A stretch of DNA of 43,356 nucleotides, taken from positions 1 through 43,356 of the forward strand of contig JABUEW010000025.1 in NCBI GenBank assembly GCA_013314855.1, given 5' to 3'. The notes beneath the pieces are model-generated. The model was not told the DNA's origin, searched no databases, and saw nothing but the letters and a program-made list of their open reading frames with translations. This DNA is from Bacillota bacterium (lineage in GTDB: Bacteria; Bacillota; Clostridia; Acetivibrionales; DUMC01). Position numbers and translations under genes: made by a program. Shown here in pieces: positions 1 through 43,356 of the stretch (its first letter is position 1; each line of letters begins with the position of its first letter).

Positions 1-114
1 TACCCAAACAAATGTTTTGTTGTCAAGAAAAATTTGTAACTATATGAAAAATTATCTAAAATAACGTGAAATGCATATATATTCAGTTAATGGTACGACA
101 GGTAAATCTGTTTT

Positions 115-165
115 TATATCGCCGCAAAGTATTTCTTTGTACAGGTTGGGAAGCAAGCGGGATAA
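115..165 (+). other. Possible structured leader upstream of the first gene
   Basis: The first 278 bases hold no credible gene. Within them, CAAAG (from 124) can pair with CTTTG a few bases later, and CCGC near 122 can pair with GCGG near 158, so a small folded RNA is possible. A GCAAAG motif recalls the core of c-di-GMP-I riboswitches, but the GNRA tetraloop and the other conserved GEMM positions are not evident, so no riboswitch class is assigned. A terminator-like hairpin follows directly. It may equally be the tail of an upstream transcript that begins outside the window. Confidence 0.2.
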
Positions 166-179
166 AAAAATTCTTTCTC

Positions 180-205
180 TCACCCATTTGGGTGATTTCT
201 TTTTT
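180..205 (+). terminator. Rho-independent terminator
   Basis: TCACCCA and TGGGTGA form a perfect 7-bp stem with a 2-base loop, followed by a T-rich tract (TTTCTTTTTT). It either ends a transcript entering from the left or acts as an attenuator for the gene at 279. Confidence 0.6.
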
Positions 206-216
206 AAAATAATTGC

Positions 217-222
217 TATAAT
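217..222 (+). promoter_or_regulatory. Possible -10 box (TATAAT) for the first gene
   Basis: A perfect TATAAT lies 57 bases before the start codon at 279 and just after the terminator hairpin, where a fresh promoter would be expected. No good -35 is visible at the usual spacing, so this is only suggestive. Confidence 0.3.
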
Positions 223-278
223 TTATTGATGAATTACTCAAAACATTATAAAAACATTATATTAAGGGGGTTGTTTGT

Positions 279-932
279 ATGGATAAAGAAAAATTTTCTT
301 CAAGGCTTGAACTTTTTATAGCAATTTTTTTGGGCATAACAGCAGTATTGACAGCCTGGGCATCATGGCAGTCTTCGCTTTATGGAGGTAATCAAGCTAC
401 AAAATACGCCAAAGGTATTGCTATTATCGGAGAAGCAAATTCCTTGTACAATGAAGCAGCCCAGTACATTGCCCAGGACATGGACCTTTGGAATAGAATC
501 AGTGACTTGCGCATTGAGCTTGAATTTATGCAAGATAATGAGAGTGAGGAGGTTGAAAAGCTTCAGTGGAAACTTGACCAAATCATGGCCGATAATGTAA
601 CTGAAGAGTTGGCGTCAGCCATAGAGTGGGCGGATGCACAACAGGAATATGCATCACCTTTTGATAAAGAGGGGTTTATTGATAGTTACTACGAGGAAGC
701 GGATGCAAAATATGAAGAGGGACAAAAACTTTTAGAAGAAGGACAAAAAGATAACTCACTTGGAGACATTTTGGGACTTGTGACCGTCGTTTATGCTGTT
801 GTGTTATTTTTACTTGGCATTGCTGCTTCTTTTAAAGGTATAACCACGCGGATTATTATTATTGCTGTTGCCATCATTGGATTTATATACGGTACTGTAA
901 TAATGTTTAGTGTGCCCATATTAACTTTATGA
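279..932 (+). CDS. Small membrane protein with a coiled-coil loop (unknown function)
   Basis: A 217-residue protein with one hydrophobic segment near the N-terminus (about residues 11-28). An acidic, Glu/Lys-rich and probably helical stretch covers about 55-160, and two more hydrophobic segments lie at about 163-186 and 191-215. The topology fits an inner-membrane protein with a long soluble loop, resembling DUF4337-type proteins, though I cannot confirm the family. AAGGGGG lies about 9 bases before the ATG and supports this start. The preceding gene is outside the window and the next is about 140 bases downstream, so it is probably monocistronic. No catalytic motif is visible. Confidence 0.8.
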   Translation: MDKEKFSSRLELFIAIFLGITAVLTAWASWQSSLYGGNQATKYAKGIAIIGEANSLYNEAAQYIAQDMDLWNRISDLRIELEFMQDNESEEVEKLQWKLDQIMADNVTEELASAIEWADAQQEYASPFDKEGFIDSYYEEADAKYEEGQKLLEEGQKDNSLGDILGLVTVVYAVVLFLLGIAASFKGITTRIIIIAVAIIGFIYGTVIMFSVPILTL

Positions 933-986
933 AATAAATATAAGAGAAAAAGTTAAGAAACACAACATTATAACACTTAGTTATTA

Positions 987-1014
987 TTACTTATAGTTAT
1001 ATTTACTTATAGTT
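987..1014 (+). repeat. Two-copy short direct repeat
   Basis: TTACTTATAGTT occurs at 987-998 and again at 1003-1014 (16-base period) in the AT-rich gap before the clostripain gene. It lies where a promoter or regulator site would be expected, but no role can be assigned. Confidence 0.3.
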
Positions 1015-1074
1015 TAAATAAAAAAGGGTAGTGTCAAAAGTTTTATGAAAAATGAAAAGAATGGAGGACGATGT

Positions 1075-3021
1075 ATGAAGAAAAAATCCATATATTTAAT
1101 TATAATATTTGCTATAATTATCACCGGCCTGGTTGTCTTTTTTGCAATTCTCTCTAATGACGGAAGTGAAGGTAGCCTAAGTGAGGATACAATTAAAGAT
1201 GAAGGAGGCAATTCCATTTCGCACAGATATGTAAAACCGGAGAATGCTGTAGCATATACAATAATGGTATATATGAATGGCTCTGATCTGGAAAGTGAAG
1301 GGGGAATGGCGACAGGTGATATTACTGAAATGCTTTCGGCTAATTTCCCTAAAACAGATATTAACGTGATAATACAAACGGGTGGCACAAATATGTGGCA
1401 AAACGAAATTATTCCCAGCGATAAAATTGCACGATATCGTGTAATTGAAAACAATATTGAACTTTTGGAAGAACTGCCTGCTGAGAGTATAGGGGAAAGC
1501 ACTACGCTCACATCTTTTATTAATTACTGTATGGATGAGTTTCCTGCAGATAAATATGGGCTCATTATGTGGAATCATGGCGGCGGATCGGTAGTCGGAT
1601 ACGGTGTTGATGAATTGTTTAATTATGACAGTTTGACTATAAATGAAATGAAGACAGCTTTTGAAAATTCATATTTAAAAGACCATAAGTTGGAATTTTT
1701 AGGCTTTGATGCATGCTTGATGGCAAATATAGAAACAGCTTACATGGCGAAGGATTATGCAAACTATCTTATTGCATCGGAGGAATTGGAGCCCGGCTAT
1801 GGCTGGGATTATCTTACATGGTTGTCTTACTTAGGCAGCAATCCGGGGTTGAATGGTGCGGAAATCGGTAGAGAAATTGTTGATAGCTTCGTTAATTTCT
1901 ATAAAAATAATGGGATGGAAGATGAAGCAACTACCTTATCTGTTGTGGATTTAACGAAGGTGGAAACTGTTGTATCAGCGCTGGAAAATTTTATAGAAGC
2001 TGCTGATATTTCAAGCTTAAGTTATCAAAAAATTGCAAAACCGCGTTCAAAAACCCGTGAATTCGGTATGCCATCGGAATACGGAGGCAGTACGGACATG
2101 GTTGATATTGTGCATATGGCACAACAATTCCGGGATATTTGTCCGGATGAAGCCAATGATCTTATCAAGGCCATGGAAAATGCAGTTGTGTATAAGTCCC
2201 AGGGGGATTTTGTAGATAATGCAGGCGGTTTATCCCTGTATTTCCCCTATTCTGCCAAAGACGAGGTGGGGGAACGCATACCGATTTACCAAACAAGCGG
2301 TTTTTCTTCAAAATATATAAATTACGTATCAAAGTTTGCAGAAGTTTTAACCGGCTCAACTTTTGCAAAGCTTGATGTTTCGGAAATTGCGCCAGCCCGG
2401 AGTGATGATAATTTTGATATTATTATTCCCCCTGAGGAAATAGATAACATAGAAAGTATATATTTTACAGCATGGGTTAAAGAGGATGATAAGTTTTACA
2501 CACAAATTTATCAAGACAGCGATGTTGAAATTGATGAAAACGGAAAGATTCTTACTGAGTTTGACGGTATTATAACAACAATTAATGGCGAATGGGCATG
2601 CCTCTATGAAATCGAAGTAGGCGATGATTATATTAGATATGGTGTGCCGGCACTATTAAATGACAAAGAAGTTAACCTAATAGTATTATATGATGACAGA
2701 AATCCTGAAGGTAAAGTTATTGGGGCAATGCCTATTTATGAAAAAAACACCGGTATGGCACCCAAGCAACTTATAAAGATTAAGGATGGAGATAAGATAA
2801 AACTCTTATATTATGCAGAGAGATTTGTCGACGTCGATGAAGAAGCATCTGAATTAAGCGAGGACGATTTCTTCTGGTATGAAGGTGACGAGTTTACCGT
2901 AAAAGGCCAGCTTGTTGTGGAGAACTGGGAGGTTGAAGAGGGTGTATACTTGTATGGCTTCACCATTATTGACCTGCAAGGCAATGAGTATTACACTGAC
3001 TTTATCGAGGTATCGTATTAA
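1075..3021 (+). CDS. Clostripain family (C11) cysteine peptidase, membrane-anchored
   Basis: A cysteine endopeptidase of the clostripain (peptidase C11) family, 648 residues from the start chosen here. The ATG at 1075 is preferred over the in-frame ATG at 1045 because GGAGG (1063-1067) sits 7 bases before it. The N-terminus is Lys-rich, followed by a hydrophobic segment (about residues 5-27) without a lipobox, so the protein is probably anchored and faces outward. Family signatures are clear: YTIMVYMNGSDLE, then MWNHGGG with the catalytic His (about residue 168), then FDACLM with the catalytic Cys (about residue 214), then ASEELEPGYGWDY. The C-terminal 270 residues are probably a beta-rich accessory region. 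Role inferred: extracytoplasmic proteolysis with Arg/Lys preference, as in the family. A palindromic repeat relic starts 3 bases after the stop codon. Confidence 0.9.
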   Translation: MKKKSIYLIIIFAIIITGLVVFFAILSNDGSEGSLSEDTIKDEGGNSISHRYVKPENAVAYTIMVYMNGSDLESEGGMATGDITEMLSANFPKTDINVIIQTGGTNMWQNEIIPSDKIARYRVIENNIELLEELPAESIGESTTLTSFINYCMDEFPADKYGLIMWNHGGGSVVGYGVDELFNYDSLTINEMKTAFENSYLKDHKLEFLGFDACLMANIETAYMAKDYANYLIASEELEPGYGWDYLTWLSYLGSNPGLNGAEIGREIVDSFVNFYKNNGMEDEATTLSVVDLTKVETVVSALENFIEAADISSLSYQKIAKPRSKTREFGMPSEYGGSTDMVDIVHMAQQFRDICPDEANDLIKAMENAVVYKSQGDFVDNAGGLSLYFPYSAKDEVGERIPIYQTSGFSSKYINYVSKFAEVLTGSTFAKLDVSEIAPARSDDNFDIIIPPEEIDNIESIYFTAWVKEDDKFYTQIYQDSDVEIDENGKILTEFDGIITTINGEWACLYEIEVGDDYIRYGVPALLNDKEVNLIVLYDDRNPEGKVIGAMPIYEKNTGMAPKQLIKIKDGDKIKLLYYAERFVDVDEEASELSEDDFFWYEGDEFTVKGQLVVENWEVEEGVYLYGFTIIDLQGNEYYTDFIEVSY

Positions 3022-3024
3022 TTT

Positions 3025-3050
3025 GTACCTGGCACTACCCGAATTTTATC
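3025..3050 (+). repeat. Palindromic GTGCCTGGCAC-type repeat, copy A (degenerate)
   Basis: GTACCTGGCACTACCCGAA matches the better-preserved copies at about 25690 and 28450 (GTGCCTGGCACCGCCCGAA), including the following TTTT-TC stretch. It begins 3 bases after the stop codon of the clostripain gene. The right half (GGCAC) is intact and the left half has decayed. Confidence 0.7.
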
Positions 3051-3394
3051 TTATATATTGGTTGAAGTTTATATTAAGTATCTTAAACATTTTAAGTACC
3101 ATAAGTACCACTATCAACAATATGTTGCCAAATCACAAAAATATTGACTAATTGCAAATAAGTGTATTAAAATATGCATATAGGGATAAAACCTGACTAA
3201 AGCAAAGTGTTTCCCAGGCAATAATTTTGGTGCATTAAAATTTTTGGCCAATAACCAGCTAAAATAAGCATTTTAAAGGGATTAAGCATAACGTTGCAGG
3301 TTGACAAAAACAGAAATAAACGGTTAAATATAAAATAAAAGTGTATCTTGATATTACTTAGAAAATTATGGAATTAACTTAGTTGAAGCAGCAT
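3051..3394 (+). other. Non-coding AT-rich gap with a possible promoter
   Basis: No gene is visible here. TTGACA at 3301-3306 followed after 17 bases by TTAAAT (3324-3329) is a reasonable sigma-A promoter reading toward the GC-richer element at about 3395. Otherwise I see nothing recognisable. Confidence 0.35.
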
Positions 3395-3595
3395 AGAAAT
3401 GATGATAGTATTGCTTTCGGCCTGACAGATAGAGATGATATCAAGGGCTGATGCAGTCAACAAGAACCGGATGGAGAGCCTCGGTGTTTCGGCCCGGGGA
3501 TGGACAGAAGGGGACATAAGGCAGTACATACATAAGGGGGCGTGTAACCTGCATGGCTTCAAAGGCGAAGCTATGCCTGTTTGAGGGAAATATTG
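3395..3595 (+). ncRNA. Candidate structured RNA (class unknown) or very small gene
   Basis: This stretch is markedly more GC-rich than its surroundings and holds two strong hairpins. CCTCGG pairs with CCGGGG around 3478-3498. GCATGGCTTC pairs with GAAGCTATGC around 3551-3576, a 10-bp stem with one G-T wobble and loop AAAGGC. ACATAAGG occurs twice (about 3513 and 3528). A possible promoter lies about 70 bases upstream. An alternative reading is a 49-codon ORF (3435-3584, ATG to TGA) whose product I do not recognise and which lacks a convincing ribosome binding site. The hairpins fall inside this ORF. I recognise no Rfam class with confidence. Confidence 0.35.
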
Positions 3596-3709
3596 AAAAA
3601 CATAATGGAAAAAACATAATATTAAGATAAATATTATGAGGGAGTGGAAAATTATACAAGGCTATTGCATATTTTCCAAAATTAGGTATAATAATATAAG
3701 GGGAGGAAA

Positions 3710-3808
3710 ATGCCGGAAACACCCTTGAATTATCCGCATGAATTATGGACGGGGCGGATAAAAAGGGTGTTTTTGGCTTTTTATATGCATGAAATTAAAA
3801 AAGAATAA
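3710..3808 (+). CDS. Possible 32-codon leader peptide overlapping the VanZ-like gene
   Basis: ATG at 3710 is preceded by a strong GGGGAGG site and opens a 32-codon frame ending at TAA 3806-3808. This is 20 bases inside the following VanZ-like gene and in another frame. The VanZ-like ATG (3789) has no ribosome binding site of its own, so its translation may be coupled to this leader. A large hairpin lies within the leader. The peptide is mixed in composition and matches nothing I know. It may be regulatory rather than functional as a peptide. Confidence 0.4.
   Translation: MPETPLNYPHELWTGRIKRVFLAFYMHEIKKE
3717..3781 (+). terminator. Long two-stage hairpin (terminator or attenuator)
   Basis: AAACACCCTT (3717-3726) pairs perfectly with AAGGGTGTTT (3763-3772). 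Inside it TTATCCGC (3730-3737) pairs perfectly with GCGGATAA (3754-3761). The fold is followed by TTTGGCTTTTTA. It lies between the leader start and the VanZ-like start, so it could end transcription of the upstream RNA or attenuate the VanZ-like gene. Confidence 0.65.
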
Positions 3809-4289
3809 GCAAAAGATAAAGATTTATATTAGGTGGGTTGTTGTTGTTCTTTACCTGGCCATGATATTTTATTTCTCAAGCCAGGATGGGACAAAGTCTC
3901 ACAAAGTCTCATCGGAATTATTGCAATATTTGAAGTTTCTTGTAGTGCTGATACCGGAGCGGATACAGAGGTATTTATCCGGCACATACAGGAATATGGA
4001 GTTTATCTTAAGAAAGGCTGCTCATTTTACCGAATATTTTATTCTTTCTTTTGTTTTTTACAGGGCTATGGTAATTAGCGAGGTAAGGGTGAAGAAAAGC
4101 ATGATCGTGACCCTTGTTTTCTGCTTTTTATATGCGGTGTCCGATGAGGTACACCAGGTTTTTGTCCCAGGCAGGGCTTTTGCAGTGGGAGATATAATCA
4201 TTGATACACTTGGCGCTGCCCTGGGTATAATAGTTATATTTTTTAAAAACCTTATTTCAGGCAATATACAATATAAAAAGAGGCATTAA
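3789..4289 (+). CDS. VanZ-like family membrane protein
   Basis: A 166-residue integral membrane protein. VanZ-family hallmarks are present: MIFYFSSQDG after the first membrane segment, RKAAHFTEYFILSF in the middle, and SDEVHQVFVPGR followed by GDIIIDTLGAALG near the C-terminus. There are about four membrane segments. VanZ of enterococci gives low-level teicoplanin resistance, but most relatives have unknown roles at the envelope, so resistance should not be assumed. The start lacks a ribosome binding site and overlaps a strong-SD leader ORF, suggesting coupled translation. It lies just before the polysaccharide locus but is separated from it by about 105 bases containing a TATAAT (4351-4356). 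Confidence 0.85.
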   Translation: MKLKKNKQKIKIYIRWVVVVLYLAMIFYFSSQDGTKSHKVSSELLQYLKFLVVLIPERIQRYLSGTYRNMEFILRKAAHFTEYFILSFVFYRAMVISEVRVKKSMIVTLVFCFLYAVSDEVHQVFVPGRAFAVGDIIIDTLGAALGIIVIFFKNLISGNIQYKKRH

Positions 4290-4395
4290 ACTCATTGATT
4301 AGCTTGAACTTGGGGTAAGGGAAATAAAAAAACAAAATACAAAAATGTTGTATAATATTTGAGAAATCAGTTTTTATTTTAGAGGAGAGGGTTCT

Positions 4396-6237
4396 ATGCG
4401 TCGTGTTTTTAAGGCGTTAGTGATAGTGGCTATAGACATACTTATAATAAACGCCTCGTTTCTAATTGCTTTTTTGCTAAGGTATGACGGTAATGTATCA
4501 TACATTGTTTCGTCGTATGCAAAAGACATCTGGTACATATCAATTATTGCAACAATAATCAAGCTCATGTGTTTTATACTGTTAAAACTCTATACCAGTC
4601 TATGGATGTACGCCGGCATGTATGAAGCCATGATGCTTGGCCTTGCCCTCATTACCGGAAACGCTGTTGTGGTTGCGACAGTTTCTTTTTTACCGATGTC
4701 TGCGCCACTATCCGTATTTATTACGGCGTTTTTCGTTGAAACGTTATTTATTAGCGGGACAAGGTTTATGTACAGATTTATGAGAAGAATAAAATACAAG
4801 GGGTTTGATAAGAACTCGGCAAAGAGGCTGATGATTATAGGTGGAGGAGAGGCAGGATCGGTTATAGTGAGGGAGCTGCAGCAGAGCCCGTGTTTAAACA
4901 GTAAGGCAGTGGCCATTATTGATGATAATAAGGCCAAGAGGGGCATGAAGCTCCATGGAGTGCCTATAGTGGGCGACAGGCATGACATTGTGAGGGTGGC
5001 GACAGAGAAGAATATTGACGAAATAATCATTGCCATACCTTCAGCACCAAAGAAAGAGATTAGTGCGATATACAGCGAATGTATAAAAACCGACTGTAAG
5101 GTGAGGATACTCCCATCCATATCCCATATAATTGATGGCAGAGTGAGCATAAAAAGGGTAAGGGATGTGGAGTTGGAGGACTTGCTGGGGAGGGAGGCCG
5201 TAAAGGTCGACCTCAACGAGATTGCCGCATATTTAAAAGGAAAAGTTGTTTTAGTTACGGGAGGCGGCGGTTCAATAGGTTCCGAACTGTGCCGGCAGAT
5301 TGCGGGGTTTAGTCCCGAAAGCCTAATAATTCTAGACTATTATGAAAACAATGCGTTTGACATACAAAATGAGCTTAAGTTTAATTACCCGGGCCTGGAT
5401 CTCAAGGTTGTTATAGCAAATATAAGGGAGAGGCAGAGGATAGACGAAATATTCAGGCAATACCGACCCGAGGTAGTATTCCATGCCGCGGCCCATAAAC
5501 ATGTGCCGCTTATGGAGGAAAATCCGCAGGAAGCTATCAAGAACAATGTTTTCGGTACCTTGAACGTGGTTGAGTCTGCCGATAGGTATGGTACATCCAG
5601 GTTCATATTAATTTCTACCGATAAGGCTGTAAATCCTACAAATGTTATGGGAGCAACCAAGAGAATTGCCGAAATGATAATCCAGGCTACCGGAAGGCAC
5701 AGCAAGACAAAGTTTGCGGCAGTGAGGTTCGGGAATGTACTGGGGAGCAATGGCAGTGTCGTGCCCCTTTTTAAAAAGCAGATTGAGATGGGCGGGCCTG
5801 TTACAGTTACCCACCCTGAGGTTACAAGGTACTTCATGACTATTCTGGAGGCTGTCCAGCTGGTTATCCAGGCAGGGGCTATGGCAGAGGGAGGAGAAAT
5901 ATTTGTCCTTGATATGGGGCAGCCTATGAAGATCTACGACCTGGCAAGGAACCTAATAAAGCTTTCGGGATATAAGCCTGACGAGGATATAAGGATAATA
6001 TTTACCGGCTTAAGGCCTGGAGAGAAGTTGTATGAAGAGCTTTTACTGAAGGAGGAGGGCTTGAAGGCAACAAAGCATGATAAGATTTTTGTTGCAAAGC
6101 CTGTTTTTACCGATTCTGCACTGTTAAAGAGGGAGCTTGAGGTGTTGAGCGGCCTTCTTACAAAGGAAGCGGAGGAGATTGTCGAATACATTTGCAATAT
6201 TGTGCCGAGTTACAGCAGGGTAAGCGGGGGACAGTAA
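4396..6237 (+). CDS. Membrane-bound nucleoside-diphosphate sugar 4,6-dehydratase (PglF/WbpM/CapD type)
   Basis: A 613-residue long-form polysaccharide dehydratase. The N-terminal 120 residues hold about four membrane segments. A first Rossmann-like fold begins at IIGGGEAGSVI (about residue 150), and the SDR catalytic domain begins at VTGGGGSIGSE (about residue 284). The family motif STDKAVNPTNVMGATKR lies near residue 408. By family precedent it converts UDP-GlcNAc to the UDP-4-keto-6-deoxy sugar, the first step to bacillosamine- or fucosamine-type residues. AGGAGAGGG precedes the ATG. It is the first gene of the polysaccharide locus and is more GC-rich than the genes that follow, suggesting a resident, conserved border gene. 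Confidence 0.9.
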   Translation: MRRVFKALVIVAIDILIINASFLIAFLLRYDGNVSYIVSSYAKDIWYISIIATIIKLMCFILLKLYTSLWMYAGMYEAMMLGLALITGNAVVVATVSFLPMSAPLSVFITAFFVETLFISGTRFMYRFMRRIKYKGFDKNSAKRLMIIGGGEAGSVIVRELQQSPCLNSKAVAIIDDNKAKRGMKLHGVPIVGDRHDIVRVATEKNIDEIIIAIPSAPKKEISAIYSECIKTDCKVRILPSISHIIDGRVSIKRVRDVELEDLLGREAVKVDLNEIAAYLKGKVVLVTGGGGSIGSELCRQIAGFSPESLIILDYYENNAFDIQNELKFNYPGLDLKVVIANIRERQRIDEIFRQYRPEVVFHAAAHKHVPLMEENPQEAIKNNVFGTLNVVESADRYGTSRFILISTDKAVNPTNVMGATKRIAEMIIQATGRHSKTKFAAVRFGNVLGSNGSVVPLFKKQIEMGGPVTVTHPEVTRYFMTILEAVQLVIQAGAMAEGGEIFVLDMGQPMKIYDLARNLIKLSGYKPDEDIRIIFTGLRPGEKLYEELLLKEEGLKATKHDKIFVAKPVFTDSALLKRELEVLSGLLTKEAEEIVEYICNIVPSYSRVSGGQ

Positions 6238-6248
6238 AAAGAAGTTGA

Positions 6249-6386
6249 TGTTTTATAGGACCTACCAGTTATTGGGCACAAGTTAATGGCAGCAACTACA
6301 CAGATGCTAAAATTTTTCTTACCATAAAAAGTGTTAATAAAATTAGATATGTAGAAATCGATGCCAATCGAGGCAGAAAACCTTAA
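6249..6386 (+). pseudogene. Short open stretch, possible gene remnant
   Basis: Between stop codons at 6246 and 6384 an open frame of 45 codons without ATG encodes a protein-like stretch (for example GPTSYWAQVNGSNYTDAKIFL, then IRYVEIDANRG). It looks like part of a secreted beta-sandwich protein, but I cannot name it. It lies at the sharp change from GC-richer to AT-rich DNA, which fits a recombination scar. The remaining 6387-6642 gap holds only the hairpin listed next. Confidence 0.25.
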
Positions 6387-6451
6387 AACACAGTTGTTTC
6401 AATGCTTTTATCGTTCCTTAACTTGAAAAATTATACAGTTTTTTAGCAGAA

Positions 6452-6496
6452 AAATATCCTTCAAACCATTGAAATTACTGGGTTTGAAGGGTATTT
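6452..6496 (+). promoter_or_regulatory. 16-bp hairpin before the AT-rich polysaccharide operon
   Basis: AAATATCCTTCAAACC (6452-6467) pairs with GGTTTGAAGGGTATTT (6481-6496) with a single wobble and a 13-base loop. No U-run follows, so it is not a normal terminator. It could be a relic of a mobile element, a processing site or a bidirectional terminator. It lies about 150 bases before the aldolase gene. Confidence 0.45.
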
Positions 6497-6642
6497 GTAG
6501 CAATTTTGTAGCAGTGGGATTAGTTAGGTATTTTATTATTGAATATGTATAAATTGAATTAAGTGCACTTAAAACTGATTTATAAGGATCTATTATTACA
6601 AAATGATTTTTATAAAATATGGGAGAGGTTGAAATAGAAGAT

Positions 6643-7461
6643 ATGGCCTTAAGATTAATGTATATTACCAATAATCCCAGCATTGCAAAAATTGCAGAAA
6701 AAAGTGGTGTTGATTGGATATTTGTTGATCTTGAAATCATTGGGAAAAAAGAAAGGCAAGGACATTTAGACACAGTTATTTCCTGTCATAGCGTAGATGA
6801 TGTAAAAAAAATTAAATATGTCCTCAGTAAATCAAAACTTTTAGTACGTTTGAATCCTATTTATGATGAGTCAAAAGAAGAGATAAACCAAGTGATAAAA
6901 TATGGAGCAGATATTGTTATGCTTCCATTTTTTAAGACTAAAGAAGAAGTTGAGAAATTCATAAAATATGTTGAAGGTAGAGCAAATACGTGCCTTTTAT
7001 TGGAAACGCCTGAAGCAGTAAAAAATATTGATTCTATTTTAAATGTTGAAGGTATTAATTATATTCATATAGGATTAAATGATCTTCATCTAGGTTATGG
7101 TATGAAATTTATGTTTGAGCTTTTAGCAAATAATACTGTTGAGATGCTTTGTAATAAAATAAGAGACAAAGGAATTCCTTATGGTTTTGGTGGGATTGCA
7201 CGATTAGGGTATGGAATTCTTCCGGCAGAGAATATTATTGCGGAACATTATCGACTTGGATCCAGCATGGCTATTTTATCCAGAAGTTTTTACAATTTCA
7301 ATAAGAACGATAATATGAGTAATGTAGAAGAATTTTTTATTAATGAAGTTAATAAAATTAGGAATTATGAAAAGAAATTATTAAATGAGTCTAATGATTA
7401 CTTTCAATTTAATAGACAAATTGTTATTTCAAAAGTGAATGAAATAATAAATAAAATTTAA
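6643..7461 (+). CDS. HpcH/HpaI-type aldolase / citrate lyase beta-like protein
   Basis: A TIM-barrel aldolase of the HpcH/HpaI family, 272 residues from 6643. That ATG is preferred to 6619 because GGGAGAGG lies before it while nothing resembling an SD precedes 6619. Family features include an N-terminal VDWIFVDLE, KLLVRLNP, ADIVMLPFFKTKEEVE, CLLLETPEAV with the metal-binding Glu, and YIHIGLNDLHLGYG with the metal-binding Asp. Enzymes of this family join or split pyruvate- or acetyl-CoA-type donors and aldehydes. In a polysaccharide locus it probably builds an unusual acyl or keto-acid substituent, which is inference. It is first in an AT-rich run with a decarboxylase and an aminotransferase. 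Confidence 0.75.
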   Translation: MALRLMYITNNPSIAKIAEKSGVDWIFVDLEIIGKKERQGHLDTVISCHSVDDVKKIKYVLSKSKLLVRLNPIYDESKEEINQVIKYGADIVMLPFFKTKEEVEKFIKYVEGRANTCLLLETPEAVKNIDSILNVEGINYIHIGLNDLHLGYGMKFMFELLANNTVEMLCNKIRDKGIPYGFGGIARLGYGILPAENIIAEHYRLGSSMAILSRSFYNFNKNDNMSNVEEFFINEVNKIRNYEKKLLNESNDYFQFNRQIVISKVNEIINKI

Positions 7462-7520
7462 TAAAAATCTCTTAAAGTACACGGAAGTTTAATATTGAGG
7501 AGGAAAAATAAGGAAGGTAA

Positions 7521-8762
7521 ATGAAATTATCTTATAAATTACTTAATTATATAGCCGAGAAATATGGCGAGGCATACTATTTGTTAGATTCAAAGCAGTT
7601 TGTAAAAAACTATAAAGAACTAGAAAAAGCTTTTAGAGATATCTATCCTAATTTTAATATTGCATACTCATACAAGACAAATTATACACCTAAGCTTTGT
7701 AAAATAGTAAATCAATTAGGAGGATATGCAGAAGTAGTCTCTGATATGGAGTATAGACTTGCACTAAAATCAGGTGTGATGCCCAAAAATATTTATTTTA
7801 ATGGACCTTATAAAGACTCTTACGCAGTTGAAGAATTATTATTAGCAGGAGGAACTGTTAATATTGATTCTAACTATGACCTAAAAATAATAAAAGAAAT
7901 TGCGAAAAAATATCCTGATAATAAGTTATCAGTTGGTATTAGATGTAACTTTGATGTTAAGGATGGAGTTGTATCTAGGTTTGGATTTGATATAAATGGA
8001 GATGAGTTTGTTACCACTATTAATAGTATTCGTGAAACCTCAAATATAATACTCAAAGGAATTCATTGCCATTTTGCTACAAGAAGTATTGAAACATGGC
8101 CTTATAGAGTAAAAGGAATGCTTAATGTAGTACAAAAATATTTTAAAGAACCTCCGAATTTTATAAGCTTAGGTGGTGGATTATATGGAAAAATGCCAGA
8201 TTCTTTAAAAAAACAATTTAATGTAGAAATTCCTAAATATGAAGATTATGCTAATACGGTAGCACCTCAAATTAGAGACTTTTTCAAAGATGTAAATGAA
8301 TCAAAAAAACCCATGTTGATTATTGAACCAGGTACTGCATTAGTAGGAGATGTTGTGAAATTTGTTACTAAAGTTTTAAGTATTAAAGATATAAGAGGGA
8401 AAAAAATTGCAACTCTTTTAGGAAGTATATATAATATTAACCCTACATTAAATAGAAAAAATCTACCTGTAACTGTATATCACAGTAATGATAACGTAAG
8501 CAATCAACAATTTTATTTAAATTTGGATTTTGGTGGATATACTTGTATTGAATCTGATTACCTTTATCGAGGATTTAGTGGAAATTTAGCTATAGGTGAT
8601 TATGTTGTTTTTGATAATGTAGGATCTTATTCAATAGTATTAAAACCACCATTTATTTTGCCTAATTTTGCAGTAGTTGAATATGATGAAGAAACAAATT
8701 CAATTGAATTAATTAAGCGTAAAGAGAGTTTTGAAGATATATTTAAAACCTTTGAATTTTAG
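7521..8762 (+). CDS. PLP-dependent decarboxylase (diaminopimelate/ornithine decarboxylase fold type III)
   Basis: A 413-residue fold-type III decarboxylase. The PLP-binding Lys is in AYSYKTN (near residue 50). EVVSDMEYRLAL and GIHCHFATRS match the barrel motifs, LGGGLYG the glycine-rich phosphate-binding loop, IIEPGTALVGD the conserved EPGR-like segment (Ala in place of the usual Arg after PGT), and TCIESD the catalytic Cys/Asp near the C-terminus. It is closer to LysA-like proteins of surface-glycan and natural-product loci than to housekeeping LysA. Likely role: decarboxylation of an amino acid supplied by the neighbouring aldolase/aminotransferase (inference). AGGAGG lies 10-15 bases before the ATG. 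Confidence 0.8.
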   Translation: MKLSYKLLNYIAEKYGEAYYLLDSKQFVKNYKELEKAFRDIYPNFNIAYSYKTNYTPKLCKIVNQLGGYAEVVSDMEYRLALKSGVMPKNIYFNGPYKDSYAVEELLLAGGTVNIDSNYDLKIIKEIAKKYPDNKLSVGIRCNFDVKDGVVSRFGFDINGDEFVTTINSIRETSNIILKGIHCHFATRSIETWPYRVKGMLNVVQKYFKEPPNFISLGGGLYGKMPDSLKKQFNVEIPKYEDYANTVAPQIRDFFKDVNESKKPMLIIEPGTALVGDVVKFVTKVLSIKDIRGKKIATLLGSIYNINPTLNRKNLPVTVYHSNDNVSNQQFYLNLDFGGYTCIESDYLYRGFSGNLAIGDYVVFDNVGSYSIVLKPPFILPNFAVVEYDEETNSIELIKRKESFEDIFKTFEF

Positions 8763-8792
8763 ATGTAGTTTTGTTTTTTGGGGGCGTATATT

Positions 8793-9440
8793 TTGAAGTT
8801 TGTAGTTAAAAGGATCCTAGATATCTTATTTTCATTAATAGCGATTATTGTATTATCTCCTGTTATGCTAATCATTGCAGTTGCGATAAGATTAGATTCT
8901 AAAGGCCCTGCATTATTTAAACAAAGTAGATTAACTAAAAATGGGAAAATTTTTACTATATATAAGTTTAGAACAATGATTGAAAATGCAGAATATATGG
9001 GAACAGGATTATTTAATTATGAAAATGATTTTAGAGTAACTAAGGTAGGTAATTTTTTAAGAAAGACAAGTTTAGATGAGTTACCTCAATTGTTTAATGT
9101 TATAAAAGGCGATATGTCAATTGTCGGACCACGACCACCAGTTTCGTATGAGCTTGGTAATTATGATGATTTAAATGAAGAATATAAAAGGAGGTTTACA
9201 GTATTACCAGGAATTACTGGTTTGGCACAGGTTAGTGGAAGAAATGAATTAATCTGGGATGAAAAGGTAAAATATGATAATCAGTATATTGATTTATTTC
9301 ATAAATATGGTATTTTAATAGATTTTAAAATTATTATACTTACCATATTAAAAGTGATTAAAATGGAAAATGTATATGAAGTAAAAGATAAATATATAGA
9401 AAATACATTAAATGAACAATTAACAACTAATTCAAAATAA
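8793..9440 (+). CDS. Initiating sugar-1-phosphate transferase (PglC/WcaJ-type bacterial sugar transferase)
   Basis: A monotopic phosphoglycosyl transferase that moves a sugar-1-phosphate from a nucleotide sugar to undecaprenyl phosphate, the first step of repeat-unit assembly. One N-terminal hydrophobic segment is followed by FKQSRLTKNGKIFTIYKFRTM, then LDELPQLFNVIKGDMSIVGP and GRNE, the signatures of the family. The start is TTG at 8793 (215 residues) because GGGGG lies 9 bases before it. The upstream in-frame TTG at 8778 has no site. The dehydratase at 4396 could supply its substrate. Confidence 0.9.
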   Translation: MKFVVKRILDILFSLIAIIVLSPVMLIIAVAIRLDSKGPALFKQSRLTKNGKIFTIYKFRTMIENAEYMGTGLFNYENDFRVTKVGNFLRKTSLDELPQLFNVIKGDMSIVGPRPPVSYELGNYDDLNEEYKRRFTVLPGITGLAQVSGRNELIWDEKVKYDNQYIDLFHKYGILIDFKIIILTILKVIKMENVYEVKDKYIENTLNEQLTTNSK

Positions 9441-9558
9441 TTGGAAACATATGGAATTTTTCAAATCAAATGAGAAATAATAAATTTACTGTGTCTAAGT
9501 TTATAAAGTAATTATTAATACTTAGTATTGTTTAATATATATTTGGGGGCATAAATAA

Positions 9559-10485
9559 ATGAAGACAAGTATAGAAAATAGATTTATTTGGTTAGATGGT
9601 AAGATTGTACCGCTTCAAGAGGCAACAATAAATGTATTATCACCAACAGCCCAGTTTGGAGCAAATGTGTTTGAAGGTATTCGTTGCTATTGGAATGAGA
9701 AAAAACAGCAATTGTATGCTTTTCGATTGTATGATCATTATAAAAGACTTAAAAATTCTATTAAAATGTTCCGAATGGAAGATAGATATACAATTGAAGA
9801 AATGAAACAAGGTTTAATTGATGTAATAAGAGCAAATGAATATAAAGAAGATATAGCTGTAAGACAGACTGTATTTATTGATGGATTCGGTTCTTGGAGT
9901 TCTAAGGGTCCAGTAAGTATGTTTATTGCTCCTATACCAAAAGGACGAACACTTGAACCTAATAAACTTGGTTTAAAATGTTGTATAAGTTCATGGGAAA
10001 GAATTAGTGATAAAAATCTTTCCCCCAAAGTAAAAGTTGGAGCAAATTATATTAATAGTAGAATGGCCCAAATGGAAGCTATAGAAAATGGATATGATTC
10101 AGCAATATTTTTAAATAGTCATGGTAAAGTAGCAGAAGGGCCAGGATCATGTCTTTTTATAATAAGAGACGGTGTTCTAATTACTACAACTATAACGGCA
10201 TCAATATTGGAAAGTATTACTAGAAATACAATTATAGTGTTAGCTGAGGAAAAGTTAAAAATAAAAGTTATAGAAAGAGAGATTGATAGAACGGAATTAT
10301 ATATATGTGATGAAGCGTTTTTATGTGGTTCAGCAATGGAAGTGGTTCCAATATTAAGTGTTGATGGTATTGCTATTAATGACGGTAAACCAGGCAAGAT
10401 TACTCAAGAAATATATAAGATATATTTAGATGTTGTGAGAGGTAATATTGAGGATTATAAGGATTGGCTTACACCTATTTATTAA
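9559..10485 (+). CDS. Class IV aminotransferase (branched-chain amino acid aminotransferase-like)
   Basis: A 308-residue fold-type IV PLP aminotransferase. The PLP Lys is in KVGANYINSR, the phosphate-binding region follows EGPGSCLFII, and AFLCGSAMEVVPI is typical of IlvE-like enzymes. GGGGG lies 9 bases before the ATG. Its placement inside the polysaccharide locus, after an aldolase and a decarboxylase, suggests a dedicated role in amino-acid or amine supply for a glycan substituent rather than housekeeping leucine/valine synthesis. That is inference, and the substrate is unknown. Confidence 0.8.
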   Translation: MKTSIENRFIWLDGKIVPLQEATINVLSPTAQFGANVFEGIRCYWNEKKQQLYAFRLYDHYKRLKNSIKMFRMEDRYTIEEMKQGLIDVIRANEYKEDIAVRQTVFIDGFGSWSSKGPVSMFIAPIPKGRTLEPNKLGLKCCISSWERISDKNLSPKVKVGANYINSRMAQMEAIENGYDSAIFLNSHGKVAEGPGSCLFIIRDGVLITTTITASILESITRNTIIVLAEEKLKIKVIEREIDRTELYICDEAFLCGSAMEVVPILSVDGIAINDGKPGKITQEIYKIYLDVVRGNIEDYKDWLTPIY

Positions 10486-10526
10486 ATAAAATATACTATA
10501 AATATAATTAAAATGAATGGTGGTAG

Positions 10527-11309
10527 ATGATAATGAATAAGTCAAATAATAATGAAAATAAAACAGTATCAGTAATAATTCCAGTATATAATGCTGAAAA
10601 ATTTATTGAAGAGACAATTCAATCTGTACTTAATCAAACATATGAGGATATAGAAATTATTTTGGTGGATGATTGCTCTAAAGATAACTCTAGAGAAATA
10701 ATTAAAGAATATGCAAAAAAATATAAAAACATTATTTACTATTTGCAGGAAAAAAATTTTGGTGCTGCTGTAGCAAGAAATAAAGGTTTGGATTTAGCAA
10801 AAGGTAGATATATCGCATTTTTAGATAGTGATGATTTATGGTATTCTGAGAAAATTGAGAAGCAGATAAATTTTATGAGAAAAAACAATAATGTTGCTTT
10901 TTGCTATACAGCTTATGAAATGATTGATGAAGAGGGGAATTTAATAAAAGGGAAAATAAAAATATTAGAAAAAGTAGAGTACAAACACTTACTAAAAAGA
11001 ACAATAATTTCAACACCAACGGTTTTATTAGACCGACAATTAATAGGTGGTTTAAAGATGCCTCTTAGACGGACGGGACAAGATTACGCATATTGGCTAT
11101 TATTATTGAGAAATGTTGGGTTTGCCTATGGAATAGATGAGGCTTTAGTCAAAGTTAGAAGACATGGTAATTCATTGTCAGCAAATAAGTTCCAAAATAT
11201 TCGGGATGTATGGAGTATCCAAACTAAAAATGAAGGGCTATCACTATTATATGCAACTTATAACACTATTTGTTATATATATAATTCTTTTGCTAAACGT
11301 TACTTTTAA
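10527..11309 (+). CDS. GT2 family glycosyltransferase
   Basis: A 260-residue GT-A glycosyltransferase. VSVIIPVYNAEKFIEETIQS and ILVDDCSKDNS form the nucleotide-binding part, ARNKGLDLAKGRYIAFLDSDD carries the DXD metal motif near residue 98, and GQDYAYWLLLL is the acceptor/catalytic region. It probably adds one sugar during repeat-unit assembly at the cytoplasmic face. A second in-frame ATG two codons downstream could be the real start. GGTGG lies upstream of both. Confidence 0.85.
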   Translation: MIMNKSNNNENKTVSVIIPVYNAEKFIEETIQSVLNQTYEDIEIILVDDCSKDNSREIIKEYAKKYKNIIYYLQEKNFGAAVARNKGLDLAKGRYIAFLDSDDLWYSEKIEKQINFMRKNNNVAFCYTAYEMIDEEGNLIKGKIKILEKVEYKHLLKRTIISTPTVLLDRQLIGGLKMPLRRTGQDYAYWLLLLRNVGFAYGIDEALVKVRRHGNSLSANKFQNIRDVWSIQTKNEGLSLLYATYNTICYIYNSFAKRYF

Positions 11310-11368
11310 TGCGTTATGAAAGAAAAATTTCTATTTATTAAAAATTGAAAAATTATAGGGGAGATTTT

Positions 11369-13102
11369 ATGAGAGATAATGAGTTAGTTGTATTTTATGG
11401 GATGTTGTTAAAAAAAATATCAAATAAATATTATTGTAATGGAGCTTTTGGCAGATATATTGATGAATTAGCCAAAAAGTATAATGTTTTGTTTTTGGTT
11501 GTTCCAGTTATTACTTTAAATAATGAAAAGTACATTAATGATTATGAAATTAAATCAACAAACATTATTTTCCAAGAAATACCTGAGTATAATAGCTATT
11601 TTGAAGCTTTGAAAAAAGCTAAGTTAATAAAAGAGACAATTAAAAAACACTCATCTCAATGGAATAGTGTTGTTTATATAAGATGGCCTGTTCCCTTTTT
11701 TAAATATGTATTTAATATTGCTTCCCGGAAGGCACTACCTGTTTGTTTCCATTTAGTAGGAGATTCAAAAACTGTTATTTCAGAAGGTACTAAGTATAAA
11801 GGGATTCTAAAAATTTTAGCAATAAAATTTGCTGAATATAATGAATATATTATAAAAAAATTAATTAAAATTACACCTACTTTAGTTAATGGTAGTGGGT
11901 TAAGAAGATTATACAGTCAAGATAATAAATTTATAAAAGAAATTTGCACTAGCACATTTAGTAAAAAGGAAATAGAAAGTTCAATTAAAGAAATAAATAA
12001 AGAATTAATAAAAATATTATATGTAGGATATCTTAGACATGAAAAAGGATTGCAATATCTCTTAGAAGCAGTTAAATTGCTAAGAAAGGAAAATGTAAAT
12101 GTTTATTTAACAATAATAGGAGAAGGGGATATATTAGTAGAATTAAAGAAAGTAGTAATAGATTTAGAAATTGATAAATTTGTTAATTTTAAAGGTTACA
12201 TTCCTTTAGGAGAAACTCTTTTTAATGAATATAAAAAACATGATATTTTCGTTTTACCATCAATATCAGAAGGAACTCCTAGAGTTTTATTAGAAGCAAT
12301 GTGCAAAGGACTTGCAGTGATTGCAACAAATGTAGGAGGAATTCCATATAGTGTGAAAAATGAATATAATGGTATTTTAGTTAAGCCGAAAGACTCAAAA
12401 GCATTAGCAAACTCAATATTAAAAGTGATAAATGATGATGATCTTAGAAAATATATCATTACAAATGGATTTGAGTTTGCGCAAAAGAATACATTAGAAA
12501 ATCACGTTGATGAAGTATTTAGTTTTATAAAAGAAAAGTGTCTTGAGTATGATGTAAAATATGAGTTTGAAGATAAAACGATAGATAAAGTAAAAAGGTT
12601 TTTAATAATATCAATTCCTGTTCATTTAATAATGCTTATTACAGGGTTATTGCCTAATTCAGAACCAGCAAATAAAACACGAGGATTTTTACTGAAGCCA
12701 TTTTTTAAATCTGCAGGCAAGAATTTACAAGTAGCTTCAGGAGTGATTTTAAATCGAATTGACAATATTTCAGTAGGAGATAATGTATATATAGCTCATA
12801 ATGTTTGGATGAATGGCTCAGGAAGAATATATATTGAAAATGGAGTAATAATAGGGCCTTTCTCAGTTTTAGCTACAACAGAACATGTAATTGAAAATGG
12901 AAGTGTAAGTAATAAAAGAACGCTTGTTGCTCCCATTAGGATAGGTCAAGGATCATGGCTTGCTAGTCATGTTGTTGTTACTAGTGGTGTTAATGTTGGA
13001 AATGGAAGTTTAATAGCTGCAGGAGCAGTTATTACAAAAGATGTTAACGCACATAGTTTATATGGTGGCGTTCCTGCAAAATTTATCCGAGAGATAAAAT
13101 GA
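11369..13102 (+). CDS. Fusion: GT4 glycosyltransferase plus hexapeptide-repeat acetyltransferase
   Basis: 577 residues in two parts. Residues 1 to about 395 are a GT-B, GT4-type glycosyltransferase (ILYVGYLRHEKGLQYLLEA, GEGD, and the sugar-nucleotide Glu segment PSISEGTPRVLLEAMCKG). Residues from about 410 are a left-handed beta-helix acyltransferase of the WcaF/NodL type, with stepped VGDNVYIAHN, IENGVIIGP and VGNGSLIAAGAV and the ending GGVPAKFIREI. It thus probably both adds a sugar and O-acetylates the product. Start at ATG 11369 is favoured by GGGGAG 5 bases upstream. The TTG at 11345 has none. Fusion of these two activities is uncommon but coherent within a polysaccharide operon. Confidence 0.85.
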   Translation: MRDNELVVFYGMLLKKISNKYYCNGAFGRYIDELAKKYNVLFLVVPVITLNNEKYINDYEIKSTNIIFQEIPEYNSYFEALKKAKLIKETIKKHSSQWNSVVYIRWPVPFFKYVFNIASRKALPVCFHLVGDSKTVISEGTKYKGILKILAIKFAEYNEYIIKKLIKITPTLVNGSGLRRLYSQDNKFIKEICTSTFSKKEIESSIKEINKELIKILYVGYLRHEKGLQYLLEAVKLLRKENVNVYLTIIGEGDILVELKKVVIDLEIDKFVNFKGYIPLGETLFNEYKKHDIFVLPSISEGTPRVLLEAMCKGLAVIATNVGGIPYSVKNEYNGILVKPKDSKALANSILKVINDDDLRKYIITNGFEFAQKNTLENHVDEVFSFIKEKCLEYDVKYEFEDKTIDKVKRFLIISIPVHLIMLITGLLPNSEPANKTRGFLLKPFFKSAGKNLQVASGVILNRIDNISVGDNVYIAHNVWMNGSGRIYIENGVIIGPFSVLATTEHVIENGSVSNKRTLVAPIRIGQGSWLASHVVVTSGVNVGNGSLIAAGAVITKDVNAHSLYGGVPAKFIREIK

Positions 13103-13162
13103 TAGAAAAAATACAATAAATAATAAACACGAAAAATATTATTAGAAAGTTGTGTAGTTCAA

Positions 13163-14395
13163 ATGAATAATTTAGAAAATAAACTAAACAATAGTCTAAA
13201 CAAAGCTGAAAAATTCTTATTATTTTTCACTGGTGCCTTAATTCCATTGATAAACTTAAGAATAAAAGTATCTTTTTATTCTATTTCTGCTTACATGTTA
13301 GCCGTGGTACTATTGATGTTTTATTTATTAATAAGGGATAAGATATATAGAAATAATTTCTTAATCTTTAATATTGGACAACAAGATATAATTATTATCC
13401 TTTTTATTTTAGTTCTTGCATTTTCATTACTCTATTGTGTAGATAAGAATTATGGTATTCAAAGGTTTATAAAATTATTAATAGTAGTATTATTCTATTT
13501 TTTTTATAAACAGATTTTGATTAGAAAACCTAACTATATCGAAATAATTACTTCATATGCTATAAAAGGACTAGCACTATATATTATTTACCTTTCGTAT
13601 TATTATTTATTTAAATTTAATGTTACTTATATAGGAATTAATACCCAATATGCGACAAGAAGTGAAAAAAATTCATTAGCTTTTATGATGAGTATTTTAA
13701 TTGCATTTATAATCACAGACTTATTTAAAATTGAAAAGAAACGAAAGCATAAATTTATAAATACTTTATTTCATTTAATTGTTATTATTTCTGTATTGTT
13801 GGTACAGTCTAGAGCTCTTCTATTAGTAACTATTCTTCAATTTATTATAAATTTTGCAATTAGTTCAAAAAAATTCAGTTTAATTAGCAAATCCATAGTA
13901 ATTTTAATTTTGATAATTATAATTATTAATTTTTTTGTGCCAAACAATGTGATTATCAGTTCTATTGACCGTGCTTTTACTATAGTAAAAGTATTTACTA
14001 ATAATGAAGTTTTAAATGAAGGGTCAATAGGAATAAGATTGTTAATGCTTCAAAAAAGCATTAGTTTGTTTTTTGAGAGTCCTATTTTTGGTGTGGGCTT
14101 AGGAAGTTTTATGTATTATTATGGAGATATTATAACATATATCTCACATAATGATTATCTGTTAGTATTAGCAGAACAAGGGATATTTGGCATTACTTTA
14201 TTTGTTTTACTAATTCTTTCTTTTCTGAAGATGGCTTATAAAAATTATAGAGCTAATAAATCATCAACTAATAAAGGGTTAGTTTTGGCCATGTTTGGTG
14301 TTTCGTTTTATTTTCTTTTTATTAATGCCTATGATAATATATTATTTTGGTCATTACTTGCCTTTATAAGTGCAACTAATATTGAAAATTTATAA
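13163..14395 (+). CDS. O-antigen ligase / Wzy-like polysaccharide polymerase
   Basis: A 410-residue polytopic protein with roughly ten hydrophobic segments. The Wzy_C-type signature is in the second half: GIRLLMLQKSISLFFESP, then FGVGLGSF, then a loop ending ISHNDYLLVLAEQGIFG (the conserved H-N-x-x-L pattern). Its probable job is polymerising undecaprenyl-linked repeat units outside the membrane, paired with the Wzx-like flippase at 20432. No clear ribosome binding site precedes the ATG, so the exact start is uncertain. Very AT-rich. Confidence 0.85.
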   Translation: MNNLENKLNNSLNKAEKFLLFFTGALIPLINLRIKVSFYSISAYMLAVVLLMFYLLIRDKIYRNNFLIFNIGQQDIIIILFILVLAFSLLYCVDKNYGIQRFIKLLIVVLFYFFYKQILIRKPNYIEIITSYAIKGLALYIIYLSYYYLFKFNVTYIGINTQYATRSEKNSLAFMMSILIAFIITDLFKIEKKRKHKFINTLFHLIVIISVLLVQSRALLLVTILQFIINFAISSKKFSLISKSIVILILIIIIINFFVPNNVIISSIDRAFTIVKVFTNNEVLNEGSIGIRLLMLQKSISLFFESPIFGVGLGSFMYYYGDIITYISHNDYLLVLAEQGIFGITLFVLLILSFLKMAYKNYRANKSSTNKGLVLAMFGVSFYFLFINAYDNILFWSLLAFISATNIENL

Positions 14396-14482
14396 GTTAG
14401 AGTATATAAATATTGATAATAATTGATAATAATTCGTTAGTGATATATTATTAATTTATTAACGGAAGGAAGAGGCTGCCGC

Positions 14483-15475
14483 ATGTCTACTCAACAGAAG
14501 TTAGTAAGTATAATTGTGCCTATTTATAATGTGGAGGATCATATTAGAAAATGTGTGAATAGCATTCTAAAACAAACATATACAAATATTGAAATAATTT
14601 TAGTTGATGATGGTTCAAATGATAAAAGTTCAAAAATATGCGACGAATATGCCCAGCTTGATGATCGAATAAAGGTTATCCACAAGGAAAATGGGGGTGT
14701 ATCATCTGCAAGAAATGCTGGCCTAAGTATAGCAAACGGGAAATATATTGGTTTTGTAGATGCGGATGATTGGATAGATATTGATATGTATGAATATCTT
14801 GTTCAGAGTATTGAATCTAATAATTGTGATATAGCTTGTTGTGGTTATTATAAAGAACATAAAGGAATAACAGAAATAATCTCAAAATCTGAGGATATGA
14901 TTATAGAATCGTTGGATGAAAATTTGGATAATTTTATTGAGGGAAGTTATGAAGGAAGTGTTTGGAATAAGCTTTTTGTAAGATCTATTATTAATCATGA
15001 GTTCGATACTAAGATATCAATAGGTGAAGATGCTTATTTTCTTTATAATGCCATAAAGAATGCAAAAAGAATTGTGTACAAACGTGACCCAAAATATCAT
15101 TATTTCATCAGATTTGATTCTGCAACAAATGTACATTTCAATGCGAAGCGATTTGATACGATAAACTCAGTTGATAAGATATACAATGATATAACAATAA
15201 ACTTTCCAAATCATGCAAAAAAAGCAGAAATTATGGTTTTCAATAAATATTTAGCTATTTTAAATCTAATGTTATATTACGATGCTGATTTTCAGTATGA
15301 ATTTCAGTATAGTATGATTATTGAAAAATTGTTGAATCTTGGGGGGAAAATTAAATTTTCTAATCATCCATCTAAACAAAAATATTTAGCATATAGACTT
15401 TTTAGATTTAATAAGAAAATATATCGCTTAATAATAAAATTGTATTACAAAAACAAGCTTTGTAAGTTTTCCTAA
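14483..15475 (+). CDS. GT2 family glycosyltransferase (EpsJ-like)
   Basis: A 330-residue GT-A enzyme: VSIIVPIYNVEDHIRKCVNS, ILVDDGSNDKS, NGGVSSARNAGLSIANGKY and FVDADDWID (DXD motif near residue 93), then GSVWNKLFVRS and IGEDAYFLY. GGAAGGAAGAGG lies before the ATG. It is the last polysaccharide gene before the insertion-sequence block and likely adds one sugar of the repeat unit. Confidence 0.88.
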   Translation: MSTQQKLVSIIVPIYNVEDHIRKCVNSILKQTYTNIEIILVDDGSNDKSSKICDEYAQLDDRIKVIHKENGGVSSARNAGLSIANGKYIGFVDADDWIDIDMYEYLVQSIESNNCDIACCGYYKEHKGITEIISKSEDMIIESLDENLDNFIEGSYEGSVWNKLFVRSIINHEFDTKISIGEDAYFLYNAIKNAKRIVYKRDPKYHYFIRFDSATNVHFNAKRFDTINSVDKIYNDITINFPNHAKKAEIMVFNKYLAILNLMLYYDADFQYEFQYSMIIEKLLNLGGKIKFSNHPSKQKYLAYRLFRFNKKIYRLIIKLYYKNKLCKFS

Positions 15476-15991
15476 CATTAACTCCTACCGCATATTTGTT
15501 AATAAGTGCTTGGTATAAGTTTTAAATCTTTAAACTTTTGAGCAAAGACTAGTCACCAAACTAACACCTGTATTACATGTGAGATAGTAGACGGATTGTA
15601 TAAAATTGTATAAACTAGCAGATTAAAACTATCAGGACGTAGCGAAAGAGAAGATATTAAATCTTTAACCTTTCACCGTCGAGAAAGTCGACATTGTTCA
15701 ATAACTTAAAGGCAGTAAACTGATGGGTGAAAAGGTAAGTACAATAATACTCTAAGGTCTATGCTTATAGCACGATAAAAAATAGAATTGATAAGAACCA
15801 AGGAGAATCAGTCTATTCCTAAAAAATATTTGCAAAAGTAATTTAAAATAATGCTGTACTTAGAGAAACTAAAAAATTATCTTAACATTATAGGGAATTA
15901 TAAAAAGTCATCTAGAGAAGCTCTTAGATATCTTGAAAAAGACATTAAAAACATAACTAGGATTTACATAATAAGATTAATGTGGAACCAA
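15476..15991 (+). other. Non-coding region with RNA-like folds, possibly a decayed intron or element
   Basis: No gene is visible. Several segments could pair: CCTTTCACC (about 15668) with GGGTGAAAAGG (about 15725), enclosing GTCGA-GAAAG-TCGAC (15679-15693). Segments such as CGTAGCGAAAGAG recall domain I of group II introns, but I cannot locate a GTGCG start, a domain V or a reverse transcriptase. It may be a decayed mobile RNA or the 3' remains of another insertion sequence. The right edge is the IS630 terminal repeat. Confidence 0.25.
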
Positions 15992-17228
15992 TACAGTAGC
16001 TATAACTTTTAAGTGAAAGCGTGGTGGAAAAACAAACCATTGAAAACCTCCCGAAATCTATGTAATGATATAGTGTTACGTTAAGGAAGGGGGTTTTCAA
16101 AATGTTATTTGCTAAGAAATATGAGACATTCGATGAAATGAATAAGTTATATAATATGCACTTTGAAGCCAAGGAAACCAAAATGTACTTGAGGACTCGG
16201 ATGATCATGCTCTCCTGGGATGGTTACACTGTACCGGAGATAGGCCGTATCCTTGACATTCACCCTCATACCGTCCGTCATTGGGTCAAACAGTATAACG
16301 AAAAAGGTATAGGCGGTCTGTATGATGCGGAAAAACCAGTACCTCAGCCACTGTACAGTGAAGAGTTGGAGAATGAGCTTGCTGACCTTGCTTTCACTCC
16401 TCCAAAACAATTGAGTCTGCCATTTGGCAGATGGACATGTGAAAGAATGGCTCAATACCTTGTCGATACCGGAAAAGTGAAGCACATATCCGGAGAAAAG
16501 GTAAGGCAGATATTGCATAAAAAGCATGTCAGTTTCAAGAGAGCCAAGCTTCACATTACCTCACCGGATGACCAATATGAGGTTAAAAAAAACGAATCGA
16601 GGACCTCAAAGCAAGCTATCCGGCAAACTCGGTTATCCTCTACGAGGATGAATGCGGCCCTTTAAACTCAAAGACACTGCTTACGAAGAGCTGGTTACCT
16701 GTAGGTAAGCCCCAGAAAGTTGAGGGCAATGCCCCAAATGTCGGGAGTATTAACCTATTTGGTGCTTATGACTACAGGACAGGTGAAGTGTTCTACAAGT
16801 TTACTAAAAAGAAGAACAGCTATGAGTTTAAAAGGTTCCTTACAAGGCTCTTGTTCCGCTTCAAAGGCAGGAAGATATATCTTATTCTTGATAATGCCAG
16901 ATATCATACGAGCCGAGAGATCCAGGCTTAGCTTGCAAAGCAGGAAGGCAAGATAGAATTTTTGTTCCTGCCAAAGCAGTCGCCATGGCTAAATCCCATT
17001 GAACCGGTGTGGGAGGATTTCAAAAATGACCGAATCCGAAACCGGCACTTTACTTCAATGAGGCAGATCATCTCGGAATCGAGGGGTTACTTTAAACAGA
17101 GAAGGCAAAGAACAGTTCAGATGGTTGCTGCTTAAAATAAAAAACTGTAAAATAGGGTTTGATGCTACTTTCCCTTTTTCTCATGATACTGGCATAATTT
17201 ACATAACCCACCGTTGTTTGCTACTGTA
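15992..17228 (+). mobile_element. IS630 family insertion sequence (inactivated)
   Basis: About 1.23 kb bounded by TA dinucleotides and short inverted ends: TACAGTAGC at 15992-16000 and GCTACTGTA at 17220-17228. This agrees with the TA target duplication of the IS630/Tc1 group. It contains one transposase gene broken by a frame change and a stop codon. It is inserted beside the IS110 element between a glycosyltransferase gene and the pyruvyl transferase gene. Confidence 0.8.
16102..17135 (+). pseudogene. IS630 transposase, broken by a frame change and a TAG stop
   Basis: The N-terminal part (16102 to about 16590) carries a helix-turn-helix (TVPEIGRILDIHPHTVRHWVKQY). The reading frame then changes by -1 at an A8 run at about 16586-16593. 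The continuing frame encodes the DDE domain: LYEDECGPL (first Asp), LILDNARYH (second Asp) and SPWLNPIEPVWEDFK (Glu), ending at TAA 17133-17135. The A8 run might be a programmed -1 site, as used by some IS630 elements. A TAG at 16929-16931 in the DDE frame (after REIQA) breaks it in any case. GGAAGGGGG precedes the ATG. Confidence 0.85.
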
Positions 17229-17353
17229 TTAAGTTCTCAACGAATCATGATCTTTCGCTCACAACCAGGGATGAAAATGGGTTAAACTGCTTGCATAATT
17301 TCAACTATGTGCTAAATTAAAAGTAAGACAGGAACAGAGTTTGAACGCACATT

Positions 17354-17466
17354 GGAGGAATAGTACCCCGATTGTCAACGTAAACTGATTGCCTTCGAGC
17401 ACAACCAAATGTGCACCTTTAGGTAGCACGAGTAGTAAAGTTCATATAATCTCGGGCAATCACTCC
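17354..17466 (+). ncRNA. Candidate bridge RNA of the IS110 element
   Basis: Directly upstream of the IS110 transposase lies a strongly folded non-coding segment. TGATTGCC (17386-17393) plus CGAG (17396-17399) pair with CTCG (17451-17454) and GGCAATCA (17455-17462), a 12-bp helix with a 2-base bulge. Inside it GTGC-A-CCT pairs with AGG-TA-GCAC (17411-17429), and outside it GGAG (17354) pairs with CTCC (17463). IS110-group elements encode a bridge RNA in the long non-coding left end, and position and folding fit that. Donor and target loops were not assigned, and the element is decayed, so function is inference. Confidence 0.45.
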
Positions 17467-17497
17467 TGTCAAAATAATTATTAAGGAGTTGATCTAT

Positions 17498-18741
17498 ATG
17501 CAAGACATACTTGAGTGCTGTATGGCCTTGACATCCATAAGGAATCCATAGTTGCATGACTTCTCAAAGGACCTCTTAATAGACAACCCACCTCTGAAAT
17601 CAGGGTGTTTTTAACACTGCTTTTAGACCTTGATTCTCTAAAGGCATGACTTGTTAAAGAAAACTGCATGCATGTTGCTATGGAAAGTACAGGCATATAC
17701 TGGATACCTGTATATGAAACCCTTGAAACGGCTTTTGATGGCCATATGTCCCTGATTGTTGCCAATGCAAGACACATGAAGAATGTACCTGGCAAGAAGA
17801 CTGATATGAAAGATGCTGAATGGATTGCCACTCTCTTAAGGGCTGGTCTTTTAAACGGAAGTTTTATTCCCGAAAAAGATATCCGGGAATTAAGAAACCT
17901 TACGAGATACCGCAAAAGTGTTATATCTGATATAACTTCACAGAAGAATCGCATTGAGAAGTTTCTGCAAAGCTGCGGTTTTAGGCTTTCATCTTTCATA
18001 TCGGATATATTTGGCGCTTCCGGCAGTGCAATTATAAAACATCTCTACACCCATGGCAGTATTACTATCAAGGACCTTGATGCTTATCTTAAAACCCAAA
18101 CTCGTAATAAGATAAATGAAATAATGCAAGCTATAAATGGTAAATTGGATAAACATCAAAGGTGGTTTCTTAAAATGATGTTTGAGCATCTTGAGAGTCT
18201 TAAGGCACATCTTTCCGAGGTAGAAAGCCAAATCGATTCATCTATTCAGAAATATGACCATCAGATAGAGTTAATAGATGGTATACCAGGCATCGATAAA
18301 ACTGCTGCTTCTACAATACTTGCGGAAGTTGGCACAGATATGAGTAAATTCAAAACTTCCGAACATATATGTTCCTGGGCGGGATTAAGTCCAGGCAATA
18401 ATGAAAGTGCCGGTAAAAAAAAAAGTACTAGAACCAGCCCAGGCAACAAGTATATAAAGACCATCGCTTGCCAGTGTGCCCATGCAGTTTCCCACACCAA
18501 AGATACATATCTTGCTTTCAAGTTCCATAGTATAAAGGCCCGACGAGGACCACAGAAAGCGGCAATAGCCACTTCAAGACATATAATGATTGGAGTCTTC
18601 CATATCATTAAAAAGAAAGAGCCTTACAAGGAACTTGGTGGAGACTACCTACTAAAGCTAAGACCCAAAAATGTTGCAAATAGCATGATTAAGCGCTTTA
18701 AATCCCTTGGTTACGAAGTCATTGAAAAAAACGTTATTTAA
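17498..18741 (+). pseudogene. IS110 family transposase with decayed 5' end
   Basis: AAGGAG and an ATG at 17498 open the gene. After about 8 codons the frame changes. The continuing frame encodes GLDIHKESIVA, a TGA (17557-17559), LLKGPLNRQPTSEIRVF, another TGA (17647-17649), then an intact run from about 17650 to 18741. That run holds MESTGIYWIPVYE, TDMKDAEWIATLLRAG (DEDD catalytic acids), and the C-terminal IDGIPGIDKTAASTILAEVG and WAGLSPGNNESAGKKKS of the IS110/IS116/IS902 transposases with their Ser region. The open part alone begins at 17668. Two stops plus a frameshift make this a pseudogene. The replaced residues are probably a Cys and a Trp codon. Confidence 0.85.
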
Positions 18742-19288
18742 CTGTCAAGGAACAAATAGTATATTAAGTATTATTTAAAAGCTGTTTTATAGCAGCTCTT
18801 ATAGGTATTGGTTTTTTGCGCCTTACACACTTTGTACGCGGATTACACTATGTTTCATATTAAGGTCCAGTTTTAATGTGCCTATTGGCACGGTTTACCA
18901 AATTTTATACTTTAAATGTTGGATGCTGATAATAATTTCTGCTTTGCATCCACATTAAGTTAAATTGATTGTATATTGTAAACTGTTAAAGTAATGTCAA
19001 ATAAATAATGAAAACTCAAACTTCGTATATTAAAAATATGCTCTGAACCTTGGGAAATCAACATTTTTCAGCACAGATGTTTTGGAAGAAAATCTGTTCC
19101 TCTCAGGAGAATAGATTAATGAGTTGATACTTTCATTGCGTAACTTCTTTGAGCATTATAAGACAAAAATGAAGCATAAAAAAGCATCTTAACAGTTATA
19201 ATTCGGCTAAACTATTGATTTTCGAAAGTATAGAAGTCATTATTTAATTACGAAGTTTGAGAATGAAACTAATTTGGAGGATATATCC
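18742..19288 (+). other. Gap between IS110 remnant and pyruvyl transferase gene
   Basis: About 530 bases without an intact gene. It should include the right end of the IS110 element, whose boundary I cannot place. AGCTG-(8)-CAGCT at about 18780-18797 followed by a T-rich stretch is a weak hairpin. The second half holds a transposase-like remnant (next entry). GGAGG at 19276-19280 serves the gene at 19289. Confidence 0.4.
19034..19192 (+). pseudogene. Possible C-terminal remnant of another transposase
   Basis: One frame reads KYALNLGKSTFFSTDVLEEN, then LFLSGE, a TAG stop, INELILSLRNFFEHYKTKMKHKKAS and TAA. The basic, helical end and single internal stop suggest the degraded end of a transposase or similar gene. 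I cannot name the family. It lies in the insertion-sequence block, which supports the reading. Confidence 0.3.
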
Positions 19289-20422
19289 ATGAAAAAAGCA
19301 GGAATTATTACATTTCATTTTGCAGACAACTTCGGAGCAGTACTACAAGTTTATGCCTTGTCAAAGATAATAGAAGATTTAGGTATTGATGTTGAAATTA
19401 TTGATTTTATACCTCAGAAACTAAGAGAAGGATATAATTTATTTTTTAACCTCAGAAGTACAATACCTGAAAAAGGTTTTATTTTGACCATTCGAAGCTT
19501 ATTAGGTAGAATATATAACTTAAAGGCAAATTATTTACGGATAATGAATTTTAATGACTTTAGAAACAAACATTTAAAATTTTCAAATAGAAGGTATAAA
19601 GAACCAATAGAACTTATTGAGTGGAAACCTAAATATGATTATTATATTACTGGCAGTGATCAAGTATGGAATCCAAACTTTTTTTCAAAAGTTGGAGAAA
19701 CATATTTCCTTGATTTTGTGGATGAAAACTCGAAAAAAATATCTTATGCTGTTAGTATAGCCGAAAAGGTTGATGAAAAATATTATAATGATTTTCAAAA
19801 ACATTTACAAAGATTCGACTTTATTTCTGTAAGAGAAAAATCAGCTAAAGACTTTTTGTGTAAATTCACAAATAAAGAAATATTTGTGACATTAGACCCT
19901 ACTCTTTTATTAAATAAAGAAAATTGGAGTCAAATTTCTACTTTTAATTTTAATAATATAAAAGGGAAATATATATTAGTATATGATTTACGTTATGATC
20001 CTTTAATGGTAGAAATTGCAAATAAAGTTGCTAAAGAAACTGGTTATAAAATAATAAGTTATTCAAGGAATACGAAATATTATAAGAAATATGTTAATTG
20101 GGATAGTTCTTTTTATTCGAAGAATCCAACGGATTTTCTTGGACTTTATGATAATGCAGAATTTATTGTTACAAATTCTTTTCACGGTACTGCATTTTCT
20201 GTTATTTATAACAAACCGTTTTTCACAGTTCCTCATCCAACAAGAGGAAGTAGAATGATTGACTTGTTGGTTGTTCTAGATCTTCAGAACCGTATTATAA
20301 GAAATAACGAAGATATACATATGATTATCAAATCTATGAATTTTTCCAATGTAAATAAAAAGTTGTCAGATTTAAGAGAACAATCAATAAATTATTTAAA
20401 AAATGCTTTAGATATTAATTAA
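19289..20422 (+). CDS. Polysaccharide pyruvyl transferase family protein
   Basis: A 377-residue protein of the CsaB/WcaK-type pyruvyl transferase family: GIITFHFADNFGAVLQVYAL at the N-terminus, DYYITGSDQVWNPNF, SVREKSAKDFL, LDPTLLL, and FIVTNSFHGTAFSVIYNKPF with the conserved Ser-Phe-His-Gly near residue 310. It probably puts a pyruvate ketal on a sugar of the polysaccharide. The start at ATG 19289 follows GGAGG by 8 bases, whereas the TTG at 19274 lies before that site. In many loci such genes travel with FrhB-like ferredoxin proteins, as here (22127). Confidence 0.85.
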   Translation: MKKAGIITFHFADNFGAVLQVYALSKIIEDLGIDVEIIDFIPQKLREGYNLFFNLRSTIPEKGFILTIRSLLGRIYNLKANYLRIMNFNDFRNKHLKFSNRRYKEPIELIEWKPKYDYYITGSDQVWNPNFFSKVGETYFLDFVDENSKKISYAVSIAEKVDEKYYNDFQKHLQRFDFISVREKSAKDFLCKFTNKEIFVTLDPTLLLNKENWSQISTFNFNNIKGKYILVYDLRYDPLMVEIANKVAKETGYKIISYSRNTKYYKKYVNWDSSFYSKNPTDFLGLYDNAEFIVTNSFHGTAFSVIYNKPFFTVPHPTRGSRMIDLLVVLDLQNRIIRNNEDIHMIIKSMNFSNVNKKLSDLREQSINYLKNALDIN

Positions 20423-20431
20423 TGGTGAAAG

Positions 20432-21940
20432 ATGAGAACTAAAAAATTTGTTTATAATTCAATCACAACTGTTGCTTATCAAATAATACTTATGTTTGCT
20501 GGTTTTATTACTCCTAAAGTGATGCTTAAATATTACGGTTCAGAGATTAATGGATTAGTGTCATCCATCAATCAGTTTATTGTTTACTTTAATTTGGTAG
20601 AAGTAGGATTATCAGGAGCAGCAATATATGCATTATATAAGCCACTTGCTGATAATGATTATAGAGCTATAAACGGAATAGTGGCAGCCGCAAAGAGATT
20701 TTATATCAAATCAGGATATATATTTGTGTTGTTAACAATTGGTTTAGCTATAATATATCCAATGTTTGTTACATCAAATATTTTATCACCGATTAATATC
20801 GGATTATTGGTTTTAATAATTGGTGTTAATGGAGCTTTAGAGTTTTTCACACTTGCAAAATATAGGGTATTATTATCAGCAGACCAAAGAACATATGTTA
20901 TTTCTTTATCTTCAATAGTTTACAGAATATTTGATACATTGATTGTTGTTGTTTTAGCTATTCGAAAAGTAAATATTGTTGTTTTGCGTTTAGTGGCTTT
21001 ACTCTCAATATTTTTACGATCATTCTTTTTGATGAGTTATGCAAAAACTAAGTATAAATTTTTAAGTTACGATGAAAAACCAAATTATGATGCTCTAGAT
21101 AAGAGATGGGATGTTTTATATCTACAAATTTTAGGAGTAATACATACTGGGGCTCCTATTGTAGTTCTAACAATTATAACAAATAATCTGAAATTAATAA
21201 GTGTATATGTAATTTTCAATATGATTATAGATGGGTTAAATAGAATATTAAGCATTTTTACAAGCGGATTATCTGCATCATTTGGTGATGTTATAGCAAG
21301 AGACCAAAAAAGCATTTTACAGAAGGCTTATAGTGAATTTGAATTTTTTTATTACATTGCTATAACAATTATTTATTCTATAGCATTTATAACTATAATG
21401 CCTTTTATTCGGATCTATACTAAGGGAGTCACTGATATTAGTTATGATATTCCATTAATAGGGTTTTTGTTTGTATTAAATGGCCTTTTATATAATATAA
21501 AAACGCCCCAGGGGATGCTTGTCATTTCTGCTGGTCTTTTCAAAGAAACCAAGATCCAGACAACGATACAAGGTGTAATTGCTGTTATTGTAGGAATTAT
21601 ATTAACACCATTTTTAGGGATTATAGGAGTATTAATAGGATCAATTTTGTCGAATCTTTATAGAGATATTGACTTACTATTTTATATTCCAAGAAATGTT
21701 ACAGAACTACCAGTTAGAAAAACAGCATATAGAATTGTTAGAATGTTAATGTCAGTTATTGTTATATGGATACCATTCTTGTTTATTGAAATTAATCCTA
21801 CTGATTATATATCATGGGTTGCGAATGCTGCTATTGTAGGTATATATGCGATTATAGTAGTATTTGTAATCAATTTTATATTTGAGCGAAATGAAATGAT
21901 AAATATATATAAAAGAATAAGCGGAATAATAATACATTGA
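20432..21940 (+). CDS. Wzx-like polysaccharide flippase
   Basis: A 502-residue polytopic protein with about 12-14 hydrophobic segments, of the polysaccharide synthase/MATE-like (MOP) exporter type. FVYNSITTVAYQIILMFAGF, PKVMLKYYGSEINGLVSS and NQFIVYFNLVEVGLSGAAIYALYKPL match flippases of Firmicutes capsule loci. It moves undecaprenyl-linked repeat units to the outer face, to be joined by the Wzy-like protein (13163). It starts 9 bases after the pyruvyl transferase stop, so the two are co-transcribed. Confidence 0.88.
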   Translation: MRTKKFVYNSITTVAYQIILMFAGFITPKVMLKYYGSEINGLVSSINQFIVYFNLVEVGLSGAAIYALYKPLADNDYRAINGIVAAAKRFYIKSGYIFVLLTIGLAIIYPMFVTSNILSPINIGLLVLIIGVNGALEFFTLAKYRVLLSADQRTYVISLSSIVYRIFDTLIVVVLAIRKVNIVVLRLVALLSIFLRSFFLMSYAKTKYKFLSYDEKPNYDALDKRWDVLYLQILGVIHTGAPIVVLTIITNNLKLISVYVIFNMIIDGLNRILSIFTSGLSASFGDVIARDQKSILQKAYSEFEFFYYIAITIIYSIAFITIMPFIRIYTKGVTDISYDIPLIGFLFVLNGLLYNIKTPQGMLVISAGLFKETKIQTTIQGVIAVIVGIILTPFLGIIGVLIGSILSNLYRDIDLLFYIPRNVTELPVRKTAYRIVRMLMSVIVIWIPFLFIEINPTDYISWVANAAIVGIYAIIVVFVINFIFERNEMINIYKRISGIIIH

Positions 21941-22126
21941 TATTATATTTGAAAGAACAAAACACATGTATACTAAGCTGTATAAGTATTTACCCGGTCT
22001 AATTATTTGATAAAAATCAAAGTGAAGAAATATCTTAAATTAAAAGATTAAATAATTTATAAGAGATTTTTAGTTTTGCCGATTGAAAGAATCGGAACAG
22101 ATCAACGAAAATTGTAGGTGAGGAGA

Positions 22127-23275
22127 ATGATTAATATCACAAATAAGAAAGACTGTTGTGGATGCAATGCATGTTATAATATATGTCCTAAAAGTTGTAT
22201 TGAGATGAAAGAAGATTTTGAAGGATTTTTATATCCAACTGTAAATTATAAAAATTGCATAAAATGCGGACTATGCATAAAAGTTTGTCCAATGATAAAT
22301 TTAAAAGAACCCAAAAATATATTGTTTGTTTATGGGTGTAAAAGTAAAAACATTGAAGAAAAATTCAAAAGTTCTTCTGGTGGGATGTTTTCTATACTAG
22401 CGAATTACACACTAGATAAGGGTGGAGTTGTCTTTGGAGCAGCATTTAATACGGATTTCAAAGTAGAACATATTATAGTTGAAGACAGGGAAGAATTGGA
22501 TAAAATAAGAAGATCAAAGTACGTTCAAAGTAATATAAATGATTGCTATAAATTAGCCAAGAAGCATTTAGAAGAAGGAAGAGACGTGTTATTTTCAGGT
22601 ACTCCTTGCCAAATAGCGGGGTTAAAGAATTTTTTGAATAGTGATTATGAAAAATTATTACTGGTTGATGTTGTATGTCATGGAGTACCGTCACCAGGTA
22701 TTTTTAGAGAATATTTAGAATATTTAAAAAACAAGAATAATTCTAACATTAGAACTATTAATTTCCGCGCGAAAGAATTATCTGTACAGGCTATTAGTAT
22801 AGAATTTAATAGTGGGTATAAATATTTAAATGAACCTTTTAAAGATATATACTATAAAGCTTTTTTAACTAATCTAATCCTTAGACCTTCATGCTATGAT
22901 TGCAGACATAATAATTTTAGGAGTGGGAGCGATATTACGTTGGGCGATTATTGGGGCGCATCAAATCGGTTTCCCGAGTATCAAGACAAGGAAAACGGAG
23001 TCTCTTTAGTAATAATTAAGACACCAACAGGTCAAAAATTATTTAACACGTTAATTAACAAATTTGAATATATAGAAACAGATATAGAACATGCTATAAT
23101 TGGAAACCCAACTATAGTAAGATCGAGTCCTATTAATAATAAAAGAGATGCATTTTTTGAGGAATATAAGGGAAAAAATACCGAAATTGATAAGTTATTA
23201 TTGAAATATACAAAAGTAAGCTTATTTAGGAGAATCGTGAGTAAACTAAAAAGAGAAATAAATAAGATAGTTTAA
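22127..23275 (+). CDS. FrhB-like coenzyme F420 hydrogenase/dehydrogenase beta-subunit family protein with two [4Fe-4S] motifs
   Basis: A 382-residue protein. The N-terminal CCGCNACYNICP and CIKCGLCIKVCP are two ferredoxin-type 4Fe-4S sites, followed by SSGGMFSILA, LFSGTPCQIAGL and VVCHGVPSPGIF, the hallmarks of the FrhB N- and C-terminal domains, and later CRHNNFRSGSDITLGDYWG. Such proteins are common in exopolysaccharide loci next to pyruvyl transferases and glycosyltransferases. Their reaction there is unknown, probably a flavin-dependent redox step on a sugar or polyprenyl-linked intermediate. Start at ATG 22127 with AGGTGAGG upstream. The GTG at 22118 lies inside that site. Confidence 0.8.
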   Translation: MINITNKKDCCGCNACYNICPKSCIEMKEDFEGFLYPTVNYKNCIKCGLCIKVCPMINLKEPKNILFVYGCKSKNIEEKFKSSSGGMFSILANYTLDKGGVVFGAAFNTDFKVEHIIVEDREELDKIRRSKYVQSNINDCYKLAKKHLEEGRDVLFSGTPCQIAGLKNFLNSDYEKLLLVDVVCHGVPSPGIFREYLEYLKNKNNSNIRTINFRAKELSVQAISIEFNSGYKYLNEPFKDIYYKAFLTNLILRPSCYDCRHNNFRSGSDITLGDYWGASNRFPEYQDKENGVSLVIIKTPTGQKLFNTLINKFEYIETDIEHAIIGNPTIVRSSPINNKRDAFFEEYKGKNTEIDKLLLKYTKVSLFRRIVSKLKREINKIV

Positions 23276-23357
23276 GGATTGGTTTTAAGTATCCGGGAAT
23301 AGTAAACAGAATGGTTTGGAGAAAAAAATAATACTTAAATAATACAGGAGGTATCCC

Positions 23358-24368
23358 ATGTCAAACTACCTAATTACCGGCGCTGCCGGTTTTATTGGTT
23401 TTCACCTCTGTAAAAGGCTGCTTGATGAAAACCACAGCATTATCGGCCTGGATAACATGAACAATTACTATGATGTTTCCCTTAAGGAAGCCAGGCTTGG
23501 CATATTGAAACAATACATCAACTTTACCTTTTATAAAGCATCTCTGGAAGATGCTGATACAATTAAGAAGGTATTCTCATCCCATGAAATAAGTGTGGTA
23601 ATAAACCTTGCTGCCCAGGCGGGTGTACGTTACAGCCTTGAAAATCCAAGAGTTTATATAGATTCAAATATTGTGGGCTTTCTTAATATACTGGAGGCGT
23701 GCAGGCACAATAAGGTTTCCCACTTGATATTTGCATCGTCAAGCTCTGTATACGGCTCGAATACAAAAGTGCCGTTTTCCGTGCATGACAACATAGACCA
23801 CCCAATAAGCCTTTATGCAGCAACAAAGAAGTCCAATGAACTTATGGCCCATGTATACAGCCATTTGTTTGGTATTCCTACTACTGGATTGAGGTTCTTT
23901 ACCGTATATGGTCCGTGGGGAAGGCCGGATATGGCTTTATTTTTGTTTACAAAATCTATTCTTGAGGGAAAGCCTATTAAGGTATTTAACTATGGTAATA
24001 TGAAGCGGGATTTTACATATATTGATGACATTATAGAAGGAGTAGTAAGACTGATACCCAGGCCACCTAAAGCTAATCCGGGCTGGGATTCAAGCAACCC
24101 TGACCCAGGAACAAGCTCCGCACCATATAAGGTATATAACATAGGCAACAACAGCCCTGTAGAGCTGTCAAGGTTTATTGAGGTACTTGAAGAAAAGCTT
24201 GGCAGGAAGGCTATAAAGGAATACTTGCCTATGCAGCCGGGGGATGTGCCGGCAACTTATGCCGATGTGGATGATTTGATGAGGGATGTAGGATTTAAGC
24301 CTGCTACATCTATTGAGGACGGAATAGATAGGTTTGTTAAATGGTACAGAGAGTATTATAGAGTATAG
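23358..24368 (+). CDS. UDP-glucuronate 4-epimerase-like NAD-dependent epimerase
   Basis: A 336-residue extended [13 protein letters not shown] is the NAD-binding loop, [22 protein letters not shown] and the catalytic SSSSVYG and YAATKKSNE (Tyr-x3-Lys) follow, and [20 protein letters not shown] is characteristic of UDP-glucuronate 4-epimerases (LpsL/Cap1J). It would interconvert UDP-GlcA and UDP-GalA (or the N-acetyl forms). GGAGGT lies before the ATG. The DNA returns to higher GC here, marking the right edge of the AT-rich core. Confidence 0.88.
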
Positions 24369-24380
24369 GAAGGTGATATA

Positions 24381-25688
24381 ATGGCTTTATTTGAAGAGAT
24401 AAAGAACAGGAAAGAGAATATTTCAGTAATCGGGCTGGGATATGTAGGGCTTCCGTTGGCGGTTGAATTTGCGAAGAAGGTTAATGTTATTGGCTTTGAT
24501 ATAAATAAAGAGAAAATTGAAACTTATAAAAAAGGGATTGACCATACGGGAGAAGTCGGAGATGAGATAAAAAAAACCGGTATTTATTTTACCAGCAATG
24601 AAGGTGATTTAAAGAAAGCAAAGTTCCATATCGTTGCTGTACCTACTCCAATTAACAAAGACAGAACACCTAATCTAAGACCTATAATTAGCGCCAGTGA
24701 GGTGGTAGGGCGAAACCTTGTACCGGGTTCAATTGTTGTTTATGAGTCTACTGTATATCCGGGATTAACGGAGGAAGTGTGTATACCTCTTTTAGAAAAG
24801 TCTTCAGGATTGAAGTGCGGCATAGACTTTAAAGTGGGATATTCTCCGGAAAGGATAAATCCAGGGGATAAAGTACATACCGTTACAAAAATAATTAAAG
24901 TTGTGGCTGGGATGGATGAAGAATGCCTTGAGGAGATTGCAGAGGTTTACAGCCTGATAGTAGAGGCAGGTATATATAAAGCTGAGAGTATAAAGGTTGC
25001 AGAAGCTGCAAAGGTTATAGAGAATACCCAGAGGGATATTAATATTGCCTTTGTGAATGAACTTTCAATTATTTTTAACAAGATGGGTATAGATACTAAG
25101 GCGGTACTTAAGGCAGCAGGCACTAAATGGAACTTTTTAAACTTTACTCCAGGTTTGGTTGGAGGACATTGTATAGGAGTAGATCCCTATTATCTGACAT
25201 ATAAGGCAGAAGAACTGGGCTACCACCCTGAAGTAATTCTAGCCGGAAGACGGATTAATGACAGCATGGGTAAGTATGTTGCTGAGAATACGATTAAGAT
25301 GCTTGTCAAGGCTGACAGGCAGGTTAAAGGTTCCAGGGTATTGATCATGGGTTTTACATTTAAGGAAAATGTACCTGATACGAGGAATAGTAAGGTTATT
25401 GACATTGTGAGAGAGCTTAAGGAATACGGGGTTGAAGTTCATATTACGGATCCTATTGCAGACAAAGAGAGTACAGAAAAGGAATACGGAATTAAAATTG
25501 AAGAATTCGATGATGTAAGTGACTTTGATGCTATTATCCTTGCAGTATGCCATAACGCTTACAAGAGCCTTGATTTGGAGAAACTAAAAGGTAAATACAG
25601 GAACGGAAGTTACGTATTGGTTGACGTAAAAGGCATATTTGAGCGTGAAGATGCCCAACGACACGGTTTTTTGTATTGGCGCCTTTGA
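24381..25688 (+). CDS. Nucleotide-sugar 6-dehydrogenase (UDP-GlcNAc/GalNAc or UDP-glucose dehydrogenase, TviB/WbpO type)
   Basis: A 435-residue UDP-sugar dehydrogenase. GLGYVGLPLAVEFAKK is the Rossmann NAD loop, YESTVYPGLTEEVC, GYSPERINPGD, EAAKVIENTQRDINIAFVNE and the catalytic Cys in LVGGHCIGVDPYYL follow. ADP-type C-terminal motif: MGFTFKENVPDTRNSK. The GGHCIGVDPYYL form is closer to TviB/WbpO (UDP-N-acetylhexosamine) than to classic UDP-glucose dehydrogenases, but the substrate is open. It sits 12 bases after the epimerase, so together they make a nucleotide-linked uronic acid and its C4 epimer. A palindromic repeat starts 1 base after its stop. Confidence 0.88.
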   Translation: MALFEEIKNRKENISVIGLGYVGLPLAVEFAKKVNVIGFDINKEKIETYKKGIDHTGEVGDEIKKTGIYFTSNEGDLKKAKFHIVAVPTPINKDRTPNLRPIISASEVVGRNLVPGSIVVYESTVYPGLTEEVCIPLLEKSSGLKCGIDFKVGYSPERINPGDKVHTVTKIIKVVAGMDEECLEEIAEVYSLIVEAGIYKAESIKVAEAAKVIENTQRDINIAFVNELSIIFNKMGIDTKAVLKAAGTKWNFLNFTPGLVGGHCIGVDPYYLTYKAEELGYHPEVILAGRRINDSMGKYVAENTIKMLVKADRQVKGSRVLIMGFTFKENVPDTRNSKVIDIVRELKEYGVEVHITDPIADKESTEKEYGIKIEEFDDVSDFDAIILAVCHNAYKSLDLEKLKGKYRNGSYVLVDVKGIFEREDAQRHGFLYWRL

Positions 25689-25689
25689 G

Positions 25690-25730
25690 GGTGCCTGGCA
25701 CCGCCCGAATTTTGTCGAACAATGTCGAAG
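25690..25730 (+). repeat. Palindromic GGTGCC-T-GGCACC repeat, copy B (best preserved)
   Basis: GGTGCC-T-GGCACC (25690-25702) is a perfect palindrome, followed by GCCCGAA and two TGTCGAA units (25713 and 25723). It begins 1 base after the dehydrogenase stop codon. Copies A (3025) and C (28450) share the palindrome and the CCCGAA tail. It is probably a dispersed, REP-like element of this genome. Confidence 0.8.
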
Positions 25731-25777
25731 AGCATATCATATAAACTTGATTTATTCGGTTTTTGGGAGTGAGTGCA

Positions 25778-28495
25778 ATGTTAAATGAAAATAATATTAA
25801 CTGTATATTTCTTTGTGGTGGAAAAGGCACTCGCATGCAGTCTGAGACAAAGCACAAGGTATGTTTTGAAATTGATGGAGTACCTGCAATACTGCGTTCT
25901 TTGAATAATTTTGACAAGGCCGGATTAAGCCGGTTTATTGTGGTGGTTGGGGCCCTTTCAGGGCAGGTTGTTGAATGTATTGGAGGAAGCTATCCTAAAA
26001 CTACATTTGTTTATCAGAAGGAGCAGAAGGGAACGGGAAATGCTGCCGGAATAGGCTACAGTGTTGTAGAAAAGTTTAATATAAGCGGACCGGTTATTAT
26101 TACAATGGGGGATAAGATTACTGATGACGGATTTATTCGAAGAGTGGTAAATAAGTTCTATGACACCAAAGCTGACCTTATATTATCAGTACAACCTAAA
26201 GAGGTGAACCCTACAGGAGGACGTGTTGTTTTTGATGAAGGCGGTAAGCCTATTGGTATAGTAGAAGAACTGGATGCTAAAAAAGCCTTAGTTTATAAGA
26301 AGTTCAAGGAAATGTTGGAAGCGGGGGCAGAACCGGAATACATATATTCAACTATTGAAGAATACGCAACAGGAATAATATCCGGCAGTAAGAAAAGAGA
26401 AAAGGTTTTAAATGAAATAAAGAGTTTATTGGATAATGACAATAACAATGAAATTAATAATGCCAAGCTGAATTTGCTCTATAGAGTTGTATCAGAAAAA
26501 GCAGGTATTAAAATTGGAAATAAAGTGTTTGATCCTGAATACATAGATAATTCTCCATTTACTAATGCAAGCTTTTACATGCTTAGCCAGGAGGCCGCCA
26601 GGTATGCTTTCCCGTTGTTGAGCGATGATAATGCACAGGAGGAAGAATACCTGACAGACATAGTGGAGATCCTTGCATCAAGTGGGAAGTTTAAGCTGGA
26701 ATTGGAAGCTACCAGGGATAAATATGAAATAATGAGCTTCAACAACGTGGAAGAACTGCTAAAAATAGAGGATTATTATAGAAAACTTAGAATAAGTGGA
26801 GCACAGTATGAAAATGGTGTTTTGAGTGATGACAGTTGCTATAAGGCAGTTAATGAGTGGATATGGTTGTTCGAAAATAAGGACAAGGACTTAATGGCTT
26901 GTCTTACTGATATATATGGCAACGATGAATCTCTTATTAACGAAAGAAGAGAGATTTATCTTAAGGTATTGCGCCTTTTTGCAGAGAGATACGGGAGGAA
27001 TAGAAAGGTTGTAATTTCCAGAGCACCAGGGCGTATAAATATAATGGGAAGGCACATAGACCACCGGGGCGGCAATGTAAATGTTATGTCAATAAACAAG
27101 GAAGTAATTGTTGTTGCCGCCGGGAGGGATGATGACAGGGTTACTATAGTAAACACAAGCGATGAATTTAAGGAACGGGAATTTAGTATATCCGAACATC
27201 TGATAGAGCTTGATTGGGACAGCTGGTTAAGCTATCTTGAATCAGGTGAGATTGAGAAGATGGTTATAAATGCAAAGGGTGACTGGGTCAACTATGTGAA
27301 AGCACCAATATTGAGGTTGCAGTATCAGTTCAGGGATAGGAAGCTGAAAGGCATGGATATGGCGTTTACGGGCAATATACCAATAGCAGCAGGCCTGTCA
27401 AGTTTATCAGCTATTGTCGTATCAACGGCAGAGGCGTTTCATGTGTTGAACGGGCTTGATTTGACGCCGCAGAGATTCGTTGAGCTGTGCGGAGAGGGCG
27501 AGTGGTACGTAGGTTCGAGGGGAGGAGCTGCCGACCACGCTGCCATGAAATTTACGGAGAGAGGCTATATCGTGAAATTGGGATTTTTGCCGTTCAGCTT
27601 TGAAGATATATATAGTTTCCCTGAGGGTTATAAGCTAATAATTGCAAATTCGCATGTCAAAGCAAATAAAACAACAAACTCCAAAGACGCTTTTAATAGC
27701 AGAGTTGCTGCTTATGAGTTTGGGGTAATGATATTTAAGGATAAGTTTCCGCAATATAAGGGGGTTGTAGAACATCTTAGAGATATAAATACGGACAAGC
27801 TGGGAGTTCCGCCAAGTAAAATTTATGAAATGCTTTTGGAGTTGCCGGAAAGGGTAAAACCGGAAGAGTTATTTGCTTTAATATCTGAAGAAAATCATGG
27901 AAAAATAAAACGTATACTGGCATCACATAATCCGCCCGATTATTACTATGTGAGAGCTGTAACCATGTTTGGCATAGCGGAATGCTGCAGGGCGAGGCTT
28001 TGCAAGGAAATGCTTGAGGCAGGGAAAATTGAGGAATTCGGGAAAATGATGAACATAAGCCATAATGGAGATAGGGTTGTATATTATGATGAAGAAGGCA
28101 ATATGCACGAATATGATTGGAGCTTGCCTGATGCAAAACTGAAAGAGCTTATAAATGACTTGAGAAGCGAAAACCCTGAAAGAGTACTTAGGGCGCAAAT
28201 TGAAAGGCAACCTGGGGGATATGCTTGTTCCATCCCGGAAATTGACTATATCGTGGACATGGCTTTGAGAGTGAAAGGCGTTATGGGAGCCCAAATATCC
28301 GGGGCTGGCCTCGGCGGCTGCGTAATGATACTGGTGGAGGAGGGCGCTGTTGACGCATTAGTTGCAAAGCTGGAGAGAGAGTACTATGCCCCAAGGGACC
28401 TCGACCCTGGAATAACTGTTTGCGCCCCTGTAAAAGGGTCCGGTTTAGTGTACCTGGCACCGCCCGAAAAATGTCGAAAAATACAAGAAGCTTGA
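25778..28495 (+). CDS. Bifunctional sugar-1-phosphate nucleotidyltransferase / GHMP sugar kinase
   Basis: A 905-residue fusion. Residues 1 to about 240 are a GlmU/UGPase-like nucleotidyltransferase (FLCGGKGTRMQSETKHK, QKEQKGTGNAA, ITMGDK, VEELDA). The region of about 240-400 is a linker. From about 408 comes a GHMP kinase of the galactokinase group (SRAPGRINIMGRHIDHRGG, then the ATP motif PIAAGLSSLSAIVV near residue 533, and GAQISGAGLGGCVMIL at the end). It probably phosphorylates a free sugar at C1 and then activates it, a salvage route to UDP-GalA or a related sugar given the uronate genes upstream (inference). Start ATG 25778 follows GGGAG. The last residues (after GSGLV) are encoded by a palindromic repeat (copy C). 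A partial diverged copy lies at 31.6 kb. Confidence 0.8.
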   Translation: MLNENNINCIFLCGGKGTRMQSETKHKVCFEIDGVPAILRSLNNFDKAGLSRFIVVVGALSGQVVECIGGSYPKTTFVYQKEQKGTGNAAGIGYSVVEKFNISGPVIITMGDKITDDGFIRRVVNKFYDTKADLILSVQPKEVNPTGGRVVFDEGGKPIGIVEELDAKKALVYKKFKEMLEAGAEPEYIYSTIEEYATGIISGSKKREKVLNEIKSLLDNDNNNEINNAKLNLLYRVVSEKAGIKIGNKVFDPEYIDNSPFTNASFYMLSQEAARYAFPLLSDDNAQEEEYLTDIVEILASSGKFKLELEATRDKYEIMSFNNVEELLKIEDYYRKLRISGAQYENGVLSDDSCYKAVNEWIWLFENKDKDLMACLTDIYGNDESLINERREIYLKVLRLFAERYGRNRKVVISRAPGRINIMGRHIDHRGGNVNVMSINKEVIVVAAGRDDDRVTIVNTSDEFKEREFSISEHLIELDWDSWLSYLESGEIEKMVINAKGDWVNYVKAPILRLQYQFRDRKLKGMDMAFTGNIPIAAGLSSLSAIVVSTAEAFHVLNGLDLTPQRFVELCGEGEWYVGSRGGAADHAAMKFTERGYIVKLGFLPFSFEDIYSFPEGYKLIIANSHVKANKTTNSKDAFNSRVAAYEFGVMIFKDKFPQYKGVVEHLRDINTDKLGVPPSKIYEMLLELPERVKPEELFALISEENHGKIKRILASHNPPDYYYVRAVTMFGIAECCRARLCKEMLEAGKIEEFGKMMNISHNGDRVVYYDEEGNMHEYDWSLPDAKLKELINDLRSENPERVLRAQIERQPGGYACSIPEIDYIVDMALRVKGVMGAQISGAGLGGCVMILVEEGAVDALVAKLEREYYAPRDLDPGITVCAPVKGSGLVYLAPPEKCRKIQEA
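28450..28478 (+). repeat. Palindromic repeat copy C, inside the 3' end of the fusion gene
   Basis: GTACCTGGCACCGCCCGAA at 28450-28468 followed by AATGTCGAA matches copy B with an 11-base shorter tail. Unlike the other copies it lies within a reading frame and encodes the last residues (VYLAPPEKCRK and on), so it has replaced or extended the original C-terminus of the kinase. Confidence 0.75.
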
Positions 28496-28549
28496 AAGTG
28501 TTTTAAATTAATTGAACTCAAAATGAATAGAATATAGTTAACAAATGAT

Positions 28550-28590
28550 AAATACCTGCAGGTGTGAATTAGTCCTGTGGGTATTTTTTA
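28550..28590 (+). terminator. Rho-independent terminator of the polysaccharide locus
   Basis: AAATACCTGCAGG (28550-28562) pairs with CCTGTGGGTATTT (28574-28586) over 13 bp with two wobbles, followed by TTT. It lies 55 bases after the stop codon of the fusion gene and ends the locus. Confidence 0.8.
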
Positions 28591-28649
28591 GGCCTTTAAA
28601 AGAACAAATGTTTTGCCTATGCACTTAGGTCAGAAAACTGGTAAAAATA

Positions 28650-28694
28650 TTGACATACGACAATATTTCTGTATAATAATTACAGAACTATTGT
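28650..28694 (+). promoter_or_regulatory. Promoter with overlapping palindrome before the IS1595 transposase
   Basis: TTGACA (28650-28655) and TATAAT (28672-28677) are consensus boxes 16 bases apart. A 14-base inverted repeat, ACAATATTTCTGTA (28660-28673) against TACAGAACTATTGT (28681-28694), has one mismatch and surrounds the -10. It could be an operator or part of the insertion-sequence end. Confidence 0.6.
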
Positions 28695-28709
28695 TCGTAA
28701 GGTTGTATT

Positions 28710-29204
28710 ATGGCTAAAGCGGAAGAATTTAATTTACTGGAATTTCAACGTAAATTCGGTACCGAAGAAGCATGTGAAAAATACTTATTTGAAAGAAGAT
28801 GGCCTGAAGGCTATAAATGTCCAAAATGCGGGCATGATGAGTATTATTTTATTGGAACCCGGAAGCTTTATGAATGCAAAAGATGTTCATATCAGGCATC
28901 CGTGACCGCTGGTACTGTAATGCATAGGAGTAAGCTTGATTTAAGAGTATGGTTTTGAGCCATTTATCTTGTTGCAAATGACAAGAGAGGGAGGTCGGCA
29001 TTATCTATTTCACAAGTGCTTGACATTAATTACAGGACTGCCTGGAGATTGTTACACAAGATCCGTCATGCTATGAGCGAGAGAGATGCTCAATATCAGC
29101 TTGCTGGATTTGTTGAAATGGATGATGCCTACTTTGGAGCTCCACGTCCGAATACTGATGGCCGAGGAACTACAAAAGCCAAGGTTGCAATTGCTATATT
29201 TTAG
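28710..29204 (+). pseudogene. IS1595 (ISXO2-like) transposase, nonsense mutation and 3' truncation
   Basis: The N-terminus carries a zinc ribbon (KCPKCGHDEYYFIG, then YECKRCSYQASVTAGTVMH), typical of IS1595 transposases. A TGA at 28956-28958 interrupts the frame after RVWF, probably where a Trp codon stood. The same frame continues through AIYLVANDKRGRSALSISQV, a helix-turn-helix-like LDINYRTAWRLLHKIRHAM, and the DDE start LAGFVEMDDAYFGA. It ends at TAG 29202-29204, where the rest of the catalytic domain is missing. The defence-type gene begins 28 bases later, so the element was cut at that junction. Confidence 0.85.
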
Positions 29205-29231
29205 ATAAAATTATGATTATGGGGGATTCTT

Positions 29232-31075
29232 ATGAGCTATATTAATTATTTACCAAAACCTCTTTTAGGTGACATAATTAATAACCAATGTATACCAATC
29301 ATTGGAGCAGGATTTTCTTTAAATGCTGTAGTATCAAGAGGAGGGAAGATGCCCCTTTGGGAAGACTTGGGGAAGAAATTTGCCAGTGAATTACTGGAAT
29401 ACCCGTATAATAATCCGGTAGATGCTATATCCGCATATTGCCATGAGTATTCTAAAATTAAGCTTATTGAGAAACTGACAGAATATATTCATATAATGGA
29501 TTCAAAACCTGGCGATGTGCACACAGCATTTTGCAGTATCCCTTTTGATATTGTTTGCACAACTAATTTTGACTTTCTTCTGGAAAGAGGTTATGAAAAA
29601 ACTGGAATGTATTGTCTCCCAATCATTGAAGAATCACAATTGCCGATCTCTAATAGAAAATATGATTTGATTAGTGAAGTACCAAAAATATCTTTATTAA
29701 AACTTCATGGAGATCTTAATCACCCCGAGAGAATAGTCGTTACTGAACAGGATTATGATTCATTCTTAGATAAGTATCCTTTAATATCGACCTACTTGGC
29801 AAACCTATTAATTACAAGAACGCCAATTTTTATTGGTTATAGTCTTGATGATCCTGACTTTAGACAAGTCTGGCAAATTATTAATGAAAGACTAGGAAAA
29901 CTGTGTCGTCCAGCATACGCTTTAGTAGTCAATTCTGACAGGGCTACCATTTCAAAATTTGATAGAAGAAATGTTAAAGTAATTAATATTCCAGGCAAAG
30001 GATACCAGCAAGTTTTGGTTAAACTATTTAAAGAAATAAGGGAATACTGGATTAAATCTCAAGATGTTAACAAAACTCTTCAAGATCAAACATTAGCTGA
30101 ACTATCTCTACCGGTAGAATCTGTTGGTCGCTTATGTTATTTTATGATTGCTTCAAAATATCAGTCGTTTTATAAAAGCTATGTATACCCAATTGCAAAA
30201 GACTATGGAATTACTCCAATATCATTTGATGAAGCAATTTCCGCGGGAGATAATAACATATTAGCAAGAGAAATAGCTTTAATTGAAAGAGCGGATTTAA
30301 TAATAATTGATATTGATAATGAAAGACAGTTAGAATCACTTCAAATTGCGATGGAGAAAAGAAAGAAACAAGTTTATTTGCTTGTTGTTCATGAAGGGGG
30401 AGTCTTATTTAAAATATACAGAGAATACCAGAAATATTCAAAAACCAAAAGATTTATTTAACGAACCTGGCCAGTTTATCCAGCAGATAGAAGAATGGTT
30501 CAAATATGTATCGAGTGATTTGCGCTCTAAATTAAGTGAGGAGCCTAGGTGTTAGCAGTTTCTTTATTTGGGACTGGAATAATCACCTTATCTGGGACTA
30601 AAAACTTTCAACGCAAAAGTCAGTCTGTCCGTTAAGGCTTACAGGTATAACCACTACAGAGATCATATACTGCATTTTAACAATCCCAAATAGAGTGATT
30701 TTTATCCTGTCATAGTCCCAAAAAGAGTGACCGGTAACACCTAGGCGTTTACTAAAAAAGAAAGAGTATAATGCTGCGGTTATATCCGCCATATCTTTAT
30801 TCGAGAACAACTTAAGAAGAGCGATTGAACAAAGAAAGGAATCATGCGAAAGTGAATCCATCCGTCCAATGCCATTAATTAAGTTGATTTCTATAGCCAT
30901 GGAATTGCAACTATTGCCTGGTTGGTTAAAAAAGGAATATAAGCTTGATGAATGGATACATATTAGAAATCAGGTAGTTCATAATGGTTTGAATGTACCG
31001 CATCGTACTGCTAATGAAATAGTAAATGGAGTCTTAGGTATTATGGATAAGTTAAACTATTTTAACGTGACTTAA
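29232..31075 (+). pseudogene. Broken three-domain SIR2 / TIR-like / HEPN defence-type gene
   Basis: The first frame (29232-30461, 409 codons) encodes a SIR2-type NAD-binding domain: PIIGAGFS near residue 22, TTNFDFLLERGY near 110, LLKLHGDLNHPE with the catalytic His (about residue 159), and FIGYSLDDPDFRQVW. A second domain (about 295-400; YFMIASKYQSFYKSYV, ERADLIIIDID) resembles TIR/nucleoside deoxyribosyltransferase-like folds. Removing one G from the G5 run (30396-30400) opens the downstream frame to 30549. Excising 30550-30745 joins it in frame to 30746-31075, a HEPN-like domain with the RNxxxH motif IRNQVVH (about 30965-30982). The repaired protein has about 548 residues. GGGGGA precedes the ATG. 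Probable role: abortive-infection NADase with an RNase module (inference). Now inactive unless the first ORF works alone. Confidence 0.75.
30544..30745 (+). mobile_element. 190-bp miniature transposon with 6-bp target duplication (CCTAGG)
   Basis: The element (30550-30739) starts TGTTAGC and ends GGTAACA and is flanked by CCTAGG at 30544-30549 and 30740-30745. Each end has two oriented boxes: TTTGGGACT (30567) and CTGGGACT (30592) on the left, TCCCAAA (30684) and AGTCCCAAA (30714) on the right. Paired internal end repeats with TG...CA termini resemble IS21/Mu-type transposons, so this is probably a MITE of that group. Deleting the element plus one CCTAGG restores the reading frame of the HEPN gene exactly. 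It has no credible gene of its own. Confidence 0.8.
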
Positions 31076-31131
31076 ACAAATAATATATCGAATAAACAAA
31101 AATATAAGAGTTTTTCCGGCAGGTGAGAAAA

Positions 31132-31455
31132 ATGTCAAAGGAAAAAGATACAATGCAGGTTTCTATTTACCATATTGATACTGACTTATTTCCTGAACTT
31201 AATAATAGAGAAATTATTGAACAAATAGTAGAAGAATACAATAATAACCTTCCTAAAAAGACAACATCTTTTACTGAACAAAAGCTAAAAGATGCTGTTG
31301 ATTTACATGGATTTAACTTGAGAGTATTTTATTCTGAAAAGATGAGAAGTCCTAAATGGAAAGGATTTCTTAAACCAATTCTTGAGGATACCGCGATTCT
31401 TTTGAAAGGGGAAAATCGTGATATTTCATTTGTAGCTTTTGTTTACAATTTTTGA
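31132..31455 (+). pseudogene. Unknown gene, frameshifted in a T-run (N-terminal part)
   Basis: ATG at 31132 follows AGGTGAG. The frame runs to TGA 31453-31455 (107 codons). Removing one T from TTTTT (31449-31453) makes it continue as VAFVYNFEKVGSQADRISKEEFINMLMNRDI through to about 31640, giving about 170 codons. The product (PKWKGFLKPILEDTA, DISFVAFVYNF) is not one I can name. It lies 57 bases after the SIR2-HEPN gene, so it may have been its operon partner. Its 3' end is joined to unrelated sequence at about 31645. Confidence 0.55.
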
Positions 31456-32257
31456 AAAAGTAGGCAGTCAAGCAGATAGAATTTCAAAAGAAGAATTTAT
31501 AAATATGTTGATGAATCGTGATATTATCTTTTGTCTGGCTTTTCTTGATACTGCAAAAGAAGAGAGAGATATAGCTGAAAGTGCTAAATTTCAATCAAAT
31601 ATTGCGAAATATTCAATTGTTGAATTGTACAAGAAATTAAAGATAGTTGTCGAATGTATCGGTGGAAGTTATCCTGATACTACTTTTGTCTACCAGAAGG
31701 AGCAAAAGGGAACGGAGAACGCTGCAAGAATAGGGTACAGTGTTGTAGAAAAGTTTAATATAGGCGGTCCGGTTATTATTACAATGGGGGACAAGATTTC
31801 TGATGTAGCTTTTATCAGGAGGGTTTTGGAGAAATTCCATGAAACCGGAGCAGACCTTGTGTTGTCAGCGCAGCCAAAGGAAGTGAACCCTACTAGGGGG
31901 CGCATTGTTGTTGATGAGGGCGGCAAGCCTATTGGCATAGTGGAAGAGCCAGATACAAAAAAAGCCTTGATTTATAAGAGGCTCAAGGAAATGCTGGAGA
32001 CGCTGGAAATGGAAATGCTGGATGATGGGGCAAAACGGGAATATATGCGTGCGGCTATTGAAAAATACGCAACTGGGATAATATCCGGTAGCAAAAAAAG
32101 GGAGACAGTAATGGCTTGTCTTGCTGATATATACGGAAATGACAAATCCCTTATTAATGAAAGAATAGAGGTTTACCTTAAGGTGCTTCGCCTTTTTGCA
32201 GGGCGGCACTTGATTTTTGACAGAGTTTACCGTCAAACTATTTTTCATTATTTCTGA
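31439..32257 (+). pseudogene. Chimeric ORF: tail of the unknown gene joined to a partial copy of the nucleotidyltransferase-kinase gene
   Basis: The first about 68 codons belong to the frameshifted gene above. From VVECIGGSYPDTTFVYQKEQ (about 31645) the protein matches residues 64 to about 207 of the fusion protein at 25778, then jumps to residues 373 to about 405 (MACLADIYGND). It lacks about 165 codons in the middle, the N-terminal GGKGTRM loop and the whole kinase domain. DNA identity to the parent is moderate, with a perfect stretch around ACAGTGTTGTAGAAAAGTTT, so the copy is not recent. No function is expected. Confidence 0.8.
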
Positions 32258-32292
32258 AGGTATGGAATAGGAATAAAATTGGAGATGGTCTA

Positions 32293-34059
32293 GTGGAGAA
32301 AAAGGAAAATGTAAAATTATGTCATACGTTTTTATGGTCGATAAAACAAATAAAGGACTATATGTTTATCTTTTTTATCAATTTACTCTTGGGTTTCACT
32401 GCAACTGCAATCAACATAATCGTAGTAAGATTAACTGAGGTTGCAATTTCTAAAGCTATAGGTGAAAGGGGCGCTTTTACTCAGGTTGTAATTTTTCTTA
32501 TTTTTGTCTTAATTTTAGGCCTCTTGATCAATACATTGCAAAAATACATTGGAGGCATATTAAGCACAAAAGTTACATATAACTTAAAAAGCTTGTTTAA
32601 TAAAAAGATATTGTCATTGGATAGAGCATCCAAAGATGCGCTGCATTCCGGTGATATTATCTCAAGATTTAATCATGATATTAATACTATAGCTGCCTTT
32701 GTACCCGGAGGTTTATATAATATTATATTTCAAATTATCATGGCAGTTGCTGCAGCAATATATATGATTTTTATAAATTGGCTCTTATTAATAGTAAGTA
32801 TTGCCTTTTTACCGGTTGCTATGTATGTATTAAATGTACTTCGAAAGAAAATGGGCAAATATTTTATGCAAGATAGTGAAAACCGCGGAAAATCCAATAT
32901 AGTTGCAAATGAAACCATCAAAAATATATACTTAACTAAATCATACAATTTGCAAGATTATATGTCCAATAAAATCAAAGTGTTTTATCAAAACTCTCTT
33001 GACAGTTGGATAAAAATACATAAAATTTTCTCACCGATTTTAATGATAACAATAATGCTGCAACATTTACCTAAGTTTATTTCTATTGGTTTTGGCGGAT
33101 GGCTGGCTCTGAATGGTTATTTGAAACTGGAAAATCTAGTGGCATTTGTTATGCTTTTGGATTATGTCATAAAACCTATTATAGCAATACCACAAATTAT
33201 TGTAACAATGTCGTCCGCCGGGACATCAATTAAAAGGTTGGAGTCAATTTTAGAGCTGCCTGATGAAAGAACTGGCGGTGATGATGTTGATAAATTTGAG
33301 ATTAGTCCGATACTGTTAGAAGCAAGGGATTTAACATTTGGCTATAACAAGAACAAAACAGTCTTGAACAATATAAACTTCAGACTCAGACAGGGAGAAT
33401 GGATCGCGATAGTGGGGAAAAGCGGGAGCGGAAAAAGCACTTTCATCAAACTGCTTACCGGTGATTATGAACCTCAGTCGGGCTGTTTACTGCTTTATGG
33501 TCAGCCGTATAACACATTGTCAATCAGAAGTATTAGAAGTAAAATTGCTTTAGTATCGCAAGACATAACAATATTTCCACTTAGCGTAAGTGAAAATATA
33601 GCAATAGGAAGCCCCTATAAAAACATCTCTCAGGAAAAAATTGAAGAGGCGGCAAAACTTGCAAATGCGCATCAGTTTATTATGAAGCTGCCCGATAAAT
33701 ATGATACTATATTATACGAAAACGGTGCTAATTTGTCGGGCGGAGAAAAACAAATGATATCTATTGCCCGTGCATTTCTGAAAAACGCTCCTATCATCTT
33801 ATTGGATGAGCCAACATCTGCATTGGATGCACAATCAGAAAGCATTATAAAAGAGTCTTTGAGCCGGCTTACACAAAATAAAGGTGTAATAATCATATCT
33901 CACAAGCTGTCATCAATTATAAATTCTGATAAAATACTGGTTTTTAAAGATGGCTACCTAATAGATGAGGGATGTCATTCAGAGTTGTTGGAAAGAAATG
34001 ATTATTATAAAAATCTATGTTTATATGAATTTATAAAAGACAAAGAGGTATGTGTATGA
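32293..34059 (+). CDS. ABC exporter half-transporter, TMD-NBD (first subunit)
   Basis: A 588-residue half-ABC exporter, starting at GTG with GGAG 8-12 bases upstream. Six membrane segments fill residues 20-310. The nucleotide-binding domain has Walker A GKSGSGKST (about residue 374), the intact signature LSGGEKQ (about 480), Walker B IILLDEPTSALD (about 500) and the His of the H-loop in ISHK. There is no peptidase C39 domain, so it is not a bacteriocin maturation exporter. It overlaps the next subunit gene by 4 bases (ATGA) and is the first gene of the AHBA-NRPS operon, probably exporting its product. Confidence 0.9.
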   Translation: MEKKENVKLCHTFLWSIKQIKDYMFIFFINLLLGFTATAINIIVVRLTEVAISKAIGERGAFTQVVIFLIFVLILGLLINTLQKYIGGILSTKVTYNLKSLFNKKILSLDRASKDALHSGDIISRFNHDINTIAAFVPGGLYNIIFQIIMAVAAAIYMIFINWLLLIVSIAFLPVAMYVLNVLRKKMGKYFMQDSENRGKSNIVANETIKNIYLTKSYNLQDYMSNKIKVFYQNSLDSWIKIHKIFSPILMITIMLQHLPKFISIGFGGWLALNGYLKLENLVAFVMLLDYVIKPIIAIPQIIVTMSSAGTSIKRLESILELPDERTGGDDVDKFEISPILLEARDLTFGYNKNKTVLNNINFRLRQGEWIAIVGKSGSGKSTFIKLLTGDYEPQSGCLLLYGQPYNTLSIRSIRSKIALVSQDITIFPLSVSENIAIGSPYKNISQEKIEEAAKLANAHQFIMKLPDKYDTILYENGANLSGGEKQMISIARAFLKNAPIILLDEPTSALDAQSESIIKESLSRLTQNKGVIIISHKLSSIINSDKILVFKDGYLIDEGCHSELLERNDYYKNLCLYEFIKDKEVCV

Positions 34060-35792
34060 ATAAAAAAGACTATATTAAAGAATTGTTTCAGGTATATGAT
34101 TTAATTGGAAATAAAAAAATCCAATATTTTTGTACAATTGTTATAACAGGATTAGCGCTACCTCTAATGCAGATCTTTTTTGCTTTTGCATATAAAAGAT
34201 CTATTAATGCAATAGAATATAATGATTATTCATTATTTTTTAGTGCATGCATATTGTTTTTTCTAGCAATTGTTATTCAGTGTTTAATAGAACCGATTGC
34301 AAATTGCTATAATGGTTGTTTAGTGAATAAAATCCTTTTTAAAATAAGGAATAAAGTCTATAGGCATACAATAGAATTACCTGTTTCCTACTTAGAAAAG
34401 AATCATTCTGGGGATATTATTTTAAGGCTTACGGGAAATGTTGATTCTTTTGAACCTATTTTCAGAGGGGCTTTCCGTGATATTATGCAATCTCTTTTTT
34501 ATGGTGGTGGTGCTTTAATATCAATGTTAGTTATAAATTATAAATTAGCGTTATGTTCATTGTTTTTCTCAATAATATCTTTGATTATCAATTCATCGTT
34601 TACAAAAACGTTCAGAAGCCTGGGGAAGTTAAAGCAGGAACAGGATTCAATATTGGTACAATCATTTATTACTACATATACATGCGGAGACACTGCGAAA
34701 ATGTTTTGCAAAGAAGATATTCTGATTGACAGCTTTAATAGTGTAAATAAACAGTTAACAAAGACATCGATGCAGATAATAATGAAAGAAATGATTAAAG
34801 AAAATTTAAACTATATTGTCAGCAATATATCTAGAATGTGTGTCCTTATATTTGGATTGGTTATGGTAATGAAAAGTCAAACAGATATTGGTTCCGTTGT
34901 TGGCATTATAACTTTGCAAGATGGCGTAACGAACATGTTCATTTCGATTGGAAGCTTTTTTGCAAATATGCAAAGTAATTTGGCAAGTGTGGCAAGAGTT
35001 TTTGAATTACTGCGTACCTCTCCGGAAAAGTCCCGATATGATGTGAAAGAAAGTAGTATAGCCAGAGATGATGATATCATATCTTTTGAAAATGTCAGCT
35101 TCTCATATGATCGATGTAGAAAATCGTTAGATAACATATCTATAAATATTAAAGAAAATATTATGGTAGCAATTGTGGGACCGAATGGAAGCGGAAAATC
35201 AACTATCATCAAATTGCTTCTTGGATTTTATCCTCCAGATGGCAAGATAACTTTGTGTAAAAAAGCTTTCGGTGAATATAAGCTGTCTGAAATTCGGGAA
35301 AAAATATCATATGTTTCACAGCAACCCGTATTGTTTAATGCTACTGTTTTTGAAAATATAAGTTACGGTAAACCGGATGCCATAATGGAAGAAGTCATAG
35401 ATGCTGCGAAACTGGCAAATATTCATGACTTTATAACAAGTCTTGAGGATGGTTATCAATCAATTGTTGGAGAAGACGGAGTAACAATGTCAATCGGGCA
35501 AAAGCAAAGAATAATAATAGCACGTGCATTGATTAAAGATGCACCAATTATATTATTTGACGAAGCAACGTCTGCGCTTGATGTTGAGAATGAAGGGGAT
35601 ATAATACAAACGCTTAAGAATATCAAGGGCAAGAAAACAATTATTATTGTTACACATAGACTGAGTTCGATTCAGGACGCTGATTTGATAGTGGTACTGA
35701 AAGATGGTCAAATAATAGATAAGGGTGACCATAAATATTTGCTAAAAAACAGCTGCGTTTATAAAAAACTATATGAACTGCAATCTGTATGA
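34056..35792 (+). CDS. ABC exporter half-transporter, TMD-NBD (second subunit, degenerate signature)
   Basis: A 578-residue partner subunit. The ATG at 34056 is favoured because AGAGG (34044-34048) is 7 bases upstream; the ATG at 34050 is too close. The NBD has Walker A GPNGSGKST and Walker B IILFDEATSALD, but the signature reads MSIGQKQ instead of LSGGQ. One intact and one altered signature is the usual pattern of heterodimeric exporters with one working ATP site. The start overlaps the stop of the first subunit, so the two are made together. Confidence 0.9.
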   Translation: MNKKDYIKELFQVYDLIGNKKIQYFCTIVITGLALPLMQIFFAFAYKRSINAIEYNDYSLFFSACILFFLAIVIQCLIEPIANCYNGCLVNKILFKIRNKVYRHTIELPVSYLEKNHSGDIILRLTGNVDSFEPIFRGAFRDIMQSLFYGGGALISMLVINYKLALCSLFFSIISLIINSSFTKTFRSLGKLKQEQDSILVQSFITTYTCGDTAKMFCKEDILIDSFNSVNKQLTKTSMQIIMKEMIKENLNYIVSNISRMCVLIFGLVMVMKSQTDIGSVVGIITLQDGVTNMFISIGSFFANMQSNLASVARVFELLRTSPEKSRYDVKESSIARDDDIISFENVSFSYDRCRKSLDNISINIKENIMVAIVGPNGSGKSTIIKLLLGFYPPDGKITLCKKAFGEYKLSEIREKISYVSQQPVLFNATVFENISYGKPDAIMEEVIDAAKLANIHDFITSLEDGYQSIVGEDGVTMSIGQKQRIIIARALIKDAPIILFDEATSALDVENEGDIIQTLKNIKGKKTIIIVTHRLSSIQDADLIVVLKDGQIIDKGDHKYLLKNSCVYKKLYELQSV

Positions 35793-36508
35793 AAAGGATG
35801 ATAAATGAGACAATGAGTAATGAGAGAATAAAGCTATTATGTATACCATATGCCGGGAGTTCTGCATGCTATTATAACAAATGGACGCCATATTTTAACA
35901 ATAATATAACAGTGCACCCTGTAGAACTTGCTGGAAGGGGCATCCGAAGTGATGAGGGCTTTTATAATAGTTTCGACGATGCTATAGAAGATTTATTGAA
36001 TAAAGTATTAAGAATTATTGGAGAATCAGAATATGTATTATTTGGACATAGTATGGGGGCTCTTATTGCATATGAACTATGCAACAGATTGATAACGAGT
36101 GAGGTAAAAAAACCCAAACATCTTATAGTATCTGGTTATGCCGCCCCACATCTACCGCAAACGGACTTAAATAAAGATTTCGAAGATATTGCTGCAGAAT
36201 TGGGTGGTATTTCAGATGAGGTATGGAATGATCAAGATTTGTATAATATTTTTATGCCGATTTTAAAATCCGATTTCCAACTACTTAAGGAGTATAATTA
36301 TCCCAAAAACAGAAAACCAATAAGTACAGACATTACAGTATTTTATGGGGAGGAGGATACTAAAACTCCGTTCACAAAAGTAGTAAAATGGAGAGAATTA
36401 ACAAGCGGCATGTTTTACTGTTATTCATTTAAAGGAGGACACTTTTTTATTAACCAGCATATGGAAGAAGTAATTGATTGCATTAAAAATATTATTAGCA
36501 ATAAATAG
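35789..36508 (+). CDS. Type II thioesterase (GrsT-like) of the NRPS operon
   Basis: An alpha/beta-hydrolase of 239 residues. LLCIPYAGSSACYYNKW and VELAGRG are signatures of type II thioesterases that clear mis-primed carrier proteins in NRPS/PKS lines. GHSMG carries the nucleophile Ser (about residue 88) and GGHFFI the catalytic His. ATGs at 35789, 35798 and 35813 are possible starts. 35789 overlaps the upstream stop (ATGA), suggesting coupling, but none has a strong SD. It is good evidence that an assembly line belongs to this operon. Confidence 0.88.
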   Translation: MKRMINETMSNERIKLLCIPYAGSSACYYNKWTPYFNNNITVHPVELAGRGIRSDEGFYNSFDDAIEDLLNKVLRIIGESEYVLFGHSMGALIAYELCNRLITSEVKKPKHLIVSGYAAPHLPQTDLNKDFEDIAAELGGISDEVWNDQDLYNIFMPILKSDFQLLKEYNYPKNRKPISTDITVFYGEEDTKTPFTKVVKWRELTSGMFYCYSFKGGHFFINQHMEEVIDCIKNIISNK

Positions 36509-36524
36509 AAAAGGAAAAAGTTAA

Positions 36525-37388
36525 ATGAGAATTTTACCTGTACAAAAAAAATATTGTAATTGTATTCAAATGATAATAATTTCATATGCAGAAAGTAAAA
36601 ATATACCATATGACCATATGTTTTTGACTAAACTCAATTTAACAAAAGATTTTTATGGATTTTTGCGATTAGAAGATGAAAATGATTTAAATTTAAGCTT
36701 TAAAAAAAATTTAAGTATAAGGAAAGAATTGATACAGTATGATAACTTGGATGATTTATTTGTTCACATTAATTTAAAATTGGAAGATACGCCGATATTA
36801 GTTCATATTGATGCATTTGCATGTCCTTGGAATGAAGCATACAAAAAAATCAATGTTTGCCACTGTTTTTTAATAATTGATATTATTGGTGATACCTTAA
36901 TAATTGTTGATCCTTACTGCTCAAAGGATATAATTCGGATAGATAAAAATATCCTATATAAATGGAAAGCTATAGAAGGTAATTTGGTTTATAAGCTGGT
37001 AATAGCTGCTTTAAAATACGAACCTGTCATAATAGAAGAGAAATTTTATTACAATATACTGGTTGATATAGTAAAAGTATTCGATATTGCAAAATATAAA
37101 GCAATTTGTGCTGATTTTTATGAACGGATTCGGGAAGATAAGTCTTATTGGAAAGACGAAAATCTATATATGAATCTGATTATGAACATAAATAATATCG
37201 CTTCACACCGCATGTTATTCGCAGAATCGCTAAATTACATCATACATGTATACCCCGATACTTATTATTCTTTAAAAGTATTGATACCATTATTACAGGA
37301 AATAAGCAAGAATTATACTTTCCTGAAAAATTTTTTTGTTAAAGAATTATTAACTCAAAAATCAAAAATCAAAAAACAAAGAAATTAA
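36525..37388 (+). CDS. BtrH-like (BtrH N-terminal domain) acyltransferase candidate
   Basis: A 287-residue protein resembling the BtrH N-terminal domain family. The N-terminus (CNCIQMIIISYAE) has the likely nucleophile Cys, a middle His follows in NVCHCFLIIDI, and DPYC comes after a loop. BtrH transfers an acyl chain from an acyl carrier protein to an aminoglycoside in butirosin synthesis; family members often occur in firmicute NRPS loci. Here it may release or transfer the carrier-bound product, or act in chain transfer, which is inference. Low-complexity, Lys/Asn-rich C-terminus. Operon position between the thioesterase and the AHBA genes. Confidence 0.65.
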   Translation: MRILPVQKKYCNCIQMIIISYAESKNIPYDHMFLTKLNLTKDFYGFLRLEDENDLNLSFKKNLSIRKELIQYDNLDDLFVHINLKLEDTPILVHIDAFACPWNEAYKKINVCHCFLIIDIIGDTLIIVDPYCSKDIIRIDKNILYKWKAIEGNLVYKLVIAALKYEPVIIEEKFYYNILVDIVKVFDIAKYKAICADFYERIREDKSYWKDENLYMNLIMNINNIASHRMLFAESLNYIIHVYPDTYYSLKVLIPLLQEISKNYTFLKNFFVKELLTQKSKIKKQRN

Positions 37389-37492
37389 ATCAATATTGGA
37401 AATTATTAACCAATAAGAATTCGATATGATTTATCAGTTGAAAGAAATATTGAAAGAAAAATAAATCAAAAAAGTTTATAAGAGGTTGCATT

Positions 37493-38557
37493 ATGTTTAA
37501 AATAGGAATCATCGGTTGCGGATGGATTGTGAAAAAAGCATATTTGCCTGTTCTTGCCCAAATGAGCGATGTGAAAGTAAGCGGAATATTTGACATCAAT
37601 TTTAAAAATGCGAGTAATATACGGAAGCAATACAAAATCTACGACAATATAGACGATTTTTTATGCACATCGCATGATGCTGTTATAATTGCTACACCAA
37701 ATAACACTCACTCATATTATACAAATCTGGTTTTAAATTCAGGCATACATGTATTATGTGAAAAGCCTGTGGCATTTACAAGGTCTGCTGCTGAATTTTC
37801 AGTTTCCACAGCTAAAGCGAATCAAAAAATTTATCTTCCTGCGCTTGTAAACAGATTCAGAAAAGACGTTTTGAAATTCTGTGAGCTGGTTTCTTTGATT
37901 GGTGAGGTACTGGAAGTTGATGTCAGCTGGATTCGCAAATCAGGAATACCAAGGCCAGGCACATGGATTACAAACAGGGAAAAAGCAGGTGGCGGAGCAT
38001 TAATTGATATTGGTACTCATGTAATAGATATAGGTTTAATGTTTATTTCAGACAAAAGAATAAAACATGAACATTTGATTTACGTAACCATTGAAGATAT
38101 TGAACACAAAGGAGCCCAATGGAATATGAGCAATGAAAGCCAAAATATATCCATTGATGTGGAGACTTGGGCCAAGGGTGAAATAGTATTTGGCAATAAT
38201 GTAGTACTGAAATTTAATGTTAGCTGGGCGTCCGATGTCAGCGAGGATGTTACAGCTATTAAAGTGGTTGGGACCAATGGGACAGTCAGTATGGACACAT
38301 TGTTCGGGTTTAGCAACAATTTTATGCGGAAAAATATTATAATTAGACATACAGCGAAGGATGGCAAAGAGGAAACTGTATACTTCCCAATGAATAATAC
38401 ATTTGCGTTAGATGCTTTTAGTGACTTGGTTACCTATTTTATTGATTTGATATATGGGAATCGATTGAAAATTCTACAGCCGTCAGACGGTATTTATATT
38501 GTTGATGCGATAGAAAGGCTTTATAAATCATCTTTTATGAGGAAGGTGGATATATGA
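37493..38557 (+). CDS. Gfo/Idh/MocA oxidoreductase, RifL-like (AHBA pathway)
   Basis: A 354-residue NAD(P)-dependent sugar dehydrogenase. GIIGCGWIV is the Rossmann loop, VIIATPNNTHSYY follows, and LCEKPVAF holds the catalytic Lys (about residue 93). GGGALIDIGTHVIDI is the second family signature. In rifamycin-type clusters RifL oxidises the 3-position of a glucose derivative before amination to kanosamine, and NtdC of Bacillus does the analogous step. The order of this gene with the kinase, dehydratase and AHBA synthase supports the RifL-type role. AGAGG precedes the ATG. Confidence 0.8.
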   Translation: MFKIGIIGCGWIVKKAYLPVLAQMSDVKVSGIFDINFKNASNIRKQYKIYDNIDDFLCTSHDAVIIATPNNTHSYYTNLVLNSGIHVLCEKPVAFTRSAAEFSVSTAKANQKIYLPALVNRFRKDVLKFCELVSLIGEVLEVDVSWIRKSGIPRPGTWITNREKAGGGALIDIGTHVIDIGLMFISDKRIKHEHLIYVTIEDIEHKGAQWNMSNESQNISIDVETWAKGEIVFGNNVVLKFNVSWASDVSEDVTAIKVVGTNGTVSMDTLFGFSNNFMRKNIIIRHTAKDGKEETVYFPMNNTFALDAFSDLVTYFIDLIYGNRLKILQPSDGIYIVDAIERLYKSSFMRKVDI

Positions 38558-39477
38558 GCTATATCGGATTGGATATAGGTGGCTCGAATGTAAGGTTTGC
38601 TGTAACCAATGACTGGAATTTAAATAACTTGGAATATAATAAGAAGCCTTTTGTAAGATCTGGAAATCCTCAGAATGAAGTTGAAGAAAATATATGCAGC
38701 ATAATTGATGATGTTTCTGATTGTGTTGAAGGCTTGAGTATTTCACTTGCAGCAGTGATGGATCGTAGCCGTAAGAAAGTGAAGATATGGCCTAATAATC
38801 CATCCTGGAACCATTACGATTTAGTACAACATCTAAATAGCAGATACAATGTGCCCATTGTTATAGAAGACGATGCAAATTGCGGAGCCATATGTGAGTA
38901 TTATTTTCTAAAGGATTCTGTTAGAAACATGGCTTATATAACAATTGGGACTGGCATAGGATGCGGATTAATTTTAAACGGTTCACTTTTCACAGGAGAG
39001 AACGGTTTTGCAGGAGAATTGGGGCATATATATATGGGCTATGCAAGCAATGACAGCATGTGCAGCTGTGGGAATCAATCATGTTTTCAAGCGGTTGCTT
39101 CAGGTCCGGCTGTGCTAAAGAAATACAATTCTGTTGCCAAAACTCGTTTGATGTCATTGGAGCAAGTCCACAGGAAATACTTATATGGTGATCCCATTGC
39201 CGCAAAGTGTTTGTCTGACATGATAGATTGTATTTCAGGGGTTATATATAACCTTGCTATGTGTTTGGATATTCCGCTTTTTATAATGGGGGGTGGAGTA
39301 AGCAATATGGGAACAAACCTGATATCGCAAATTGAGAAAAAAGCAAATGAGCGCCTAGAATTTTTCGAACGCAGAATATCTGTTAAACAGGCGCATTTTG
39401 GAGAATTTAGCGGGGTATATGGAGCTTTGCAACTGCTTAAAAACTATTACTCATGGGGAAAGGAGAATAACCTATGA
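38554..39477 (+). CDS. ROK family sugar kinase, RifN-like kanosamine kinase
   Basis: A 307-residue ROK kinase overlapping the oxidoreductase gene by 4 bases (ATGA). GLDIGGSNVRFAVT is the phosphate loop, IEDDANCGAICEYYF holds the catalytic Asp, GTGIGCGLIL the second phosphate site, and GELGHIY with CSCGNQSCFQ the zinc site of the ROK family. RifN phosphorylates kanosamine at C6 to feed the aminoshikimate route. Its position beside AHBA synthase and aminoDHQ synthase makes this assignment more likely than glucokinase. Confidence 0.8.
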   Translation: MSYIGLDIGGSNVRFAVTNDWNLNNLEYNKKPFVRSGNPQNEVEENICSIIDDVSDCVEGLSISLAAVMDRSRKKVKIWPNNPSWNHYDLVQHLNSRYNVPIVIEDDANCGAICEYYFLKDSVRNMAYITIGTGIGCGLILNGSLFTGENGFAGELGHIYMGYASNDSMCSCGNQSCFQAVASGPAVLKKYNSVAKTRLMSLEQVHRKYLYGDPIAAKCLSDMIDCISGVIYNLAMCLDIPLFIMGGGVSNMGTNLISQIEKKANERLEFFERRISVKQAHFGEFSGVYGALQLLKNYYSWGKENNL

Positions 39478-39926
39478 GCAGGAAAAGGATAGCAGTCATC
39501 AATGGGCCTAATATAAATATGCTGGGTAACAGGGAAGTCCGAATTTATGGGACAGAAAGCTGGAATTCAATTGAGAAAAAGGTTGAAGCTATCGGGAAAC
39601 AAATAAATGCTGAATTGATATTCTACCAGTCGAATTATGAGGGAGACATTGTTAATTTTATTCAGCAAAATATCGACAAACTGTCCGGAGTAGTTATTAA
39701 TCCTGCAGCTTTATCAAAAACAGGGTATTCGATACTGGATGCACTTAACGCTCAAGGAACGCCATATGTGGAAGTACATTTGTCAAACATTGTTGCCAGG
39801 GGCGGGTGGCATTCCGAGTCTATATTTACCGAAAACGCAGTAGGTTTTATTATGGGACTTAAAGGTTATGTTTATGAATTAGGTTTATTAGCAATAAATC
39901 ATTATTTAGAGGAGAAAGGAGAATAA
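39474..39926 (+). CDS. Type II 3-dehydroquinate dehydratase-like, RifJ-like aminoDHQ dehydratase
   Basis: A 150-residue type II dehydroquinase. NGPNINMLGNREVRIYG keeps Arg20 and the catalytic Tyr25. INPAALSKTGYS replaces the usual INPAAxTHTS, and HLSNIVARGGWHSES is altered after HLSN relative to housekeeping AroQ. These changes lie in substrate-contact loops and fit the amino substrate of the AHBA pathway (aminoDHQ to aminoDHS), though that is inference. It overlaps the kinase gene by 4 bases, and the AHBA synthase gene follows after 2. Confidence 0.8.
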   Translation: MSRKRIAVINGPNINMLGNREVRIYGTESWNSIEKKVEAIGKQINAELIFYQSNYEGDIVNFIQQNIDKLSGVVINPAALSKTGYSILDALNAQGTPYVEVHLSNIVARGGWHSESIFTENAVGFIMGLKGYVYELGLLAINHYLEEKGE

Positions 39927-39928
39927 AT

Positions 39929-41137
39929 ATGGAAAAATTAGCAATTAAGGGGGGCATAAAAACGAAAACAAAGCCTTTTCCGAAATGGCCGTATTCAAAC
40001 GAACGGGAACTCGAGTTAGTGGGAGAAGTGCTTTCAAGTGGAAACTGGTGGCGAATGACAGGAGATAAAGTAAAGACCTTTGAACGAAATTTTGCAGCTC
40101 TTCATGATGTTAAATATTGCTTGGGAGTGACCAATGGAACACATGCCATTGAGCTTGCTTTAACGACTCTGGGCATTAAGAGAGGAGACGAGGTTATTGT
40201 TCCTGCTGTAACCTTTATATCAACAGGGTCTGCAGTAATTTATTCAAACGCAACTCCAGTGTTAGTCGATATCGATCTTGAAACTTATTGCATGAATCCC
40301 GACGCATTTGAAAAAGCAATTACACCAAGAACAAAAGCAGTCATTCCAGTACATATGGCAGGTCATTCATGTGATATGGAAAAAATCTGTGCAATAGCTA
40401 AAAAGCATAACATCAGAGTTATTGAGGATGTCGCGCATGGGCATGGCGGTCAATGTAATGGAAAGATGCTTGGGTCATTTGGTGATATTTCTATCTTTAG
40501 CTTTCAAAACGGAAAAATCATGACATGCGGGGAAGGTGGCGCTATTATTACGAATGATGAGGAACTATATAAGAGGGCATATTTGATTCATGGAGTTGGA
40601 CGTCCTGAAAATGACCGAGTATATGAGCATAGGGTTCTCGGCTCTAATTATCGTATGAATGAGTTCCAAGCTGCTATTCTAATAGCACAGCAGGAACGAT
40701 TAAATGATATGAATAAAAAGAGGGACAGAAATGCGCTGCTGCTAGATTCACTATTGGCTGATGTAGACGGAATTAAGCCGCAAGCGCGTAAAGAGTATGC
40801 GACACTCATCACTCATTACATGTACATGTTTTATTATGACTCGAATTATTTTAATGGGCTTTCTCGGAAAGATTTTGTGGACTATCTGATTGCAGAAGGG
40901 ATACCAGCATTTATTTGCTTCCCTGTATTATCCGATACAACTTTTTTCAAAAACAATGATTTCCATGGCCGCATTGATGAATTTGAACAATCCATATCAA
41001 ATGACTTATCAAACGCAAAAAATGTTGCCGCTAATGTTGTATGGCTTCCCCATTATACGTTACTCGGTGATGAACAGGACATTATTGAGATTGCCAGTGC
41101 GATTAAGAAGATTCAAAGAGCTGTAAATATGAAATGA
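39929..41137 (+). CDS. 3-amino-5-hydroxybenzoate (AHBA) synthase, RifK-like
   Basis: A 402-residue DegT/DnrJ/EryC1/StrS-family aminotransferase/aromatase. The PLP Lys is K196 in FSFQNGKIMTCGEGGAII, matching the FQNGK-MTAGEGGA of RifK-type AHBA synthases rather than the usual SFxxxK of sugar aminotransferases. VTNGTHAIELAL binds the PLP phosphate, EDVAHGHGGQ holds the cofactor Asp, and GSNYRMNEFQAAI is the family C-terminal motif. RifK aromatises aminoDHS to AHBA and also transaminates the keto-sugar to a kanosamine form. It lies 2 bases after the dehydratase gene. Confidence 0.85.
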   Translation: MEKLAIKGGIKTKTKPFPKWPYSNERELELVGEVLSSGNWWRMTGDKVKTFERNFAALHDVKYCLGVTNGTHAIELALTTLGIKRGDEVIVPAVTFISTGSAVIYSNATPVLVDIDLETYCMNPDAFEKAITPRTKAVIPVHMAGHSCDMEKICAIAKKHNIRVIEDVAHGHGGQCNGKMLGSFGDISIFSFQNGKIMTCGEGGAIITNDEELYKRAYLIHGVGRPENDRVYEHRVLGSNYRMNEFQAAILIAQQERLNDMNKKRDRNALLLDSLLADVDGIKPQARKEYATLITHYMYMFYYDSNYFNGLSRKDFVDYLIAEGIPAFICFPVLSDTTFFKNNDFHGRIDEFEQSISNDLSNAKNVAANVVWLPHYTLLGDEQDIIEIASAIKKIQRAVNMK

Positions 41138-41147
41138 GGCAAATATA

Positions 41148-41795
41148 ATGTTTAGAAATATTATTTTTGATTTTAACGGAGTTATCATTAATTCCCATGA
41201 TGTTCAGGTCAAAGCTCTTACAGAATCGTACAGAGCTGTTTGTGGTAAAGGCGTACCTCCATATGATGAGTTTTTTCGGCTCTGTGGGGATAGCTTGGCA
41301 AACATTTTTAAGCAACTCAATTTGCCATCATCCATGATTCCAATTTATCAGCAAGTAAGCAGGGAAAATATTCATTTGATTAGAATTCATGACGGAATGT
41401 TTGAATTATTACAAAAACTGAATGAGATTGGTTACAATTGTGCTTTGTGTACTGGAAAAGAACGAAGTCGGACAATGGAAATACTCAAGCACTTCAATTT
41501 AGAAGATTTTTTCCGGATTGTTGTTTGTTCAGATGACGTACAAAATCCTAAACCGCATCCTGAAAGCTTACTGCTGATTATGGAAAAATTAAATGCATCA
41601 AAAGATGAGGTAGTAATGGTTTGCGATGGTATAAATGATATTATGGCCGCAAAAAATGCAGGGATAAAATCAATTGCTGTCACATGGGGGGATATTTGCA
41701 GGGATGTGTTGATTGAAAGCCAACCAACATATCTGGTAGACAATGTTTTAGAATTAATTATTAAGATAGGTATCGGGAGTGGCAATAGTGAATAG
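41148..41795 (+). CDS. HAD-superfamily phosphatase, RifM-like
   Basis: A 215-residue beta-PGM-like HAD phosphatase: IIFDFNGVIINSHD (nucleophile Asp8), CALCTGKERSR, NPKPHPESL and VMVCDGINDIMAAKNAG. The second acid of the DxD motif is Asn (D-F-N), as in some HAD phosphatases, so the reaction may differ from standard members. In rif-type clusters RifM dephosphorylates an intermediate before kanosamine kinase acts. The gene ends inside the next gene, whose ribosome binding site lies within it. Confidence 0.8.
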   Translation: MFRNIIFDFNGVIINSHDVQVKALTESYRAVCGKGVPPYDEFFRLCGDSLANIFKQLNLPSSMIPIYQQVSRENIHLIRIHDGMFELLQKLNEIGYNCALCTGKERSRTMEILKHFNLEDFFRIVVCSDDVQNPKPHPESLLLIMEKLNASKDEVVMVCDGINDIMAAKNAGIKSIAVTWGDICRDVLIESQPTYLVDNVLELIIKIGIGSGNSE

Positions 41796-42864
41796 ATTAA
41801 AGGTAAATTTAGCGCAATCTGGATATGAAATCGTTATACATGATAATTTTTCGGAAATATCTAATGAAATTAAACCATTATGGTCAGGGGAAAAGATAAT
41901 TATCATTACTGACGATATTGTCGGAAAGTTATATTTATGCCCATTGGTTTCGGAGTTGAGTAAAATATGTTCTGTGATTTATTCATTTACATTGCCCAAT
42001 GGGGAAGGCAGCAAGAGTATTGAAACACTGAACCGTATTTATGATTTTATGTTATCAAAGCGTGTTGACAGGTCTGATTTGATTGTAGCATTAGGAGGCG
42101 GAGTGGTTGGAGATGTTGCCGGCTATGCAGCGGCAACGTATTTAAGGGGAATAGCTTTTATCCAGGTTCCTACCACACTATTGGCACAGATTGATAGCAG
42201 TGTTGGGGGAAAGGTCGCTATTAATTACCAAGGTTATAAAAATATGATTGGCTCTTATTATCAGCCATTGCTTGTGTACATTAATATCAGCGTATTGAAG
42301 ACACTACCTGAAAGAGAGTTTAAATGCGGATTGGTTGAAGCTGTGGTTCATGCGTTGATAGCTGATGCAAGTTTGCTGCAATACATGCATGAATATGTTA
42401 AAGATGTTGATACTTTAAAACAATGTAAAATAGAAGAGTTCATCTACAGGAATTGTAAAATTAAAGCAGAGATAGTTGAAAAGGATGAGAAGGATAAGGG
42501 GATTCGCAAGATATTGAATTTTGGGCATACAGTAGGTCATGCAATTGAAGGATTGTACGGATATGAATACAAGCATGGCGAATGTGTTGCAATAGGTATT
42601 GTGGCAGCATTTAAACTGAGCGTCTATTTTAAACTTATCAGTGAGGAAAAATTATGCTATATAAAAGCAGTATTAAGCAGTTTGGGGCTTCCTTTACATA
42701 TTGATGGTCTTAATTGGATTTCCGTTGTAAAAAGGATTGTTTTTGACAAGAAAGCTTTGTCGGATAAGGTTACTTTCATTTTGCCTATTGATATAGGTAA
42801 GGTTATTGATTATGAGGTGAGCCTTGATAATCTTGAGAATATTTTTTCAAGTTATGATATCTGA
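41788..42864 (+). CDS. 3-dehydroquinate synthase-like, RifG-like aminoDHQ synthase
   Basis: A 358-residue protein of the DHQ synthase family. ALGGGVVGDVAGYAA and PTTLLAQIDSSVGGK are the NAD and substrate loops. EAVVHAL, FGHTVGHAIE and YKHGECVAIG supply the three metal ligands Glu, His, His. In an AHBA locus it converts aminoDAHP to aminoDHQ. The GTG at 41788 is preferred: GGGAG (41775-41779) is 8 bases upstream, whereas GTG 41779 lies inside it. The start overlaps the phosphatase gene's stop. Confidence 0.85.
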   Translation: MNRLKVNLAQSGYEIVIHDNFSEISNEIKPLWSGEKIIIITDDIVGKLYLCPLVSELSKICSVIYSFTLPNGEGSKSIETLNRIYDFMLSKRVDRSDLIVALGGGVVGDVAGYAAATYLRGIAFIQVPTTLLAQIDSSVGGKVAINYQGYKNMIGSYYQPLLVYINISVLKTLPEREFKCGLVEAVVHALIADASLLQYMHEYVKDVDTLKQCKIEEFIYRNCKIKAEIVEKDEKDKGIRKILNFGHTVGHAIEGLYGYEYKHGECVAIGIVAAFKLSVYFKLISEEKLCYIKAVLSSLGLPLHIDGLNWISVVKRIVFDKKALSDKVTFILPIDIGKVIDYEVSLDNLENIFSSYDI

Positions 42865-42913
42865 CATGTTTGTTGGAAAAAGCAAATAATACTTTTAAAG
42901 AATGGTGATATAT

Positions 42914-43228
42914 ATGAATATTATATTTGAAAACAAAGAGTATGGAGATTTATATAATAAATGTGTTATTGAAAAATTCAAGAAAAATTATCCTGAACCT
43001 AAGTGTGTTGCTGTTTGTATGAAGAGAAGCCCGGATTTATTATTTTTATTGTATTATCTATTTAAAAATGGAATTACATATATACCTATAGATCCTACTT
43101 ACCCCCATGAACGGATTCAGTATATACTTCATGATTCGAAACCTGATATAGTTGTTTTTGATTTGGCAGAGAGTTCAAATAATGAATCAGTTTATAACAG
43201 TACTTACGCAAGCTTAATTGAACCTTGA
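42914..43228 (+). pseudogene. NRPS adenylation domain, N-terminal fragment broken before a group II intron
   Basis: About 104 codons matching the first part of an adenylation domain: CVAVCMKRSPDLLFLLYYLF, then GITYIPIDPTYPHERIQYIL (core A1-A2 region) and HDSKPDIVVFD. The ATG at 42914 has GGTGA upstream; ATG 42902 lacks one. TGA (43226-43228) ends the frame before the later cores (A3 TSGTTGxPKG and beyond), and the intron starts 9 bases later. No condensation or carrier domain precedes it, so it is probably the loading module that would activate AHBA. The remainder may lie beyond the intron outside the window. Confidence 0.75.
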
Positions 43229-43237
43229 CAAATTCAT

Positions 43238-43356
43238 GTGCGCCCAGACGAAGCTGTAGACTTGCTAGCTGGTGAAAGTCCAGTCCAAACAGACGCCAAG
43301 GGGTTTGGTAGCTATAAACCCAGTATTGTCAGTAATGGCAATGCTGAAGCGGTTTG
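43238..43356 (+). ncRNA. Group II intron, 5' end (runs off the window)
   Basis: GTGCGCCCAGACGAAG begins with the conserved GTGCG of bacterial group II introns, and GCTGGTGAAAGTCCAGTC is a conserved domain I hairpin segment. Only 119 bases are present. The intron-encoded reverse transcriptase and domains V-VI would lie past the window. The upstream exon ends near AAATTCAT. It follows the adenylation fragment by 9 bases. Confidence 0.8.

Follow-up and report, generated by a model that had tools for sequence, protein, structure and literature searches.

Results

Gene content of the locus

The window, i.e. the whole stretch of 43,356 nucleotides that was analysed, carries at 37493-42864 the six adjacent genes described in the first-pass annotation; all are open and on the + strand, with overlaps of 4 or 17 nt or gaps of 2 or 10 nt between neighbours. 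In order, they encode a RifL-type NAD(P) sugar 3-dehydrogenase of the Gfo/Idh/MocA family (37493..38557; assigned by Pfam, tree and scores against plasmid records), a ROK sugar kinase (38554..39477; Pfam ROK) proposed as kanosamine kinase in the role of RifN, a type II dehydroquinase homologue (39474..39926; Pfam DHquinase_II and changed residues) proposed as aminoDHQ dehydratase in the role of RifJ, a PLP aminotransferase of the AHBA synthase type in the role of RifK (39929..41137; Pfam DegT_DnrJ_EryC1, tree and motif), a HAD phosphatase in the role of RifM (41148..41795; Pfam HAD_2, with TIGR01454 as the best family) and a DHQ synthase homologue (41779..42864; Pfam DHQ_synthase, Val190) proposed as aminoDHQ synthase. 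That this is a rif-type AHBA gene set was supported by tblastn with the six window proteins (E up to 1e-6), which found homologues of all six around the AHBA synthase at 44 of 78 actinomycete loci and of five at 19 more, many of these loci being interrupted by contig ends; among the 48 loci of at least 20 kb, 31 had all six genes and 11 had five. Because the same set recurs around actinomycete AHBA synthases, the grouping is not a product of chance. Relatives were sampled from 391 genomes of the class, with only four candidates scored per genome, and from 58 of the order. In eight further genomes, from the class or the order, that have a related aminotransferase, the kinase and dehydroquinase were not found within the 10-20 kb fetched. 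A contig scan with two short peptide patterns, from which 80 of 145 confirmed loci were kept, misses divergent relatives such as aminotransferases of 62% identity.

The cassette is preceded, also on the + strand, by two MsbA-like ABC exporter subunits (32293..34059 and 34050..35792; TIGR02203, 341 and 352 bits, below the cut-off of 602) and a type II thioesterase (35789..36508; PF00975), so the thioesterase and exporter (32293..35792) annotated at first pass do lie next to it. Both subunits are 64% identical, and the thioesterase 59% identical, to their counterparts in Lachnoclostridium phytofermentans KNHs2131, the Lachnospiraceae strain with the nearest named relative of this cluster, and the exporter pair likely serves product export. 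A 287-aa open reading frame follows (36525..37388, +), for which neither a Pfam match nor a plasmid match was found; the KNHs2131 cluster has a BtrH_N-type protein that it faintly resembles, over a 57-residue local match in a single comparison (E 3e-5), and its single-sequence fold (mean pLDDT 39.8) was too poor for a structure search.

On the other side, the NRPS domain claimed beside the cassette is present only in part, as the reading frame at 42902-43228 is the N-terminal adenylation part of an adenylation-PCP (A-PCP) gene cut by an insertion sequence (IS). This part (42902..43197, +) ends in a 7-bp target-site duplication, TTTATAA (43191..43197), with its second copy on contig C105. The left end of the IS, with a 14-bp terminal inverted repeat (CAGTACTTACGCAA), occupies 43198..43237, and within the IS lies the 5' part of a group II intron (43238..43356, +; RF02003 match at 43266-43356, 66 bits), whose exact 5' end was set by eye and at which the contig ends. 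The rest of the A-PCP gene is on the - strand of C105 (L103:12206-13593), with the IS transposase gene near the right IS end (L103:13739-14926) and a DAHP synthase gene following the A-PCP half. The two halves are linked by the 14-bp inverted repeats, the 7-bp duplication and an in-frame empty site.

The aminotransferase groups with AHBA synthases

Among solved structures the best relative of the window aminotransferase is RifK (1b9h, 312 bits), and the reported FQNGK...GEGGA motif is present at residues 192-205. Phylogeny bore out the placement with RifK, away from sugar aminotransferases: the protein shares a clade with 34 AHBA-synthase rows from actinomycetes (support 99/95), its branch lying outside the actinomycete RifK clade proper, and the seven sugar aminotransferases group apart (100/100), on which basis a sugar aminotransferase identity was rejected. 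The same 99/95 clade also takes in a gammaproteobacterial MAG row and the AT1/AT2 rows; membership is no proof of the reaction, as the AT1/AT2 rows within it are of unknown function. The window protein agrees at 25 of 59 columns whose residue is invariant among actinomycete AHBA synthases but uncommon in other proteins; 18 comparison rows match 0-9 of them, low scores that are partly due to construction.

The DHQ synthase homologue is altered at an invariant site

Both shikimate-type proteins are second copies, with a separate DHQ synthase on contig C27 and a separate type II dehydroquinase on contig C48. The possibility that the cassette holds the genome's sole housekeeping shikimate copies is ruled out by these other copies, in addition to the altered sites. 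The window DHQ synthase homologue has Val190 at a position that is Lys in 40 of 40 AroB rows and Arg in 25 of 25 actinomycete RifG rows, and Val also occupies this site in KNHs2131 and in three genes from genomes of the same order. The AroB rows come from 30 loci among the places listed, and the 40 counted here leave out L181; the unclassed rows L156-L158 (Arg, Lys and Lys at this site) are in neither count.

The name RifG, given to this protein at first pass, held only insofar as the cassette does contain an altered DHQ synthase homologue; in the tree it is nested among AroB proteins of its own class (99/97), where the AroB of KNHs2131 also falls, and not with RifG. A constraint joining it with RifG was rejected (AU p 0.037 and 2.3e-8) once the actinomycete N-termini had been restored and long rows left out, whereas the joint clade was not rejected in an earlier test, on sequences with truncated N-termini (p 0.26 and 0.32). 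The earlier test dropped L181, L158 and L069; the later tree dropped L181, L190, L164 and the unclassed L156-L158 and thinned the actinomycete RifG rows to 17 of 25. Most likely, then, the window protein is an AroB of its own class that has been altered, rather than an orthologue of RifG. The position of the KNHs2131 AroB, together with the Lachnospiraceae affiliation of the nearest named cluster relative, makes Clostridia the probable class.

The remaining four proteins

The families of sugar dehydrogenase, ROK kinase, dehydroquinase and phosphatase expected of a rif-type set are all present, but orthology to RifN, RifM and RifJ, as first annotated, could not be shown. The dehydroquinase carries Ser84->Gly, Ala86->Ser and Cys122->Ala, as do all or most RifJ rows, and His82 is lost in both; RifJ differs from it at sites 15, 53, 54 and others, where the window copy retains the AroQ residue. 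The tree joins it to RifJ at 87/82 only and across very long branches. It exceeds the cut-off of two of five NCBIfam dehydroquinase models, and the DHQ synthase homologue exceeds that of the NCBIfam AroB model (358 against 305), so that the profiles do not exclude plain shikimate activity of the pair.

For the ROK kinase, actinomycete RifN proteins reach at most 91 bits and generic ROK proteins up to 105, which gives it no specific affinity to RifN over other ROK kinases. The phosphatase scores 133 bits against TIGR01454 ('AHBA synthesis associated protein'; cut-off 246.65), with PpaX next at 128, and its KNHs2131 counterpart scores 126 bits against PpaX and 124 against TIGR01454; the phosphatase tree is unresolved and dominated by long branches. 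In the plasmid scores, Streptomyces HAD proteins were highest among the best 20 of 264 records, mostly from records that also matched AHBA synthase. Judged by these comparisons, neither phosphatase nor kinase is specifically RifM- or RifN-like. The dehydrogenase, whose best solved relative is DgpA, is sister to actinomycete RifL (92/81, an unstarred split with long branches), and among the best 20 of 721 plasmid records Streptomyces genes beside an AHBA synthase scored highest, at no more than 144 bits.

Discussion

AHBA is a building block of rifamycin-type antibiotics. We estimate the probability that this cluster encodes the aminoshikimate (AHBA) pathway at roughly 80%; the gene set, the synteny, the aminotransferase phylogeny, the second copies and the altered sites on which this is based are observed, while every reaction, the production of AHBA and the product are inferred. 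UDP-glucose would be converted to UDP-kanosamine by the RifL-type dehydrogenase and the AHBA synthase, kanosamine would be freed by the HAD phosphatase and phosphorylated by the ROK kinase, and a general isomerase and transketolase could then provide iminoerythrose 4-phosphate from kanosamine 6-phosphate. The cluster-borne type I DAHP synthase on C105 would form aminoDAHP, the altered DHQ synthase aminoDHQ and the altered dehydroquinase aminoDHS, which the AHBA synthase would aromatise to 3-amino-5-hydroxybenzoate (AHBA). NRPS-type parts may join AHBA to amino acids before export; the part at this locus is predicted to be a stand-alone A-PCP with a glycine-like specificity code, the call of glycine being itself inferred. 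No compound is known from the cluster, and the enzyme activities are inferred only.

The IS that splits the A-PCP gene in this assembly may leave this strain unable to make the end product. The cluster could accordingly be decaying, an AHBA compound having once been made and its production ended here by the insertion, a reading that we consider unlikely without discounting it. The inverted repeats, target-site duplication and in-frame empty site show the insertion itself; against decay, reading frames are open in all six AHBA genes as well as in the DAHP synthase, the A-PCP gene is intact in the homologous KNHs2131 cluster, and AHBA itself would not need the A-PCP. Decay and the AHBA pathway are compatible and do not exclude each other.

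Very little speaks for an aminocyclitol pathway of the 2-deoxystreptamine kind, in which the DHQ synthase homologue would cyclise a sugar phosphate and the aminotransferase would aminate the cyclitol. Among solved relatives of the window aminotransferase, DOI aminotransferase ranks as the next kind after RifK, and three genomes of the order pair tandem aminotransferases with a DHQ synthase homologue; yet DOI aminotransferase reaches only 238 bits against 312 for RifK, with which the window protein also groups in the tree, and for the DHQ synthase homologue the score is 247 bits with an AroB but 127 with DOI synthase. Such a pathway is not known to have a role for a dehydroquinase, and the one in the window has changed residues. 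The weakest case, which we hardly credit, is a kanosamine pathway of the ntd/kab type with plain shikimate second copies that boost only aromatic amino acid supply: Bacillus also makes kanosamine by a dehydrogenase, a PLP aminotransferase and a phosphatase, and the DHQ synthase homologue passes as AroB by profile, but the window aminotransferase belongs to another subfamily (138 bits against NtdA), the window copies have other residues than AroB and AroQ at positions that do not vary among the rows compared, and ntd/kab is described as a three-gene route from glucose 6-phosphate without a kinase step, DHQ synthase or dehydroquinase (PMC8788734).

Returning to the AHBA pathway, the nesting of the DHQ synthase homologue among AroB proteins of its own class and the lack of a RifH-class DAHP synthase make it look partly re-assembled, and parts of the gene set seem to have come together separately from the actinomycete version. 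A bolder proposal, for and against which we find the balance about even, is that the aminoshikimate pathway has, at least in part, two origins: an ancient lineage of AHBA synthase, and perhaps dehydrogenase, would be common to clostridia and actinomycetes, the clostridial aminoDHQ and aminoDAHP synthases would derive from local shikimate enzymes, with the same invariant Lys of DHQ synthase replaced by a different residue, and AHBA would be used in an undescribed class of nonribosomal peptides. As two kinds of DHQ synthase have altered the same invariant site differently, the switch from DAHP to aminoDAHP becomes directly testable, and the type I DAHP synthases are candidate aminoDAHP synthases.

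AHBA is the precursor of ansamycins and mitomycins, described in a review from Amycolatopsis and Streptomyces (PMC8788734). We found no report of AHBA genes in clostridia among the papers listed in our literature searches, subscription journals being largely outside their coverage. What we describe is most likely a known pathway in altered form, next to NRPS rather than PKS genes, and, if true, a clostridial AHBA pathway in this setting would constitute a new source of AHBA compounds.

Comparison with known systems

With the rif pathway of Amycolatopsis mediterranei and other actinomycetes the cluster shares the AHBA synthase clade and the clustering of dehydrogenase, kinase, dehydroquinase, phosphatase and DHQ synthase homologues with that enzyme. 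It differs in its DHQ synthase, an own-class AroB with Val in place of the RifG Arg, and in its DAHP synthase: rif uses the class II RifH, whereas PF01474 had no match in either of the two clostridial genomes (a control Amycolatopsis genome gave three matches in two places), and both clostridial clusters close with a type I enzyme. Unlike ansamycin clusters, with their AHBA-primed polyketide synthase, no polyketide synthase was found among the cluster proteins scanned (window, C105 and KNHs2131).

Three genomes of the order (G202, G243 and G409) have an aminotransferase that is 62% identical to the window's and sister to it in the tree, together with a sister DHQ synthase with the same Val. 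They differ in having two tandem aminotransferases, and no kinase or dehydroquinase turned up within the 20 kb retrieved; the aminotransferase lineage may therefore have uses in other chemistry as well. Only G202 has a weakly similar dehydrogenase and HAD protein nearby (57 and 66 bits).

The closest likeness is to the syntenic cluster of KNHs2131 (L009, L130-L132), in which the aminotransferase is 83% identical to the window's and the exporter pair, thioesterase, six AHBA genes in the same order, A-PCP and DAHP synthase all recur. That cluster, about 42 kb as bounded here, differs in its additional NRPS proteins, carbamoyltransferase, radical SAM enzymes, threonine-transaldolase-like enzyme and glycosyltransferase, in a DAHP synthase of the AroF/G/H type where the window's cluster has a chorismate-mutase-fused one, and in an A-domain code that, compared by eye, is not that of the window; its A-PCP gene is uninterrupted, whereas the window's is split by the IS.

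Gene order and the broken end of the contig

The cluster is a variant of the 3-amino-5-hydroxybenzoate (AHBA) pathway with partly independent enzymes in an NRPS context, its compound and enzyme activities being inferred. The first-pass annotation, which had proposed six adjacent AHBA-type genes at 37493-42864, is correct in the main, and the six-gene finding is real: the ORFs are uninterrupted and tightly packed on the + strand at exactly these coordinates, with the Pfam families Gfo/Idh/MocA, ROK, DHquinase_II, DegT/DnrJ/EryC1, HAD_2 and DHQ_synthase (in the proposed roles of RifL, N, J, K, M and G). On their 5' side lie two ABC exporter subunits, a type II thioesterase and a 287-aa ORF without assignment. 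The NRPS domain reported beside the set is the first part of an adenylation-domain gene that starts at 42902 and breaks off. The window is the entire contig C25 of a 4.43-Mb genome in 252 contigs. A SIR2-type protein encoded at 29232-30461 resembles the defence proteins ThsA and Dsr2.

Using the A-PCP protein of Lachnoclostridium phytofermentans KNHs2131 as query, the missing C-terminal adenylation part and carrier domain were found on another contig of the same genome, C105, where a DAHP synthase adjoins them. Near the window end, TTTATAA precedes CAGTACTTACGCAA, and the final 91 bases of the window match group II intron RF02003. C105 carries the inverse of the CAGTACTTACGCAA repeat and then TTTATAA; a DDE transposase gene lies between this repeat and the contig end. 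Together these features make up a 7-bp target-site duplication plus 14-bp inverted repeats, and without the insertion the two parts of the A-PCP gene are in frame with each other. The two contigs are therefore neighbours, parted by an insertion sequence holding a group II intron (window 43191-43356 and L103:13594-14926 on C105), which splits the A-PCP gene in the assembly examined and accounts for the contig break. The cluster thus reads ABC, ABC, thioesterase, 287-aa ORF, L, N, J, K, M, G, A-PCP (split) and DAHP synthase. Galactokinase-like pieces, recognized by eye, and defence genes follow further downstream on C105; a SIR2 and HerA defence pair lies at L103:1291-4088, the HerA frame being shorter than the HerA profile.

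The aminotransferase groups with AHBA synthases

The claimed kinship of the aminotransferase with AHBA synthases was borne out by phylogeny. Among solved structures RifK comes closest (312 bits; next kind, 238), and in a 61-row tree the window enzyme pairs with that of KNHs2131 (branch support 100/99), joins the 62%-identical first aminotransferases of three genomes of the same order (100/100) and shares one clade (99/95) with these, their second aminotransferases, a gammaproteobacterial sequence (L033) and 34 actinomycete rows. Outside this clade lie two paralogues from the window's own genome (C9 and C67), paralogues from six further genomes and a pair carried on plasmids. Since the actinomycete rows form a separate clade (100/100), the window branch is deep and no recent gift from the sampled actinomycetes. 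Of the columns that are invariant among actinomycete AHBA synthases but uncommon in 18 other rows, 59 in all, the window matches 25, KNHs2131 26, the first and second order-mate enzymes 24 and 18-19, and L033 34; the 18 comparison rows score 0-9, low values that are partly inherent in the column choice.

In these order-mates (G202, G243, G409) the two AHBA-synthase-like aminotransferases, 62% and 45-48% identical to the window's, stand in tandem with a DHQ synthase homologue (L122:11015-14520, L124:6622-10127, L199:12465-15964), and no kinase or dehydroquinase was found nearby in the stretches fetched. More distant AHBA-synthase-like aminotransferases (38-43%) turn up on haloarchaeal plasmids and in genomes of the class, the window's included; the contexts of L125:10738-11952, L126:7899-9113 and L203:6001-7236 resemble sugar uptake and oxidation by eye.

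Origin of the shikimate-like enzymes

Had the DHQ synthase and dehydroquinase been the only housekeeping shikimate copies, the AHBA reading would have failed; the genome holds one further DHQ synthase (C27) and one further type II dehydroquinase (C48). Profiles alone would call the window copies shikimate enzymes, because the DHQ synthase exceeds the NCBIfam AroB cut-off (358 vs 305) and the dehydroquinase passes 2 of 5 NCBIfam models. Three residues past a conserved Glu, at what we take to be Lys197 of the Aspergillus enzyme, Lys occurs in 40/40 AroB rows (8 actinomycete, 32 from the window's class or KNHs2131), Arg in 25/25 actinomycete RifG, and Val in the window, KNHs2131 and the DHQ synthase homologues of the three order-mate cassettes. 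In the dehydroquinase, His82 (30/30 AroQ rows) is Lys in the window and Ile, Met or Val in 21 RifJ rows; Ser84 is Gly and Cys122 (29/30 AroQ) is Ala in both window and RifJ, Ala86 is Ser in the window and 16/21 RifJ rows, and Arg113 is His in the window alone among the rows compared. At three sites (15, 53 and 54) RifJ departs from AroQ and the window does not.

The label RifG most likely does not hold. In a 60-row tree AroB of the window's class encloses the DHQ synthases of window and KNHs2131 (99/97), to which the order-mate genes are sister (96/85). A topology uniting them with RifG fails the AU test (p 2.3e-8 for window and KNHs2131; 0.037 with order-mates added). The placement was the same (96/91 and 95/96) in an earlier set whose N-termini were truncated, but a quick-tree test on that set did not reject the RifG alternative (p 0.26 and 0.32).

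The C105 DAHP synthase has a chorismate-mutase-like N-terminus and as a whole exceeds the cut-off of bifunctional model NF009239 (424.5 vs 279 bits); its mutase part is weak (20.7 bits vs 106 for CM_A), and the Pfam hits up to E 10 include no chorismate mutase. A search for PF01474, which defines the RifH class, found nothing in the window's genome or in KNHs2131 (Amycolatopsis control positive), and the DAHP synthases closing the two clusters are different type I enzymes, most similar among solved structures to 3nvt and to E. coli AroG. Judged by sequence, the cyclase and the aldolases seem to have been recruited locally, as the former nests in own-class AroB and the latter are type I rather than RifH; the aminotransferase looks like an old shared part, as perhaps does the dehydrogenase, placed with actinomycete RifL at 92/81.

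Distribution and a related cluster

Aminotransferase matches at E 1e-80 or better occurred in 6 of 391 genomes of the class and 6 of 58 of the order, each count including the window's own. N and J homologues were absent from the stretches fetched from the eight other matching genomes, so that within these samples the gene set is confined to the window's genome. A genome-contig scan with the window aminotransferase and RifK confirmed 145 loci; the 80 kept comprised KNHs2131 (83%), 78 actinomycete loci and L033 from a gammaproteobacterial MAG, where the aminotransferase alone of the six genes was found, near a contig start.

KNHs2131 carries exporters, thioesterase and the six genes in the window's order, followed by a PPTase, a BtrH_N-type protein, A-PCP, a 517-aa protein and DAHP synthase. 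Identity to the window across the six AHBA proteins is 67-83%, against 43% between the housekeeping AroBs of the two genomes, which suggests that the cluster moved between lineages. Upstream extras in KNHs2131 include NRPS proteins, a methyltransferase, a carbamoyltransferase, radical SAM enzymes, a glycosyltransferase and a threonine-transaldolase-like enzyme. One NRPS protein (L132:5457-10955, 1833 aa) has a radical SAM domain at residues 422-585, before the main adenylation region. For the SHMT-fold protein of this cluster (L009:2022-3257) the top-scoring model is fluorothreonine transaldolase, with 214 bits where the cut-off is 650, a hint of a beta-hydroxy amino acid.

Proposed pathway and product

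What is new here is an AHBA-type pathway with partly independent enzymes in an NRPS setting, with activities inferred. The A domain on C105 has specificity positions D-I-L-Q-M-G-M-I-W (read by eye from motifs), which in our view resemble a glycine code; those of the KNHs2131 A-PCP are D-L-K-N-F-G-T-D-I, a code left unassigned. We take the BtrH_N-type protein of KNHs2131 to be a candidate acyltransferase for AHBA-amino acid linkage; only faint similarity backs a counterpart in the window. The window reactions, every one inferred, would follow the rif order, in which RifK acts twice and to which an isomerase and a transketolase also belong (PMC8788734). Kinase and phosphatase fit the UDP-glucose route better than the glucose 6-phosphate route. 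Elsewhere in the genome, contig C100 (L200:4596-11031) encodes a PPTase homologue, a stand-alone carrier protein, a pre-ATP-grasp-domain protein and a PLP decarboxylase-like protein, a group that, flanked at both ends by transposase-like ORFs, resembles by eye the butirosin side-chain set.
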